This document shows positions 1 through 64,000 of a DNA stretch of 64,000 nt, piece after piece. This stretch comes from Agrobacterium larrymoorei (lineage in GTDB: Bacteria > Pseudomonadota > Alphaproteobacteria > Rhizobiales > Rhizobiaceae): NCBI RefSeq assembly GCF_005145045.1, contig NZ_CP039692.1:1381501-1445500 (forward strand), in the 5' to 3' direction. A program made the position numbers and the translations under genes. Under the pieces are notes generated by a model that made no database searches, was not told the origin of the DNA, and saw nothing but the letters and a program-made list of their open reading frames with translations. Every line of letters starts with the position of its first letter. Positions within the stretch are counted from its first letter, which is position 1.

Positions 1-104
1 GGCCGCAGACGGCAGGCTTCGTCCGGTTTCTGGACGTCGTGATCGGCGTTACCACAGGCCTGGTCGTGGCCTTCGTCTTCTTCCGCGAGCGCTTGAAATT
101 CTAA
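1..104 (+). CDS. C-terminal end of a membrane protein (partial)
   Basis: The open frame enters from the left edge and stops with TAA at 102-104. The 33 visible residues form one hydrophobic segment (around DVVIGVTTGLVVAFVFF) that ends in a short basic tail, RERLKF. This is how a polytopic inner-membrane protein commonly ends. A run of the type RxxDxxIGxxxG is seen in FUSC-type aromatic acid exporters, so that family is possible, but too little is visible to decide. No function is assigned. Confidence 0.4.
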   Translation, partial: PQTAGFVRFLDVVIGVTTGLVVAFVFFRERLKF

Positions 105-280
105 AGCTTGCCCCATTCTTAAACTCGTTTTATACAGTCCGTACTCACCACGGACCCGGTGAAATTCCGGGTGGCTCTTCTGGCCGCCGATCCGCCAGAC
201 AACGCAAAGCACCTTTCAGTCATTCTTGAACTCCCGGATCATCGTCCGGCCGGTGCGTTATTCTTTGCGAAAAAATTCAA

Positions 281-1762
281 ATGAACAGACTTCAAGTTTA
301 CAAACGTGAGTGGTTTTCCAACATCCGTGCCGATGTGCTGTCGGGTATTGTCGTGGCGCTCGCGCTCATACCCGAAGCCATCGGCTTTTCCGTTATTGCC
401 GGTGTCGATCCGAAGATCGGTCTCTTTGCATCCTTCGCCATTGCCTGCGTATCCGCCTTCACGGGTGGGAGGCCGGGTATGATTTCAGCCGCCACCGCCG
501 CTACCGCGGTTCTGATGGTGACGCTGGTGAAGGAGCATGGGCTGCAATATCTCTTCGCCGCCACCATCCTCATGGGCGTTTTACAAATTCTGGCAGGATT
601 TGCGAAACTTGGCCGCATCATGCGTTTCGTTTCGAAATCCGTCATGACGGGCTTCGTCAATGCACTGGCGATCCTGATTTTCATGGCGCAGTTGCCGGAG
701 CTTATCGGCGTGCCGTTCGAGACCTATGTGATGATAGCGGCGGGGCTTGCGATTATCTACCTGCTGCCGCTGGTGACCAAGGCAATTCCGTCACCACTCG
801 TCGCTATTGCCGTTCTGACCGCAGTCGCCTTTTATAGCGGCATGGATATCCGCACCGTCGGTGATCTCGGCGAACTTCCTTCTACCCTGCCAATATTGGC
901 TTTGCCGCAGGTGGCGCTGACATTCGAGACGCTGCAGATCATCTTTCCCTATTCGGTAGCGCTCGCGGCGGTAGGCCTTCTGGAATCGCTGCTGACGGCG
1001 CAGATCGTTGATGAGATGACTGATACGCCAAGCAATAAAAGCCAGGAATGCATAGGGCAGGGCGCCAGCAACATTGCATCCGCCATGATTGGCGGCATGG
1101 GCGGTTGCGCCATGATTGGCCAATCCGTCATCAATGTCAGCTCCGGTGGGCGCGGGCGGCTCTCGACATTCGTGGCTGGCGCCTTCCTGCTGTTCCTCAT
1201 CCTCGTGCTGGACGATCTCGTCCGCATCATTCCCATGGCCGCACTCGTGGCGGTGATGATCATGGTGTCCATCGGAACGTTTTCCTGGCGCTCGATCACC
1301 GATCTGCGGAAGAACCCGCTCTCTTCCAGCATCGTTATGCTGGCCACGGTCGGCACGGTTGTCGCAACGCATGATCTCGCCAAGGGCGTTCTGGTCGGTG
1401 TGCTGCTTTCCGGCGTGTTCTTTGCGGGAAAGGTCGCTCGGCTCTTCCATGTCCGCTCCGAATTGAGCGAGGATGGCAAGATGCGAAACTACCGGGTGGA
1501 TGGCCAGATATTCTTCGCCTCGACCGAGAGTTTTATCGCTGCCTTCGATTTTGCCGATGAGGTAGAGGGGGTGACAATCGATGTCAGCCAAGCGCATCTT
1601 TGGGATATCTCAGCTGTGGGCGCGCTGGACAAGGTGGTGCTGAAATTCCGTGCCAGAGGCAAGATCGTGCATGTGAACGGTGTCAACGCGGCAAGCGCCC
1701 ACATGATCGACCGTTTCGCGCAGCATGACAAACAAGGCGCTTCAGCCCCGTCATTGCATTGA
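281..1762 (+). CDS. SulP-family anion transporter with C-terminal STAS domain
   Basis: The protein has 493 residues. The first ~385 form a string of hydrophobic segments typical of the SLC26/SulP membrane domain, including the conserved stretch around [15 protein letters not shown] and [12 protein letters not shown]. Residues ~400-485 form a STAS domain ([25 protein letters not shown]). Bacterial relatives move sulfate, bicarbonate, C4-dicarboxylates or other anions across the inner membrane with H+ or Na+. The substrate cannot be read from sequence. The length matches the shorter bacterial SulP proteins (BicA/YchM-like). The ATG at 281 has only a weak purine-rich upstream stretch. The gene stands alone and converges on the next one. 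Confidence 0.88.
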
Positions 1763-1770
1763 AGTGAAAA

Positions 1771-1800
1771 AAGCCCCGGAACATCTCTGCTCCGGGGCTT
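1771..1800. terminator. Hairpin terminator between convergent genes
   Basis: Perfect 10-bp stem (AAGCCCCGGA with TCCGGGGCTT) around a 10-base loop. The A-run at 1767-1770 becomes a T-run on the minus strand, so it best terminates the minus-strand gene. It probably also serves the sulP gene that ends at 1762. Confidence 0.8.
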
Positions 1801-1805
1801 CTCGA

Positions 1806-2996
1806 TTATTCGTTGGCCGTAACCGTTACGCCCAGAACCTTGGGAAGCGTGTTCGGCGCGCCCATGGCCGCACCCATGATCATGGGGAACGGAACGGGCT
1901 TTTCCGGAGCGGCGGAGACGGTGAAGTTCTTCGGGTCATCGATATAGGTGTTGACCGCTGCCGAAACCGCATTCTGCAATTCGGGAACATTGAGCTGGGC
2001 CATCATCAGCGGAACCATGCCCTTGATCGTCTGGGCCAGCTGGTCGCCAGTCATGCCCTGTTCGCCAGCGGCGTAATCGATAGCGCGCTTGGTGATGCTG
2101 GCATCATCGAAGCTGATTTCGGCATTGTTGAAGCTCAGCTGCTGGATGAGGCCCAGCATGGCAAGGCCGAAGGCCTGGTCAGCCTGTTCCTTGTTGGGGT
2201 TGGCTGCCTGCGCCTTCACTGCGTCCTGCATGGACTTGATGAAATCCAGCGTATAGCCGGAGAAGCTGACGCTCATGTTGAGGCGGCCGACATCCTTCAG
2301 GTCGAGAGCATATTCATCGATATTGACCGTGCCGGGGGCGATTTCCCAGGAACCGCTCATGTTCAGCTCGCCAGCAATGGACTGAAGCTTCAGCTTGTCG
2401 ATGGCTTCCTTGGTTTTCGGGTCCTGAATCGTGGTCAGATCGCCCTTGAAACCGGTGGCGTTGACGTCGAAACTGACCGTGCCTTCGTCTTCGCTCTTGG
2501 TCATCGTCGCGGTGCTTTCCTCGACCGAGAACGTCTCCTTGCCGTCGATCTTGACCGAGACGGGGCCGCTATGGGCTTCATCGTAGAACAGCATGGAGTC
2601 CAGCTTGCCGGTTGTTGTATCGGCAGGGACAATGACGCCGGACATGTAGATGTCGCTGACGGTGAAGGAGACGTTCTCCTGAGAATAGTTGATATTCTCG
2701 AAAGCCATCTTCTCAATCGTGTAGCCGCCATTGTCTTCTTCGACGCCGTCCAGCGTGACGGTGCCGACCGGGATCTGCTGTGCTGCATCCGCACCTGAAC
2801 CGAGGGTGACGCCCGTCAGTGTCACCGTATCGCCATTGACCGCGATGGATTTAGCCGCGATCTCAGCGCCCTGCACATGATAGGCCGCATTGATTTTCTT
2901 CAGAACATCCGCGCCATCCAGTGCGAAGGCCGGCGAGGAAAACGCGACCATTGCCGCGCTGGCAAGCAGAAAATGCCGGGTCGTTTCGAGTCTCAT
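1806..2996 (-). CDS. Exported protein of unknown function
   Basis: A protein of 396 residues. The start at 2996 is preferred over an upstream in-frame ATG because it has a good ribosome-binding site (GGGAAGAGA) and opens a clean Sec signal peptide (MRLETTRHFLLASAAMVAFSS, cleavage near SPAFA-LDG). The mature part is mostly beta-prone alternating sequence (for example VNGDTVTLTGVTLGSG) with no cysteines or enzyme motif that I recognise. A periplasmic, beta-rich protein is likely. The layout recalls periplasmic proteins of DUF945/AsmA type, but I cannot place it in a family. It is monocistronic. Confidence 0.75.
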   Translation of the reverse strand: MRLETTRHFLLASAAMVAFSSPAFALDGADVLKKINAAYHVQGAEIAAKSIAVNGDTVTLTGVTLGSGADAAQQIPVGTVTLDGVEEDNGGYTIEKMAFENINYSQENVSFTVSDIYMSGVIVPADTTTGKLDSMLFYDEAHSGPVSVKIDGKETFSVEESTATMTKSEDEGTVSFDVNATGFKGDLTTIQDPKTKEAIDKLKLQSIAGELNMSGSWEIAPGTVNIDEYALDLKDVGRLNMSVSFSGYTLDFIKSMQDAVKAQAANPNKEQADQAFGLAMLGLIQQLSFNNAEISFDDASITKRAIDYAAGEQGMTGDQLAQTIKGMVPLMMAQLNVPELQNAVSAAVNTYIDDPKNFTVSAAPEKPVPFPMIMGAAMGAPNTLPKVLGVTVTANE

Positions 2997-3220
2997 TCTG
3001 TCTCTTCCCTTGTAGGTACGAAAATCTGCATCAAAAATAGGAATCACGCATCTATATCCGCAGCATAGGCGCGGTCTATGGCATTGGTAGTTTGCAACGA
3101 ATGGCTGAATTGCGGCATAAAAACAAGATTAACGAAAAATATACGCATGGCTCCCGTCATCCACAGCCGAAAAAGCCCGGATTTCTTGCCGCAATCCTGC
3201 ATTTCCGCTAGTCAAGCGAC

Positions 3221-5476
3221 ATGGGTAAAAATTCTGTTCCTCCGTCTGGCGGAGATGACGATCATATTGTTCCGGTCGACCTCAAGGCGGCGCTCGAGGA
3301 GCGCTACCTTGCCTATGCGCTTTCGACCATCATGCACCGTGCCCTGCCGGATGTGCGCGACGGGTTGAAGCCGGTTCACCGGCGCATCGTTCACGCCATG
3401 AGCGAGATGGGAATTCGACCCAATTCGGCCTTCAAGAAATGCGCCCGTATCGTTGGTGACGTGATGGGTAAATTCCACCCGCACGGCGATGCATCGATTT
3501 ACGACGCACTTGTGCGCCTCTCGCAGGATTTTGCCATTCGTTATCCGCTGGTCGATGGCCAGGGTAATTTCGGTAATATCGACGGTGACGGCGCAGCGGC
3601 GATGCGTTACACCGAAGCGCGTATGACCGATGTTGCTGCGTTGCTGCTGGAAGGCATCGAGCAGGACGCGGTGGATTTTCGCCCCACCTATAACGAGGAA
3701 GACGAAGAGCCGGTGGTTATGCCGGGCGCGTTTCCTAACCTCTTGGCAAATGGTGCCTCCGGCATCGCCGTTGGCATGGCGACCTCCATTCCGCCGCATA
3801 ACGCCCATGAAATCTGCGATGCCGCGCTTCACCTGATCAAGCATCCCGATGCGAGCGTCGAGACGCTGCTGGAGTTCATTCCCGGCCCCGACCTGCCGAC
3901 TGGCGGCATCATCATCGAAAGCCGCGAGAATATTCTCGATGCCTACAAGACGGGTCGCGGCGGTTTTCGCGTGCGCGCGAAATGGGAGACGGAAGATCTC
4001 GGTCGCGGTGGCTACCAGATCGTCGTTACCGAAATTCCGTTCCAGGTGCAGAAGTCGCGGTTGATCGAAAAGATTGCCGAACTGCTGCTGGCCCGTAAGC
4101 TGCCGCTTCTTGAAGATGTGCGCGACGAATCTGCTGAAGATGTGCGCATCGTATTGGTGCCGAAGAACCGCACCGTTGATGCGACGCTGCTGATGGAATC
4201 GCTGTTCCGTCTCTCGGATCTCGAGAGCCGCATTCCGCTGAACATGAACGTGCTGTCTCTCGGTCGCGTGCCGAAAGTTATGGCGCTGAATGAAGTGCTG
4301 ACGGAGTGGCTGGCGCACCGCAAGGATGTGCTCGTTCGCCGCTCGAAGTTCCGCTTGGCCGCCATCGACCGCCGTCTGGAAATTCTCGGCGGCCTGCTGA
4401 TTGCCTATCTCAATATCGATGAGATCATCCGTATCATCCGTGAGGAGGATGAACCGAAGCCGGTGATGATGGCGCGGTTCGGCCTGACGGATAATCAGGC
4501 GGAAGCCATTCTCAACATGCGTCTTCGCTCCCTGCGCAAGCTGGAAGAGTTCGAAATCCGCACGGAATTCGATGCACTGACGAAGGAGAAGGGCGAGATC
4601 GAGTCGCTGCTGGCATCCGACGAGAAGCAGTGGCAGGCGGTTTCCTGGGAGATTGGCGAGGTCAAAAAGAAATACGCCAAGGCCACAGAACTGGGTCGTC
4701 GTCGCACACAGTTTGCCGATGCGCCCAACGCCGATGTCGAGGCCATTCAGCAGGCCATGATCGAGAAGGAACCTGTCACGGTCGTCATCTCGCAGAAGGG
4801 CTGGATCAGGGCGCTTAAGGGCCATATGTCGGATACGTCGAGCCTCACTTTCAAGGAAGGCGATGGACCGAAGCTGGCATTCCCGGCGCAGACGACCGAC
4901 AAGCTGCTGCTGGTCACGACCGGCGGCAAGGTCTACACGCTCGGTGCCGACAAGCTTCCGGGTGGCCGCGGACATGGCGAGCCGGTCCGGATCATGGTCG
5001 ATATGGAAAACGATCAGGACATCCTGACCGCCTTCGTCCATGACGCGACACGCAAGCTCCTCATCGTCTCGACGGCTGGCAACGGCTTCGTCATTCCGGA
5101 AACCGAAATGGTCGCCAATACCCGCAAGGGCAAGCAGATCATGAATGTTTCCATGCCGGACGAGACCAAACTCGTGGTGCCGGTCACCGGCGATCACGTC
5201 GCCGTCGTCGGCGAGAACCGCAAGATGCTGACTTTCCCGCTATCGCAGGTGCCGGAAATGTCCCGTGGCAAGGGCGTTCGTCTCCAGCGCTACAAGGATG
5301 GCGGTATTTCCGACGTGAAGTGCTTCGCGCTGGCAAACGGTCTGACATGGGAAGACAGCGCCGGTCGCTCCTTCTCCAAGGTGGGTGATGAGTTGCTCGA
5401 ATGGATGGCAGACCGTGCCACCGCCGGACGGACTGTACCGAAGGGCTTTCCGCGCAGTGGGAAGTTTGGTGGTTAA
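3221..5476 (+). CDS. parC: DNA topoisomerase IV subunit A
   Basis: A 751-residue type IIA topoisomerase A subunit. It cuts and rejoins DNA together with ParE and decatenates daughter chromosomes. The winged-helix core holds the catalytic tyrosine Y130 in [10 protein letters not shown], and the quinolone region is [16 protein letters not shown] (residues 84-98). The C-terminal third carries GyrA-type beta-pinwheel blades ([30 protein letters not shown]). It is called ParC rather than GyrA from the short pinwheel, the overall length and the lack of a clear GyrA-box. The residue aligned with E. coli ParC Ser80 is alanine (A91). The ATG at 3221 has a weak ribosome-binding site. A hairpin follows the stop codon. 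Confidence 0.95.
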
Positions 5477-5480
5477 AGGC

Positions 5481-5510
5481 TGAAGCGTTTCGTTAAAAGG
5501 AAACGCTTCA
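5481..5510. terminator. Hairpin after parC
   Basis: Perfect 11-bp inverted repeat (TGAAGCGTTTC with GAAACGCTTCA, loop 5492-5499) just after the parC stop. No T-run follows, so it may act as an mRNA 3'-end stabiliser or a weak terminator. Confidence 0.55.
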
Positions 5511-5627
5511 CCTCATTCAAAGGTGATTGGCTTTATCGACCGTATCTTGGTGTATGCTCTTCGCCAATTGCCTGCGCTCTGACGACAACCGGCTCCGGCG
5601 GGATTTTGCTATTCCACAAAGAGACGC

Positions 5628-6017
5628 TCAAGGCAGGCCCACAACGTGATCCTTGAGGAAGCGGACTATCCCTTCCTCATCAATCTCACCTGCGGCAACG
5701 GCCATGACAAACGCATAAAGTTTTGCCTCATCTGTTTCCAGCATATGGCCATTCTCCATGAGGAAAACGCCTGCGGTGACGATCGCTATTCTCTTGTTGC
5801 CATCTACGAAAGGGTGGTTTCTCGCGATACCGAAAAGGTAGGCGCCAGCCAATTCGCAGGCGTCCATACAGCCATAAGCAGCCTTATTGACCGGGCGGTT
5901 GAGTGCTGAATCCAGCATAGCTCTGTCGCGCAGCCCATGACTGCCGCCGAAGTGCTCGATCTGCATCTGATGTAGTTGTTCTACCAGTCCGACTTCGAGA
6001 AAAATGAAATCAGTCAT
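5628..6017 (-). CDS. doc: Doc-type toxin (Fic/Doc fold) of a toxin-antitoxin pair
   Basis: A 129-residue protein with the Doc signature HPFVDGNKRIA in the middle. This is the Fic-family active-site loop in its Doc form, with lysine replacing the usual glycine (DGNKR). Characterised Doc proteins phosphorylate EF-Tu and so stop translation. The start ATG overlaps the antitoxin stop by four bases (ATGA at 6014-6017), which gives tight translational coupling. The partner antitoxin is AbrB-like rather than Phd. The length is typical of Doc (~126). The pair lies between the core genes parC and bpt and is probably an acquired insert. Confidence 0.9.
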   Translation of the reverse strand: MTDFIFLEVGLVEQLHQMQIEHFGGSHGLRDRAMLDSALNRPVNKAAYGCMDACELAGAYLFGIARNHPFVDGNKRIAIVTAGVFLMENGHMLETDEAKLYAFVMAVAAGEIDEEGIVRFLKDHVVGLP

Positions 6018-6235
6018 TCGGCCAGCTTCTTCAAGGCGGTCTTGTATTTGTCCATAAAGACCTGGGCATGTTCAAGCTGACGGGTAAAGGCTTCGTCTGC
6101 GGCGCGGAGGTGCCACTCACCTTCTCTTTTATCGAGGCTGACCATGTCTCCAGCTTTCACGCCGAGGCTTTCCAAAACCTCTTTTGGAATGATGATGCCT
6201 TCCGAATTGCCGATTTTCCGTACAGAAAGATTCAT
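6014..6235 (-). CDS. AbrB/MazE-type antitoxin paired with Doc
   Basis: A 73-residue protein. Residues 1-45 form a SpoVT/AbrB swapped-hairpin DNA-binding domain (SVRKIGNSEGIIIPKEVLESL, then VKAGDMVSL). The charged C-terminal tail (EAFTRQLEHAQVFMDKYKTA) is the part expected to bind and block the toxin. An in-frame ATG farther upstream (6328) is rejected. The start at 6233-6235 gives the canonical MazE-like N-terminus, follows a GGAG ribosome-binding site, and leaves the twin palindrome at 6249-6267 in the promoter. The first gene of the operon, so it is expected to be autorepressed. Confidence 0.88.
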   Translation of the reverse strand: MNLSVRKIGNSEGIIIPKEVLESLGVKAGDMVSLDKREGEWHLRAADEAFTRQLEHAQVFMDKYKTALKKLAE

Positions 6236-6248
6236 GGCTCTTACTCCA

Positions 6249-6267
6249 GTTATAACGCTGTTATAAC
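6249..6267 (-). promoter_or_regulatory. Twin palindrome, likely antitoxin operator
   Basis: Two copies of the perfect 8-bp palindrome GTTATAAC (6249-6256 and 6260-6267) are separated by 3 bp. Their centres are 11 bp apart, about one helical turn, and lie 14-32 bp upstream of the antitoxin ATG. Each copy contains TATAA and could overlap the -10 element. This is the expected position and symmetry for autoregulation by an AbrB-type dimer of dimers. The regulatory role is inferred. Confidence 0.65.
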
Positions 6268-6297
6268 ATCGTGGAGCCGCCATTGCAAGGCCAGCGA

Positions 6298-7056
6298 TCA
6301 ACCGGCATCCGGCTCGTACAACTCCCATCCTCGCGGAGTTAGATGCTCTTGCGGGTGATATCGTGTTTTGTAACCCATCTTGTCCGAACCATCGACCCAG
6401 TAGCCCAGATAGACGTGGGGCAGGCCGAGCGTACGGGTGCGTGCGATGTGGTCGAGGATCATGAGGGTGCCGAGTGAGCGCTTTTCGAGATCGGGATTGA
6501 AGAAGGAATAGACCATGGACAGGCCATCGCTCATCATGTCCGTCAGCGCGACGGCTATCAGTTCTCCGCGCTTGCTGTCGTCAATCCCAGCGCCCGGTTC
6601 GCGCTTGCGGTATTCGATGATGCGGGTGTTGACGTGCGTGTCTTCCACCATCACGGCGTAGTCTAGGGCGGACATGTCCGACATTCCGCCGGTTGTGTGG
6701 CGGCTGTCGAGATAGCGACGGAAAAGGGAGAATTGTTCGGTAGAGGGTTCTGCCCGATGAATGGTGGCGACGAGGTCGTTGTTGGTGGCCAGCACACGGC
6801 GCATGGATTTTGTCGGGTTGAAACGTTCAGCGAGAATGCGAACCGACACGCAGGCGCGGCAATTTTCACAGGCCGGGCGATAGGCGATGTTTTGCGAACG
6901 ACGGAAGCCACCCTGCGTCAGCAGATCGTTCATTTCCGCTGCGCGCGGGCCGACCAGATGCGTAAAAACCTTCCGCTCCAACTGGTTCGGAAGGTAGGGG
7001 CAGGTGGCCGGTGCTGTCAGATAAAACTGCGGCGAAGGCGTCGTCTGCGTGTTCAT
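6298..7056 (-). CDS. bpt: Aspartate/glutamate leucyltransferase (L/F-type N-end rule enzyme)
   Basis: A 252-residue protein of the bacterial Bpt branch of the arginyltransferase (ATE1-like) family. Bpt transfers leucine from Leu-tRNA to proteins with N-terminal Asp or Glu and so marks them for ClpS/ClpAP degradation. The N-terminal region carries the conserved cysteine cluster ([13 protein letters not shown], residues ~50-62) and the [16 protein letters not shown] start block. The C-terminal half has the GNAT-like core ([20 protein letters not shown]). The start at 7056 is preferred to an upstream frame extension because it matches the family N-terminus and has a GGGAG/AGGT site upstream. It lies 62 bp beyond the antitoxin start on the same strand. 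Confidence 0.92.
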
Positions 7057-7150
7057 CGAACCTAATCGCTCCCTTCGCAAGTCAACCCTCTGTATCAGAA
7101 TGACAAAAAGGTAGAAAACGTCAACTGGGAAGACAACCTTTGCGTCAAAT

Positions 7151-7170
7151 AAGCCGCCGAAAAGCGGCTT
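7151..7170 (-). terminator. Hairpin terminator after the RDD gene
   Basis: 7-bp perfect stem (AAGCCGC with GCGGCTT) around a 6-base loop, ~12 bp past the minus-strand stop at 7183. TTATTTG follows on the minus strand. It fits the end of the hemB-RDD transcript. Confidence 0.65.
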
Positions 7171-7182
7171 TTATGAGTTGTT

Positions 7183-7641
7183 TCAGCGGGTTCTGATCGT
7201 CACGGTTCCGAGAAGGAAATCGTGAACGAGCCTGGAGCGCTCCGTGCACAGGCCAGCGAGCAGAATCAGCGGCGTCAAAACCGAGTTGATGACCCAGAAA
7301 AGCACGATATGCGCCGTCGAAATCAGGAAGTCGATTCGCTGGCCATCCAGTCGCGCCATGCCGATGCCGACGGCGCGCATGCCGAGCGTTGCCTGCGCCG
7401 AGCTGCCCAGCGTCATACCGAAATAAAGGATCGCCACGATGAAGAACATCGCGGGATAGAGCATGAAGCCGAAGCCCAGCGTCAGAATGCCGAGGAAGAA
7501 GATGATGACCGCCGCTGGAATGCACAGCAGAAGCACGAGCATGTAATCGATGATGAAGGCCACGACTCGGCGGCTGAGAACGCCGCTATATGCGCGCCAG
7601 TCCTCTGTCGGAACGTAAGTCGGGTTAGGGTCGATGCTCAT
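7183..7641 (-). CDS. RDD-family membrane protein
   Basis: A 152-residue inner-membrane protein with the RDD pattern: RRVVAFIIDYMLVLLL opens the first membrane segment, and the AQATLGMRAVGIGMARLDG motif follows the second. Three to four hydrophobic segments are visible (near residues 27-55, 58-85 and 115-135). RDD proteins are poorly characterised, and some have been tied to Na+/H+ exchange or osmotic tolerance. The start at 7641 follows a strong AAGGAG site; 18 extra in-frame codons upstream are discarded. It lies 66 bp downstream of hemB on the same strand, so co-transcription is likely. Confidence 0.85.
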   Translation of the reverse strand: MSIDPNPTYVPTEDWRAYSGVLSRRVVAFIIDYMLVLLLCIPAAVIIFFLGILTLGFGFMLYPAMFFIVAILYFGMTLGSSAQATLGMRAVGIGMARLDGQRIDFLISTAHIVLFWVINSVLTPLILLAGLCTERSRLVHDFLLGTVTIRTR

Positions 7642-7707
7642 CGGCGGTTTTCTCCTTTTCACCACGAGATATGGTGTCGAAAATTGCAAATGCAATGAGC
7701 GCCTTTT

Positions 7708-8721
7708 CTAGCTCTTCGCCAGTTTTTTCGCGACCTCGATCGCGAAATAGGTCAGGATACCGTCGCAGCCCGCGCGCTTGAAACAGAGCAGCGTTTCCAT
7801 CATCACCCGGTCGCCGTCGATCCAGCCATTCATGGCAGCGGCCTTGATCTGGGTATATTCGCCGGAAACCTGATAAGCGAAGGTCGGAAGCCCAAAAGCC
7901 TCCTTCAGGCGCCAACAGATATCGAGATAGGGCAGGCCGGGCTTCACCATCAGCATGTCCGCGCCTTCTTCGACGTCGAGCGCGGCATCCCGCATCGCTT
8001 CGGTGCCATTGGCGGGGCTGATGTAATAGCTGTTCTTGTCACCTTTCAGCAGGCCGCTGGTGGAAATCGCTTCGCGATAGGGGCCATAGAAGCCGGATGA
8101 GAATTTCGTGGCATAGGCCATGATACCGACGCTCTGGTGGCCAGCAGCATCCAGACCACGGCGAATGGCACCGATTCGGCCATCCATCATTTCCGAGGGG
8201 GAGATGATATCCGCACCCGCATCGGCCTGCATGATGGCAGCCTTGACCACCTGATCGACAGTCTCATCGTTGACGATGTCATCGCCGCGCAAAATGCCGT
8301 CATGACCGTGGTTGGTGAAGGGGTCCAGTGCCACATCCGTAATAATGCCGATATTCGGCACGGCCTTCTTGATGGCGATGGTTGCCTGATTGATCAGGTT
8401 GTTGGCTTCCAAAACCTGCGATCCGGTCTGGTCGCGCAACTCCATTTCGATATTGGGGAAGGTGGCGATGGCCGGAATGCCCAGATCAGCCGCTTCCTTT
8501 GCCGCTTCCACCAGCCTGTCCACGCTCATGCGGTTCACGCCGGGCATAGCGGGGATCGGCTCGACAATATTGGTACCGGGTACGATGAAGACCGGCCAGA
8601 TGAGATCATCCACCGTTACCTGGTTTTCACGCACCAGCCTGCGCGTCCAGTCTGCCTTGCGAACGCGGCGCATGCGGCGGTGGCCAGTGATGTGATCTAC
8701 CAGATGTGTTTTGTCAGTCAT
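7708..8721 (-). CDS. hemB: Delta-aminolevulinic acid dehydratase (porphobilinogen synthase)
   Basis: A 337-residue enzyme that joins two 5-aminolevulinate molecules into porphobilinogen, the second committed step to haem and cobalamin-type tetrapyrroles. Both active-site lysines are visible, in MAYATKFSSGFYGPYREA and in MLMVKPGLPYLD. The metal loop reads DVALDPFTNHGHDG, with Ala and Asp where zinc enzymes have cysteines, so this is the Mg2+-type variant described for Bradyrhizobium and other alphaproteobacteria. The start at 8721 has a GGAAGGA site; eleven additional upstream codons are discarded. An RDD gene follows. Confidence 0.97.
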   Translation of the reverse strand: MTDKTHLVDHITGHRRMRRVRKADWTRRLVRENQVTVDDLIWPVFIVPGTNIVEPIPAMPGVNRMSVDRLVEAAKEAADLGIPAIATFPNIEMELRDQTGSQVLEANNLINQATIAIKKAVPNIGIITDVALDPFTNHGHDGILRGDDIVNDETVDQVVKAAIMQADAGADIISPSEMMDGRIGAIRRGLDAAGHQSVGIMAYATKFSSGFYGPYREAISTSGLLKGDKNSYYISPANGTEAMRDAALDVEEGADMLMVKPGLPYLDICWRLKEAFGLPTFAYQVSGEYTQIKAAAMNGWIDGDRVMMETLLCFKRAGCDGILTYFAIEVAKKLAKS

Positions 8722-8869
8722 GTCTGTCCTTCCAACTTGGTGCGGACATAGCACAACAAAGGCAATATGCGAATGCGACAGAGTGGCTGAATAGCTGATA
8801 TGCTGCCATGTTGACGCTCCATCAAATTATGCAGTGGCAGGAGCACTGCCGGAAACGTATCTTCGCCGC

Positions 8870-9307
8870 ATGGAACCTGATTCTTTACCGCAGCCGAAAC
8901 GGCCCCTGACGGAAATCCTTTACCTCGTCTTCCTGAGACTGGTGGCGCTTTCCTGTTTCTGGTTCGGGCTGCAATATTGGGCGATGCTGACAGGCTACTC
9001 GCTGAGTGGCCATGGCCGGTTCGATATGCTCAATCTGCCCTGGCGCGTTGCGGGCACCGGCCTTGCCGTCGTCTTTCCTGTCGCGGCACTTGGTCTTTGG
9101 CTCGGCGTCTCATGGGGCGCGGTCATGTGGGTTATCGGGGCAGGGGCACAGATTGCGATGTATAAGGTGTGGCCCAATATCTTCGGCAGCAACACCATGG
9201 TACCCGTCATGCACGGCATCGTAGCAACTGTTTATATACTATTTCAGGTCGCTTTCTGGCTGGACGCGCGTCAAAACGATGAGCGCGCAAGGATTGATTC
9301 ACCATAA
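8870..9307 (+). CDS. Small polytopic membrane protein of unknown function
   Basis: About 145 residues with four clear hydrophobic segments: LVFLRLVALSCFWFGLQYW, VAGTGLAVVFPVAALGLWL, WGAVMWVIGAGAQIAMY and HGIVATVYILFQVAFWLDA. No charged catalytic residues are conserved in any way I recognise. A GTG at 8834 would extend it by twelve residues. Neither start has a strong ribosome-binding site, so the N-terminus is uncertain. It is divergent from hemB and precedes ldtR. Similar short four-helix proteins are common beside this locus in Rhizobiales, but no role is known to me. Confidence 0.7.
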   Translation: MEPDSLPQPKRPLTEILYLVFLRLVALSCFWFGLQYWAMLTGYSLSGHGRFDMLNLPWRVAGTGLAVVFPVAALGLWLGVSWGAVMWVIGAGAQIAMYKVWPNIFGSNTMVPVMHGIVATVYILFQVAFWLDARQNDERARIDSP

Positions 9308-9434
9308 TAATAAAGCAGTTCGGCCCGGATTCTGGCGATTTTTATCGCGTAAGGTATTGATTTTATTAGTGTTGAGAATTCCCCCTGCACCTTCGGCACA
9401 AGTCTCATCAAAAGCGGAAGGTCGCGGTAACCAT

Positions 9435-9444
9435 TCATTAATGA
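9435..9444. promoter_or_regulatory. Palindrome upstream of ldtR, candidate autoregulatory site
   Basis: Perfect 10-bp palindrome TCATTAATGA, 94 bp before the ldtR ATG, in a 230-bp AT-rich intergenic stretch. MarR-family proteins bind palindromes of this size and often control themselves. The assignment is inference only. Confidence 0.35.
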
Positions 9445-9537
9445 TGCATTTTAAGTAGAATTTTATGCGCATTGCTTAGGTTTGCTCACAAGGCGGGAAA
9501 CAAAATCAACACCGCCAAACAAAACAGTGAGGCAGTC

Positions 9538-10050
9538 ATGATCAATAGCAAAGCAAAGCCGCAGGCCATCGTTTCCGATATCCAGGAAGAAACCATTCGT
9601 TCGCTCTACATGGAATCCCTTCATCTGGTAGAGCGTCTGCACCGCCGCCTTCTCGATGTCATCAAGGACGAGTTCGACCGTCAGGGTCGCGATGACGTCA
9701 ACGCCGTTCAGGCACTTCTGCTCTTCAACATCGGCACGTCCGAACTGACCGCTGGCGAACTCCGTTCGCGCGGTTACTACCTCGGCTCCAACGTATCCTA
9801 TAACGTCAAGAAGCTTGTCGACCTCGGCTTCATCAACCACCAGCGTTCGCGCATCGACCGTCGCTCGGTTCGCATTTCCCTGACCGAAAAGGGCCAGGAT
9901 ATCGCTGAAACCGTAGCCCGCCTCTACGAGCGCCATATCGGCTCCATCGAAAAGGTCGGCGGCATCGGCACGGGCGAATTCGCCGAGATGAACAAGCTGC
10001 TTCAGCGTCTTGATCGCTTCTGGAACGATAGCATCGCTTACCGCCTCTAA
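9538..10050 (+). CDS. ldtR: MarR-family regulator LdtR
   Basis: A 170-residue winged-helix regulator. The DNA-binding part spans ~75-130 (SELTAGELRSRGYYLGSNVSYNVKKL, then wing INHQRSRIDRRSVRISLTEKG). The long N-terminal helix and C-terminal helix form the MarR dimer interface. LdtR of Liberibacter and Sinorhizobium controls the neighbouring L,D-transpeptidase gene and osmotic tolerance. The same gene order here (ldtR, then ldtP) supports the name. The ATG at 9538 follows GAGG; an upstream in-frame TTG is discarded. A terminator hairpin separates it from ldtP, so the two have separate transcripts. Confidence 0.88.
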   Translation: MINSKAKPQAIVSDIQEETIRSLYMESLHLVERLHRRLLDVIKDEFDRQGRDDVNAVQALLLFNIGTSELTAGELRSRGYYLGSNVSYNVKKLVDLGFINHQRSRIDRRSVRISLTEKGQDIAETVARLYERHIGSIEKVGGIGTGEFAEMNKLLQRLDRFWNDSIAYRL

Positions 10051-10075
10051 TCGGGCCTCGATACATCATTCAGCA

Positions 10076-10114
10076 AAGCCGGATGTGGGGACGCGTCCGG
10101 CTTGTTGCATTTTT
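10076..10114 (+). terminator. Terminator after ldtR
   Basis: 8-bp stem AAGCCGGA/TCCGGCTT (10076-10083 and 10096-10103), 12-base loop, followed by GTTGCATTTTT. Confidence 0.65.
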
Positions 10115-10139
10115 GTGCGCAACACAGCTAAAAAGCCTT

Positions 10140-10174
10140 GTGACACAGCTTCGTGAGCACTGCCAAGGTGACAC
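10140..10174. promoter_or_regulatory. Direct repeats GTGACAC upstream of ldtP
   Basis: GTGACAC occurs at 10140-10146 and 10168-10174, 28 bp apart, about 190 bp before the ldtP start and just after the ldtR terminator. It could be part of the ldtP control region where LdtR is known to act in relatives. The two copies lie on the same face of the helix within error. Speculative. Confidence 0.3.
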
Positions 10175-10356
10175 GAATTGGCCATATTGCTATGGGACCG
10201 GCAAAGCCTAGGAGCCGGCGGTTTCTCCTGTGATCGCGTAATGCGTTATTCATTTTCGCTTAGAGTATTTCCTGCCGGCAGGCGTCCATAGGCGTTTGTT
10301 AATTATGTTGTTCTAGGCATCGTTAAGATTGCCTGATGAAGTGGCTGGTAGGTAGA

Positions 10357-11688
10357 ATGACAAAGAAATCCGTTCCTGAACTTATTTCGCGCCGCACCAT
10401 GCTGCGCTCCGCTGTTTCCTTCGGTGCTGCGGCCCTTGCCGCGCCCGCACTTGCGCAGGATGCGTTCAACGATCTGATCGGATCGTCGCGCCGCGGTAAC
10501 TGGGACGATCAGTTCGACGCCAATTCCTCCCGCTCCGCCGTTGGCGTTGTGTCCAACAACCCGGTTCTCGGACCGGAAGCGCCCGGCTACATGCAGCAGG
10601 CGATCATGCAGTACCAGCAGATCATCTCCAATGGTGGCTGGCCGGAAGTTCCTTCGAGCCAGCAGCGTTTGCAGATCGGCGTCAGCGATCCGTCCGTTCA
10701 GGCACTTCGCCAGCGCCTGATGATTTCGGGCGATCTGCCGCGTGAAGCCGGTATTTCCAGCGCATTCGATTCCTATGTTGATGGCGCGCTGAAGCGTTTC
10801 CAGGCCCGTCACGGCCTTCCGGCTGATGGCGTGATCGGCGAATATACGCTGAAGGCTCTGAATGTTTCGGCGCAAATCCGCATGGCGCAGCTGCAGACCA
10901 ACCTCATCCGCATCCAGACGATGGCGGGTGATCTGGGTCAGCGCCACGTCATGGTCAATGTTCCGGCTGCGTCCATTGAGGCTGTCGAGAACAACCGCGT
11001 CGTGCTGCGCAACACCGCAGTCGTCGGTCGCGCCAGCCGCCCGACCCACATGATCAACTCCAAGATCTACGAGATCATTCTCAACCCTTACTGGACGTCG
11101 CCGCGTTCGATTGTCGAGAAGGACATCGTTCCGCTGATGCAGAAGGATCCGACCTATCTGGAGCGCAACAATATCCGCCTCATCAACGGCAAGGGGCAGG
11201 AAGTTTCGCCGGAGACGGTGGACTGGTTCGCGCCGAAGGCTCCGAACCTGATGTTCCGTCAGGACCCGGGCAAGAACAACGCCATGGCGTCCACGAAGAT
11301 CAACTTCCACAATCCCAACAACGAATATATGCACGACACGCCCCAGCAGGGCCTGTTCAACAAGCTGATGCGCTTCGAATCCTCCGGCTGCGTGCGCGTG
11401 CAGAACGTGCGCGACCTGACGACATGGATGCTGCGCGACACGCCCGGCTGGTCGCGTCAGGATATCGAACGCGTCATCGCAAGCCGCGTCAACACGCCGA
11501 TCAAGCTGGCGACGGAAATTCCGGTCTACTTCGTTTACATCACGGCATGGTCCGCCAAGGATGGCGTGGTGCAGTTCCGTGACGATATTTACGGAAATGA
11601 CGGTAACGCCGAGCTTGCGCTGAACACCACGAACACGCAGGAGCAGCCTTCCGGCTCCATCGATGACGATCTGGTTCCACGTAACTGA
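10357..11688 (+). CDS. ldtP: L,D-transpeptidase LdtP (YcbB-like, YkuD domain) with Tat-type signal
   Basis: About 443 residues. The N-terminus has a twin-arginine motif and hydrophobic stretch (SRRTMLRSAVSFGAAALAAP, then ALAQ cleavage site), so export by Tat is predicted. Residues ~125-165 are a peptidoglycan-binding domain (FQARHGLPADGVIGEYTLKAL). The C-terminal half is a YkuD domain with the catalytic cysteine C345 in SSGCVRV and an upstream histidine in YMHDTP. Such enzymes form 3-3 peptidoglycan cross-links, which dominate in Agrobacterium-type cell walls, or attach outer-membrane proteins. ATG 10336 is an alternative start; 10357 is favoured by the preceding GGTAGGT. A strong terminator follows. 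Confidence 0.92.
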   Translation: MTKKSVPELISRRTMLRSAVSFGAAALAAPALAQDAFNDLIGSSRRGNWDDQFDANSSRSAVGVVSNNPVLGPEAPGYMQQAIMQYQQIISNGGWPEVPSSQQRLQIGVSDPSVQALRQRLMISGDLPREAGISSAFDSYVDGALKRFQARHGLPADGVIGEYTLKALNVSAQIRMAQLQTNLIRIQTMAGDLGQRHVMVNVPAASIEAVENNRVVLRNTAVVGRASRPTHMINSKIYEIILNPYWTSPRSIVEKDIVPLMQKDPTYLERNNIRLINGKGQEVSPETVDWFAPKAPNLMFRQDPGKNNAMASTKINFHNPNNEYMHDTPQQGLFNKLMRFESSGCVRVQNVRDLTTWMLRDTPGWSRQDIERVIASRVNTPIKLATEIPVYFVYITAWSAKDGVVQFRDDIYGNDGNAELALNTTNTQEQPSGSIDDDLVPRN

Positions 11689-11705
11689 TCTATCTCTAAA
11701 ATAAG

Positions 11706-11745
11706 AAAAAAGCCGCGTTTGACCCGAACGCGGCTTTTTTCTTTT
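11706..11745 (+). terminator. Strong terminator after ldtP
   Basis: 14-bp stem AAAAAAGCCGCGTT/AACGCGGCTTTTTT (11706-11719 and 11727-11740), 7-base loop, then CTTTT. Classic intrinsic terminator, symmetrical enough to work in both directions. Confidence 0.92.
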
Positions 11746-11878
11746 GCCGCTTCGCTGCATCAACCCATTTTTTTCTGCCTGACGTCGCAGTTTGACGGGC
11801 AAATCTCGCTGGCCTTATTGCTCTTGCCAAGGTGGAGCGCTAAGACGCCATCGCATTACTGTTTCAGGAGCCTTCATC

Positions 11879-13168
11879 ATGTCGAACACAGATGCCTTCT
11901 TCTCCAAGCCGCTTGCCGAAATCGATCCGGATATCTTTGGCGCGATCGAGAAGGAGCTTGGTCGCCAGCGCCACGAAATCGAGTTGATCGCCTCGGAAAA
12001 CATCGTCTCGCGCGCTGTGCTCGAAGCGCAGGGCTCCATCATGACCAACAAGTACGCCGAAGGTTATCCGGGCAAGCGTTATTATGGCGGATGTCAGTTC
12101 GTGGACATCGCCGAGGAACTGGCAATCGACCGCGCCAAGAAGCTGTTCGGCGTCAACTTCGCCAACGTTCAGCCGAATTCCGGTTCGCAGATGAATCAGG
12201 CCGTCTTCCTCGCGCTGCTTCAGCCGGGCGATACGTTCATGGGTCTCGACCTGAATTCGGGAGGTCACTTGACCCACGGTTCGCCGGTCAACATGTCCGG
12301 TAAGTGGTTCAACGTCGTTTCCTACGGCGTTCGCGAAGGCGACAACCTGCTCGACATGGACGAAGTGGAGCGCAAGGCCAAGGAACACAAGCCGAAGCTC
12401 ATTCTGGCTGGTGGCACGGCATATTCGCGCGTTTGGGACTGGAAGCGCTTCCGCGAAATCGCAGATGAAGTCGGCGCTTACCTCATGGTCGACATGGCCC
12501 ACATTGCCGGTCTGGTTGCCGGTGATCAGCATCCCTCGCCATTCCCGCATGCACATGTTGCGACGACGACGACGCACAAATCCCTGCGCGGCCCGCGCGG
12601 CGGCATGATTTTGACCAATGACGAAGATCTGGCAAAGAAGTTCAACTCTGCCGTCTTCCCTGGCCTTCAGGGTGGCCCGTTGATGCACGTCATCGCCGCC
12701 AAGGCCGTTGCCTTCGGTGAAGCGCTGAAGCCTGAGTTCAAGGACTACGCAGCCCAGATCGTCAAGAACGCGAAGGTTCTGTCCGAGACCCTGATCGAAG
12801 GCGGCGTGGACGTCGTTTCCGGCGGTACGGACAACCACCTGATGCTGGTCGATCTTCGCAAGAAGAACGCGACGGGCAAGCGCGCGGAAGCAGCGCTCGG
12901 CCGCGCCTACATCACCTGCAACAAGAACGGCATTCCTTTCGACCCGGAAAAGCCTTTTGTGACGTCCGGTATTCGCCTAGGTACGCCTGCTGGCACCACG
13001 CGCGGCTTCAAGGAAGCCGAGTTCCGCGAAATCGGCAAGCTTATCGTGGAAGTGCTGGACGGTCTGAAGGTTGCCAATTCCGATGAAGGCAATGCTGCCG
13101 TTGAAGCTGCGGTTCGTGAAAAGGTCGTCGCACTGACGGATCGTTTCCCGATGTACCCGTACATGTAA
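11879..13168 (+). CDS. glyA: Serine hydroxymethyltransferase
   Basis: A 429-residue PLP enzyme that interconverts serine and glycine and charges tetrahydrofolate with a one-carbon unit. The PLP lysine is K234 in [15 protein letters not shown]. Other family marks are [17 protein letters not shown] at the N-terminus and the [15 protein letters not shown] block near the C-terminus. The start follows AGGAG; in-frame codons upstream are discarded. It heads a run of co-oriented genes (nrdR, ribD, ribE, ribH, nusB), with only 12 bp to nrdR. I saw no riboswitch in the 130 bp upstream. Confidence 0.97.
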
Positions 13169-13180
13169 GAAGAGACAAAG

Positions 13181-13660
13181 ATGCGCTGCCCTTTCTGCGG
13201 TTCTGAAGATACTCAGGTCAAGGACTCACGTCCGGCGGAGGATAACACCTCCATCCGCCGGCGGCGCATCTGCCCGGATTGCGGCGGCCGTTTCACGACC
13301 TATGAGCGCGTGCAACTGCGCGAGCTTATGGTCATCAAGAAAAGCGGTCGCAAACTGCCCTTCGACCGGGAAAAGCTGGTGCGATCCTTCGAAATCGCTC
13401 TGCGCAAACGCCCCGTGGATCGTGACCGGATAGAGCGTGCTGTTTCCGGCATCGCGCGCCGTCTGGAAAGCTCGGGCGAAACGGAAATCTCGTCGGAAGA
13501 AATCGGCCTGCAGGTTCTCGAAGCCTTGAAGAGCCTGGATGATGTGGCTTTCGTTCGCTACGCATCCGTGTACCGTGATTTCTCCCACGCGGAAGACTTC
13601 GAAAACGTCATTGCGGAAATCAACGCGAAGATCGCCCGCGATACCGACGCAGGGGCGTAA
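13181..13660 (+). CDS. nrdR: Transcriptional repressor NrdR
   Basis: A 159-residue regulator of ribonucleotide reductase genes. The N-terminal zinc ribbon has C3, C6, C31 and C34 (RCPFCGSED and ICPDCGG). Residues ~48-138 form an ATP-cone that senses ATP/dATP ([20 protein letters not shown]). It lies immediately after glyA and four bases before the ribD start, a conserved order in alphaproteobacteria. Confidence 0.97.
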
Positions 13661-13664
13661 TTCC

Positions 13665-14756
13665 GTGACGTTCAGCGCCGATGACGAAAAATTCATGGCG
13701 CGCGCCATCGAAATGTCCCGCCGCCATACAGGTTTTACTGAAACCAACCCATCTGTCGGCTGCGTTCTGGTCAAGAATGGTGAGATCATTGCCGAGGCCG
13801 TCACGTCTATTGGCGGCAGGCCGCATGCGGAACGCAATGCGCTTGATCTGGTGGGTGAGGCGGCACGCGGCGCAACCGCCTATGTGACCCTTGAACCCTG
13901 CTCTCACTGGGGAAGAACGCCGCCCTGCGCCAACGCGCTTGTGGATCGCGGCATTTCGCGCGTGGTCGTTGCCGTCGATGACCCCGATGAACGCGTGTCC
14001 GGGCGCGGCTACCAGATTTTACGAGATGCCGGGATCACGGTGGAAACCGGCCTTCTTCGGCAACCAAGCGAGCGCGCGCTGGCGGGATATCTAACGCGAA
14101 AGATCAAGAAGCGTCCGCATGTTACGCTGAAGCTCGCCATCTCCGCCGATGGCATGATCGGTCGCGAAGGCGAGGGGCAGGTTGCGATAACAGGCGTAGA
14201 ATCCCGGCAGGCCGTACATGAATTGCGCTCGCGCTGCGATGGCATTCTCGTCGGCATCCGCACCGCGCTCGCGGATGACCCCGAGCTTAATGTTCGCATT
14301 TCCGGGCTGGAGCATCATTCGCCGGTCCGTTTCGTGCTGGACAGGCGGCTGGAATTGCCGGTGAGTTCGAAACTGGTGAAAACTGCCAAGGATATTCCGG
14401 TCGTTGTGGTGGAGATACCCAATGGCGGGAAAAGCGGCGATCTTACCCAAAGACGCTCCGACCTGACAGCCGCAGGCGTCGAAATCCTTCAGGTCGAAGA
14501 CCTTGAAGACTTCCTCCTAACCCTCGGCGCGCGCGGAATGTCGGAACTCCTCGTCGAGGGCGGCGCCGTGGCAGCGAGGGCTTTCCTCGATGCAGGTTTC
14601 GTAGACCGCATTCTTCTGTTCGAAAGCCCGGTCATAATCGGCGAGCGTGGTATTGAAACGCCGCTGAAGCGCGCCGATATCCCACAGCAATATTCCTTTG
14701 TCAGTGAGACGGCTTATGGTCAGGATCGCTGCTTCGATTATGAAAGGCCGCTTTGA
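13665..14756 (+). CDS. ribD: Bifunctional riboflavin deaminase/reductase RibD
   Basis: A 363-residue enzyme for steps two and three of riboflavin synthesis: deamination of the pyrimidine from GTP, then side-chain reduction. Residues ~10-130 are a cytidine-deaminase-like domain with the zinc site HAERNA and PCSHWGRTPPC. Residues ~150-360 are the NADPH-dependent reductase (KLAISADGMIG, LLVEGGAVAARAF). The start is GTG at 13665, four bases after the nrdR stop and just behind AGGGG. Upstream in-frame sequence belongs to an antisense-free extension inside nrdR and is not used. The stop overlaps the ribE start by one base. Confidence 0.95.
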   Translation: MTFSADDEKFMARAIEMSRRHTGFTETNPSVGCVLVKNGEIIAEAVTSIGGRPHAERNALDLVGEAARGATAYVTLEPCSHWGRTPPCANALVDRGISRVVVAVDDPDERVSGRGYQILRDAGITVETGLLRQPSERALAGYLTRKIKKRPHVTLKLAISADGMIGREGEGQVAITGVESRQAVHELRSRCDGILVGIRTALADDPELNVRISGLEHHSPVRFVLDRRLELPVSSKLVKTAKDIPVVVVEIPNGGKSGDLTQRRSDLTAAGVEILQVEDLEDFLLTLGARGMSELLVEGGAVAARAFLDAGFVDRILLFESPVIIGERGIETPLKRADIPQQYSFVSETAYGQDRCFDYERPL

Positions 14757-15367
14757 TGTTTACCGGTATCGTCACGGATGTTGGAACCGTTTCGCAATTG
14801 CAGCCGCTGCCTGAGGGCGTGCGCCTGCGCGTGGCCACGAATTACGATCCGAAGACCATCGATATGGGGGCTTCCATTTCCCATGGCGGCGTCTGCCTGA
14901 CGGTGACGAAGCTGCCGGAAGATGGCAGCAACGAACGCTGGTACGAAGTCGAAGCCTGGGAAGAGGCGCTGCGCCTGACGACGATTTCCGACTGGCAGCA
15001 GGGCACGAAGGTCAATCTGGAGCGCGCCCTCAAGATCGGCGACGAACTCGGCGGGCACATCGTCTCCGGCCATGTCGATGGCAAGGCAGAAATTCTGTCC
15101 GTCGAATCTGAGGGCGAGGCCGTGCGTATCCGCCTGCGCGCGCCGGAACATCTGGCAAAATTCGTCGCACCGAAAGGCTCCATCGCACTGGACGGCACGT
15201 CTCTGACCGTAAACGCAGTCGATGGCCAGGATTTCGACGTGCTGCTGATCCGTCACACACTCACTGTCACGACCTGGGGTGAGCGCAACCCGGGCGACTT
15301 CGTCAATTTCGAAGTCGATACGATGGCCCGCTACGCCGCACGCCTTGCGGAATTTCCGTCGAAGTAG
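14756..15367 (+). CDS. ribE: Riboflavin synthase alpha subunit
   Basis: A 203-residue enzyme that dismutates two 6,7-dimethyl-8-ribityllumazines to riboflavin. It opens with the family signature MFTGIVTDVG and contains two lumazine-binding barrels (residues ~1-97 and ~98-200; second barrel starts GGHIVSGHVDG). The start codon overlaps the ribD stop (TGATG), so translation is coupled. A TTG three bases upstream is rejected. The next rib gene, ribH, is separated from it by a LysE-type exporter gene. Confidence 0.97.
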   Translation: MFTGIVTDVGTVSQLQPLPEGVRLRVATNYDPKTIDMGASISHGGVCLTVTKLPEDGSNERWYEVEAWEEALRLTTISDWQQGTKVNLERALKIGDELGGHIVSGHVDGKAEILSVESEGEAVRIRLRAPEHLAKFVAPKGSIALDGTSLTVNAVDGQDFDVLLIRHTLTVTTWGERNPGDFVNFEVDTMARYAARLAEFPSK

Positions 15368-15418
15368 GATGGTGACGGAGAGCGGCGCCTGAACGCGCTG
15401 CACTGCCTCGGAGTCAAC

Positions 15419-16051
15419 ATGCCATCTTATGAACTGCTTGCGGCTTTCTTCGTGACGACCGCTCTTTTCGCCTATATTCCCGGTCCAGCCATGCTTTATG
15501 CCGCGGCGCAGACCATGGCGCGGGGGCGGTTTGCCGGGGTGATGGCGGTTCTTGGGATTCATGTTGGTTGCTATGTTCATATTTTTGCAGCGGCGGCAGG
15601 GCTGTCGGTTCTGTTTCAGGCGGTGCCGTGGCTCTATCTTGCCGTGAAGCTTGGGGGCGCGTGCTATTTGATCTGGCTTGGCTTTTCGATGCTTCGCTCG
15701 AAGCTTGAAGATGGAACGGCGAGCGTCATGATCGAGCCGAAGTCGGCCAAACGGGCTTTTGTAGACAGTATCATCGTGGATGTGTTGAACCCTAAGACCG
15801 CGCTGTTCTTTCTGGCGTTTCTGCCGCAGTTCGTCGATCCCGCAGCGGCATTTCCGGTGTGGCTGCAATTCTTGATCCTCGGCGTGGCGGTGAATTTCAT
15901 TTTCTCCTCGGCGGATCTGGTGGGTGTTATCCTGGCAGGCGCGATGGTGGGGCGGCTGAAACGATCCTCATTCGCGCAGGCGATTGCGCGGCGTGCGGCG
16001 GGCACGGTTTTGATGGGGCTTGGCGTTCATCTGGCGCTGCAACGGAGCTGA
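15419..16051 (+). CDS. LysE/RhtB-family exporter
   Basis: A 210-residue inner-membrane protein with about six hydrophobic segments. The family signature is PGPAMLYAAAQTMARGRFAG near residues 20-39, and the central DVLNPKTALFFLAFLPQFVDP block is typical. LysE-type proteins export amino acids such as lysine, arginine or threonine. The substrate is not readable here. The gene sits between ribE and ribH on the same strand, an unusual place. Its codon choice is slightly richer in GGG and TTG than its neighbours, so it may be a later insertion into the riboflavin cluster. Confidence 0.9.
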   Translation: MPSYELLAAFFVTTALFAYIPGPAMLYAAAQTMARGRFAGVMAVLGIHVGCYVHIFAAAAGLSVLFQAVPWLYLAVKLGGACYLIWLGFSMLRSKLEDGTASVMIEPKSAKRAFVDSIIVDVLNPKTALFFLAFLPQFVDPAAAFPVWLQFLILGVAVNFIFSSADLVGVILAGAMVGRLKRSSFAQAIARRAAGTVLMGLGVHLALQRS

Positions 16052-16186
16052 TTGGCGGGCCGGATGACGCGACCAAACGCCGCCCACGCGGCAGCAATGC
16101 ATTAAAAATACTTGCCAAGCGCTGCAAGCCATGGTTTGACCGCGCCAAAAGCCGGTATGATCCGGCGTAAGCTTCAGGAAACTCCC

Positions 16187-16633
16187 ATGTCCAAGCCCCA
16201 TCTTCTCATCGTAGAAGCTCGTTTTTATGACGATATGGCCGATGCACTGCTCGATGGCGCAAAGTTTGCGCTTGAAGAGGCTGGCGCCACCTATGACATC
16301 ATCACCGTTCCCGGCGCGCTGGAAATTCCCGCAGCCATCGCCATGGCGCTGGATGGCGCAGATAATGGCGGTACGGAATATGATGGCTTCGTTGCACTCG
16401 GCATGGTCATTCGCGGTGAGACCTATCACTTCGATATCGTTGCGAACGAGTCCTCCCGCGCCATCATGGATCTCACCGTCAGCGAATCGCTTGCCATCGG
16501 CAACGGCATCCTGACCGTCGAAAATGACGAGCAGGCCTGGGCACGCGTTCGCCGGTCGGACAAGGACAAGGGCGGCTTTGCTGCCCGTGCAGCGCTGACC
16601 ATGATCGAACTCAAGAAGAAGCTGGGTGGTTGA
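16187..16633 (+). CDS. ribH: 6,7-dimethyl-8-ribityllumazine synthase
   Basis: A 148-residue protein that condenses the RibD product with 3,4-dihydroxybutanone phosphate. Recognisable blocks are [15 protein letters not shown] and [20 protein letters not shown]; the histidine in YHFD is the general acid/base. The C-terminal region ([10 protein letters not shown]) fits. The ATG at 16187 follows AGGA, and a 25-codon upstream extension is discarded. The nusB gene follows within four bases, which is the usual alphaproteobacterial ribH-nusB pair. Confidence 0.96.
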
Positions 16634-16637
16634 TAGC

Positions 16638-17135
16638 ATGACGAGTGTCGAAAACGGCGCAGAACCGCGTCAGCCTTCCATCAAGCCGGTAAACCAGCGC
16701 GGTGCAGCACGTCTTGCCGCCGTGCAGGCGCTGTATCAGATGGATGTCGGTGGCACGGGCGTTATGGAAGTGGTCGCCGAGTATGAAGCGCATCGTCTCG
16801 GCAAGGAAGTGGATGGCGAGACCTATCTGAAAGCCGATCCTTCCTGGTTTCGCTCCATCGTCTCCGGCGTCGTGCGAGATCAGACCAAGATCGACCCGCT
16901 GGTGCGCTCCGCCCTTCAGGAAGACTGGCCGCTTTCGCGCCTCGACACCACGGTTCGCGCCATTCTGCGCGCTGGCACCTTCGAAATTCTTGAGCGCAAG
17001 GATGTTCCGGTTGCCGTTATCGTAACCGAATATGTGGAAATCGCCCGCGCATTCTTCGAGAACGACGAGCCGAAGCTCGTCAATGCGGTTCTTGATCGCA
17101 TTGCCAAACAGGTGCGCGGCGAGGCCAAGCGCTGA
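16638..17135 (+). CDS. nusB: Transcription antitermination factor NusB
   Basis: A 165-residue all-helical RNA-binding protein that joins NusE (S10) on boxA of rRNA leaders. Typical blocks are [16 protein letters not shown] at residues ~20-35, [24 protein letters not shown] in the middle, and [29 protein letters not shown] at the end. The start is ATG 16638; a GTG at 16626 would add four residues. It is the last gene of the riboflavin-linked run. Confidence 0.95.
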
Positions 17136-17156
17136 TCAACATGGAATGAGGAAGAC

Positions 17157-18380
17157 ATGAGCGCGGTATCGGTTGCTGGTCTGGAAGGCCAACTTTCTGA
17201 GGCGAAGCGCAATGTCTTTCTCCTGACCATCGCTCAGGCAATCCTTGGATCTGCCGGGCCTCTGAGCTTTTCCGTCGGCGCTTTGGCGGGATATCAGCTT
17301 CTCGGTGCAGACAAGTCTCTGGCCACCGCTCCGCTCACCGGTTTCAACATCGGCGTTGCCTTCGGTGCCATTGCGGTCGCTCTGGCTGCAAAGTTTCTCG
17401 GGCGGAAGGCGGGTTTCATTCTCGGTGCGCTGCTATGCTCCACAGGCGGCGCACTTGCAGCAACCGCGCTGTTTCGAACGGATTTCTGGCTGTTTGCGCT
17501 GGGCCTGATGCTGATCGGGCTCGCGGGTGGCTTCACGCAGAAAATCCGTTTCGCCGCTGCCGATGCATCTCCATCCTTCTACAAGCCGAAGGCCATCTCC
17601 TGGATTCTGGCGGGCGGAGTGATCTCCGCAATCGTTGGGCCTCAGCTGGCCATTTTCGGCAAGGATATTCTTGCCCCGGTCACTTTCGCAGGTGCTTTCA
17701 TTGCGCTCGTGCCTCTTGGTTTGATTGCTGCTGGCGTCCTCACGCTCCTGAAATTGCCTGAGCCTAAGCAAGCGGCAACGACCGAGCCTGTACGGCCACT
17801 CCTAGAAATCGTCGCAACGCGTCGTTTCATGACCGGCATGGTATGCGGCATCGGCTCCTATGCGTTGATGACCTTCATGATGATCGGCGCGCCTCTTGCT
17901 ATGGTCGTAGGCTGCGGCTTTCCAAGCGAGCTTGCGACCCTTGGTATTCAATGGCACGTACTTGCCATGTTCGGCCCCAGCTTCTTTACCGGCATTCTCA
18001 TCACGCGATTCGGGGCGGAAAAGGTCGTGGCTGTGGGCCTCGTCATCCTCATGGCCTGCGCAATCGTGGCGCATGTGGGCGTGGAGCTCTGGAATTTCTG
18101 GCTGGCGCTCATTCTTTTAGGAGCCGGCTGGAATTTCGGCTTCATCGGGGCAACCTCCATCGTTTCCTCCAGCTACCGCCCGCATGAGGCGGACAAGGTG
18201 CAGGGCTTCCATGATATCGTGCTGTTCGGCACGGTCGCCCTTTCCTCCTTTTCGTCTGGCAAGGTCTTCACCACATGGGGCTGGTCTGTCATGAACCTCG
18301 TCATCTGGCCGGTCGCGGGTCTCTGCCTTCTGTTGGTGATGACGCTGATATTCAGCAAAGCGCAAAAACCAAAATCATAA
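17157..18380 (+). CDS. MFS transporter of unknown substrate
   Basis: A 407-residue protein with the twelve-helix layout of the major facilitator superfamily. The loop motif between helices 2 and 3 is degenerate (AAKFLGRKAG), and GLAGGFTQKIRFAAAD corresponds to the region of helices 4-5. A second half starts near residue 215 (TRRFMTGMVCGIGSYALMTF). The substrate cannot be inferred. GAGGAAG precedes the ATG. It lies 21 bp after nusB and may be read through from that operon. Confidence 0.85.
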   Translation: MSAVSVAGLEGQLSEAKRNVFLLTIAQAILGSAGPLSFSVGALAGYQLLGADKSLATAPLTGFNIGVAFGAIAVALAAKFLGRKAGFILGALLCSTGGALAATALFRTDFWLFALGLMLIGLAGGFTQKIRFAAADASPSFYKPKAISWILAGGVISAIVGPQLAIFGKDILAPVTFAGAFIALVPLGLIAAGVLTLLKLPEPKQAATTEPVRPLLEIVATRRFMTGMVCGIGSYALMTFMMIGAPLAMVVGCGFPSELATLGIQWHVLAMFGPSFFTGILITRFGAEKVVAVGLVILMACAIVAHVGVELWNFWLALILLGAGWNFGFIGATSIVSSSYRPHEADKVQGFHDIVLFGTVALSSFSSGKVFTTWGWSVMNLVIWPVAGLCLLLVMTLIFSKAQKPKS

Positions 18381-18580
18381 AGATAAGCAACTGCTTGTTA
18401 ATCTTCGCACTTGACGCGACGCCTTCCGGCAACGCAATCTCCACCCGCATGCCGTTTCTTCCTTGGGAGGGGAACAAATGGCTCACCTTGGCGTAAGGCG
18501 CTTTGCGCCTCACGCCCCGCATGTGGTTTCGCCCGCCGGGGAGGGAGTTGAGGACCCGGCACAATGGGAGGTAAGTGCGA

Positions 18581-20719
18581 ATGACAGTCATTGCATTGGT
18601 AATTTTATGCGGTGCCCTTTCTATCGCTTATGCGATTTGGGCAACGAAAAGCGTTCTGGAGGCCGATGAGGGCACGGAGCGCATGCGTGAAATAGCAGGC
18701 TATATTCGTGAGGGCGCGCAGGCTTACCTCACCCGTCAATATCTCACCATCGCAATTGTCGGTGTAATCGTCACGATAGCGGCATGGATTCTTCTCTCAG
18801 CCGAAGCTGCTGTCGGTTTCGTCATTGGTGCCGTTTTGTCGGGCGCTGCCGGTTTTGTTGGTATGCACGTCTCGGTCCGGGCCAATCTTCGCACGGCGCA
18901 AGCCGCTTCTCACAGCCTTGCGGCAGGTCTCGATATCGCGTTCAAATCCGGCGCGATTACCGGCATGCTGGTTGCCGGTCTGGCACTGCTCGGTGTCTCC
19001 ATTTACTATTTCATTCTCACCTCGGTTCTCGGTCACCCGACCGGCTCTCGTGAGGTGATCGACGCGCTGGTGTCGCTTGGCTTCGGCGCATCGCTGATTT
19101 CGATCTTCGCCCGTCTCGGCGGCGGCATCTTCACCAAGGGTGCGGATGTCGGCGGCGATCTTGTGGGCAAGGTTGAGGCGGGCATTCCAGAGGATGACCC
19201 GCGTAACCCGGCCACCATCGCCGATAATGTCGGGGACAATGTGGGCGATTGCGCAGGCATGGCAGCGGATTTGTTCGAGACCTACGCCGTCTCGGTCGTC
19301 GCAACCATGGTGCTTGCCGCCATCTTCTTTGCCGGTGCGCCGGTGCTGGAAAGCGCGATGCTCTATCCGCTTGCCATTTGCGGCGTCTGCATTCTCACCT
19401 CCATTGCCGGAACGTTTTTCGTCAAGCTCGGCACCAACAACTCCATCATGGGCGCGCTTTACAAAGGCCTGATCGCCACGGGCATCTTCTCCGTTGCGGG
19501 CCTTGCGGTTGCGACATTCCTCACCATCGGTTGGGGATCGATAGGCACCGTGGCGGGCAAGGATATTACCGGCACGAACCTGTTTTTCTGCGGCCTTCTC
19601 GGCCTGCTGGTGACGGCGCTGATCGTGGTGATCACCGAATATTATACGGGAACGAACAAGCGTCCGGTCAACTCCATCGCCCAGGCCTCCGTCACTGGCC
19701 ACGGCACCAACGTCATTCAGGGTCTGGCCGTTTCTCTCGAATCGACAGCGCTGCCCGCCATCGTCATCGTCGGCGGTATCATTTCGACTTATCAGCTTGC
19801 GGGCCTCTTCGGCACCGGCATTGCCGTTACGGCGATGCTTGGGCTGGCGGGCATGATCGTGGCGCTCGATGCTTTTGGTCCGGTGACGGATAATGCCGGG
19901 GGCATCGCTGAAATGGCGGGCCTCGACCCTGATGTGCGCAAGGCAACGGATGCGCTGGACGCGGTGGGTAACACCACCAAGGCCGTGACCAAGGGGTATG
20001 CCATCGGCTCCGCCGGTCTGGGCGCGCTGGTATTGTTCGCAGCCTATTCGAACGACCTGTCTTATTTTGCCGCGAACGGGGAGACCTATCCTTATTTTCA
20101 GGGAATAGGTGAAATCTCCTTCAGCCTCTCCAACCCTTATGTGGTTGCGGGTCTGCTGTTCGGCGGTCTCATCCCATATCTCTTCGGCGGTATCGCCATG
20201 ACTGCGGTCGGCAAGGCGGCGGGCTCCATCGTTGAAGAGGTTCGCCGCCAGTTCCGCGAAAAGCCCGGCATCATGCAGGGCACGGAAAAGCCGGATTACG
20301 GCAGAGCCGTGGATTTGCTGACCAAGGCGGCCATCCGCGAAATGGTCATCCCCTCCCTGCTGCCGGTTCTGGCACCCATCGTCGTCTATTTCGGCGTGCT
20401 GCTGATCTCCGGCTCCAAGGCCTCGGCCTTTGCAGCCCTCGGTGCTTCACTGCTCGGCGTCATCATCAACGGTCTGTTCGTGGCCATCTCGATGACCTCC
20501 GGTGGCGGTGCATGGGATAATGCCAAGAAAAGCTTCGAAGATGGCTTCGTGGACAAGGACGGCGTTCGCCATGTGAAGGGTTCGGAAGCGCACAAGGCTT
20601 CGGTGACGGGCGATACGGTGGGTGATCCTTACAAGGACACGGCTGGCCCGGCGGTAAATCCGGCAATCAAGATCACCAACATCGTGGCGCTGCTGCTGCT
20701 GGCGATTTTGGCGGGGTAA
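18581..20719 (+). CDS. hppA: Membrane-bound proton-pumping pyrophosphatase, K+-independent type
   Basis: A 712-residue polytopic pump that uses PPi hydrolysis to move H+. The catalytic loop is [19 protein letters not shown] followed by [18 protein letters not shown], with further acidic motifs at [16 protein letters not shown] and [16 protein letters not shown]. The loop reads GNTTKA, with lysine where K+-dependent enzymes have alanine; that lysine is known to confer K+ independence. In Agrobacterium this enzyme sits in acidocalcisome-like granules as well as membranes. The start ATG 18581 is favoured over GTG 18575 because GGGAGGT is then eight bases upstream. Confidence 0.97.
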
Positions 20720-20760
20720 GGGTGGGGCGACGGCGTTTCAAACGTTGCCGTAAATCCATA

Positions 20761-20793
20761 AGCCCGCCGCGTCATTGCGCGGCGGGCTTTTTT
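20761..20793. terminator. Terminator between hppA and ftsK
   Basis: 11-bp GC-rich perfect stem (AGCCCGCCGCG/CGCGGCGGGCT), 6-base loop, followed by TTTTT. Ends hppA and may also stop the convergent ftsK transcript. Confidence 0.92.
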
Positions 20794-20835
20794 AGGGGCT
20801 CACTGTATTTTTGAGTGACCGCGCCGATATCGCGA

Positions 20836-23538
20836 TCAGTCTCCCGCGCCCGGCACCTCAGGGGCATCGCGCTCACCCACAATGATGGAGCGCTTGCCGA
20901 CGTGGTTGGCAGGGCCGACGATGCCTTCCTGTTCCATGCGCTCTACGAGTGACGCAGCACGGTTATAGCCGATGGACAGGCGGCGTTGGATATAGGAGGT
21001 CGAGCACTTCTTGTCGCGCAGGACCACCTTGACGGCTTTTTCATAGAGATCGGCAGTATCGTCTTCTGCCATAGCGGTTTTGTCGAAGACGGCGCTGTCT
21101 TCTTCCTCGCCCTCTTCGGCCTCGTCCGCATCTTCCGTAACGGTACCGAGATATTCCGGGCGCCCCTGCGTCTTCAGATGCGCGACGACCTTCTCGACTT
21201 CTTCGTCGGACACGAAGGGACCGTGGACACGCGCGATGCGACCGCCGCCGATCATGTGCAGCATATCGCCCTGCCCGAGAAGATGCTCCGCACCCTGCTC
21301 ACCGAGAATGGTGCGGCTGTCGATCTTGGACGTTACCTGGAAGGAGATGCGCGTCGGGAAGTTCGCCTTGATCGTGCCGGTAATGACATCGACCGATGGG
21401 CGTTGCGTGGCCATGATGAGGTGGATACCTGCCGCACGCGCCATCTGCGCCAAGCGCTGGATCGCGCCTTCGATTTCCTTGCCCGCGACCATCATCAGAT
21501 CGGCCATTTCGTCCACGATGACGACGATGTAAGGCATCGCCGTGAGGTCCATTTCCTCCTGCTCGTAGACGGCCTCGCCGGTCGCGCGGTCAAAACCGGT
21601 CTGGACATTGCACATCACGGTCTCGCCCTTGGCGCGGGCCGAAGCTGCGCGGGCATTGTAACCGTCGATATTGCGAACGCCAAGACGCGACATCTTGCGA
21701 TAACGGTCTTCCATTTCGCGCACGGCCCATTTCAGCGCCATGACGGCCTTCTTCGGGTCGGTCACGACAGGTGTCAGCAGGTGCGGAATGCCGTCATAAA
21801 CGGAAAGCTCGAGCATCTTCGGATCGACCATGATCAGCCGGCACTCTTCCGGCTTCAAACGGTAGAGCAGCGACAGGATCATCGTATTGATGGCAACCGA
21901 TTTACCGGAGCCGGTCGTGCCTGCTACGAGCAGATGCGGCATCTTCGCCAGCTCCGCCACAACGGGCTCGCCGCCAATGGTTTTACCGAGGCACAGCGCC
22001 AGCTTCATCCGTGTTTCAGCATAATCTGGCGATTCGATCAGTTCACGGAAATAGACGGTTTCACGAACAGGGTTCGGAAGCTCGATACCGATGACATTGC
22101 GACCGGGAACGACGGCAACACGCGCCGAGAGCGCGGACATGGAGCGCGCTATATCATCCGAAAGGCCGATGACGCGGGAAGACTTCACGCCCGGTGCCGG
22201 TTCGAATTCATAGAGCGTGACGACGGGACCCGGACGCACATCAATGATCTCGCCCTTGATACCGAAGTCTTCCAGAACGCTTTCCAGCAAGCCGGCGCTC
22301 TGCTCCAGCGCTTCCGGCGTCATGGTCGTGGTTTGCAAAACCTGCGGCTGTTGCAGAAGGTCGATAGGCGGATATTCGTACTCGCCTTCACCGAAGACCG
22401 GCGCATCCAGAAACATGGGCTGATTGTTGCGGGCAACGGTGCGCATCTCGCGGCGCGGCGCGGAAACCTCGACAGGTGCCTGCTCGACCGCCTCTGCCAC
22501 CGGCGCCAGTTCCTGAACCGGCGCAGCCTCTGCAATCGGCGCTGCCTCAACTTCCGCAGGCTGGTAGCCACGCACGCCAACTTCCCGATACAGCGCAATG
22601 GCTGAACCGCCCAAGGCAGCGAAGGAGGGGCGCGGCGTTGCGATGTGGCGTTGCTGCTGCTGTTGTTGTTGCTGCTGAGGAGCAGCGATTTGAGGCGGAG
22701 GTGCCTGCCGTGTGATCGTTATCCGGCGTGCATCAGCCGCCGGAGCAGGCGAGGGGGGCTGAGCGGCGGCAAGACGCTGGGCTTTCAGGCGCGCCAGTTC
22801 GGCCAAGCGCATGGGTTGGGCGGCAGGCGCAATCTGTCCGTCGACATCGAGGCTCATGGCCTCCCAGAACATGTCGTCGGAAAGATAGGCGGCGAAAGCT
22901 GGTACATCGAGCTCAGGCTGCCTGACCTGTTCAGCCGGGAAGCAGGCGACATCGATCTGCTCGTTTTGTGGCGCCTCGGTCGCTGCTTCGACAACCACCT
23001 CTGCGGCACGCTCCGCCTGCTGCATCTGTTCCTGCTGCTGGCGTAGCGCCAGTTCGCGACGCAGGCGATAGCTCAGCGCGCGCGCACCTGTCGCACCGGG
23101 AGGCTGTGGAAGGATGGCAGGCTTTGCTATACGGCGCTCAACCGGCGCAGTCTGTTGTTTGACCTCAAGCCTGGCCTCGGCAGAAGCGGGTTCAGCCGCC
23201 TCCGTTTGCGCAGCCGTCACCTCTGGACCTGCTGTCGCAGCCTTGCTGGAAAAGATGCTTTGAGGCGTGCGGGAAAAGCGCACATTCGGCCCAAGCGTAA
23301 ACGCATTCTGCCAGCCGGGCATATCCACGCGTCCCTCGATCGCATTTGCGGCGATCTCGTCGGCATTGCGGCCAACGGCAGCGTGCTGCGCAGGGGTTAA
23401 CGCCTGGCTGTTTGGGGAAGACGTCTGGTTCGTTGGAACCATGGTTTCGGACGGTTCAACTTCTCCCCCCTCTATCGCATTGACGGAATTATTAAAATTG
23501 GAACGGGGAAAACGCATGACAGCCTGTACACTCATCAT
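20836..23538 (-). CDS. ftsK: FtsK/SpoIIIE-type DNA translocase without obvious membrane anchor
   Basis: A 900-residue protein. Residues ~1-400 are low-complexity, rich in Ala, Pro, Gln and Glu, with a run of nine glutamines near 288-296, and no hydrophobic segment long enough to span a membrane. Residues ~400-525 are the FtsK alpha domain, and the beta motor has Walker A GTTGSGKS at 540-547 and Walker [15 protein letters not shown]. The C-terminal gamma winged helix ([20 protein letters not shown]) reads KOPS. The motor moves chromosome-terminus DNA to XerCD/dif at division. Classical FtsK has four N-terminal helices that are missing here, so it may be a second, soluble-type paralogue. The start is uncertain; ATG 23517 is another option. 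Confidence 0.92.
22642..22681. repeat. CAG/CAA trinucleotide run encoding polyglutamine in ftsK
   Basis: On the minus strand this stretch is an almost uninterrupted run of CAG and CAA codons inside the linker of the FtsK-type protein. Mixed CAG/CAA codons rather than a pure repeat suggest it is maintained as protein sequence, but slippage-driven length change between strains is possible. Confidence 0.7.
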
Positions 23539-23843
23539 AAACGGACAATTGGCACAGCAAATGAGATAAAAAATAAAGGTTAATCACATATTGCCAAGCG
23601 CGCTTTCAGAGCGAATTTTCCCAAGCTTCTTTTACCCTGTGTCCGGCCTGCCACGGAAATTCCAGCACTTTCGATCCCGCTTCAGCCTGCAATAGAAGCG
23701 CGAATGCCCCGGCAATCAAAGGTCCTCGGCGGCACAGCCATGAAATTCAACCCGTCGTCACAGCAGAGTGAACAGCTGAAAACTATCCTCTTTACAACTA
23801 ACATGTTAATGTCGTATCACGCTGTCGTCAGCTTTGGAGGAGC
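23539..23843. other. 305-bp divergent intergenic region (ftsK / catabolic operon)
   Basis: No gene is seen. The part next to ftsK is AT-rich, and the right end holds a palindrome (23799-23808) and the strong GGAGGAG ribosome-binding site of the next gene. It must hold both divergent promoters; I cannot place -35/-10 boxes with confidence. Confidence 0.6.
23799..23808. promoter_or_regulatory. Palindrome TAACATGTTA, candidate GntR operator
   Basis: Perfect 10-bp palindrome, 35 bp before the first gene of the operon that encodes its own GntR/FCD regulator. FCD-type GntR proteins bind short palindromes in this position. Role inferred from place and symmetry. Confidence 0.45.
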
Positions 23844-24734
23844 ATGCAAGTGACTGGTAAATTCGGCCTTTCGGCAGCCTTGACGACCCCTTTTCTAGAA
23901 AACGGCGAGATTGCCACCGACGCGCTCATCAAGCAGGCAAAGAGAGCGCTGTCTTCCGGCTGCGATAGTGTGACGCTGTTCGGCACCACGGGCGAAGGCA
24001 GCTCCATCGGTGGCCGCGAACGAGCAAACGTTCTTTCCGCCTCTCTGAATGCAGGGATCGATGCGAAAAATATCGTTGTCGGCGTATTGGTCGATTCGGC
24101 GCAGGATGCAGCGGAGCAGGCAAGTGCGGCGCTTGGTGCAGGGGTGAAGAACATCCTGCTTGCTCCGCCATCCTATTTCAAGAATGTCAGCGATGACGGA
24201 CTGTTTGCCTGGTTCTCTTCCGTTTTCGATGAGATCGGCGCAAGCGCGCGGGATATCCTCGTTTACAACATTCCGTCCGTCACCATGGTCGCGCTATCGG
24301 TGGATCTCATCGGACGCCTGCGGAAAGCCTTTCCCGGCGTCGTCACCGGTGTAAAGGATTCGTCGGGCGACTGGCCTTACACGCAACGCCTTCTGGCAGA
24401 ACACAGCGACCTCATCATTCTGATCGGTGATGAGCGTCATCTGGCGCAGGGCGTTCGGCTGGGCGGGCAGGGTGCCATTTCCGGCTGTGCTAACTTCCTT
24501 CCCGCAGAAATCCGCGCCATGGCTGTGGATGGCAAGGATGATGCCCGCGTGCAGGACCTCGTCGTGGAGCTTCTGAAATACCCCGTCACGCCAGCCGTCA
24601 AGGTTCTGGTTTCCTATCTGACCGGAGAGGAAATCTGGCACGCCGTTCGTCCACCGCTGGTTTCCATTTCCGCTGAAAATCGTAAAAAGATCGAAGCGGC
24701 ATTCGAGTCGCTGTTCAGCAGCAAGGCGGCTTGA
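23844..24734 (+). CDS. DapA/NanA-superfamily aldolase or dehydratase of sugar-acid catabolism
   Basis: A 296-residue class I (Schiff-base) TIM-barrel enzyme. The GxxGE motif is FGTTGEGSSI, the active-site tyrosine lies in LVYNIPSVT, and the lysine lies in VTGVKDSSGD. True dihydrodipicolinate synthase has an arginine after YNVPS (YNVPSRT) that holds the substrate carboxylate. Here valine replaces it, so a lysine-biosynthesis role is unlikely and a 2-keto-3-deoxy sugar-acid lyase or dehydratase is more plausible. It is first in an operon with a GntR regulator, a carbohydrate ABC importer and a PfkB kinase. GGAGGAG lies just ahead of the ATG. Confidence 0.85.
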   Translation: MQVTGKFGLSAALTTPFLENGEIATDALIKQAKRALSSGCDSVTLFGTTGEGSSIGGRERANVLSASLNAGIDAKNIVVGVLVDSAQDAAEQASAALGAGVKNILLAPPSYFKNVSDDGLFAWFSSVFDEIGASARDILVYNIPSVTMVALSVDLIGRLRKAFPGVVTGVKDSSGDWPYTQRLLAEHSDLIILIGDERHLAQGVRLGGQGAISGCANFLPAEIRAMAVDGKDDARVQDLVVELLKYPVTPAVKVLVSYLTGEEIWHAVRPPLVSISAENRKKIEAAFESLFSSKAA

Positions 24735-24747
24735 AGGGGAGTAGCGG

Positions 24748-25407
24748 ATGGAAGACACCGGCGAACAGACCACGTTGAGAGAGAAGGCGTATGAGAGCTT
24801 CACGCACCATCTCCTCGCGCGCGATGTTCGTCCGGGCCAGTTCATCTCGCAGCGTCGTCTGGTCGAACTGACAGGATTGCCGCTGGGTGCGATCCGTGAG
24901 GCGATCCCGAGGTTGGAAGCCGATGGGCTGATCAAGACCGTGCCGCAGCGCGGTCTTCAGGTCGCCCATATCGACATCAACCTGATACGCGAGGCCTTTC
25001 AGTTCCGCATTCTGCTGGAAAAAGAGGCTATCGCCAACTTCACGCGCACCGCATCCGATGAGGCGATAGCGGTGCTTCTGAAGGACCATCGGGATATTGC
25101 CGAGCTTTCCAAGAGTGGCCAAAGCTCTGCCGAACTCGATGCACGGGCGCAGGCCGTCGATTGGGGCATGCATGACGCCTTCGTCGATTCGCTTGGCAAT
25201 TCGATCATTTCGAACGCCTATCGCGTCAATTCGATCAAGATGCGCCTCATCAATCAGGAGCGCTTTCGCATCGCTGGCCATGTGAAATCGGTGATGGTGG
25301 AACATCTCGCCATTCTGGAGGCCGTCGAGCGGCGCGCAGTCGATGAGGCTGTCGAGAGGCTGGTTGCCCATATTCGCAATGCGAGGGACAGGGCGCTCGC
25401 CGTGTAA
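24748..25407 (+). CDS. GntR-family regulator, FCD subfamily
   Basis: A 219-residue regulator. Residues ~8-75 form the winged helix (RPGQFISQRRLVELTGLPLGAIREAIPRLEADGLI). Residues ~85-215 form the all-helical FCD ligand-binding domain, with acidic and histidine residues (DWGMHDAFVDSLGN, MVEHLAILEAVERRAVDEAVERLVAHI) that in this subfamily often bind a metal and an organic acid. It probably represses the surrounding operon and releases it when the substrate or an intermediate is present. It lies 13 bp after the lyase gene and is co-transcribed with it. Confidence 0.92.
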   Translation: MEDTGEQTTLREKAYESFTHHLLARDVRPGQFISQRRLVELTGLPLGAIREAIPRLEADGLIKTVPQRGLQVAHIDINLIREAFQFRILLEKEAIANFTRTASDEAIAVLLKDHRDIAELSKSGQSSAELDARAQAVDWGMHDAFVDSLGNSIISNAYRVNSIKMRLINQERFRIAGHVKSVMVEHLAILEAVERRAVDEAVERLVAHIRNARDRALAV

Positions 25408-25459
25408 ATACATCAACAAGGCCGGGGTGAGGAGATTTCGGCCACAAGAGGAGGAACTG

Positions 25460-26788
25460 ATGACGCATTCATTCATGAGTCCAACGCGCCGTGCCTTTCT
25501 GGCTGGCACCGCAGCACTTGGCGGTGCCGCCATGCTTGGCGTTCGCTCCGCTTCAGCAGCGGTGAACTGGAAGAAGCACGCGGGCACCACGCTCGAGGTC
25601 AATCTGGTCAAGAGCCCGCGCAGCGAAACCCTGCTGAAATATATCAAGGAATTCGAAGAGCTGACCGGCATCAAGGTCAATGCCGAGGCAACGCCCGAGC
25701 AGCAGCAGCGCCAGAAGGTCGTCATCGAGCTTTCTTCCGGCAAGCCGAGCTTCGACGTAGTTCACCTCAGCTACCATGTTCAGAAGCGGCAGTTCGAAAA
25801 GGGCAAGTGGCTGGCCGATATCAGCGGCTTCTTGAAAGACCCATCGCTGACCGATCCGTCTCTCGTTGAAAGCGATTTTGCTGAGGCAGGCATGCAGTTT
25901 GCCAAGGATAGCGACGGCGTTCTGCGCTCGCTGCCCTTCTCGGTGGATTACTGGATCCTCTACTGGAACAAGGAACTCTTCGACGCCAAGGGCCTGAAAT
26001 ATCCGCAGACTTTCGAAGAGCTGGTGTCCGCGGCTGAAGCCCTCACAGATCCGTCCACCAACACCTATGGCTTCGTGGCCCGCGGCCTGAAGAACGCCAA
26101 CACGCCGGTCTGGACCTCACTGATGCTGGGTTACGGCGCGACCCCGATCGTGGACGGCAAGATCGACACGCAGACCAAGGAAGCGGTTGAGGCGGCGAAG
26201 CTTTATCAGCGCCTGATGACCAAATCCGCCCCTCCCGGCGTCTCCGGCTTCAACTGGGCCGAAGCACAGTCTGCCTTCCTTCAGGGCAAGATCGGCATGT
26301 GGTTCGATGGCGTCGGCTTTGCGCCGCCAATCGAAAACCCGGAAAAATCCCGCGTCGTCGGCAAGGCGGGCTACGGCGTCATGCCAAAGGGCCCGGCACA
26401 GCAGGCGGCTGGCACGTTCGGCGACGGTCTCGGCGTGGTCGAAGCCAGCCAGAAAAAGGAAGCCGCTTACCTCTTCTGCCAGTGGGCGATTTCGCACGAA
26501 ATGGGTGCGCGTCTGTTGCAGGCCGGTGCGGGCGTTCCGTTCCGCCAGTCCATTCTGGAAGATGCCAAGGTTCGCGAAGGCGTGAAAATGCCGGGCGAGT
26601 GGCTGGATGCCGTCGTCGGTTCGGGCAAGGTTTCCAAGCTCGCACTGCCGGTCATCATTCCCGTCACGGAATTCCGCGACATCTACGGCGTCGGTCTCAC
26701 CAACATGATCGGCGGTGCTGATCCTGCCGAAGAGCTCAAGAAGGCGACGGAACAGTTCACGCCTGTTCTGGCACGCAGCGAGGGATAA
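25460..26788 (+). CDS. Carbohydrate ABC transporter substrate-binding protein, Tat-type signal
   Basis: A 442-residue family 1 solute-binding protein (maltose/glycerol-phosphate type). The signal has a twin-arginine motif, PTRRAFLAGTAALGGAAM, with cleavage near SASAA, so it is probably exported folded by Tat. The mature part has the usual bilobed layout, including LPFSVDYWILYWNKELFDAKG and GKIGMWFDGVGFAPPI. A strong AGAGGAGGA site decides the start at 25460; the 39 upstream in-frame codons are discarded. Its stop overlaps the first permease start by one base. Confidence 0.93.
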   Translation: MTHSFMSPTRRAFLAGTAALGGAAMLGVRSASAAVNWKKHAGTTLEVNLVKSPRSETLLKYIKEFEELTGIKVNAEATPEQQQRQKVVIELSSGKPSFDVVHLSYHVQKRQFEKGKWLADISGFLKDPSLTDPSLVESDFAEAGMQFAKDSDGVLRSLPFSVDYWILYWNKELFDAKGLKYPQTFEELVSAAEALTDPSTNTYGFVARGLKNANTPVWTSLMLGYGATPIVDGKIDTQTKEAVEAAKLYQRLMTKSAPPGVSGFNWAEAQSAFLQGKIGMWFDGVGFAPPIENPEKSRVVGKAGYGVMPKGPAQQAAGTFGDGLGVVEASQKKEAAYLFCQWAISHEMGARLLQAGAGVPFRQSILEDAKVREGVKMPGEWLDAVVGSGKVSKLALPVIIPVTEFRDIYGVGLTNMIGGADPAEELKKATEQFTPVLARSEG

Positions 26789-27726
26789 TGGTGTCTGTCA
26801 GCATCGAAAATGTCGCCAAGACAACGAAAGTCGTCAGAAGGAGCAAGCCCACGCGGCTTGCTCCCAACTACTGGCCTTTCGTCATTCCGGCACTCGTCGT
26901 CATCGCCGCAGTCATCGTTTTTCCATGGGTCTTTACCCTGTGGATGAGCGCGCAGCGCTGGACGCTGGGGCAGGAGCAGAGTTTCATCGGCCTCGATAAC
27001 TACATCCGTCTGGCAAGCGATGCCCGGTTCTGGGAATCGATGTGGCATACGCTGGTCTATACGGCGCTGTCGGTTGTGGCCCCGCTGTTTCTCGGCACCT
27101 TGGCTGCCCTTGTTTTCGATGCGCAGTTCCCGCTGCGCGGTTTTCTGCGCGGCGTGTTTGTCATGCCGATGATGGCGACCCCGGTCGCCATTGCACTCGT
27201 CTGGACCATGATGTTCCACCCGCAGCTCGGCGTACTGAATTACCTTCTGTCCTTCATCGGCATTGGTCCGCTGGAGTGGATATATAACCAGTCCACCGTC
27301 ATTCCGTCGCTGGTGCTGGTGGAAACATGGCAGTGGACGCCGCTCGTCATGCTCATCGTGCTGGGTGGTCTCGCCGCCGTGCCGCGTGAGCCTTACGAAA
27401 GTGCCGAAATCGACGGCGCGAATGCGTGGCAGAAATTCCGTTATCTCACCATGCCGATGATCGCGCCCTTCCTGATGATCGCCGTCATCATCCGCTCCAT
27501 CGATGCCGTCAAAAGCTTCGACATCATCTATGCGATGACGCAAGGGGGGCCCGGCACGGCATCGGAAACGATCAACATCTACCTCTACAACACGGCATTC
27601 GCCTATTACGACATCGGTTACGGCTCGGCCATGGCTGTCGTCTTCTTCATCGTCATCATCGCGCTGTCCTTCGTTCTTCTGATGGTTCGTGCGCGCACCC
27701 AGTGGAACGAGATGGAGGACCGCTGA
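26788..27726 (+). CDS. Carbohydrate ABC transporter permease 1 (MalF/UgpA-type)
   Basis: A 312-residue inner-membrane protein with six hydrophobic segments. The EAA loop that docks on the ATPase is YESAEIDGANAWQKFRYLTMP near residues 213-233. The start codon overlaps the previous stop (TAATG) and the stop overlaps the next start (TGATG), so the transporter genes are translationally coupled. Confidence 0.94.
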   Translation: MVSVSIENVAKTTKVVRRSKPTRLAPNYWPFVIPALVVIAAVIVFPWVFTLWMSAQRWTLGQEQSFIGLDNYIRLASDARFWESMWHTLVYTALSVVAPLFLGTLAALVFDAQFPLRGFLRGVFVMPMMATPVAIALVWTMMFHPQLGVLNYLLSFIGIGPLEWIYNQSTVIPSLVLVETWQWTPLVMLIVLGGLAAVPREPYESAEIDGANAWQKFRYLTMPMIAPFLMIAVIIRSIDAVKSFDIIYAMTQGGPGTASETINIYLYNTAFAYYDIGYGSAMAVVFFIVIIALSFVLLMVRARTQWNEMEDR

Positions 27727-28547
27727 TGACCCGCAAAACCATAGACCGCATCAGCCTGTTTCTCGTCGCTCTGGTGATGATTTCGCCCGTCATCCTGTTC
27801 TTTCTCTGGATGATCTCGCTGTCGCTGAAATTCGAAATCGACAACGGCGCCTATCCGCCGATCCTCATCCCGGAACGCTTCGCATGGTTGAACTATGTGA
27901 AGGTGTTCGAGGAGAACAACTTCTTCCTCTACTTCTGGAACTCCGTTCTGGTCACGGGCGCAGCCACCTTCCTCGCCCTCGTCATCGGCGTTCCCGCAGG
28001 CTATGGCATTGCGCGGCTGAAGGCTGAGAAGGCGGCCATCGTCATCATGATTGCGCGTATGACGCCCGGCCTTTCCTTCCTCATTCCGCTGTTTCTGCTG
28101 TTCCAATGGCTGAACCTTCTCGGCACGCTGTGGCCGCAGATCATCATCCATCTGGTGGTGACGGTGCCAATCGTGGTCTGGATCATGATCGGTTACTTCG
28201 AAACGACACCGAAGGAACTGGAAGAAGCTGCCAGCATCGATGGCGCATCATCATGGCAGGTGTTCCGTTTGGTGGCGCTGCCCATCGCCAAGCCCGGCAT
28301 CGTGGTGTCCTTCATCCTCGCCGTCATCTTCTCATGGAACAACTTCGTCTTCGGCATCGTGCTTGCCAGCCGTGAAACCCGCACGCTTCCGGTCGCGGTC
28401 TACAACATGCTGTCCTTCGAACAGGTCAGCTGGGGGCCGCTGGCTGCCGCAGCGCTCATCGTGACGCTGCCGGTTCTGTTGCTGACCATGTTCGCGCAGA
28501 AGCAGATCGTCGCAGGACTTACCGCAGGTGCCGTCAAGGGCGGCTAA
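27726..28547 (+). CDS. Carbohydrate ABC transporter permease 2 (MalG/UgpE-type)
   Basis: A 273-residue protein with six membrane segments and the EAA loop [21 protein letters not shown]. The ATG at 27726 overlaps the stop of permease 1. The long in-frame stretch upstream of this start lies inside the previous gene and is not coding in this frame. Confidence 0.94.
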
Positions 28548-28567
28548 CGAAATCTAGGATAAACATC

Positions 28568-29626
28568 ATGGCACCGGTCAATATTCAAAACGTTCAAAAG
28601 CGCTTCGGTTCGGTCAACGTCATCCACGGCATCGATATCGATATTCGTGACGGCGAATTCGTCGTGCTCGTCGGCCCCTCCGGCTGCGGCAAGTCCACGC
28701 TTCTGCGTATGATCGCGGGGCTGGAAGAGGTCAGCGATGGCGAAATCCACATCGGCGCACGCGAGGTCAGCCACCTCCCCGCCCGTGACCGCGATATCGC
28801 CATGGTCTTCCAGAACTACGCGCTCTATCCGCATATGACGGTGGCCGAGAATATGGGCTTTGCGCTGAAGCTGAAGAAGGTCGATGCGTCGCAAACGAAG
28901 GCGAAGGTGGATAAGGCTGCGGGCATTCTCGGTCTGGAAAAACTGCTGGATCGTTATCCACGCCAGCTCTCGGGCGGCCAGCGCCAGCGTGTTGCGATGG
29001 GCCGCGCGCTGGTGCGCGATCCCCAAGTCTTCCTCTTCGATGAGCCGCTGTCCAACCTCGATGCCAAACTGCGCGTACAGATGCGCGGCGAGATCAAGGC
29101 CATGCACCAGCGCATCGGCACCACCACCATTTATGTGACGCATGATCAGGTTGAAGCTATGACCATGGCCGACAAGATCGTGGTTCTGCATGATGGCGTG
29201 ATCGAACAGATCGGCGCGCCGCTGGAGCTTTACGACCGCCCCGCCAACCTGTTCGTTGCGGGCTTCATTGGCTCGCCTGCCATGAACTTCGTTCGCGGGC
29301 GCGTGGAGGAAGGCATATTCCGCACGGCCAAGGGCGTAACGCTGCCCCTGCCGCCGACTGCCGACCCGGCAGCACTCGGCGGTCGTGATCTGGTCTATGG
29401 CATCCGCCCCGAACATATCCGCGCTGCGGATACCGGCATCGAAGGACGCGTCGAACTGGTAGAAGGCACCGGCTCTGAAATCTACGCCAAGCTGAACTGC
29501 GGAGGCGAAGAGATCGCCTGCCTGTTCCGCGAGCGGCTGGATATTCGCTTTGGCGATACGGTTCGTGTTGCCATCGATCCCGCTTCCGCGCACCTCTTCG
29601 ACAAGGAAACAGGCAAGCGAATCTGA
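28568..29626 (+). CDS. Carbohydrate ABC transporter ATP-binding protein (MalK/UgpC-type)
   Basis: A 352-residue ATPase of the CUT1 importer group. Walker A is GPSGCGKST (residues 37-45), the signature is [15 protein letters not shown], and Walker B is [13 protein letters not shown]. The H-loop is in [13 protein letters not shown]. Residues ~235-350 form the extra OB-like/TOBE domain used for regulation in MalK proteins. It powers the two permeases just upstream. Confidence 0.95.
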
Positions 29627-29632
29627 GTTTCG

Positions 29633-30583
29633 ATGACAGTTGCAGTTGAAGACGAGAACCACGGTAAGCGCGTACTTTGCGTAGGCGCTGCCGTGCTGGA
29701 CACGCTGTTTCGCGTGCATGATATGCCCACCGGCCAAGGCAAAGTCCTGCCCTATGAGATGGTGCAGATTGCCGAGGGCATGGCATCGAGCGCAGCCTAT
29801 ACCGTCCACCGCATGGGCGGGCGTGCAAGCCTTTGGGGTGCCGTGGGCGATGATGAAACCGGCACTCGAATCTTGCGTGATCTCTTAGAAAGCGGGATCG
29901 ACACGGCAGGCATGACCGTGGCGAAAGGTGCCCGCTCGGCGCTCTCCACCATCATCATCGATGACCGCGGCGAGCGGTTGATCGTGCCCTTCTACGATCA
30001 CAAGCTTCACGAAACCAAACGCTCCTGCACAGAGGCCGATATCGCGCCTTTTGATGCCGTGCTGGTGGATGTGCGCTGGCCGGAACTGGCGCTGGATGTG
30101 TTGACCGTCGCCCGTGCACTGGGCAAGCCCGCTATTTTGGACGGAGACGTCGCCCCCGTCGAAACGCTGGAAAAGCTCGCGCCCGCTGCAAGTCACATCA
30201 TCTTCTCGGAACCGGCAGCGGAGCGCCTGACCGGCATCTCCGATGTCGCCGCCATGCTGCCCGTGCTGCACCAGCGCTACCCGGAGATATTCATCGCCGT
30301 TACCGCCGGGCCCCTCGGCTGCTACTGGACCGAGGCGGGTGACCCAGAAGTGCATTTTCAATCCACGATGAAAATCGAGACGGTGGATACGCTGGCCGCG
30401 GGTGATGTGTTCCACGGCACTTTCGCGCTGGCCATGGCAGAGGGAATGGAGAGCCGCGCGGCAATTCAATTGTCCTCTGTTGCTGCGGCTTTGAAATGCA
30501 AGATTTTTGGCGGGCGGATCGGCACGCCGACGCGAGCGGAGGCTGAGATGGCTGTAACGGAGTGGCTTACTGGCACTGCTTAG
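29633..30583 (+). CDS. PfkB-family carbohydrate kinase
   Basis: A 316-residue ribokinase-like enzyme. The second PfkB signature, with the catalytic aspartate, is DTLAAGDVFHGTFALAMAEG near residues 246-265. The N-terminal GGxxxN-type region is altered (IAEGMASSAAYTVHRMGGRAS). It should phosphorylate the imported sugar or its breakdown product. With a DapA-type lyase in the same operon, a keto-deoxy acid or sugar-alcohol pathway is possible, but the substrate is unknown. It starts seven bases after the ATPase stop and converges on the next gene with only six bases between. Confidence 0.88.
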   Translation: MTVAVEDENHGKRVLCVGAAVLDTLFRVHDMPTGQGKVLPYEMVQIAEGMASSAAYTVHRMGGRASLWGAVGDDETGTRILRDLLESGIDTAGMTVAKGARSALSTIIIDDRGERLIVPFYDHKLHETKRSCTEADIAPFDAVLVDVRWPELALDVLTVARALGKPAILDGDVAPVETLEKLAPAASHIIFSEPAAERLTGISDVAAMLPVLHQRYPEIFIAVTAGPLGCYWTEAGDPEVHFQSTMKIETVDTLAAGDVFHGTFALAMAEGMESRAAIQLSSVAAALKCKIFGGRIGTPTRAEAEMAVTEWLTGTA

Positions 30584-30589
30584 AGCAGC

Positions 30590-32587
30590 TCAAGCCGGAC
30601 GAACAAGACCGGTTCGCAAAATATACGGCGTCGTGTTTTCCTCGAATTTCTCGGCAGGGACAGGGCGTCCGACGAAGTAGCCCTGAACCTGATCGATGTG
30701 GAATTCGCGCATCAGCTGAAGCTGCTCATCCGTTTCCACGCCTTCCACAAGGATTTTGGGACCGCGGTTGCGGATCAGGCCGATGATGTCTTTCAGCATC
30801 AGTCTTCCACGCGGCGTTGCGCTGTCGTGCAGGAAGGATCGGTCGATCTTGACGGTATCGAATTCGATCAGCCGCAGCCATGACAGGCCCGCGAAGCCGG
30901 TGCCGAAATCGTCCAGCCAGATTTTGATGCCGAGCGTCTTGAGATCGCTGATACAGTGAAGGACATCGGAATTCATGTCCATCTCCAGCCCTTCGGTAAT
31001 CTCGAAAGCCAGTCGCCCTCCCGCAATTCCAAGCTCTCCGAGGATTGCCGCAACGGCGGTGGCAAAACCGGGACGTTTCAGCTGGATCGGCGACACGTTG
31101 ACGCTGACGATCGGTACCTTGTCGGTCTGGAGCATCTGCTGGCACGCGCGCCGAATAGCCCAAAGGCCAAGATCCATGATAGCGCCGGTGCGTTCCGCAA
31201 TGGGGATGAAGATGTTGGGAGGAACCATCGTTCCGTCAAGGAGACGCAACCGCATGAGCGCTTCTGCACCCTTCACACCATCGGAAGAGAGGTCGCGGAT
31301 CGGCTGATAGACCAGTGAAACGAGGTCCTGCTCGATGGCGATGTTCAGCAGCGCTGCAACATTCTCGGTGTCATCGCTGGTGATGGGATCGTTCGGATCG
31401 AAGAGCTTTATCCTGTTCCGCCCGCCTTCCTTCGCAAGGTAAAGCGCGCGGTCCGCTTCATTGATGACGCGTTCCAGCTTTGGCTGCGGAACGGTGCGCG
31501 CGTAAGACGCGCCAACGCTGACGGTGATGATCGATGTGCCATCCCGGCGACGCTCGTGAGCAAGGCACAGGCTCTCGACGGATTTGCGCAGCATATCGGC
31601 AATCTTTTCGAGATCGCGCGGCTTGTGAAAGTGCGCGAGAGCGATGAATTCCTCTCCTCCATAACGACCGACGACGGCGTCATATTCGCTCATGACATCC
31701 TGCAAGGTCTGCGCAACGCGCACCAGGCAGCGATCACCTTCCTGATGACCGTAATAGTCATTGTATTTCTTGAAGAAATCCACGTCGATCAGAAAGACCG
31801 CGAATTTCTTTTCGGATTTCACCCAGCCGTTCCAGAGTTCACGCAGCCGGGCGTCTATCGCGCGCCTATTGGCAACGCCGGTGAGGGGGTCTGTGTTGGA
31901 AAGCCGCAAAAGCGCCTCGCCCCGTTCATCCGCCTCTCGCTGCTGAACCTTGGCTTCCATGGCGTTGAGATAAACGTGGTAGCGCTCCCGGTTCAGGCGC
32001 CAGTTCACATAGGAGGTGAAGATGAAACAGGAGAGATAAAAGGTTCCGAAAGCGATCTGGTAGTAGATGTCTTCGTGAAAGAAGCTCAGCGCGACGAAAT
32101 AGGTGGCGAGAACGAGGCTGGAAGCGACCAGCGAGAGAACGAAATTGAAGGTGAAGAACAGGTTCGCGCCCATCATGAAGATGGCGCCGAAGACCATGTA
32201 ATAGGACATATTGGTGACGTAGCTGGTCATCATGGATGGAACCAGCCAGCCTATATAGCCGCAAACGAGCGCTGCTGCGCAGGTCACGTCCATATGGTCA
32301 GTCTTGATGGACGCCCTGATCTGCAATTCCAGAACGATCAGTGCCGCGATGCCGACGACGAAGCGCGCGAAGGTGGTGTGGATGGATACATCCGGAACCA
32401 GCAGCACATCCGTCAGCGAAAACAAGAGATAGATGGGAACAGCGACCCAAAGCCCCTGCCGGATGGCCTTGCGACGTTTAGCATCGGCTTCTTCGAAAAA
32501 AAGCTTCCGCAAAGCATTGGAAGACCGCTTTCGCGATGCATCCGCATGCAGGTCAAGCTCTACCACATCTGCCAAAGTGTGCTTCAT
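30590..32587 (-). CDS. Membrane GGDEF-EAL protein (c-di-GMP turnover)
   Basis: About 665 residues. Residues ~40-215 hold six hydrophobic segments, a membrane sensor of unknown ligand. A GGDEF domain (~225-395) has the active-site motif RYGGEEF; the position of the inhibitory RxxD site reads SEYD, so product inhibition is unlikely. An EAL domain (~410-660) keeps the catalytic set: AEALMRL, NVSPIQL, EITEGLEM, LDDFGTGFAGLSWL, VKIDRSFL, EGVET and QGYFVGRP. Both activities therefore look intact. The ATG at 32587 is preferred on a weak GGAA site; ATG 32599 and a TTG farther up are alternatives. Confidence 0.92.
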   Translation of the reverse strand: MKHTLADVVELDLHADASRKRSSNALRKLFFEEADAKRRKAIRQGLWVAVPIYLLFSLTDVLLVPDVSIHTTFARFVVGIAALIVLELQIRASIKTDHMDVTCAAALVCGYIGWLVPSMMTSYVTNMSYYMVFGAIFMMGANLFFTFNFVLSLVASSLVLATYFVALSFFHEDIYYQIAFGTFYLSCFIFTSYVNWRLNRERYHVYLNAMEAKVQQREADERGEALLRLSNTDPLTGVANRRAIDARLRELWNGWVKSEKKFAVFLIDVDFFKKYNDYYGHQEGDRCLVRVAQTLQDVMSEYDAVVGRYGGEEFIALAHFHKPRDLEKIADMLRKSVESLCLAHERRRDGTSIITVSVGASYARTVPQPKLERVINEADRALYLAKEGGRNRIKLFDPNDPITSDDTENVAALLNIAIEQDLVSLVYQPIRDLSSDGVKGAEALMRLRLLDGTMVPPNIFIPIAERTGAIMDLGLWAIRRACQQMLQTDKVPIVSVNVSPIQLKRPGFATAVAAILGELGIAGGRLAFEITEGLEMDMNSDVLHCISDLKTLGIKIWLDDFGTGFAGLSWLRLIEFDTVKIDRSFLHDSATPRGRLMLKDIIGLIRNRGPKILVEGVETDEQLQLMREFHIDQVQGYFVGRPVPAEKFEENTTPYILRTGLVRPA

Positions 32588-32902
32588 GCACTGTTCCATA
32601 GGTTGCAATATTTTCTCAGTAAGTAATCATTCTTACCTTGATCATCTTGTTGCTGCGGTCGCTTATGACCTTCCTTTTCCCTCTCTTCTTTTAAAGCTTA
32701 AGAGGAATTGGCGGCGGGACTATACCCCAGGGCGCATTAAGTTTCTTTAAATCCGGTTGTTCGACATTGCTGCATTAGATTTACCTTAACCGCAGAAACC
32801 TAGAAATAAATTCCTGTTTGTTCCTTTTCCAACAATGAATCCTATCGCCATCCAGTTGAAATTATCCTAGGGTTAACAATGTCTTAAACAGGAGAGACGT
32901 TA
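32588..32902. other. 315-bp AT-rich divergent intergenic region
   Basis: Between the GGDEF-EAL gene and the methyltransferase-like gene. It is clearly more AT-rich than the surroundings, with many T- and A-runs, and this composition continues into the start of the next gene. No gene, tRNA or strong hairpin is seen. The GGAGAG ribosome-binding site of the next gene ends it. Confidence 0.6.
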
Positions 32903-33946
32903 GTGACCCAGATGAGTAATACTGTATTCGATGGCGAGAGTTTGATCACACCGGAAGCTATATCTGAGGAAATTTTTGCTAAAAGAGGCTCGCAGTTTCA
33001 AGAGCAAATAGCACTTTCCCAAGCAGAGATTGCACTCATTCTCAATTTGGCACAACAGCAATTTCTAAGCGGGGTCTCGCCACAGACCATAATACATTCA
33101 GTGGCCGGAAGATTGCATACTGTACGTGAAAAATACCATTCGAGCGTGTGGAGAGAGCTTATCCCTCTCATTCAGGATCATCCGGTCTCTGATTATTTCC
33201 TGCAAGATCCGTTTACGAACTGGTCTTTCGAGAAGCCGCGCGGCTATTCCGGCGATGCCCAGCTTCTGGATTTCATCTACGGCCATGAGAGCGTAGCCGA
33301 CAAGATTGCTGCAGCGTCTCCCATCGGGGCCGCTCTTTACGATTACACGAAGGATGCATCCTCATCGGTTGCGGTGCGCGAGCGTCGCGATATTTTGACC
33401 CGCTATGTCGATCAGATTACGCTAGAGCGGGGGCCGGAAACGGAAATCCTGACGATCGCCGCCGGGCATCTGCGTGAGGCGAACCGTTCGCAGGCGCTTG
33501 CCAAGGGGCATATCAAGCGGTGGGTTGCGCTGGATCAGGATCCGCTCAGCATCGGTTCCATCTCCCGTGATTTTCATGGCACCTGCGTCGAAGCGATTGA
33601 CGGCTCGGTAAAGGGCATACTGGCGCGCAAGCATGATCTCGGCACCTTCGATTTCGTTTATGCCGCAGGGCTTTACGATTATCTGGTCGACAAGGTCGCG
33701 ATCAAGCTGACGCAGCGCTGCCTGGAAATGCTCAAGCCCGGCGGTACATTCCTGTTTGCCAACTTCGCGGAAGAGATCGGCGTCGACGGCTACATGGAAA
33801 GCTTCATGAACTGGGCGCTTCTTCTGCGCACCAAGTCGGACATGTGGAACATCATCAACGCCAGCGTCGATGCCAACTCGGTTCACGCGGAAGTCTTCTT
33901 CGGCGAAAACCGCAACATCGTCTACGGAATCATCCGCAAGCTTTAA
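32903..33946 (+). CDS. Class I SAM-dependent methyltransferase-like protein
   Basis: A 347-residue protein. The C-terminal ~200 residues resemble a Rossmann methyltransferase: ILTIAAGHLREANRS stands where motif I (VLDIGAGTG) belongs, DQDPLSIG follows strand 2, FDFVYAAGLYDYL is motif IV, and CLEMLKPGGTFLFANF is the post-motif strand. Motif I lacks the full GxGxG. The N-terminal ~110 residues are helical and unassigned. Related proteins include those named for 3-hydroxypalmitate methyl ester signals, but I cannot confirm the substrate. The start is GTG, behind AGGAGAG. Base composition shifts from AT-rich to normal near 33200. Confidence 0.75.
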   Translation: MTQMSNTVFDGESLITPEAISEEIFAKRGSQFQEQIALSQAEIALILNLAQQQFLSGVSPQTIIHSVAGRLHTVREKYHSSVWRELIPLIQDHPVSDYFLQDPFTNWSFEKPRGYSGDAQLLDFIYGHESVADKIAAASPIGAALYDYTKDASSSVAVRERRDILTRYVDQITLERGPETEILTIAAGHLREANRSQALAKGHIKRWVALDQDPLSIGSISRDFHGTCVEAIDGSVKGILARKHDLGTFDFVYAAGLYDYLVDKVAIKLTQRCLEMLKPGGTFLFANFAEEIGVDGYMESFMNWALLLRTKSDMWNIINASVDANSVHAEVFFGENRNIVYGIIRKL

Positions 33947-33963
33947 TCGTCAGATGCTTGACC

Positions 33964-34000
33964 AAAGCCGCGGTGCTTCTTGCTGGAGCGCTGCGGTTTT
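33964..34000 (+). terminator. Terminator after the methyltransferase-like gene
   Basis: 13-bp stem with a few G-U pairs (left arm 33964-33976, right arm 33988-34000), ending in TTTT. It lies about 20 bp after the stop. Confidence 0.6.
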
Positions 34001-34075
34001 CCATTCAGACCGGATTCCCATCAGCACCGAAAGGCTTTACAGCTTTCGTAACGAGAGCCTGCTTTGGAGTGCATG

Positions 34076-34897
34076 ATGGAAAAGAAGCGCTATTATTCCG
34101 ATTTTGGTGGCCTGCCGGGCCAGACCGAGTTGCTGTCCAGCAAGGCGGTATTCAAGACCGCCTATGCGGTTATCCCGAAGCGCGTTCTTTCCGATATTGT
34201 GACCAGCGTTCTGCCGCATTGGACCGACGCGCGCGCCTGGATCATCGCGCGGCCCATGACGGGTTTTTCGGAAACTTTCGCGCAATATATCATGGAAGTG
34301 CAGCCGGGTGGCGGAAGCACGAAGCCGGAGCCGGATGCCCGTGCACAGGCAGCGATCTTCATGGTCGATGGCGAGATGACGATTACACTCGATGGCACGG
34401 ATCACGCACTCCGCGCCGGTTCTTTTGCATATATTCCGGCGGGCAGCATCTGGTCGCTGCGCGCCACCGGCACCACGCCTGCCAAATTCCACTGGGTGCG
34501 AAAGGTCTTCGACGTAGTGGAGGGGCTGGAACTGCCGCCAGCCATCTTTACCCATGAGGATGAGCATGAGATGGCCGCCATGCCGGAAACGGAAGGCAAG
34601 TGGGCAACGACCCGCTTTATCGATCCGGCTGACGGTCGTTACGACATGCACCTCAACGTGGTGACCTTCGAGCCCGGCGCGACCATTCCCTTCATGGAAA
34701 CCCATGTGATGGAGCATGGACTGTTCGTGCTGGAAGGCAAAGCGGTCTACCGCCTCAATGATGACTGGGTTGAAGTGGAGGCGGGCGACTTCATGTGGCT
34801 GCGCGCCTTTTGCCCTCAAGCCTGCTATGCAGGTGGGCCGGGACGTTTCCGCTACCTGCTCTACAAGGACGTAAACCGCCACGTTAAGCTCTGGTAA
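34076..34897 (+). CDS. allE: (S)-ureidoglycine aminohydrolase (bicupin)
   Basis: A 273-residue protein with two cupin domains (residues ~35-145 and ~170-270). Strong family matches are FGGLPGQTELL at the N-terminus and the metal site ETHVMEHGLFVLEGKAVYRL in the second cupin, where the His and Glu ligands bind Mn2+. The enzyme releases ammonia from (S)-ureidoglycine to give ureidoglycolate in allantoin (purine) breakdown. No other purine-catabolic gene is visible nearby, so here it is an isolated gene. The ATG at 34076 has GGAG seven bases upstream; ATG 34073 is an equal-frame alternative. Confidence 0.9.
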   Translation: MEKKRYYSDFGGLPGQTELLSSKAVFKTAYAVIPKRVLSDIVTSVLPHWTDARAWIIARPMTGFSETFAQYIMEVQPGGGSTKPEPDARAQAAIFMVDGEMTITLDGTDHALRAGSFAYIPAGSIWSLRATGTTPAKFHWVRKVFDVVEGLELPPAIFTHEDEHEMAAMPETEGKWATTRFIDPADGRYDMHLNVVTFEPGATIPFMETHVMEHGLFVLEGKAVYRLNDDWVEVEAGDFMWLRAFCPQACYAGGPGRFRYLLYKDVNRHVKLW

Positions 34898-34958
34898 CCT
34901 CTTTTTTGCACTGCGATAAGTTATTGCTTATTGAGTGTTTTCTGAAGAGGGGTAATGT

Positions 34959-36476
34959 GTGGAGCATCTTCCCTTAGGGAAGTCTCCATTGCGCAGCAGC
35001 AGAGACATTGCCATGACCCGAGAATTCGATGCAGACATATTCGCTTTGGCACCCGTGGCCATGTGGATTGAAGACTTCTCGGGCGTAAAGAAGCAGTTCG
35101 ATCTTTGGCGTGCCGCTGGCGTTACCGATCTTCGCGCATTTTTGCGGGAAGATCTCTCTCGCGTCGAACGCTGCTCCAAGAAAATCAAGGTGCTTGAAGT
35201 CAACGGAAAGACGCTCGACCTTTTCGAGGCGAAGGATTTCGATCATCTGATCGGAAATCTGCATCTGGTTTTCCGTGATGACATGCTGGAAAGCCATATC
35301 AACGAACTGGGCGCGCTATGGGACGGCGAGACGACGTTCTCCAGCCACGCCGTCAATTATGCGCTGAGCGGCAGGCGTCTCGATATTCAGTTGCGTGGCG
35401 CGGTCATTCCTGGGCATGAAGCCTCTCTTGACCGCATTTTGCTGACGACGGAGGATGTGACCGAGCGCGAAGAAGCGCGCAGGCGTGAAGAAAAGAACCG
35501 TCTTTACGCGGAAGGCATGTTCGAGCACTCGCCGGTTTCGCTGTGGGTCGAAGATTTCAGCTATGTGAAACGGCTGATCGACGACGCGAAGGAGCGTGGC
35601 ATCTCGGATTTCCGCGTCTTCATGGATGTACACCCGGAATTCGTGCGGCAATGTATGAGCGAAATTCGCGTCATTGACATCAATCAGTCAACGCTCGATC
35701 TGTTTTGTGCCCCGGACAGGCAAACGTTGCTGCATCGACTGGGGGATATCTTCCGCGACGAGATGGAAAAGCCCTTCCGTGAGCAACTGATGGACCTGTG
35801 GAACGGCAACCTGTTCCACCAGCGGGAAATCGTCAACTACGCGCTGGACGGCTCGGAGCGGCATGTGCTGCTGCAATTTTCGGTCTTCCCGGGATACGAG
35901 CACGACTGGTCTCTGGTCCAGGTGGCGCTGACCGATATTACTGCACGTAAGAAGGCTGAGGCCTATCTCGAATATCTCGGCAAGCATGATGTGCTGACCA
36001 AGCTTTACAACCGCGCTTTCTATGCCGACGAGTTGAACCGTCTGGAGCGCAACAGGCTACGCCCGGTTTCCGCAATCATTATCGACCTCAACGGGCTGAA
36101 GGATGCCAATGATACGCTGGGCCACGATGCGGGCGACGCACTTTTGCGGCGGCTGGGAGAAGTGTTGAACGGCGTGGTTTCCACGCCCAACCACGCGGCC
36201 CGTATTGGTGGCGACGAGTTCGCAATTCTTATGCCGGGTGCTGACAAGCAGACGGCGGCAACCATGGTGGATACGATCTACGAATTGTTGAAGATCAACA
36301 ACCAGTTCTACTCCACCGCACCGCTCGGCATTTCCCTCGGCGTTGCGACGAGTGAGGATGGCGAGAGCCTCGAATATGTGGTGAAGCGCGCCGATGCCAA
36401 TATGTATGAGCAGAAGAAGGCGCATTACGCCACGCTCATCTCTAAAGCATCTCCGGCGAAACAGGCTGGCAGATAA
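34959..36476 (+). CDS. Diguanylate cyclase with two tandem PAS-like sensor domains
   Basis: A 505-residue soluble protein. Two homologous ~145-residue units (residues ~27-172 and ~190-336) share the pattern APVAMWIEDFSGVKKQFD / SPVSLWVEDFSYVKRLID, then GALWDG / MDLWNG and HAVNYALSGRR / EIVNYALDGSE. They look like PAS-type sensors that arose by internal duplication. Residues ~340-495 are a GGDEF domain with an intact active site, RIGGDEFAIL; no RxxD inhibitory site is visible. It probably makes c-di-GMP in response to a cytoplasmic signal. The start is GTG behind GAGGGG. There is no transmembrane segment. Confidence 0.92.
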   Translation: MEHLPLGKSPLRSSRDIAMTREFDADIFALAPVAMWIEDFSGVKKQFDLWRAAGVTDLRAFLREDLSRVERCSKKIKVLEVNGKTLDLFEAKDFDHLIGNLHLVFRDDMLESHINELGALWDGETTFSSHAVNYALSGRRLDIQLRGAVIPGHEASLDRILLTTEDVTEREEARRREEKNRLYAEGMFEHSPVSLWVEDFSYVKRLIDDAKERGISDFRVFMDVHPEFVRQCMSEIRVIDINQSTLDLFCAPDRQTLLHRLGDIFRDEMEKPFREQLMDLWNGNLFHQREIVNYALDGSERHVLLQFSVFPGYEHDWSLVQVALTDITARKKAEAYLEYLGKHDVLTKLYNRAFYADELNRLERNRLRPVSAIIIDLNGLKDANDTLGHDAGDALLRRLGEVLNGVVSTPNHAARIGGDEFAILMPGADKQTAATMVDTIYELLKINNQFYSTAPLGISLGVATSEDGESLEYVVKRADANMYEQKKAHYATLISKASPAKQAGR

Positions 36477-36488
36477 AACGCCAGCCTG
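36462..36488. terminator. Hairpin between convergent genes
   Basis: 9-bp perfect stem CAGGCTGGC/GCCAGCCTG spanning the stop codon of the GGDEF gene, with an A-rich loop. Sits in the 27-bp gap before the convergent glycanase gene and may end both transcripts. No T-run. Confidence 0.45.
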
Positions 36489-36503
36489 GCTCTTAAGCCG
36501 CGA

Positions 36504-37934
36504 TCACACGAGCAGATATTGCGACTGGTGCTGAACGCTTGCCGTTGCTGGATCTTCCAGCTCATAGGCACGAATGTAATCGATCTTCATTTCCGAGCCA
36601 TTTGGCAGGCCGTTTGCAGGCGTCCCTGCAATGCCGCCAACAGCCAGGTTGACGAGCATATACATGGAATCATGCATATCGGCAGGCGTGTCGATCTGCG
36701 CCACCGCCACATCGTCAAAATACCAGGTGATGTGGTTTTCATCCCAGAGAAGGCCGTAATTGTGGAAACCTTCAGTGCTGGCAACGCTGACATTGTTGAT
36801 CGACGACGTCTGCTGGCCGGATGCATTGGAGTGCGCCGAAAGGATCAGCGTGTTCGGGTTCTGCCCACGCATCTCGATGACGTCCAGCTCCGGTGGCCAT
36901 CTGCCATCGGTCGGTAGCAACCAGAAGGCAGGCCAAACGCCTTGATCCGAAGGCATATCTGCCCTGATCTCGAAATAACCATAGGTCTGCGAGAAGGATG
37001 GGTGGGTGGTCAACATGCCAGACGTGTAGTCATAGCCGTTTACCGCGTCAGAAATCGCATCCGGCGTCGGCGCTGCCTTGATCGTCAATATACCGTCCTG
37101 AATCGAGAAGGGATTGACGGACGACGTGGGCTGATAGGCCGGGTTTATGTACCACTGCTTTTCGGAGTTGGTGTGCAAGCTGCCGCCTTGCTCTCCGGCC
37201 CACCAGAATTTCGGCTCCCAGGTGCCGCTCGTTCCGTTGCTGAGCGAAAGGCTGTTGAAGTCGTCTGAGAAGGTGGAGGTCAGTTGCGACCGATCCAGGC
37301 TGAGCTTGAACTGCTCCGGCTTGAGATCGTTGGCCGTCGTATTTGCCAGAACGACGCTTTCACCATTGTCGAAATTGAGCCAGAGATCATTGCCTTTCTG
37401 GCTGGATGCACTGAGAAGATGGTCGAAGGAGGTGACGCCATAGCCATCGAGGCGGATGAAGTCGTCGGAACCGAAATCGGTAATCAGATCCGTGCCGTTG
37501 CCCTTGGAGAAGACGAAAGTATCGGCCCCGCCGCCGCCGATCAGCACATCGTTGCCCGCGCCGCCATCTATGGTCTGGCTGCCGGAGCCGCCGGTTATGA
37601 TGTTGTCGAGATCATTGCCGAAAGCGTGGCGGCCATCGCCGGTTACTCTCAGATTCTCGAAATTATCCGGCAGGGTGTAGCTCATCCACGTATCTATCGT
37701 GTCGATGCCTTCGCCGGGCGCCTCGACAGCGCGGTTGATGGTCGAATACAGGTAGTAGATGTCATCGCCCGTGCCGCCATGCATCGTCACGTTGACGCTG
37801 CCATCGCCCCACATGGAATCATTGCCGCCGGTGCCGTAAAGATCAGGGCCGGAGCCCGTTGCCGAGAAAAAGCCGGTTGAAGTATCGCTATAATAAAGTG
37901 GTTTGCCCACCGCATTCGTGATCGATCGTGCCAT
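36504..37934 (-). CDS. Secreted RTX-type glycanase, GH16 family
   Basis: A 476-residue protein. The N-terminal ~190 residues carry calcium-binding RTX nonapeptides (DLYGTGGNDSMWGDG, GGSGSQTIDGGAGNDVLIGG). The C-terminal part (~225-460) is a GH16 glycoside hydrolase with the catalytic motif ELDVIEM, both glutamates present. The layout matches rhizobial ExsH/PlyA-like enzymes that leave the cell through a type I secretion system and trim exopolysaccharides such as succinoglycan or beta-glucan. There is no N-terminal signal peptide, as expected for type I export. The start has a good AGGAGG site. No ABC/MFP secretion genes are in the window. Confidence 0.9.
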   Translation of the reverse strand: MARSITNAVGKPLYYSDTSTGFFSATGSGPDLYGTGGNDSMWGDGSVNVTMHGGTGDDIYYLYSTINRAVEAPGEGIDTIDTWMSYTLPDNFENLRVTGDGRHAFGNDLDNIITGGSGSQTIDGGAGNDVLIGGGGADTFVFSKGNGTDLITDFGSDDFIRLDGYGVTSFDHLLSASSQKGNDLWLNFDNGESVVLANTTANDLKPEQFKLSLDRSQLTSTFSDDFNSLSLSNGTSGTWEPKFWWAGEQGGSLHTNSEKQWYINPAYQPTSSVNPFSIQDGILTIKAAPTPDAISDAVNGYDYTSGMLTTHPSFSQTYGYFEIRADMPSDQGVWPAFWLLPTDGRWPPELDVIEMRGQNPNTLILSAHSNASGQQTSSINNVSVASTEGFHNYGLLWDENHITWYFDDVAVAQIDTPADMHDSMYMLVNLAVGGIAGTPANGLPNGSEMKIDYIRAYELEDPATASVQHQSQYLLV

Positions 37935-38127
37935 CGCAACGCCTCCTGCGCGGTTAGTCCTCCCTTAATGTCCTCCGAGATGAGTGTACCAGCGATGGCG
38001 TTTCGTTTTGTGGCTAAAATGCGAAATATGGCCTTTGGACGGCCTTGAAATCTGAGGGGTGAATTTGCACATGCGCTCACGCAGAAAAATGTGAGTCTTG
38101 CGCTAACTAAATGTAATTACTGTGTTT

Positions 38128-38922
38128 TCAGACGGGAAGCGTGATTTCCAGTGCTCCGATCTCGGCCCAGGTCGCCTTGACGGTGGTATGATCGGAAAGG
38201 CGGAGAAGCCCACAGAGGCTTCCTGTTGTGATGACCTGACCGCGCTTGAGCCCACCCAGATTATCGATCTGCGCATTTGCATAGTCAACCAGAGGTACCA
38301 GCGGATCGACTTGCGGATGCTTCGGCACGGCGGCGAAGAGAACGTCATCGTCTGCCTCAAGCGTCAGCGGTGGCAGATCGGGCGACTGCAGGGCCACCGC
38401 CTGAAGAGTGGAAGCTTCAATTACAGGGCCAAGAACAAAAGAGTGGTTGCCCAGCCGGTCTGCAAGGAAAAGCGGGAAGGGCGCCTTGTTTTCCTCCACG
38501 AGACGATAGCTGACGAGCTCAGCGCCCAGATGAACGGAAGCAATATTCTCGATAATAACGTCGCGAGTATAGCTCTGGCCGATTGGAAGAGCTGGAAGAT
38601 CATTGGCAAGAACAAAGCAGATTTCGATCTCAACCGCCACGGTTCCCGGCTTCGGCACGGTCAGCGGACCTTCTGCAGCGGTGTCATAGAGATCGAGCAG
38701 CGGAGCCGCGACGGCGCGACCATTATTCATGGCGATTTTCCAGCCAGCCACTTCCTTGCCGATTGCGCCGGTGGCGATGGCCTGCGCAGCCATTCCCGTT
38801 TCGATACTGTCTGGAATAAGACCGTTAGCCACCAGCGTCTCAACGCTCAGAGACGATTGCTGTGCCTCGGCCCCAGCCAGAACGACACCAAGCTTGATGT
38901 TCGCTTCCGTCATCGTCGTCAT
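38128..38922 (-). CDS. 2-keto-4-pentenoate hydratase/FAH-related enzyme
   Basis: A 264-residue protein of the MhpD-type hydratase/decarboxylase family. It has the characteristic GKEVAGWKIAMNN, the metal-binding acidic pair in VAVEIEICFVLANDLP, and a LGAELVSYRL segment followed by GNHSFVLGP. Members add water to 2-hydroxypenta-2,4-dienoate in aromatic meta-cleavage or act on related enols. No other aromatic-degradation genes are near, so the substrate is open. A strong GGGAGGA fixes the start at 38922. Expression is from the opposite strand to the giant repeat gene. Confidence 0.85.
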   Translation of the reverse strand: MTTMTEANIKLGVVLAGAEAQQSSLSVETLVANGLIPDSIETGMAAQAIATGAIGKEVAGWKIAMNNGRAVAAPLLDLYDTAAEGPLTVPKPGTVAVEIEICFVLANDLPALPIGQSYTRDVIIENIASVHLGAELVSYRLVEENKAPFPLFLADRLGNHSFVLGPVIEASTLQAVALQSPDLPPLTLEADDDVLFAAVPKHPQVDPLVPLVDYANAQIDNLGGLKRGQVITTGSLCGLLRLSDHTTVKATWAEIGALEITLPV

Positions 38923-39936
38923 GCGTTTATCCTCCCGTAACGTCAGGCTTTTTAGCTTCATTACAGGCAAATGAGGCTCTGGCAAGGGACGTTGCAGGCG
39001 CAAACCCGCAAATGTACTGTCTTCAACATAATATTGGAGTAGAAGTATTTTCCGAACTCGCGCGTTTACGCCATGCTCATCAGCATACAGCCTCTAGCTC
39101 CGTCACGCATCTGGCGGTCGAGGCCGCACCTAAACGCCTATGTTCAGTCGCGCGCCAGCCTTGAGGTCGGGCGCCGGCGCAACTCATGAGATGCGCTAAA
39201 CGGTTTATGCCGCTGTATAGTTGGACTAGATGGAGCCTGCGCTGCTACGTTGCATGGAGGCAATGAAATTATATGATTGATATTAAGAACATAATATATC
39301 TATACTGATGAAATAACATTTTTTACTGTGTGGTTAAAGATTTCCGTTGGGGCGACGCCCAAAAAAAGTCTGAAGAAATAGGAGTTTTTTTACGTTGAAA
39401 AACAAATCTTCATTTTGTACATCCTGTGGATGAAATTCACGCTCTGTTTTAGTGATCTGGAAAAACACCCGGGTATCAAAGAGATTTCGTCTCTTTAGTA
39501 CTGTTTTTTTTAAATCGGGCTTTTGGTTACAGGTCGAATCATTCCAATATAGTGGTTGTAATAGGACTTCGAATTAACCAAATTTTAAAAGGTTATAGAG
39601 AATAGTCCAGTCGCTGAGGTGGGAAGTGGGCAATGCACTCGCAGCTAATGATAAGCTGCATATGTGCCTGTTCATGACAATCTCAAATTATTTGGCGTAA
39701 AAGGTCGGAGCCCGTAAGGGCTCTGCGTGCATGATGCCTTCCAGTACGCCGGCTCTCGAAAGCCATGTTTTCCAAGGATCGTTATTGCCCTGACGGGCGC
39801 CGGGTCGACTTTGCCGTCGGTTTGGTGCGCTGGTTTGCGAACGTTTGATCGTTCGCGCAGCTATGCGTGGTTTGAAGCCATTCATGTTGCCCGGCGCAGA
39901 TAACATTTGTCATTTGCCAAACGGGGGCACGCGTCC
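38923..39936. other. 1-kb gene-free region with AT-rich core and hairpins
   Basis: No convincing gene is seen; a 72-codon minus-strand frame at 39688-39906 has no recognisable features. About 39230-39640 is strikingly AT-rich, with repeated TATA-like stretches near 39270-39310. Hairpins: 39478-39496 (7-bp stem followed by T8), 39708-39723 (6-bp stem, GUAA tetraloop) and 39837-39856 (7-bp stem). It probably holds the promoter and a structured leader for the downstream giant repeat gene. Confidence 0.55.
39708..39856 (+). promoter_or_regulatory. Putative structured 5' leader of the giant repeat gene
   Basis: Two perfect stem-loops, GAGCCC-GTAA-GGGCTC (39708-39723) and GCGAACG-TTTGAT-CGTTCGC (39837-39856), lie ~80-230 bp before the ATG at 39937. 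The first is closed by a GNRA tetraloop. They could be leader-RNA elements controlling expression. No known riboswitch class was recognised. Confidence 0.35.
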
Positions 39937-42900
39937 ATGACGTCAATTGTAGCTAATCTTTCGATCAAGCAGATAAGCAATCTTTCCACCACTACGATGA
40001 AGTCACTCACATCGGCTGACATCGCTGCGCTCAGCAATGCGCAGATTGGTGCTCTTAGTTCTACGCAGATCGGCGCGCTGAACACCGACATAATGTCGTC
40101 CATCGGCAGCGACAAGATCAGCGCAATCTCCGCCAAGGCAATTGTAGGCCTAACGGTCGATCAGTTGACTGCGATTGGTTCTGCTCAGGTTGTTGGCCTG
40201 ACGACGACACAAGTTGCGGCAATGTACGCAAGCCAGATCGGCGCTCTCAATGATGAGGGCTTGGAGGCTTTGAGCTCGGCGCAAGTAGCCGTCATGAAAT
40301 CCGATCAGGTCGCTACGCTGTCTGCTGATGAGCTGAAGAAATTCACGACGGATGAGATTGCAGCGATCAACACAAAGGCTCTTGCCGGTCTCCAGACTTC
40401 TGAAATCGCTTCGCTGGAAACCTCTGTTCTGCAGGCCTTCTCCAGCACACAGCTGGGTGCGTTCAACTCCTTGCAGCTCGGCGCTCTCAAGACCGAACAG
40501 CTTGCCGTACTGAAAACCGAACAGCTTGCAGGTCTTTCCGCCAAGCAGATCGTCTCGCTTGACTCCGGTGCTGTCAGCGGCCTGACTTCGGATCAGGTTT
40601 CAAAGCTCTCTGCGGTACAGGTTGCTGCACTGACGTCTAACCAGATCGACAGCATCAGCGATGACGCCATTGCTGGTTTCACAAGCGATCAGGCCAAGGT
40701 CCTGACCTCTGCTCAGGTTGCCAAGCTGTCTGCAGATGACCTGAAAAAGTTCGCTGCGGACGAGATTGCTGCCATTAACACCAAGGCACTCGCCGGTCTT
40801 CAGAGTGACGTACTCGGTGCACTGGAAACTGCATCCCTGCAGGCTTTCTCCAGCGCGCAGCTTGGTGCGATGACTTCGTCTCAGCTCGGCGCTCTCAAGA
40901 CCGAACAGCTTGCAGTACTGAAAACAGAACAGCTTGCAGGTCTTACGGCCAAGCAGATCGTCTCGCTCGACACGGGTGCTGTCAGCGGTCTGACTTCGGA
41001 TCAGGTTGCCAAGCTCTCCACAACGCAGGTTGCTGCACTGACCTCCGACCAGCTGGCAAACTTCAGTGGTGATGCGATCACGGCTCTGACGTCCGATCAG
41101 GCCAAGGTTCTGACATCTGCTCAGGTCTCCACCCTGTCCGCAGAAGAACTGAAGACCTTCTCCACGGATGAAATTGCAGCGATCAGCACCAAGGCACTTG
41201 CAGGTCTCCAGACTTCTGAGATTGCCCTGCTGGAAACCGCTGCTCTGCAGGCATTCAGCGGCGCGCAGATTGGCTCTCTGAACACAAATCAGATCGCCTC
41301 GCTCACGACTGAACAGGTCGGCTTGCTTGCGACCGGTCAGGTTGCCGCGCTCACATCCAAGCAGCTCGCTGCTCTGGTGCCTGGAAAGCTCAGCACGCTC
41401 ACCACTGATCAGGTGAACGTTCTGACCAACCAGCAGTTGACGGCATTGAGCACAGCTCAGCTCGCCGCCTTCAGCGCCGATGCGGTCAAGGCTTTGGACT
41501 CCGATCAGATCGCCGTTCTGAGCTCCGGTCAGGTCGCCACGCTCTCTGCTGACGAACTGAAGGACTTCACGGCGGATGAGATTGCAGCGATCAACACCAA
41601 GGCTCTCGCAGGTCTCCAGACTTCTGAGATCGCCTTGCTGGAAACTGCCTCCCTGCAGGCCTTCACCAGCACGCAGCTTGGTGCTCTGAACGCATCTCAG
41701 CTCGGCGCTCTCAAGACCGAACAGCTTGCAGTACTGAAAACAGAACAGCTCGCAGGTCTTTCCGCCAAGCAGATCGTCTCGCTCGACACGGGCGCTGTCA
41801 GCGGTCTGACTTCGGATCAGGTTGCCAAGCTCTCCACGACGCAGGTTGCTGCGCTGACTGCGGACCAAATCAACAGCATTAGCGATGACGCTGTTGCAGG
41901 TTTCACGAGCGATCAGGCCAAGGCCTTGACCTCTGTTCAGGTCGCCAAGCTGTCTGCAGATGATCTGAAAAAGTTTGCTACTGACGAGATTGCTGCCATT
42001 AGCACCAAGGCACTCGCCGGTCTTCAGAGTGACGTACTCGGTGCACTGGAAACTGCATCCCTGCAGGCTTTCTCCAGCGCGCAGCTTGGTGCGATGACTT
42101 CGTCTCAGCTCGGCGCTCTCAAGACCGAACAGCTTGCAGTACTGAAAACAGAACAGCTTGCAGGTCTTACGGCCAAGCAGATCGTCTCGCTCGACACGGG
42201 TGCTGTCAGCGGTCTGACTTCGGATCAGGTTGCCAAGCTCTCCACAACGCAGGTTGCTGCACTGACCTCCGACCAGCTGGCAAACTTCAGTGGTGATGCG
42301 ATCACGGCTCTGACGTCCGATCAGGCCAAGGTTCTGACATCTGCTCAGGTCTCCACCCTGTCCGCAGAAGAACTGAAGACCTTCTCCACGGATGAAATTG
42401 CAGCGATCAGCACCAAGGCACTTGCAGGTCTCCAGACTTCTGAGATTGCCCTGCTGGAAACCGCTGCTCTGCAGGCATTCAGCGGCGCGCAGATTGGCTC
42501 TCTGAACACAAATCAGATCGCCTCGCTCACGACTGAACAGGTCGGCTTGCTTGCGACCGGTCAGGTTGCCGCGCTCACATCCAAGCAGCTCGCTGCTCTG
42601 GTGCCTGGAAAGCTCAGCACGCTCACCACTGATCAGGTGAACGTTCTGACCAACCAGCAGTTGACGGCATTGAGCACAGCTCAGCTCGCCGCCTTCAGCG
42701 CCGATGCGGTCAAGGCTTTGGACTCCGATCAGATCGCCGTTCTGAGCTCCGGTCAGGTCGCCACGCTCTCTGCTGACGAACTGAAGGACTTCACGGCGGA
42801 TGAGATTGCAGCGATCAACACCAAGGCTCTCGCAGGTCTCCAGACTTCTGAGATTGCCTTGCTGGAAACCGCTGCCCTGCAGGCCTTCACCAGCACGCAG

Positions 42901-44589
42901 CTCGGCGCTCTAAACGCATCTCAGCTCGGCGCTCTCAAGACCGAACAGCTTGCAGTACTGAAAACAGAACAGCTCGCAGGTCTTACGGCCAAGCAGATCG
43001 TCTCGCTCGACACGGGCGCTGTCAGCGGTCTGACTTCGGATCAGGTTGCCAAGCTCTCCACGGCGCAGATCAATGCACTGACCTCCGACCAGCTGGCAGG
43101 CTTCAATGGTGATGCGATCAAGGCTCTGACGTCCGATCAGGCCAAGGTTCTGACATCGGCTCAGGTTTCCACCCTGTCCGCAGAAGAACTGAAGACCTTC
43201 TCCACGGATGAGATTGCAGCGATCAGCACCAAGGCACTTGCAGGTCTCCAGACTTCTGAGATTGCCCTGCTGGAAACCGCTGCTCTGCAGGCCTTCTCCG
43301 GCAGTCAGATCGGCTCTCTGAATACAAGTCAGATCGCCTCGCTCACGACTGAACAGGTCGGCTTGCTCTCAACCGATCAGGTTGCTGCCCTCACATCCAA
43401 GCAGCTCGCTGCTCTGGTGCCTGGAAAGCTCAGCACGCTCACCACTGATCAGGTGAACGTTCTGACCAACCAGCAGTTGACGGCATTGAGCACAGCTCAG
43501 CTCGCCGCCTTCAGCGCCGATGCGGTCAAGGCTTTGGACTCCGATCAGATCGCCGTTCTGAGCTCCGGTCAGGTCGCCACGCTCTCTGCTGACGAACTGA
43601 AGGACTTCACGGCGGATGAGATTGCAGCGATCAACACCAAGGCTCTCGCAGGTCTCCAGACTTCTGAGATCGCCTTGCTGGAAACTGCCTCCCTGCAGGC
43701 CTTCACCAGCACGCAGCTTGGTGCTCTGAACGCATCTCAGCTCGGCGCTCTCAAGACCGAACAGCTTGCAGTACTGAAAACAGAACAGCTTGCAGGTCTT
43801 ACGGCCAAGCAGATCGTCTCTCTCGACACGGGCGCTGTCAGCGGTCTGACTTCGGATCAGGTTGCAAAGCTCTCCACGGTGCAAGTTAACGCATTGACCT
43901 CCGACCAGCTGGCAGGCTTCAATGGTGATGCGATCAAGGGTCTGACGTCCGATCAGGTCAAGGTTCTGACATCGGCTCAGGTTTCCACCCTGTCCGCAGA
44001 AGAACTGAACACCTTCACGACGGATGAGATCGCAGCGATCAGCACTAAGGCTCTTTCGGGTCTCACGACGAGTGCGCTTGCTGACCTCGACGCTACCAAC
44101 CTGAAGTCCTTGAGCACCCAGCAGATCACCGCGCTTAATACCGCCCAAATACAGGGATTGACCGGTGAAAAGGTTGGTGAACTGACGACAGCGCAAATCT
44201 CTGCTCTGACTTCGAAGCAGATTTCGTTGTTGACAACGGAAGCGGTGACCGGTCTGACGACCGATCAGATTGCATCGATGACCACGCTTCTGGGCGCTTT
44301 CTCAACCGATCAGATTGTCGCTATGGACGCCAATCAGATTGAAGCTATCTCGACGGATGGAGCCGCTAGCCTGACGTCTAGCCAGATATCGGCAATGAAT
44401 GCCGAAGATATCTCGAAGTTCACGACCGATGAACTTGGTAAGCTGACGTTGAAGGCGGTTAAGGGCCTGACAACGGACAACGTTGCCAGCTTGACATCGT
44501 CGCAGGCGAGCAGCTTCACTCAGGCACAACTCCAGGCAATGGATCAGGCGCAGGTCGAGGCTATCCAGAAGCAGTACAGCTCCAACTAA
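39937..44589 (+). CDS. Giant octapeptide-repeat protein, unknown family
   Basis: A 1550-residue protein made almost wholly of ~190 octads with consensus A-L-T-S-x-Q-V/I/L-A. Leucine at position 2, Ser/Thr at 3-4, glutamine at 6 and an aliphatic residue at 7 are strongly kept. Seventeen octads make a 136-residue module; homologous points in successive modules (LKxFxxDEIAAI) fall exactly 408 bp apart ten times, from 40333 to 44005. The first ~132 and last ~58 residues are degenerate versions. There is no cysteine or tryptophan, no Sec signal, no RTX motif, no LPXTG and no membrane segment. One octad near the C-terminus is seven residues (MTTLLGA). A solenoid or long fibre is likely. The start is ATG 39937 behind GGGGG; a TTG at 39907 is an alternative. 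Function unknown. Confidence 0.9.
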   Translation: MTSIVANLSIKQISNLSTTTMKSLTSADIAALSNAQIGALSSTQIGALNTDIMSSIGSDKISAISAKAIVGLTVDQLTAIGSAQVVGLTTTQVAAMYASQIGALNDEGLEALSSAQVAVMKSDQVATLSADELKKFTTDEIAAINTKALAGLQTSEIASLETSVLQAFSSTQLGAFNSLQLGALKTEQLAVLKTEQLAGLSAKQIVSLDSGAVSGLTSDQVSKLSAVQVAALTSNQIDSISDDAIAGFTSDQAKVLTSAQVAKLSADDLKKFAADEIAAINTKALAGLQSDVLGALETASLQAFSSAQLGAMTSSQLGALKTEQLAVLKTEQLAGLTAKQIVSLDTGAVSGLTSDQVAKLSTTQVAALTSDQLANFSGDAITALTSDQAKVLTSAQVSTLSAEELKTFSTDEIAAISTKALAGLQTSEIALLETAALQAFSGAQIGSLNTNQIASLTTEQVGLLATGQVAALTSKQLAALVPGKLSTLTTDQVNVLTNQQLTALSTAQLAAFSADAVKALDSDQIAVLSSGQVATLSADELKDFTADEIAAINTKALAGLQTSEIALLETASLQAFTSTQLGALNASQLGALKTEQLAVLKTEQLAGLSAKQIVSLDTGAVSGLTSDQVAKLSTTQVAALTADQINSISDDAVAGFTSDQAKALTSVQVAKLSADDLKKFATDEIAAISTKALAGLQSDVLGALETASLQAFSSAQLGAMTSSQLGALKTEQLAVLKTEQLAGLTAKQIVSLDTGAVSGLTSDQVAKLSTTQVAALTSDQLANFSGDAITALTSDQAKVLTSAQVSTLSAEELKTFSTDEIAAISTKALAGLQTSEIALLETAALQAFSGAQIGSLNTNQIASLTTEQVGLLATGQVAALTSKQLAALVPGKLSTLTTDQVNVLTNQQLTALSTAQLAAFSADAVKALDSDQIAVLSSGQVATLSADELKDFTADEIAAINTKALAGLQTSEIALLETAALQAFTSTQLGALNASQLGALKTEQLAVLKTEQLAGLTAKQIVSLDTGAVSGLTSDQVAKLSTAQINALTSDQLAGFNGDAIKALTSDQAKVLTSAQVSTLSAEELKTFSTDEIAAISTKALAGLQTSEIALLETAALQAFSGSQIGSLNTSQIASLTTEQVGLLSTDQVAALTSKQLAALVPGKLSTLTTDQVNVLTNQQLTALSTAQLAAFSADAVKALDSDQIAVLSSGQVATLSADELKDFTADEIAAINTKALAGLQTSEIALLETASLQAFTSTQLGALNASQLGALKTEQLAVLKTEQLAGLTAKQIVSLDTGAVSGLTSDQVAKLSTVQVNALTSDQLAGFNGDAIKGLTSDQVKVLTSAQVSTLSAEELNTFTTDEIAAISTKALSGLTTSALADLDATNLKSLSTQQITALNTAQIQGLTGEKVGELTTAQISALTSKQISLLTTEAVTGLTTDQIASMTTLLGAFSTDQIVAMDANQIEAISTDGAASLTSSQISAMNAEDISKFTTDELGKLTLKAVKGLTTDNVASLTSSQASSFTQAQLQAMDQAQVEAIQKQYSSN
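40779..41630 (+). repeat. 852-bp perfect direct repeat, copy 1
   Basis: Identical base for base, as far as I can read, to 42003-42854 at an offset of 1224 bp (three modules). First mismatches are at 40778/42002 and 41631/42855. Confidence 0.9.
42003..42854 (+). repeat. 852-bp perfect direct repeat, copy 2
   Basis: Second copy of the 1224-bp-spaced duplication inside the octad-repeat gene. Identity over 852 bp shows recent duplication or gene conversion. Confidence 0.9.
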
Positions 44590-44614
44590 TAGCTGTAAAA
44601 TTTACTGAAGCAGT

Positions 44615-44646
44615 ACGGCGCCGGAGTAATCCGGCGCCGTTTTTTG
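44615..44646 (+). terminator. Strong terminator after the giant repeat gene
   Basis: 10-bp perfect stem ACGGCGCCGG/CCGGCGCCGT with a 6-base loop, then TTTTTG. It lies 25 bp past the stop. Confidence 0.93.
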
Positions 44647-44678
44647 TTTTCTGTACTTGCAGGAAACTGAAAAAGAGC

Positions 44679-45875
44679 TCACCGATGGCTCGGCAGCTTC
44701 GGCAGCAGTACCGTCAACAAACCTAGCAACGGCATGTAGGAGCAGAGGCGGTAGACGAATTCTATGCCTTCGCGATCTGCGAATATGCCGAGGACTGCGG
44801 CGCCTATGCCTCCGAAGCCGAATGCGAAGCCGAAGAACATGCCGGCTATGAGGCCGACGCGGCCGGGGACGAGTTCCTGGGCGAAGACCACGATGGCTGA
44901 AAAGGCGGAGGAGAAGATGAAGCCGATCACGACAACGAGTACGGCGGTCCAGAAAAGGTTTGCGTAAGGCAGCATCAGCGCAAAGGGAATGACGCCGAGG
45001 ATCGAGAACCAGATCACCACGCGCGAGCCGAAACGGTCGCCGATCGGCCCGCCGAAAAAGACCCCTGCGGCAGATGCGCCGAGGAAGAGGAAGAGCAGGA
45101 TCTGGGCGTTCTGCACCGAAACACCGAATTTCTCGATGGTAAAGAAGGTGAAGTAGCTGGAAAGGCTCGCCAGATAGGCGTTTTTCGTGGCGGTCAGAAT
45201 GAGCAGCACGACGAGCGTGGTCATGACCTTGTTGCGGGCGAGTGGAAGCGCGCGGCTGACGACCTTTTTGCCCGCGGCGCTGCGACGATGACGGCTGTAC
45301 CAGACGCTGACCCAGGAGAGGACCAGGAACCCGGCGAGCGCGATCAATGAAAACCAGCTGAGGCTTTCCTGTCCCCGTGGAATAACGATAAAGGCGGCCA
45401 GAAGAGGCCCGATGGCCGTGCCGGTGTTACCGCCGACCTGGAAGAAGGACTGCGCAAGGCCGTGACGTCCGCCAGAGGCGATGCGGGCAACGCGCGATGC
45501 CTCAGGATGGAAAATAGCGGAACCAACGCCGATCAGGCAGGCGCCGATAACGAGAACGGGGAAACTATGCGCAAAGGCCAGCGTAATGAGGCCGACGCAG
45601 GTGGAAAGCATGGCCACGGGCAGCGAAAATGGCATAGGCCATTTGTCGGTCGCGATGCCGACGGCGGGCTGTAGCAGGGACGCCGTTACCTGAAAAGCAA
45701 AGGTGAGAAGGCCGATCTGCATGAAATCGAGCGCGTAATTTGCTTTCAGCAGCGGGTATAGCGACGTCAGCAGCGATTGCATGATGTCGTTGAGCATGTG
45801 GCAGAAGCTGGCCGCAGCTATGATTGAAAAGGTTGTGGCTTCAGCATTGAAGCCGGGGTTGGTCACTCTGGCCAT
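44679..45875 (-). CDS. MFS efflux transporter, fosmidomycin-resistance type
   Basis: A 398-residue twelve-helix protein. The N-terminal stretch SFCHMLNDIMQSLLTSLYPLLK and the block GVGSAIFHPEASRVARIASGGRHGLAQSFFQVGGN are characteristic of the Fsr group, which exports fosmidomycin and related small molecules in E. coli. The natural substrate here is unknown. The start at 45875 is chosen for its AGGAG site; thirteen additional in-frame codons upstream are discarded. It is monocistronic, and divergent from the antiporter gene. Confidence 0.88.
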   Translation of the reverse strand: MARVTNPGFNAEATTFSIIAAASFCHMLNDIMQSLLTSLYPLLKANYALDFMQIGLLTFAFQVTASLLQPAVGIATDKWPMPFSLPVAMLSTCVGLITLAFAHSFPVLVIGACLIGVGSAIFHPEASRVARIASGGRHGLAQSFFQVGGNTGTAIGPLLAAFIVIPRGQESLSWFSLIALAGFLVLSWVSVWYSRHRRSAAGKKVVSRALPLARNKVMTTLVVLLILTATKNAYLASLSSYFTFFTIEKFGVSVQNAQILLFLFLGASAAGVFFGGPIGDRFGSRVVIWFSILGVIPFALMLPYANLFWTAVLVVVIGFIFSSAFSAIVVFAQELVPGRVGLIAGMFFGFAFGFGGIGAAVLGIFADREGIEFVYRLCSYMPLLGLLTVLLPKLPSHR

Positions 45876-46110
45876 GTGGGAATCTCCTAAACGCGCATCC
45901 GCGCGGATACCCACGTTTTGAGAGCCCTATGCTTCTCCTTCAAGCCCAAAAAACATGCTTTCGTGCATTTTAGAGAAATAAAATCTTAACCTTTCGATGG
46001 ATCGCTTTGCGACGCAATTGTTTGTTGGCCATTTGAAAGGCTTGCGCTGTCCTCATCCTGCCGCTATCGCCAAATTATATTTAAGCTGATTTCGAATTTT
46101 CGGAGTGAAA

Positions 46111-47751
46111 ATGGAAAGCATCGCGGTCATTCTTTCCATGCTTCTGGCTGTGGTTTTCAGTGGATGGCTGGCACGGCTTTCGCCAGTTGCCGTGCCTTTG
46201 CCCTTGGTGCAGATCGCGCTTGGATCGGCAATTGCCTTCTTCTCCGGTTCTGCCGCAGAGCTTGATCCGCACGTTTTCTTTCTGCTCTTTCTGCCGCCGC
46301 TGTTGTTTCTGGATGGATGGCGCATTCCGAAAGAGGGACTGTTTCGCGACATAGGGATCATTCTCGAGCTTGCCCTTGGGCTCGTCGTTTTCACGGTTTT
46401 AGGGCTGGGTTTCCTCATTCACTGGATGATTCCGTCCGTCCCGTTGCCTGTCGCCTTCGCGCTGGCGGCAATCGTTTCACCGACGGATCCCGTCGCGGTT
46501 TCGGCAATCTCCGCCCGAGTGCCAGTGCCGAAGCGGCTGATGCATATTCTGGAAGGGGAAGCCTTGCTGAACGATGCATCCGGCCTCGTTTGCATGCGCT
46601 TTGCCGTGGCGGCGGTCTTGAGCGCGTCCTTTTCTCCGGCCTCGGCAGTCGTGTCTTTTATCTGGGTCGCGGCCAGTGGCATCGGCATGGGCGTCGGGGT
46701 GACGCTTCTGGTGACGCGCATAAAGGAGAGGGTGACGCTCAAGGTAGGCGAAGAGCCGGGAATCGAAATTCTTGTCAGCCTCCTGATCCCGTTCGGCGTC
46801 TATCTGCTGGCCGAAGCCGTGGAAGGGTCCGGCATTCTGGCCGCTGTCGCGGCTGGCGTCACCATGAGTTATGCCGAGCATCGGGGCAGGGCAATGGCCG
46901 CAACGCGGGTGAAGCGCGCCGCTGTTTGGGATACGGTGCAATTTACCCTGAATGGCGTCATTTTCGTTCTTCTTGGCGAACAATTGCCAGCGATTATTGC
47001 TGGGGCTGCCCGGGTCGTCAGCGAGGCGGGGCACAGCAGCCCGATATGGCTGGGTGTTTATGTGCTTGTTTTAACTGCCACTCTCGCTGTTCTGCGGTTG
47101 GTGTGGGTGTCTATTTCCCTGCGCTTCACCAGCTTCCGCGCTAATCGGCAGGGCCGCGAATTCGTCAGACCCGGCTGGAGGCTGATCGTCGCCACATCGC
47201 TGGCTGGTGTTCGCGGAGCGATTACCCTTGCTGGTATTCTGACCCTGCCGCTGGCGCTTGATAATGGCGCGCCGTTCCCGGCAAGAGATTTGGCTATTTT
47301 CCTGGCGGCGGGCGTCATCGTCACATCCCTGCTTGCTGCCAGCATAGGCCTGCCCGCGCTGTTGAGAAATCTGGAACTGCCGCCCGAAGCGGATATTCAG
47401 ATAAAAGAGGACAAGGCACGGATTGCCGGTGCGGAGGCGGCGATACGGGAAATCGAGCGTCTTCAACGCAGCCTGAGTGAGAAGGGCTATGACGATGAAA
47501 TCTATAGCGATATTGGCAACAGAATAGCTGCCTTTTACAAGGAGCGTATCCGCAATCGCACCGAGATATTGGATGACGTTCCGCAGGCAAAGGACGTTGC
47601 GAAGTTCGAAAACATGGTTCGGCTTGCCGCGATAAAGGCAGAGCGAAACGAAATTTTCGAGCTTCGGCGCAAGCGGGAAATTCCCGACGATCTTGCGCGA
47701 AAGCTGGTGCGGGAAATCGATTTGATCGAGACGCGGTTTACCGGACCTTGA
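46111..47751 (+). CDS. CPA1-type Na+/H+ antiporter
   Basis: A 546-residue protein. Residues ~1-420 contain about twelve membrane segments with the ion-binding motifs AIVSPTDPVAVSAI and EGEALLNDASGLV (the ND pair) and the conserved arginine region LAGVRGAITLAGIL. Residues ~430-546 are a charged, helical cytoplasmic tail that in NhaP/NHE-type proteins regulates activity. It exchanges Na+ or K+ for H+ for pH and salt balance. ATG 46111 follows CGGAG; GTG 46105 is too close to it. A strong hairpin follows the gene. Confidence 0.93.
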   Translation: MESIAVILSMLLAVVFSGWLARLSPVAVPLPLVQIALGSAIAFFSGSAAELDPHVFFLLFLPPLLFLDGWRIPKEGLFRDIGIILELALGLVVFTVLGLGFLIHWMIPSVPLPVAFALAAIVSPTDPVAVSAISARVPVPKRLMHILEGEALLNDASGLVCMRFAVAAVLSASFSPASAVVSFIWVAASGIGMGVGVTLLVTRIKERVTLKVGEEPGIEILVSLLIPFGVYLLAEAVEGSGILAAVAAGVTMSYAEHRGRAMAATRVKRAAVWDTVQFTLNGVIFVLLGEQLPAIIAGAARVVSEAGHSSPIWLGVYVLVLTATLAVLRLVWVSISLRFTSFRANRQGREFVRPGWRLIVATSLAGVRGAITLAGILTLPLALDNGAPFPARDLAIFLAAGVIVTSLLAASIGLPALLRNLELPPEADIQIKEDKARIAGAEAAIREIERLQRSLSEKGYDDEIYSDIGNRIAAFYKERIRNRTEILDDVPQAKDVAKFENMVRLAAIKAERNEIFELRRKREIPDDLARKLVREIDLIETRFTGP

Positions 47752-47780
47752 ACCGGTCGGGATGCCCCGACCGGTCTGTT
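47752..47780 (+). terminator. Terminator after the antiporter gene
   Basis: 10-bp perfect stem ACCGGTCGGG/CCCGACCGGT with a 4-base loop, followed by CTGTTTT. It starts one base after the stop codon and lies just beyond the end of convergent treY. Confidence 0.88.
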
Positions 47781-47792
47781 TTGCAGGCTTGA

Positions 47793-50315
47793 TCAGGCAC
47801 TTTTCGCGTGCAGGATCAGGAACGATTGGTCTGCTAACGTGTCGCCAGTTATTTCGTGTCCGACCTTGATCTGCTCGTCGGTGAGGACATTGCGATAGTT
47901 TCGGTTCGCGAGCGAGGAGGGAAGGGGCAAAACCGCCTCCGCAAGCTTCGGGGGAAGGGCGAAGTCGGCTTTGCCTTCGAGTGTAAACCTCGGAAGAATC
48001 ACCAATACCGCTTCGTCATCATGGATACGGGCGAAAGCAATCGTGTTGTCCTGCGCGGCCTCTAAAGGCACGTATTCACCCTGCTGGAACAACTTCGCTG
48101 ACTGCTGCCGAAGCTTGAGCAACAGCACTATGATCTGTTGTTTCAGCGAGCCATTATGCCAGGAGGAGATATCTGCGATGTTTGGTTTGTCCGATGTGCT
48201 GAGCCACGTCGCCAGCATCTCGAAATCCGGCTCGCGGCGATTGTCCGGGTCCACAAGGCTGAAATCCAGAGCATCGCTGCCTTGGTAGATATCTGGCACG
48301 CCGGGGGCGAGAAGCTTTATGATTGTCTGGGTGATGCTGTTGGCAAGGCCTGCATCGATGAAGGGCCGAAGCGTCTTCAGGAAGTCTTCAAGAAATGCAG
48401 AGTTTTGCGGTGAAAAGAGGTGCTCGGCATAGTCCTTGACCGCTTGCTCATACTGCTCGTTCGAGTCTCCCCAGTTTGTCCGGAGCTTCGCTTCGCGCAG
48501 CGCCTTCTCGACATAGGCGAGGAAGCGATCCTTATATTCGCGGAGCGCTTGCTGATCGTTGACATCGAAATCCGGAAGCAGCAGCCCGGCGAGTGCCTGA
48601 TAAAGCATCCATTCGATTTCCGGCTCCGGCGCTGCTCCGTCCTCAAGTTCGCAGACGACTTTGGCATTCATCTGCCGCCAGCGCTCCACTGCATCTACCC
48701 AAGCCTCAGGTGCCTCCGACAGGGTGTAGAGCCGGGCGCGGGCATCTTCACCGCGCTTGGTGTCGTGGGTGGAAGTGCCGGAAATGGCCATTGGCTGCAG
48801 CTTTGCGCGAAGTTGCATATCCTCGTGAAAGCGATCCAGTGAGAAACGCGGCGGTACCGGCTCGGCTCCGACTTCGTTGAGACCAAGCAGCATGTTTTGC
48901 CGATAGAACAGTGTGTCCTCTATGGATTTCGCCATCATCGGGCCGGTGAGTTGCTGGAATTTGGTGCGGAGAATGGCCGCTAAGTCGAGCGCTTCGGACG
49001 GAACTTCGCAGTTGAGAATACGGGTCAAAAACGCCAGCGCCTCTTGCGAAGGCACATGATTGCCGCTCTTTATGGTCTTCAAAACACTGTCGAGCAGTTT
49101 CTTGTCGTCGTTCCGCAAACCCTGCGCGGTGCCATAGGTGCGATAAACGGGGAAGGCGATGAGCATTTCGCGCAAGGCGTCTTTTAGATCGGCTTCAGAA
49201 AGCTCGTTTCCGCATTCAGCGCCAATCGTGCTGGCAAGTTTCAGAAGCGTGGAAACTTCCCCTTTAAAGTTTTTGTTGACCATCAGAAGCTTCGCATCGC
49301 GCAACTGCTGCTTCACATCGAGCTCTTTGCCGCTGAGCTTTTCATAGGCCGAGCGCAAGGTGTCCAGTTTATTATCATCCACCAGCGCGTGGCTCAGCGA
49401 TGCGATGAATTCGTAACCTGTCGTGCCTGAAACCGGCCAGTCTGCCGGAAGCTGCTCGCCCTCGCCGAGGATTTTTTCGACCGTGATGTAGCAATCGGGA
49501 CCAGCTTCCCGTCTCAGGCGGTCGACATAGCCTTTGGGGTCTGCCAGGCCATCGATATGGTCGATGCGCAGACCCTGAACCGAGCCGTTTCGCACTAGTT
49601 CTAGGATAAGCCTGTGGCTGTCGCGAAAAACGGCCTCGTCTTCCGCCCGCACACCTGCCAGCCCGGATACCTCGAAGAAACGGCGATAGGAGAGATTGCT
49701 CGCCGCCTCCCGCCATGATGTCAGGTGATAGGATTGCTGGTCGTGCAGCTGCTGAATTACCGTGGGGTCTTTGGTCTTGAGGATTTCCGCTTCGCGACCC
49801 TCATAGGTCTCCGGATTCAGCGGATAGAAGCTTTCGAAATAGGCAAAGGCTGGCTTTCCGGTTTTTGGGTCGGGCGCGATGCTGATGTCGCCATCTGCAA
49901 CAACCTTTTCGAAACTATCGCCCAGAAAGGGCAGGGTCAGTTTTCTTGACCAGTCGATATCGAAATGGCGCGCGTAGCGGCTTTTCTCGCCATCCTCCAC
50001 CACATCCCGCCACCATGGCGTTTCCAGAGAAGCGGCCATATGGTTTGGCACGATATCGAGGATGAGTCCCAGACCAGCTTTCTTCAGAGCCGCAACCAGC
50101 CCATCGAAGCCTTCGCGACCGCCAATCGCCGGGTCGATCTCATTCGCATCGGTCACATCATAGCCGTGGGTGGAGCCGCTGGTCGCAGTAAATATCGGCG
50201 ACGCATAGAAATGGCTGATGCCGAGCGCTTTCAGATAAGGCACGAGCTTGGCCGCGCGGTCGAACGTCATGCCATTGCGGAATTGAATGCGGTAGGTGGC
50301 TGTCGGAAATGTCAT
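47793..50315 (-). CDS. treY: Maltooligosyltrehalose synthase
   Basis: An 840-residue GH13 enzyme that turns the reducing end of a maltooligosaccharide into a trehalose unit. Catalytic blocks in order: YASPIFTATSGSTHGYDV, LILDIVPNHMA, GLRIDHIDGLADP (nucleophile Asp), ITVEKILGEGEQLP (acid/base Glu) and TSTHDTKRGEDARAR. The length is close to the family norm. The start at 50315 (MTFPTATYRIQF) matches family N-termini; ATG 50327 would add four residues. treZ lies divergently 214 bp away. No treX/glgX debranching gene is in the window. Confidence 0.95.
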   Translation of the reverse strand: MTFPTATYRIQFRNGMTFDRAAKLVPYLKALGISHFYASPIFTATSGSTHGYDVTDANEIDPAIGGREGFDGLVAALKKAGLGLILDIVPNHMAASLETPWWRDVVEDGEKSRYARHFDIDWSRKLTLPFLGDSFEKVVADGDISIAPDPKTGKPAFAYFESFYPLNPETYEGREAEILKTKDPTVIQQLHDQQSYHLTSWREAASNLSYRRFFEVSGLAGVRAEDEAVFRDSHRLILELVRNGSVQGLRIDHIDGLADPKGYVDRLRREAGPDCYITVEKILGEGEQLPADWPVSGTTGYEFIASLSHALVDDNKLDTLRSAYEKLSGKELDVKQQLRDAKLLMVNKNFKGEVSTLLKLASTIGAECGNELSEADLKDALREMLIAFPVYRTYGTAQGLRNDDKKLLDSVLKTIKSGNHVPSQEALAFLTRILNCEVPSEALDLAAILRTKFQQLTGPMMAKSIEDTLFYRQNMLLGLNEVGAEPVPPRFSLDRFHEDMQLRAKLQPMAISGTSTHDTKRGEDARARLYTLSEAPEAWVDAVERWRQMNAKVVCELEDGAAPEPEIEWMLYQALAGLLLPDFDVNDQQALREYKDRFLAYVEKALREAKLRTNWGDSNEQYEQAVKDYAEHLFSPQNSAFLEDFLKTLRPFIDAGLANSITQTIIKLLAPGVPDIYQGSDALDFSLVDPDNRREPDFEMLATWLSTSDKPNIADISSWHNGSLKQQIIVLLLKLRQQSAKLFQQGEYVPLEAAQDNTIAFARIHDDEAVLVILPRFTLEGKADFALPPKLAEAVLPLPSSLANRNYRNVLTDEQIKVGHEITGDTLADQSFLILHAKSA

Positions 50316-50529
50316 GCGGCATCCCATGCGCTATGATGAGGAACGGAACTTTCAGGGCCTGTTGAACGCCATTGAAAGCGATGCGCAAACTGCCTGACGC
50401 TTCATGAGTTCCACCCTTCCAGATGCTTTCCGACAAAGTTCGAAAGAGCGTGAAATCCGGCTTTCTCCGGTGAACCTTTTCATCCTCACGCGGTTTGCTG
50501 CGGTGCACTCATTCAGATAAGGGCTTGCC

Positions 50530-52308
50530 GTGGTTCAGACATTCGATTTCGGTCCAGTTATCTCCAATCAGAACGTCACATTCCGTTTATGGGCACCGCT
50601 ACAGGATAGCGTGAAGCTGCGCATCGGTGATGACCCGCCCAAGCAGATGGTGAGAGATGAAGAAGGCTGGCATCACCACAGCCTGAGCGATGTTTCACCC
50701 GGTACGCTTTACAAATTCGTTCTGGGCGACGGGCTGGAGATCCCTGATCCGGCATCGCGTTTTCAGCCGCAGGATGTTCACGGACCGAGCGAGCTTGTCG
50801 ATCTTTCGACATTTCAATGGCAGTGCCACGAATGGTTGGGCCGACCGTGGGAGGATATCGTCATCTACGAACTCCATATCGGTACATTTACGAAGCAGGG
50901 AACGTTTCTAAGTGCGGTTGAACGTCTCGATCACCTGAAAGACCTCGGCATCACCTCAATCCAAATCATGCCGCTCAGCGATTTTCCGGGAGATTATGGC
51001 TGGGGTTATGATGGCGTGCTGCCCTATGCGCCCGACAGCAGCTATGGCAGGCCGGAGGATTTGATGGCGCTGGTGGATGCAGCGCATGAGCGCGGCATCT
51101 GCGTATTCCTCGATGTCGTCTATAACCACTTCGGACCGGACGGAAATTACCTCCCAAGCTACGCGCCGCTTTTTTCGGAAAGCCACGAAAACCCGTGGGG
51201 CAAAGGCCTGAATTATGATGGCGAAGGCGCCGAACAGGTTCGGGAATTCGTTATTCAAAACGCCATTTACTGGGTCACGCAGTTCAGGATCGACGGGCTG
51301 CGGCTGGATGCCGTTCACGCCATTGTCGATGACAGCGACGAACATGTGCTGCACGAGTTGGCTAGAAGAGTGAGGGACGCTGGAGGCGATCGGCACATCC
51401 ATCTGATCGTTGAAAACGAGGATAATGACAGCGATCTTCTGGCGTGGGATGCGGCGGGCAAGCCTGAACATTTTACCGCTCAATGGAACGATGACATCCA
51501 CCACGTCCTGCATATTGCCGCGACAGGCGAGACATTTGGCTATTACAAGGACTATTCCGACGACGAGAAGAAACTCGGTCGCGCCATAGCGGAAGGCTTC
51601 ACCTTTCAGGGGGAGCACATGCCTTATCGGGAGGATGAGCGCGGCAAGCCGAGTGCGCATCTGCCGCCCACTGCTTTCATCTCCTTCATGCAAAACCACG
51701 ATCAGATCGGCAATCGCGCACTTGGCGACAGAATGCAGAGCTACGCTTCGAAAGATGCGCTGAAAGCCATCGCCTCCATCTATCTGCTCGCTCCGCAGAT
51801 ACCGATGCTGTTCATGGGCGAAGAATGGGGGTCGTCCGATACCTTCGCTTATTTCTGCGATTTCGATGAGGAGTTGAACCAGAAAGTGCGTGATGGGCGT
51901 CGTGAAGAACTGTCTCGACTGCCCGGCTTCGATGCGGAAGACCTGCCTGACCCAACGGCCAGAGAGACGTTTGAATCGTCAAAACTCGACTGGTCGCGAT
52001 TGGATGAAGAGGCTTCGGAAGAGACGCTATCCTTCTACAAAAAGCTGCTTGCTGTGCGAAAAAAGCGGATCGTCCCGCTGCTTCCGGGCATGACTTCAGG
52101 TGCTTCGCAATATGATGTTCGCGATGGTCTGGTGAACGTTACGTGGGTGTCTGAAGGCGGCAAGGCGTTGCGGCTTCTCGCCAATCTTTCGGACACGAAA
52201 AAGGCTGTCGGCGATTATCAGCAGGGCGAGGAAATCTTCTCGTTAGGTTCGGTCACCCGTTCTGAAATCGCGCCATGGTCGGTGATCTGGACGGTTGAGA
52301 ATCGCTAA
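50530..52308 (+). CDS. treZ: Malto-oligosyltrehalose trehalohydrolase
   Basis: A 592-residue GH13 enzyme that frees trehalose from the TreY product. Residues ~1-85 are an N-terminal CBM48-like beta domain (FRLWAPLQDSVKLRIG). The barrel has VVYNHFGPDGNYL, RIDGLRLDAVHAI (nucleophile Asp), HLIVENED (acid/base Glu) and FMQNHDQIGNRALGDR. The start is GTG 50530, with a modest AAGGG upstream. It is divergent from treY, so both are likely controlled from one intergenic region. Trehalose protects the cell during osmotic stress and drying. Confidence 0.95.
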   Translation: MVQTFDFGPVISNQNVTFRLWAPLQDSVKLRIGDDPPKQMVRDEEGWHHHSLSDVSPGTLYKFVLGDGLEIPDPASRFQPQDVHGPSELVDLSTFQWQCHEWLGRPWEDIVIYELHIGTFTKQGTFLSAVERLDHLKDLGITSIQIMPLSDFPGDYGWGYDGVLPYAPDSSYGRPEDLMALVDAAHERGICVFLDVVYNHFGPDGNYLPSYAPLFSESHENPWGKGLNYDGEGAEQVREFVIQNAIYWVTQFRIDGLRLDAVHAIVDDSDEHVLHELARRVRDAGGDRHIHLIVENEDNDSDLLAWDAAGKPEHFTAQWNDDIHHVLHIAATGETFGYYKDYSDDEKKLGRAIAEGFTFQGEHMPYREDERGKPSAHLPPTAFISFMQNHDQIGNRALGDRMQSYASKDALKAIASIYLLAPQIPMLFMGEEWGSSDTFAYFCDFDEELNQKVRDGRREELSRLPGFDAEDLPDPTARETFESSKLDWSRLDEEASEETLSFYKKLLAVRKKRIVPLLPGMTSGASQYDVRDGLVNVTWVSEGGKALRLLANLSDTKKAVGDYQQGEEIFSLGSVTRSEIAPWSVIWTVENR

Positions 52309-52310
52309 AT

Positions 52311-52341
52311 AAAAAGAGCGCGGCATTGTCCGCGCTCCCTG
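52311..52341. terminator. Terminator between treZ and the RND pump gene
   Basis: 8-bp perfect stem GAGCGCGG/CCGCGCTC (52316-52323 and 52330-52337). On the minus strand it is followed by TTTTTATTT, so it ends the RND operon well; it is weaker for treZ. Confidence 0.8.
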
Positions 52342-52364
52342 TTTTCATGATTGTTCGAGCAGAT

Positions 52365-55300
52365 TTAGCTCGCCTTCTCCATTCGGTAATCCGAGTTCGC
52401 TGGATCCTCCTGCTTGTGCTGGACAAGCGGGCGGTTGCCGGTCAGCGCTCTTACGAGCACGTAGAACACAGGCGTCATGAAGATGCCGAAGAAGGTGACG
52501 CCGATCATGCCGGAGAAGACGGCCACACCCATGGCGGCACGCATTTCCGCACCGGCGCCGGTGGAAATGACCAGCGGCACCACGCCCATGATGAAGGCGA
52601 GCGAGGTCATCAGGATCGGGCGCAATCTCAACCGGCTGGCTTCGATTGCGGCGGCGATGGGCTTGCGCCCCTCGAATTCCAGTTCCCGTGCAAATTCCAC
52701 GATCAGGATCGCGTTCTTTGCCGAGAGGCCGACAAGGACGACAAGGCCGATCTGCGTAAAGATGTTGTTGTCCCCTCCCGTCAGCCAGACGCCCGTCAGT
52801 GCTGCCAGCACGCCCATCGGCACGATCATGATGATCGCAAGCGGAAGCGTCAGACTTTCATATTGGGCGGCAAGAACCAGATAGACCAGAAGAAGCGCTA
52901 ACGGGAAGACGATGATGCTCGAATTGCCCGCAAGGATCTGCTGATAGGTCAGGTCCGTCCACTCGAACTCGATGCCCTGAGGCAGCGTTTCGTTGAGGAT
53001 TTTCTCGATGGCAGCCTGTGCCTGACCGGAAGAATATCCCGGAGCCGGACCGCCATTGATATCTGCTGCCAGGAAGCCGTTATAACGGTTGGTCCGTTCC
53101 GGTCCTGTGGTGGCATCCACCTTCAACAGCGTCGAAAGCGGTATCATATCTCCATTGGAGGAGCGAACTTTCAGGCGGCCAATGTCTTCCGCATGGGCGC
53201 GGAACTGGGAATCCGCCTGCACACGCACACTGTAGGTTCGCCCGAAGGCATTGAAGTCGTTGACATAAAGCGAACCGAGATAAATCTGCAGCGTCTGGAA
53301 CACATCGGTAACCGACACGCCAAGCTGTTCTGCCTTCGCGCGGTCGAGATCGGCATAAAGCTGTGGCACGTTGATCTGGAAGCTGGAGAAGATGCCAGCC
53401 AGTTCCGGAGCCTGATAAGCCTTTGCCATGACGGCCTTCTGGGCCTCATCCAGAGCCTGATAGCCGTAACCGGCACGGTCCTCGATTTGCAGTTTGAAGC
53501 CGCCTGTCGTGCCAAGGCCGTTGACCGGCGGTGGCGGGAACATTGCGATGAAGGCGTCCTGAATGCCCGCGAACTTCTGGTTCAGCTGCATGGCGATTGC
53601 ACCGCCGGAAAGCTCTGGCGTCTTGCGTTTGTCGAAGTCATCCAGAACGGCAAAGACAATACCGGCATTGGAACCGATGGTGAAACCGTTGATCGAAAGA
53701 CCCGGGAATGCGATGGCGTTGCTGACGCCGGGCTGCTCGCGGGCAATTTCGCTCATGCGCTTGATCACGTCTTCGGTCCGGTCCAGCGTCGCGCCGTCCG
53801 GCAATTGCGCAAAGCCGATCAGATACTGCTTGTCCTGACTTGGCACGAAGCCGGAAGGCACCAGGTTGAACATGCCATAGGTCGCGCCGACCAGGGCGAG
53901 ATAGATGAACATGACGATGCTCTTGCGCGAAACGAGGCCGCCGACGGTGCGTCCATAACCATTGGAGGCCGCCCCGAAGAAGCGGTTGAAGCCGCGGAAG
54001 AACCAGCCGAACACCTTGTCCATGCCACGCGTCAACCAGTCTTTCGGTGCGTCATGCTCCTTCAGAAGCAGGGCGGAAAGGGCAGGTGAAAGCGTGAGCG
54101 AGTTGATGGCCGAGATGACCGTCGAGATGGCGATGGTCAGCGCGAACTGCCGGTAGAACTGACCCGACAGGCCGGAAATGAAGGCCAGTGGCACGAAAAC
54201 GGCGACGAGAACGAGCGCAATCGCGATGATCGGGCCCGAAACTTCGCGCATGGCCTTATAGGTGGCCTCTCGCGGAGAAAGCCCGTTTTCGATGTTGCGC
54301 TCGACGTTTTCCACCACGACGATGGCGTCATCCACCACGATGCCGATGGCAAGCACGAGCCCGAACAGCGTCAGCGCGTTTATCGAGAAGCCGAAGGCAT
54401 ACATGACCGCAAATGTACCGATGATCGAGACCGGAACCGCGATCAGCGGAATGATCGACGCACGCCACGTCTGAAGAAACAGGATGACCACCAGAACGAC
54501 CAGCGCCACGGCTTCCAGGAGCGTATCCACGACCTTGTCGATGGACGCGCGCACGAATTTGGTCGTGTCATAGACGATTTCGTATTTCACGCCATCCGGC
54601 ATGGCCAGTTGGAGGTTATCCATCGTGGCGCGAACATTATCGGCAATCTCGATGGCGTTTGAGCCGGGTGCCTGAAGCACTGCGACGGCAACCGCTGGCT
54701 TGCCATCCAGCAGCGAACGAAGCGTATAGTCGGCGGCACCTAGTTCGATGCGGGCAATATCGCGCAGGCGTGTGATTTCGCCATTGGCACCGCTCTTGAC
54801 GATGATGTTGCCGAATTCTTCCGGCGTTGAAAGACGGCCTTGGGCATTGACGTTCAGCTGAAGATCAACGCCATTCGGGCTTGGCGAAGCGCCGATGACG
54901 CCTGCTGCGGCCTGAACGTTTTGGGCACGAATGGCGTCGGAGACGTCTGACGCTGCAAGATCGTGGGCCGCTACCTTCTGCGGATCGAGCCACACGCGCA
55001 TGGAGTAATCGCCAGCACCGAAAACCTGCACCTGACCGACGCCTTCGATGCGTGCAAGGCGGTCCTTGACGTTCAGCGTGGCGTAGTTGCGCAGATAGGT
55101 GATGTCATAGGCGTCCGTGGTCGAAACCAGATTGACGACCATGATGAAGTCCGGCGAACTCTTGACGGTGGTGATGCCGAGGGCGCGAACTTCCGAAGGC
55201 AGCCGCGGTTCGGCCTGCGATACGCGGTTCTGAACCAGCTGCTGCGCCTTGTCGGGGTCCGTGCCCAGCTTGAAGGTGACGGTCAGCGTCAGCACGCCGT

Positions 55301-55559
55301 CCGACGTGGCTTGGGAGGCCATGTAGAGCATGTCTTCCACACCGTTTATCTGCTCTTCCAACGGAGTAGCAACGGTTTCCGCGATCACGGCCGGGTTTGC
55401 GCCCGGATAGGTCGCGCGAACGACGACGGATGGTGGAACGACTTCAGGATATTCGGAAATCGGCAGCGCGCGCATGCCAAGCAGGCCCGCCACGACGATA
55501 AGAATGGACAGCACGGCAGCAAAGACCGGCCTGTCGACAAAAAATCTGGAGATGTTCAT
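52365..55559 (-). CDS. RND multidrug efflux pump, inner-membrane subunit (HAE1 family)
   Basis: A 1064-residue AcrB/MexB-like pump. It begins MNISRFFVDRPVFAAVLSIL. The proton relay is complete: two aspartates in IGIVVDDAIVVVENVE (TM4) and the lysine in GLSAKNAILIVEFA (TM10). Two large periplasmic loops (roughly residues 40-335 and 565-865) are present, as is the C-terminal GVVPLVISTGAGAEMRAAMG block. It acts with the adaptor just upstream and an outer-membrane TolC-type channel encoded elsewhere. Drug range is not predictable. The operon is probably controlled by the divergent LysR gene. Confidence 0.96.
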   Translation of the reverse strand: MNISRFFVDRPVFAAVLSILIVVAGLLGMRALPISEYPEVVPPSVVVRATYPGANPAVIAETVATPLEEQINGVEDMLYMASQATSDGVLTLTVTFKLGTDPDKAQQLVQNRVSQAEPRLPSEVRALGITTVKSSPDFIMVVNLVSTTDAYDITYLRNYATLNVKDRLARIEGVGQVQVFGAGDYSMRVWLDPQKVAAHDLAASDVSDAIRAQNVQAAAGVIGASPSPNGVDLQLNVNAQGRLSTPEEFGNIIVKSGANGEITRLRDIARIELGAADYTLRSLLDGKPAVAVAVLQAPGSNAIEIADNVRATMDNLQLAMPDGVKYEIVYDTTKFVRASIDKVVDTLLEAVALVVLVVILFLQTWRASIIPLIAVPVSIIGTFAVMYAFGFSINALTLFGLVLAIGIVVDDAIVVVENVERNIENGLSPREATYKAMREVSGPIIAIALVLVAVFVPLAFISGLSGQFYRQFALTIAISTVISAINSLTLSPALSALLLKEHDAPKDWLTRGMDKVFGWFFRGFNRFFGAASNGYGRTVGGLVSRKSIVMFIYLALVGATYGMFNLVPSGFVPSQDKQYLIGFAQLPDGATLDRTEDVIKRMSEIAREQPGVSNAIAFPGLSINGFTIGSNAGIVFAVLDDFDKRKTPELSGGAIAMQLNQKFAGIQDAFIAMFPPPPVNGLGTTGGFKLQIEDRAGYGYQALDEAQKAVMAKAYQAPELAGIFSSFQINVPQLYADLDRAKAEQLGVSVTDVFQTLQIYLGSLYVNDFNAFGRTYSVRVQADSQFRAHAEDIGRLKVRSSNGDMIPLSTLLKVDATTGPERTNRYNGFLAADINGGPAPGYSSGQAQAAIEKILNETLPQGIEFEWTDLTYQQILAGNSSIIVFPLALLLVYLVLAAQYESLTLPLAIIMIVPMGVLAALTGVWLTGGDNNIFTQIGLVVLVGLSAKNAILIVEFARELEFEGRKPIAAAIEASRLRLRPILMTSLAFIMGVVPLVISTGAGAEMRAAMGVAVFSGMIGVTFFGIFMTPVFYVLVRALTGNRPLVQHKQEDPANSDYRMEKAS

Positions 55560-55649
55560 ATCAAAGCCCTCTCCGGCAGAAATAGGGAACGCAAAGCCCT
55601 GTCCGGCGGCTGATCGCTGCCGGAAATGGGCCTTACGGGGGATTGGGTG

Positions 55650-55670
55650 CCGACCGCTTGGAGCGATCGG
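55650..55670 (-). other. Intercistronic hairpin between adaptor and pump genes
   Basis: Stem of nine pairs with one mismatch (55650-55658 and 55662-55670) just past the adaptor stop. No T-run. It might trim or stabilise the mRNA between the two genes. The 117-bp gap also holds two near-identical AAAGCCCTxTCCGGC direct repeats (near 55563 and 55593). Confidence 0.35.
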
Positions 55671-55676
55671 TCAGTA

Positions 55677-56867
55677 TTAGTTGGAGGCCGCGACCTTCTC
55701 TTCCGTCTGCGGTGCGACAGTCGCGCCGGGGCGGATGCGTTGCAGGCCGTTCACCACGATCGTATCGCCAACGGACAGGCCGCTTTCGATGATGCGCTGA
55801 CCGTCAGCCGGTGCACCCGGCTTGATCTGGCGATAGGCGACCTTGTTTTCGCTATCCACCACGAAGACGAATTTCTTGTCCTGATCCGTACCGATGGCGC
55901 GGTCGCTAATGGTGATGCGGTTTTCCGGCTTTGGCTCGCCCATGCGGACCCGCACGAACTGGCCGGGAATGAGCCTGCCGTCCGGGTTTTCGAACACGGC
56001 CCGAACACCGATGGTGCCGCTGGTGGAATCAACCTGATTGTCGATCAGATGGAGGACACCCTTTATCGGCGTTCCCTCATCGGAAAGCGTGCCGATCTCG
56101 ACCGGGATCTGCTCCAGAGCTGGTAGCGAACCGTTCGTCTTCGGCAGTTCCGCCAGCGCCTTCATCACTGTTCCTTCGCTGGCGTTGAAGCTTGCATAGA
56201 TGGGGCTTACCGACACCAGCGAGGTGAGGACAGGCGAAGTCGAACCGGCGGCCACGAGATTGCCGGGGGTGATTTCGATCTTGCCGACGCGGCCTGAAAC
56301 GGGCGCGCGGATTTCGGTGTAGCTGAGATCGAGGTCCGCCGTGGTCAAGGCTGCGCGAGCTGCGCGCAACTGTGCCTCGGCTTCCGTAAACGCGCTTTGG
56401 CGCTGGTCCATGTCGCTCTGCGAAATGGTGCGGTTGTCGGAAAGACGCTTGCCGCGATCCAGCTCCGTTCTTGCAAGGCTGACCTTCGCTTCGGCGGAAG
56501 CGACCTGCGCCTGCGCACCCGCGACGGCTGCCTCATAAGGCGCCGGATCGATGGTGAAAAGGGCGTCGCCTTCCTTCACCAATGCGCCTTCGCGGAAGTG
56601 GACGGCCTTGATCTGGCCAACGACGCGGGACCGGATTTGCACCCGTTCGATGGCTTCGAGACGACCGGAAAACTCTTCCCAGCGCATGACATTGCGGCTT
56701 TCAACCTTGGCAACAGTGACCGGTGTCGGCGGTGCCTCGGCTGGTGTGGATGCAGCAGTTGCATCGCCGCTGCCGGGGAATTCGAACAGAAGCGCTGCGC
56801 CAAAAATGGAGACAGCAAGTCCTAGACCGGTGCCCAACAGGGCCCGGCGCTTGTGATTGAGCGTCAT
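55677..56867 (-). CDS. RND efflux membrane-fusion (adaptor) protein
   Basis: A 396-residue AcrA/MexA-like periplasmic adaptor. One N-terminal hydrophobic segment (ALLGTGLGLAVSIFGAALLF) acts as anchor or uncleaved signal; there is no lipobox cysteine. Order of domains: barrel-sandwich (GRLEAIERVQIRSRVVGQI), alpha-hairpin of ~60 residues rich in Ala/Glu (AQVASAEAKVSLARTEL to LRAARAALTTADLDL), then APVSGRVGKIEITPGNLV and the beta-barrel and membrane-proximal domains. It links the RND pump to an outer-membrane channel. The start is 62 bp from the upstream hydrolase-like gene. Confidence 0.95.
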   Translation of the reverse strand: MTLNHKRRALLGTGLGLAVSIFGAALLFEFPGSGDATAASTPAEAPPTPVTVAKVESRNVMRWEEFSGRLEAIERVQIRSRVVGQIKAVHFREGALVKEGDALFTIDPAPYEAAVAGAQAQVASAEAKVSLARTELDRGKRLSDNRTISQSDMDQRQSAFTEAEAQLRAARAALTTADLDLSYTEIRAPVSGRVGKIEITPGNLVAAGSTSPVLTSLVSVSPIYASFNASEGTVMKALAELPKTNGSLPALEQIPVEIGTLSDEGTPIKGVLHLIDNQVDSTSGTIGVRAVFENPDGRLIPGQFVRVRMGEPKPENRITISDRAIGTDQDKKFVFVVDSENKVAYRQIKPGAPADGQRIIESGLSVGDTIVVNGLQRIRPGATVAPQTEEKVAASN

Positions 56868-56929
56868 GGGATCTCTCCTTGGCCCCGGGACAGGGCCGAT
56901 CAGTTCAGCAAGTGAAATATAAAGGCGGT

Positions 56930-57727
56930 CTAAACTTTAAGGTCGCGGACGAAGGTCAGGAACTCCGAACAGACAGACGAAACCCAGGGGCCTCCATCGC
57001 CGCGATATAGACCCGTCCAGCCGATGCCGGGCGGGAAAACATGTTGTCTTACGCAGACATCCGATCCGATGAGCCGTTCTGCGTAATTGACGGTCTCGTC
57101 TCGCAGCGGATCGTCATCCGCCGTGAAAATCAGTGCCGGAGCAACCCGGTTAAGCCGGGTGCACTGGCAGGGCGCGGCGTAAGGGTGAAAGAAGCCGCAG
57201 GCCTTTGCCAGATAATGGCTCCAACCATCCGCCCAACGCTGCCGCATTCCAATCCGGTCTGCCTCACGGAACGATTCCGTCGTCATCATCGGATCGATCA
57301 TCGGGGACAGGAGAACCTGTCCCGCAAGCTTGCCCGGCATCCGGTCCCGCGCTTTGAGCGCCAGACCCGCTGCCACGTTACCACCCGCTTCTTCTCCGGC
57401 AACGAACAAGGGGGACTTGGCGCTGCCGAAACTCTTGCGGTCGTTATTCAGGTAATCCAGCGCCTCATAGGCGCAATCGATCACCAGTGGAAACTCGTTG
57501 CCTGAAGCCTCGCTGTAATTGGCTTCCACGACGACGACGCCGTTTTCAGCCAAGGCACGAGCCACGGGCAGTTCGGGGCGGTCCGATCCTTCTTCGAGAA
57601 AGGAACCACCTCTGAGATAGAGAACGACTGGCGGGTTGCGCAGGGTCTTCACACCTTCGTAACGGCGCACGAGGAGAGGCGGTTTGGCCGCTTTCCCACA
57701 CCCGAGCTGTTGCCATTGCGTCTGCAT
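56930..57727 (-). CDS. Alpha/beta-hydrolase-fold protein lacking catalytic Ser and His (probable pseudoenzyme)
   Basis: A 265-residue protein of the hormone-sensitive-lipase-like (HSL) esterase fold. The fold is clear: the oxyanion block is VVLYLRGGSFL where active enzymes have HGGGF; the nucleophile elbow is VAGEEAGGNVAAG where active enzymes have GDSAGGN, so Ser is Glu; the acid is kept in TADDDPLRDE; and the C-terminal PGIGWTG stands where GMxHGF supplies His. Two of three triad residues are gone, so esterase activity is unlikely. A binding or regulatory role is possible. It precedes the RND adaptor gene by 62 bp on the same strand. Start at 57727 by AAGGAA; fifteen additional upstream codons are discarded. 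Confidence 0.8.
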   Translation of the reverse strand: MQTQWQQLGCGKAAKPPLLVRRYEGVKTLRNPPVVLYLRGGSFLEEGSDRPELPVARALAENGVVVVEANYSEASGNEFPLVIDCAYEALDYLNNDRKSFGSAKSPLFVAGEEAGGNVAAGLALKARDRMPGKLAGQVLLSPMIDPMMTTESFREADRIGMRQRWADGWSHYLAKACGFFHPYAAPCQCTRLNRVAPALIFTADDDPLRDETVNYAERLIGSDVCVRQHVFPPGIGWTGLYRGDGGPWVSSVCSEFLTFVRDLKV

Positions 57728-57862
57728 GACGAGGTTCCTTCGCGACACCAATTGCGATGCCGGTAGTTGCAAAATCTGTAATGCATATTATTGTTCGGTG
57801 AAATTCGATCAAGTCGGCGAATAAGAAAACACTATTCCAAAATCACGGATAATAGGCCAATT

Positions 57863-58762
57863 ATGGATCAACTGTCTGCTATGCGCGTCTTTACCCGTGT
57901 CGTGGAAACGGGCAACTTCAGCCGTGCCGCAACCGCGCTCAACATGCCCAAGACCACCGTCACCAACATGGTGCAGGCGCTTGAAGGCCACCTTCAGACC
58001 ACGCTTCTGAACCGGACGACCCGCCGCGTCATGCTGACCACGGATGGCGCTTTATATTACGAGCGCGCCGCACAAATTCTCTCGGAAATTGAAGAACTTG
58101 ATGGCAGCATGTCCAGTGCTCAGGTTCAGCCGTCCGGCAAGCTCCGCGTTGAAATGGCGGGCGTCTTTGCGGATATGATGATCATTCCAAATCTATGCGA
58201 CTTCTACCAGCGCTACCCTCAAATCCGTCTCGATCTGGGTGTGGGGGACCGGCTGGTGGATTATATGGCAGAAAACGTCGATTGCGCCTTGCGGGTGGGC
58301 ACCTTGCGCGACCAGTCGCTTATTGCCAGAAAAGTAGGCGATCTGCATTTCGCGACCTATGCCTCACCATCTTACATACAAAGATTTGGAATGCCAGAGC
58401 AACCGGAGAACCTCGAGACGGATCATCACGGGGTGGGTTATCTCAATGCCGCGAACGGTCAGATCATGTCGATGTCATTCGTAGACGATTCGCGAAGTGC
58501 CGAAATCACGCCGCGCTATATCGTTTCCGCCAATGACAGCCGCACCTATCTCACGGCAGCTTTGGGCGGGCTGGGCATCGCGCAGCTTCCCGTTTTCATG
58601 GCGCGGGATCACGCAGAGCGTGGAGAGTTGGTTCAGGTGCTACCCGCATGGCGCAACGAAACCATGCCGATCTACATCGTCTATCCGCAGACGCGCCATG
58701 TTACCAACAAGGTCCGTGTCTTCGTGGATTGGCTGGCGAAGACGGTTCACACCAGCCTTTGA
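57863..58762 (+). CDS. LysR-family regulator
   Basis: A 299-residue regulator. The N-terminal helix-turn-helix is FTRVVETGNFSRAATALNMPKTTVTNMVQALE (residues ~9-40), followed by the linker helix and a two-lobed effector domain (~90-295). It belongs to the large PecT/CrgA-like branch (NRTTRRVMLTTDG). It is divergent from the hydrolase-like/RND operon with 135 bp between, the usual place for a local controller of the pump. The start at 57863 drops a 24-codon upstream extension; the ribosome-binding site is weak. Confidence 0.92.
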   Translation: MDQLSAMRVFTRVVETGNFSRAATALNMPKTTVTNMVQALEGHLQTTLLNRTTRRVMLTTDGALYYERAAQILSEIEELDGSMSSAQVQPSGKLRVEMAGVFADMMIIPNLCDFYQRYPQIRLDLGVGDRLVDYMAENVDCALRVGTLRDQSLIARKVGDLHFATYASPSYIQRFGMPEQPENLETDHHGVGYLNAANGQIMSMSFVDDSRSAEITPRYIVSANDSRTYLTAALGGLGIAQLPVFMARDHAERGELVQVLPAWRNETMPIYIVYPQTRHVTNKVRVFVDWLAKTVHTSL

Positions 58763-58912
58763 TACGGAAAGGCCGGTGCCGCTGATACGCTTTTTCCATT
58801 TGGCAAAGAAATTTGTCAGGTAGGGATGATTTCTATTTACTTTCGCCAAAACTAAGTTTCATCACCTTCTCATACACCACGTTCCGCATCTCGGACCCTG
58901 AAGGAGGAAACA

Positions 58913-59950
58913 ATGAAGGCTCTGGTTCTGGAGGAAAAGGGAAAGCTGTCGCTGCGCGATTTCGATCTCCCGAATACGCTCGGTCCGAAGGATGTAAAAA
59001 TCCGCACCCACACCGTTGGCATCTGCGGATCGGATGTCCATTATTATACCCACGGCAAGATCGGACATTTCGTCGTCAACGCTCCGATGGTTCTGGGGCA
59101 TGAGGCATCCGGCACGGTTCTGGAAGTCGGTGCGGATGTCACGCATCTGAAGGCAGGCGACCGTGTTTGCATGGAGCCGGGCATTCCCGACCCGACCTCG
59201 CGCGCGGCGAAACTCGGTATCTACAACGTCGATCCCGCCGTTACTTTCTGGGCAACGCCGCCGGTTCACGGTTGCCTTGCGCCGGAAGTCGTCCACCCTG
59301 CGGCTTTCACTTACAAGCTGCCGGATAACGTGTCCTTCGGTGAAGGCGCGATGGTGGAGCCTTTCGCCATCGGCATGCAGGCTGCGCTCAGAGCACGCAT
59401 TCAGCCGGGCGATGTCGCTGTCGTAACCGGTGCCGGTCCCATCGGCATGATGGTGGCACTTGCGGCGCTGGCTGGCGGCTGCGCCAAGGTCATCGTCGCC
59501 GATCTCGCCCAGCCAAAGCTCGATATCATCGGTGCCTATGAGGGTATCGAGACCGTCAACATTCGCGAGCGCTCGCTGCCGGAAGCCGTTGCGCAGGCAA
59601 CGGATGGCTGGGGATGCGATATCGTGTTCGAATGCTCCGGTGCGGCCCCGGCTATCCTCGGCATGGCAAAGCTTGCTCGCCCGGGCGGTGCAATCGTGTT
59701 GGTCGGCATGCCGGTGGACCCCGTTCCTGTCGATATCGTCGGCCTTCAGGCAAAAGAACTACGCGTGGAAACGGTGTTCCGTTACGCCAATGTCTACGAC
59801 CGCGCCATCGCCTTGATCGGCTCCGGCAAGGTCGATCTCAAGCCGCTGATTTCCGCCACGCTTCCTTTCGAAGACAGCATTGCTGGCTTTGACCGCGCCG
59901 TCGAAGCCCGGGAAACGGATGTAAAGCTGCAAATTCTCATGCCGCAATGA
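58913..59950 (+). CDS. Zinc-dependent xylitol/sorbitol-type dehydrogenase
   Basis: A 345-residue medium-chain dehydrogenase. Catalytic zinc ligands are C38 ([10 protein letters not shown]), H63-E64 (GHEASG) and the glutamate in [12 protein letters not shown]. The NAD(P) fold has GAGPIGMM. The structural-zinc cysteines are absent ([20 protein letters not shown]), as in the sorbitol dehydrogenase group. It oxidises a polyol to a ketose, probably xylitol or sorbitol. The AraC gene and a ribose-type ABC importer downstream fit a polyol uptake-and-oxidation locus. AGGAGG precedes the ATG. Confidence 0.9.
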
Positions 59951-59956
59951 TGGCGG

Positions 59957-59983
59957 TGACCGGTACTGATACGGCACCGGTCA
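59957..59983 (+). terminator. Hairpin after the dehydrogenase gene
   Basis: 8-bp perfect stem TGACCGGT/ACCGGTCA with an 11-base loop, starting seven bases past the stop codon. No T-run follows, so termination is uncertain. Confidence 0.45.
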
Positions 59984-60006
59984 ACTCCTTGTGAAAAAGT
60001 ATAAGT

Positions 60007-60129
60007 AGGCTCTGCTGCACAGCAGCAAAGCCTTTGACCGCCTGATCTAAAAACGGCATGAAATTCGGGATAAAACCCCACAAATTTAATGGCCTGCAAG
60101 GTGAATTCACCCTGCAGGCTTTCGTTTTT
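60007..60129 (+). ncRNA. Candidate small RNA or extended 3' end with intrinsic terminator
   Basis: A compact hairpin (60007-60033: AGGCT/AGCCT outer stem with TGCTG/CAGCA inner stem) is followed ~60 bp later by a long near-perfect palindrome (60092-60119: GCCTGCA, then GGTGAATTCACC, then TGCAGGC) and TTTCGTTTTT. The distance from the dehydrogenase stop (140 bp) is long for a simple terminator. A separate small RNA is possible; it could also be the 3' untranslated end of the dehydrogenase mRNA. Confidence 0.3.
60092..60129 (+). terminator. Palindromic intrinsic terminator
   Basis: 28-bp inverted repeat with one A-C mismatch, centred on GAATTC, followed by TTTCGTTTTT. Confidence 0.75.
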
Positions 60130-60326
60130 GCGACATGCCGCACTGCGCCAGATTTCGGACTCGTCAGTTTTCGACGCCTGAGTGTAAAAAAAGTATCAGC
60201 AATTCTTGCGCCATGATGTGGAAAGGGCGTTAGCACGGGTTCATGTTTATCGCGACGCCGGATGCAGCTTGAGGAGAAAGCTGCACGAAGCTGCAAAGCA
60301 GGCGCGGAAATGCTTGGGAGAGAGTG

Positions 60327-61211
60327 ATGCAACCCGATCTGGAACTGGTCCATATACGCAAGGGCGAATCCTTCGCTGCCTGGCGGCATGGCTATCCGTT
60401 CAGAACGGTTCGCTGGCATTACCACCCCGAATATGAAATCCATCTGGTCGTCGCCACGTCGGGCACCTTTTACATCGGTGATTTCGTCGGCAGCTTCAAA
60501 CCGGGCCAGTTGATCATGACCGGGCCCAATCTTCCCCAGAATTGGATCAGTGAAATCGAAGCGGGCGAAGTCGTGCCTGCGCGTTCCCTTGTCATCCAGT
60601 TTCCAGAAATCTTCATCGAGGAAGCATCCGCGTCCATGCCGGAAATGGATGCGATCCGTCCGCTTCTGGAGCGCAGCCGTCGCGGTCTTCTCTTCGATGA
60701 CGAGACCAGCGAGCGCGTGCGCCCTCTGATCGAGCGGCTGATCGAAGCGCAGGGTATCAAGCGGCTGGCGCTGTTCTGGGAGATACTCGATCTCCTCGTG
60801 AACGCGCCAGATTATGAGGTGCTGGCAAGCCTCAGCTTTGAGCTGGACCTGACAGGCATCGGCGATAGCGGCATCAACAGGGCGCTGTCCTATCTGCGCC
60901 AGAACCTGACCGACCAGATCGAGGAGGCCGAGCTTGCCGATATGGTCGGGCAAAGCCAGAGCGCGTTCTCGCGTGCTTTCAAAAGACATACGGGCACGAC
61001 ACTGGTGCGCTATCGCAATCAACTGCGGGTGGATCTTGCCTGCCAGATGCTGCTCAGCGATCAGGACGTGAAAGTGGCGGAGGTCTGCTATGAGGTGGGC
61101 TTCTCCAACCTGTCGAATTTCAACCGGCATTTCCTCAAGCTGAAGGGAATGTCACCGTCTCAATTCCGCACGACATTCGCGGCCCAGAAGGCCTTCGTCA
61201 TGGCGGACTGA
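60327..61211 (+). CDS. AraC-family regulator with cupin sensor
   Basis: A 294-residue regulator. The N-terminal ~90 residues are a cupin-type sugar-binding domain (RWHYHPEYEIHLVVATSGTFYIGD). The C-terminal ~100 residues are two helix-turn-helix units: EAELADMVGQSQSAFSRAFKRHTG and VAEVCYEVGFSNLSNFNRHFLKLKG, the second with the AraC signature. It probably senses the sugar or polyol carried by the downstream importer and activates the locus. ATG 60327 follows GGGAGAG; an adjacent GTG adds one residue. Confidence 0.93.
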   Translation: MQPDLELVHIRKGESFAAWRHGYPFRTVRWHYHPEYEIHLVVATSGTFYIGDFVGSFKPGQLIMTGPNLPQNWISEIEAGEVVPARSLVIQFPEIFIEEASASMPEMDAIRPLLERSRRGLLFDDETSERVRPLIERLIEAQGIKRLALFWEILDLLVNAPDYEVLASLSFELDLTGIGDSGINRALSYLRQNLTDQIEEAELADMVGQSQSAFSRAFKRHTGTTLVRYRNQLRVDLACQMLLSDQDVKVAEVCYEVGFSNLSNFNRHFLKLKGMSPSQFRTTFAAQKAFVMAD

Positions 61212-61307
61212 CGTAACGCAAAACCTGAACTTCAACCAATTCGGGCGGCATGGCGCTGTCCGGAAACGGGCTCGCCTTGCCCAATCGTCCATACGGGAGG
61301 AAATGAA

Positions 61308-62213
61308 ATGAAATCGAAATTGTTGATGGCTTCGGTAGCACTCGCAATGATGGCTGCTCCAGCGCTTGCGCAGGAAAAGCTTAAGATCGGCATGACGTTC
61401 CAGGAGCTGAACAATCCCTACTTCGTGTCCATGCAGGAAGCGCTGAAGGAAGCGGCAGCAAGCATTGGTGCTGACGTTGTCGTAACCGATGCGGGCCATG
61501 ATGTCGCCAAGCAGATTTCCGACGTGGAAGACATGTTGCAGCAGAAGATCGACATTCTCCTGCTGAACCCGACCGACAGCGCCGGTATCGAAGCTGCCGT
61601 TCATGCAGCCAAAGCCGCAGGCGTCATCGTTGTTGCCGTGGATGCGAACGCCAACGGCCCGGTCGATACCTTCGTCGGCTCCAAGAACCGCGATGCGGGA
61701 TATATGTCCTGCAAGCATCTGGCGGAATCGCTGGGCGGCAAGGGTGAAGTCGCAATCCTCGACGGTATTCCGGTCGTTCCGATCCTGCAGCGCGTCGAAG
61801 GCTGCAAGGCCGCTCTCGCCGAGTTTAAGGACGTCAAGCTTGTCGATACGCAGAATGGCCGTCAGGATCGCTCGGTAGCGCTTGGCGTTGTCGAAAACAT
61901 GATCCAGTCCCGCCCCAATCTCGCAGGCATCTTTTCCGTCAATGACGGTGGTGCAATGGGTGCTTTGGCCGCCATTCAGGGCTCCGGCAAGGACATCAAG
62001 CTGACCTCGGTCGACGGCGCGCCGGAAGCTGTCAAGGCGATTGCTGACGGTACGGCCTTCATCGAAACGACCGCGCAGTTCCCGCGTGACCAGGTTCGCG
62101 TCGGTCTTGCCATGGCGCTTGCCCAGAAGTGGGGCGCTCGCGTCGTGCCGAAGGAAGTTCCAATCGACGTCATGGTTGTCGACAGCAAGAACGCTGCCGA
62201 TTTCAGCTGGTAA
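61308..62213 (+). CDS. Ribose-type sugar ABC transporter substrate-binding protein
   Basis: A 301-residue periplasmic protein of the RbsB/XylF group. The Sec signal is MKSKLLMASVALAMMAAPAL with cleavage at ALAQ-E. The mature part begins KLKIGMTFQELNNPYFVSMQ and shows the sugar-binding FVGSKNRDAGYM, NDGGAMGALAAIQG and VDGAPEAVKAI blocks. Ligand is probably a pentose, pentitol or similar. GGGAGG fixes the start at 61308 rather than the ATG at 61303. ATPase and permease genes follow. Confidence 0.95.
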   Translation: MKSKLLMASVALAMMAAPALAQEKLKIGMTFQELNNPYFVSMQEALKEAAASIGADVVVTDAGHDVAKQISDVEDMLQQKIDILLLNPTDSAGIEAAVHAAKAAGVIVVAVDANANGPVDTFVGSKNRDAGYMSCKHLAESLGGKGEVAILDGIPVVPILQRVEGCKAALAEFKDVKLVDTQNGRQDRSVALGVVENMIQSRPNLAGIFSVNDGGAMGALAAIQGSGKDIKLTSVDGAPEAVKAIADGTAFIETTAQFPRDQVRVGLAMALAQKWGARVVPKEVPIDVMVVDSKNAADFSW

Positions 62214-62279
62214 TTCCTCCCGGTCCCGCCTTGCCTTCGTGCGGGGCGGGACACCCTTTCCATCCAAGAGGAGGGCGCA

Positions 62280-63782
62280 ATGCTTGAACTGAATGGGATC
62301 AGAAAAAGCTTCGGCAAGATCGAGGTTCTACAGGGTGTGGACTTGAATGTCCGCGCGGGCGAAGTTCATGCGCTTCTGGGCGAAAACGGCGCTGGCAAGT
62401 CCACGCTCATGAAAATCCTCTGCGGCATCATCCAGCCCACCGAGGGCACGATCCGCATCAACGGCACCGAGCATCAATTCGCCAATTACGATGAGGCGAT
62501 TGCCGCAGGCGTCGGCATCGTCTTTCAGGAATTCAGCCTCATCCCCTATCTCAACGCCGTCGAGAACATGTTTCTGGCACGCGAAATACGCGGGCCTCTG
62601 GGACTGTTGAACACGAAAGCAATGCGCACCCGCGCTGCCGAGATCATGCGCATGCTGGCGGTTGACGTTCCGCTCGATATGCCGGTGCACCGGCTTTCCG
62701 TGGCAGAACAGCAATTCGTGGAAATCGCCAAGGCATTGTCGCTCGATGCCCGCATTCTGGTGCTGGACGAACCGACCGCCACACTGACACCCTCCGAGGT
62801 CGAACATCTGTTCAAGGTCATGCGCGAGCTGCGCAAGCAGGGTGTCGCGATCATCTTCATTTCCCACCACCTCGAAGAAATCTTCGAAATCTGCGACCGG
62901 ATCACGGTTCTGCGCGACGGAGAGTTCATCGGCTCCTGCGATGTCGCGGATGTGGATAATGATCGTCTTGTGGAGATGATGGTCGGTCGCCGCATCGAAA
63001 ACAATTTCCCACCAAAGCCCGTCATCGATGCAACCGCCCCGGTGGTGATTGAGGTGGAGGAAATCCAGCTGAAGAAGACCGGTCCCGTTTCCCGCTTTGC
63101 GCTGCGGCAGGGTGAGATACTGGGTTTTGCCGGGCTTGTCGGGTCCGGTCGTACCGAAACCGTGCTTGCCATGCTGGGCGCTCATTCCGCGACCCGTTGC
63201 AAGGTGCGGGTGAATGGAACGGAAAAGCGCTTTTCCGGCCCGGATGAAGCATTGGAATATGGCATCGGTCTTCTGCCGGAAAGCCGCAAGGACGAGGGGC
63301 TGATTACCAGCTTCTCCATTCTTCAGAACATCTCGCTCAACAATTACCGCAAGTATCGCAAGTACCAGTGGTTCATCGATATGAACAAGGAGCTGGAACA
63401 TACCGAGCGGGCCATGGAGCAGGTTCGCGTCAAGGCGCAGGGGCCCTATGCGCGGCTGGATACGCTGTCCGGCGGCAATCAGCAGAAGGTCGTCATTGCC
63501 CGCTGGCTGAACCACACCATGAATGTGCTGATCTTCGATGAGCCGACGCGCGGTATCGATGTGGGCGCCAAGGCGGAAATCTACGCCCTGATGCGCGAGT
63601 TTACCCAGAAGGGCCACTCCATCATCATGATTTCATCCGAACTGCCGGAAGTCATCGGCATGTCAGACCGCGTCTGCGTCTTCCGCTCCGGCGGCATCGT
63701 GGCGACGGTGGAAGGCGATGACATCAATTCAGAAACAATAATGACAAACGCAACGACCGGGAGGCTTGAACATGTCGCTTGA
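62280..63782 (+). CDS. Ribose-type sugar ABC transporter ATP-binding protein (RbsA-like)
   Basis: A 500-residue double ATPase. Domain 1 has Walker [10 protein letters not shown], signature [15 protein letters not shown] and Walker [13 protein letters not shown]. Domain 2 has the degenerate Walker [10 protein letters not shown] usual for the family, signature [15 protein letters not shown] and Walker [15 protein letters not shown]. It energises uptake with the neighbouring binding protein and permease. GAGGAGG precedes the ATG. The stop overlaps the permease start by eleven bases. Confidence 0.96.
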
Positions 63783-64000
63783 TACAAACACGGCTACGAC
63801 TGGAAAGGCCGCTGGATTCAGCTTTGGTCGTTTGCTTCATTCGCCGCTGGCTCTGCCTTTGGCGGGCCTAATCGTGGTGTCTATCCTCATGGGTCTGGCA
63901 AGCGACAATTTCTTCAGCCTCAACAACATCATGAACGTGCTGCGTCAGGTCTCCGTTGTCGGCATCCTCGCGGTCGGCATGACCTTCGTCATTCTGACGG
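63772..64000 (+). CDS. Ribose-type sugar ABC transporter permease (partial)
   Basis: The first 76 codons are visible and run off the right edge. A short polar start ([20 protein letters not shown]) is followed by [51 protein letters not shown], split here by description: a first membrane helix, the [13 protein letters not shown] loop and a second helix. This is the typical N-terminus of RbsC/XylH permeases. The ATG lies inside the ATPase gene, eleven bases overlapping. Confidence 0.93.

Follow-up and report, generated by a model that had tools for sequence, protein, structure and literature searches.

A PF20080 octapeptide-repeat protein of Agrobacterium larrymoorei with a predicted alpha-solenoid fold, and the probable partnership of its family with a dedicated GT41 glycosyltransferase

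The gene at 39937-44589 (+) of the window (the whole 64,000-nucleotide stretch of DNA analysed here) encodes an octad protein of the Pfam ALTTAQ repeat family (PF20080), which scored 733.2 bits against a curated cut-off of 26.4, with 54 matched stretches. Judging from the structure models, the protein is almost certainly an all-repeat alpha-solenoid rod (a ‘helical screw’) with one helix per octad. The PF20080 repeat was already known; what is new is a probable dedicated GT41 partner for one branch of this family. The best explanation of the whole is an exported alpha-solenoid fibre that is O-glycosylated in the cytoplasm by its dedicated GT41, and we regard it as moderately probable. Export of the repeat proteins appears quite likely, and the repeat family is probably the GT41 substrate. 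That the copy in the window is itself a substrate is slightly favoured, and the balance also tips narrowly towards a type I export route.

The open frame (39907/39937-44589, +) is intact, and encodes 1550 residues from the ATG at 39937. This ATG was taken as the start because most of the relatives begin with MTS[IVT], and because the relative at locus L048 carries the same GGGGGCAC..GTCCATGAC stretch before its ATG; a GGGGG at 39923-39927 (+) in this context is the probable ribosome-binding region. Directly 3' of the stop codon is a strong terminator-like hairpin (44615-44640, +) of 11 pairs (9 GC), followed by TTTTTGTTTT; since two terminator-like sites were found against a shuffle mean of 5.4, the hairpin counts by its strength and place only. 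The differences between the repeat modules are mostly silent, with a pooled dN/dS of 0.31 from 34 of the 36 pairs of nine modules, which are not independent of each other (two pairs with almost no silent change were left out). This value indicates that the frame is under selection and very probably translated. Cys, Trp, Arg and His are all absent from the protein, which has a pI of 4.28 and a net charge of -68, and no signal peptide is apparent by eye; the lack of cysteine and tryptophan had already been noted in an earlier, sequence-only reading of this DNA. Two long open frames on the opposite strand, 40600-41868 (-) and 43369-44196 (-), overlap the repeat gene, and probably arise as a by-product of its codon use. 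The gene for EglC, an RTX-bearing beta-glycanase (36504-37934, -; NCBIfam, 832 bits), is about 2 kb away; from its RTX repeat, EglC is likely a type I substrate.

At a lag of 8 the protein has a self-identity of 0.305, whereas 200 shuffles average 0.101 and reach at most 0.123; for the protein the values are 0.556 at lag 136, 0.641 at lag 272 and 0.667 at lag 408. TRF reported a 408-bp period with 9.2 copies (score 3218). When the sequence was laid out by eights, the octad register was continuous over residues 8-1447 (180 octads), and the whole protein has about 190 octads. Residues 8-1367 (39958-44037, +) consist of ten 136-residue modules with 17 octads each and no register slip. A single 7-residue unit, MTTLLGA (residues 1448-1454; 44278-44298, +), shifts the last 12 octads by one. 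The sequence-only reading had described the octads and their two-level periodicity within 136-residue modules, both of which were confirmed; its strict register is true of the ten modules, whereas the 7-residue unit near the C-terminus had been overlooked. A third level of duplication was also found. Residues 280-551 (40774-41589, +) and 688-959 (41998-42813, +), which are modules 2-3 and 5-6 if the count begins at residue 144, are 0.998 and 1.000 identical at the DNA level, and suggest a recent two-module duplication within the array.

The PF20080 match overturns the earlier statements that the protein has no known domain and that no family has been described, and the PDB also holds an octad protein, HeliScrew4 (9zem). 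A profile match of this kind is what the sequence-only reading had itself named as refuting it, and the idea of a new family is no longer tenable, although PF20080 could hardly be called characterised: the literature search found no paper describing the PF20080/ALTTAQ repeat family, and likewise none for HeliScrew. Searches on octapeptide repeats, rhizobial SPINDLY-family enzymes and galactofuranose glycoproteins returned nothing relevant, and the words ‘screw’ and ‘octapeptide’ are absent from PMC12775518. Three other Pfam families, PF15335 (CAAP1), PF18247 and PF24227, were above their cut-offs for the whole protein; no single stretch passed, and these were read as summed composition matches. 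A precomputed PF15335 match is carried by many PF20080 proteins among the listed homologues too, and may be spreading as a false annotation. The NCBIfam matches were weak and far under cut-off. No match up to E 1 was found in the window protein for the two-partner-secretion domain PF05860, for the N-terminal flagellin domain PF00669 (which has seven matches elsewhere in the same genome) or for the RTX repeat PF00353, the last in line with the absence of an RTX motif noted earlier.

Structure prediction, suggested as a check in the sequence-only reading, gave two AlphaFold2 models with mean pLDDT of 94.5 and 96.7, both with one short helix per octad and zero strands. Bacterial ice-nucleation proteins are beta-solenoids of 16-residue repeats with AGYGST, and a beta-solenoid with a glutamine ladder had been offered as one of two folds for the octad protein. 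The two-level periodicity is the one point in its favour; given that neither model contains any strand, this fold is highly improbable, and the proposed likeness to ice-nucleation proteins falls with it. The other fold offered, a stack of short helices, agrees with the models, and the AGYGST motif is missing from the translation as had been stated. HeliScrew4 (120 residues), a designed protein judging by its name, has LTPEQIAA-type octads that align octad on octad with the window protein in the same register; however, its position 2 holds Pro, whereas the linked proteins found in nature have Ser/Thr there. No close fold was found with Foldseek and VIA, and 9zem was not among the matches listed (the structures ran to 2026-04-08 and may not include it). 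The best Foldseek matches were mesothelin chains (E 1e-5). Mesothelin and the armadillo-type proteins form superhelices of short helices, as does the window model. Leucine-rich-repeat matches in the PDB sequence search were judged to reflect common leucine spacing.

A protein search revealed 128 relatives at E<=0.001 among 7994 scored candidates, of which 120 were listed (22-38% identity). The candidates scored were those sharing most words, and the rhizobial relatives are missing, so the list of homologues is incomplete. A scan with the window protein across a genome set of 84,980 species yielded 59 pattern matches, none of them confirmed as a relative; this is not evidence of absence. Among the 120 listed homologues, the calpain-type cysteine protease domain PF00648 was found in 20, PF05860 in 19 and the RTX repeat PF00353 in 10, suggesting that the octad repeat often occurs in large, probably exported proteins. 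The PF20080 members share the same octad. Many of those listed are multidomain exported proteins (with RTX, PF05860, Ig-like or cysteine protease domains), whereas the window protein consists of repeats from end to end.

The genome (5.26 Mb) contains at least three repeat genes: the window gene on contig C2, and genes for proteins of 735 and 2456 residues, both on contig C1. The 2456-residue gene is found in the order GT41-UGM-repeat-fliF-visN-visR on one strand, where Pfam identifies the first gene as Glyco_transf_41 and the second as UDP-galactopyranose mutase (UGM). The longest ORFs of GT41 and UGM share 31 bp; gaps of 151 and 97 bp follow at the next two junctions. The GT41-UGM-repeat-fliF order recurs at loci L032-L039. 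Loci of this kind were collected with a GT41 alignment alone from a set with a single genome per species (84,980 species); the best 80 of 255 relatives are from rhizobia, mostly Rhizobiaceae, with one Xanthobacter. A repeat gene is present in 73 of these 80 loci, at most 1577 bp from the GT41 gene (median gap 290 bp; 43 of 73 within 500 bp), in the same orientation in 42 and in the opposite one in 31. The repeat genes were called by octad density, and all eight of those checked with Pfam were confirmed (six from among the shortest or sparsest, which were over the PF20080 cut-off, and two full-length). UGM at >60% identity accompanies 58 of the 80 loci. No repeat gene was found in seven (L066, L068, L070, L102, L113, L116 and the short L131), and six of these seven have at least 14.8 kb of sequence. 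In G034, from another family of the order, GT41 is directly downstream of the repeat gene.

In a class-level control of 190 genomes (own genome included), GT41 was found at E<=1e-40 in 60, whereas the PF20080 repeat was found in only four. Outside the own genome, a high-scoring, near-full-length GT41 match was found in G215 only (815 bits; the next best is 457), where the two members of a GT41 pair end 4.0 and 5.9 kb away from the repeat gene. The repeat gene of G080 is hundreds of kb from the nearest GT41, and G181 carries a repeat gene with no GT41 at E<=1e-40. These counts indicate that the linkage is specific to one GT41 branch and is not a property of GT41 in general. The family of G215 (f69) was then used as a second sample, in which 18 of 79 genomes carry the linked GT41 branch at E<=1e-120 and 14 of the 18 GT41 loci have a repeat gene. 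Three of the loci lacking one (L149, L153 and L160) are at or near a contig edge; L164 is not explained in this way.

The second family also provides exporter genes. A type I ABC protein and an HlyD adaptor are beside the glycosyltransferases in seven of the 18 loci (L145, L150-L155), and the repeat gene adjoins in six; these all belong to one genus. The L145 adaptor matched TIGR01843 with 292 bits against a cut-off of 209; its ABC protein is best described as HlyB type but reached 606 of 726 bits, under the cut-off. The own genome encodes a PrtD-type ABC protein and an HlyD adaptor, both above cut-off, at an unlinked locus (L171). No type I exporter recurs beside the 80 rhizobial GT41 loci, where one weak match (L065) was found and ordinary ABC genes do occur.

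The composition of the octads also varies with the linkage. Ser/Thr occupies position 2 in 0.80 of the octads (median 0.83) of the GT41-linked rhizobial proteins, in 0.64 at the f69 loci and in 0.57 in G034, against 0.31 in the G080 protein, which is unlinked, and 0.42 in the 75 of 120 listed homologues that passed a 15% octad filter. Within G215, the linked copy has 0.95 Ser/Thr at this position; whereas the unlinked copy has 0.29, with 0.18 Pro. Some linked f69 copies are exceptions (L157, 0.36; L158, L161 and L163, 0.50-0.61), so the Ser/Thr rule at position 2 is a tendency; L148 had no frame passing the 40% octad filter. The window protein has 0.68 Ser/Thr and 0.02 Pro at position 2. The repeat protein of G215 at L145:12702-18614 has threonine at 501 of 1970 residues (one quarter) and no lysine.

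Both ends of the repeat proteins are conserved. In the window protein, these are the N-terminal end (MTSIVANLSIKQISNLST...; 39937-40056, +), common to relatives at other loci, and the C-terminal end (..QVEAIQKQYSSN; 44548-44586, +), a predicted 13-residue helix (248-260 in the model) and a candidate export signal. The counts were made on 75 repeat ORFs of at least 500 aa from the 80 GT41 loci, with the other 2235 ORFs of the same loci as background. Of the 75 repeat ORFs, 69 carry the N-terminal pattern somewhere in their first 130 residues, as do two of the others; at the very start it is present in 46 repeat ORFs and in none of the others. The C-terminal pattern was found in 70 repeat ORFs and 12 others. 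The patterns were written after these proteins had been seen, and five of the 75 ORFs hold unknown bases; the counts are thus a description and not an independent test. In L098, L101, L114, L124 and L133, a linker rich in Ser, Thr and acidic residues replaces the last repeats, yet the final ..DDVASIISSYLAV-type end stays. The persistence of the last ~13 residues after such a linker is what might be expected of an export signal.

The window gene is an orphan paralogue, on a contig other than that of the GT41 and UGM enzymes and with its own terminator. No GT41, UGM or type I gene was found among its scanned neighbours. Of 25 genomes from the genus, the own genome among them, 19 contain PF20080, as does one of 16 others of the order. 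The N-terminal 156 residues have matches in 27 of 39 genus genomes at E<=1e-25; outside the own genome these are at most 63% identical, and neither of the nearest loci examined, L048 and L049, has a neighbour in common with the window gene. This suggests that the window copy changes fast, with no clear syntenic orthologue at L048 or L049. The GT41 and UGM enzymes of the own genome could serve it in trans. Alternatively, the orphan may be unglycosylated and differ in function from the GT41-linked 2456-residue paralogue, a reading that is compatible with the best explanation at the family level. Its unlinked locus fits this, as do its Ser/Thr pairs at positions 1-2 (0.38 of octads vs 0.63 in GT41-linked rhizobial proteins) and its D/E at position 3 (0.42 vs 0.27). 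However, its position 2 is on the GT41-linked side in both Ser/Thr and Pro, and its two ends are of the common family type; an unglycosylated orphan is conceivable but somewhat doubtful.

A mechanism could be proposed from these data. Each octad, L-[TS]-[TS]-x-[QE]-[ILV]-x-x, would form one short helix, with a cap formed by the Ser/Thr at position 1, a capping box closed by the Gln/Glu at position 4, and a core in which the aliphatic residues of positions 0 and 5 pack, as the pattern suggests. The product would be an acidic, cysteine-free and presumably stiff rod. The GT41 linkage and the octad composition point to glycosylation of the repeat proteins: a dedicated cytoplasmic TPR-GT41, often together with UGM, might O-glycosylate the repeated Ser/Thr residues before export. 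Export would proceed with no signal peptide, most likely through a type I system reading the conserved C-terminal end, and the glycosylated fibre may function outside the cell in adhesion or in the matrix. A surface fibre, among the roles named by the sequence-only reading, is compatible with the neighbours in relatives; the interpretation given there is partly supported.

The most serious challenge to this export route is the flagellar neighbourhood, which is the best reason to doubt it. The repeat proteins might be exported by the type III machinery of the flagellum, or work on the flagellum itself, in which case the GT41 would be a relative of flagellin glycosyltransferases. The GT41-UGM-repeat-fliF order with visN/visR occurs in nine genomes of the genus (L030, L032-L039), where the names fliF, visN and visR are presumed from similarity. 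Flagellar genes are in the examined flanks of 17 of the 80 loci (12, and five in which fliF is cut by the locus end, L059-L063), and L044 has a flagellin gene nearby by Pfam. When the loci are grouped by synteny, however, flagellar genes are seen in the examined flanks of five of 43 contexts and are missing from those of the other 38, a grouping that is over-split since some loci are short. The MTSI start recalls the flagellin start MTSILTN, but the likeness stops after about five residues. A second GT41 adjoins flagellins (L140:16669-18678) and is 39.5% identical over 372 residues to the repeat-linked GT41; the f69 loci have type I genes instead. On balance, a flagellum-linked role is unlikely. 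The second TPR GT41 at L140:16669-18678 is in the same genome as a repeat-linked one, and is probably the flagellin enzyme.

Still less probable is a solenoid scaffold or ruler that never leaves the cell, for which the GT41 linkage would mean regulation by glycosylation. It would accord with the lack of an apparent signal peptide and of an exporter adjoining the window gene. Against it are the export marks among the 120 listed homologues (PF05860 and PF00353), the type I genes adjoining in f69, and the C-terminal end that is kept after a linker. The exported, glycosylated fibre remains the preferred reading, and parts of it have precedents in known systems.

The HMW1 system uses N-linked hexoses and two-partner secretion, and its adhesin has a fold unlike the octad rod; its enzyme HMW1C is presumably a member of the GT41 family. 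A dedicated GT41 gene of this type is alongside the repeat gene in relatives (73 of 80 and 14 of 18 loci) but not beside the window gene, and the PF05860 domain of HMW1-type adhesins has no match in the window protein. HMW1C modifies the HMW1 adhesin of Haemophilus (PMC3983070, PMC2877744, PMC3012730, PMC6318927), and the likeness to the repeat/GT41 pairs is that a glycosyltransferase acts on a large exported adhesin; a related system is cytoplasmic (PMC6318927). FlmG of Caulobacter is a TPR and glycosyltransferase enzyme like the repeat-linked GT41. It binds flagellins via its TPR region, and the modification takes place in the cytoplasm; unlike in the repeat/GT41 pairs, its substrate is flagellin, its sugar is pseudaminic acid and export is by the flagellum (PMC7591256). 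The PrsDE type I system of Rhizobium exports extracellular or surface proteins with no signal peptide (PMC2275737). Two proteins of 179 and 184 kDa that lack RTX repeats are also described there; a motif of ~140 residues recurs in them, and they are encoded beside a transporter pair. The PrsDE substrates are mostly RTX or cadherin-like, and no octapeptide repeat is named there. RTX type I substrates carry PF00353 nonapeptides (GGxGxDxUx), in contrast to the window protein.

A broader, tentative proposal is an alphaproteobacterial glyco-solenoid system, in which TPR-GT41 and furanose or other nucleotide-sugar enzymes might decorate an octad rod at fixed spacing in the cytoplasm, and a type I or flagellar exporter would free the glycan-studded fibre. 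If so, the stacked octads (up to several hundred) would present a regular sugar array with 100 or more sites, and orphan paralogues such as the window gene would share the GT41. PF20080 is catalogued yet undescribed in the literature found, and is a repeat of very large, often exported proteins. With one PF20080 branch tied to one GT41 branch, and a control in which other GT41 genes lack this link, a repeat that had only been catalogued becomes half of a testable enzyme-substrate pair. If the preferred reading is true, the protein would be a naturally occurring rod that offers one potential sugar site for roughly every eight residues. It would likely matter for how rhizobia and agrobacteria attach and form biofilms, and would be the natural equivalent of proteins with one helix per octad, HeliScrew4 among them.

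The GT41-repeat cassettes have some further recurrent members. Relatives of a protein with a Methyltransf_FA domain were found in 20 of the 80 loci, and relatives of a sugar epimerase in nine. The copy at L088:12050-13303, on which the domain (PF12248) was tested, is a 417-residue protein. In two cassettes a gene is split, perhaps by a true break, perhaps through a sequencing error: the UGM gene at L034:5201-6404 is read as two overlapping frames, and the GT41-linked repeat gene at L045:4484-9675 (G003) as overlapping frames of 1398 and 351 residues.
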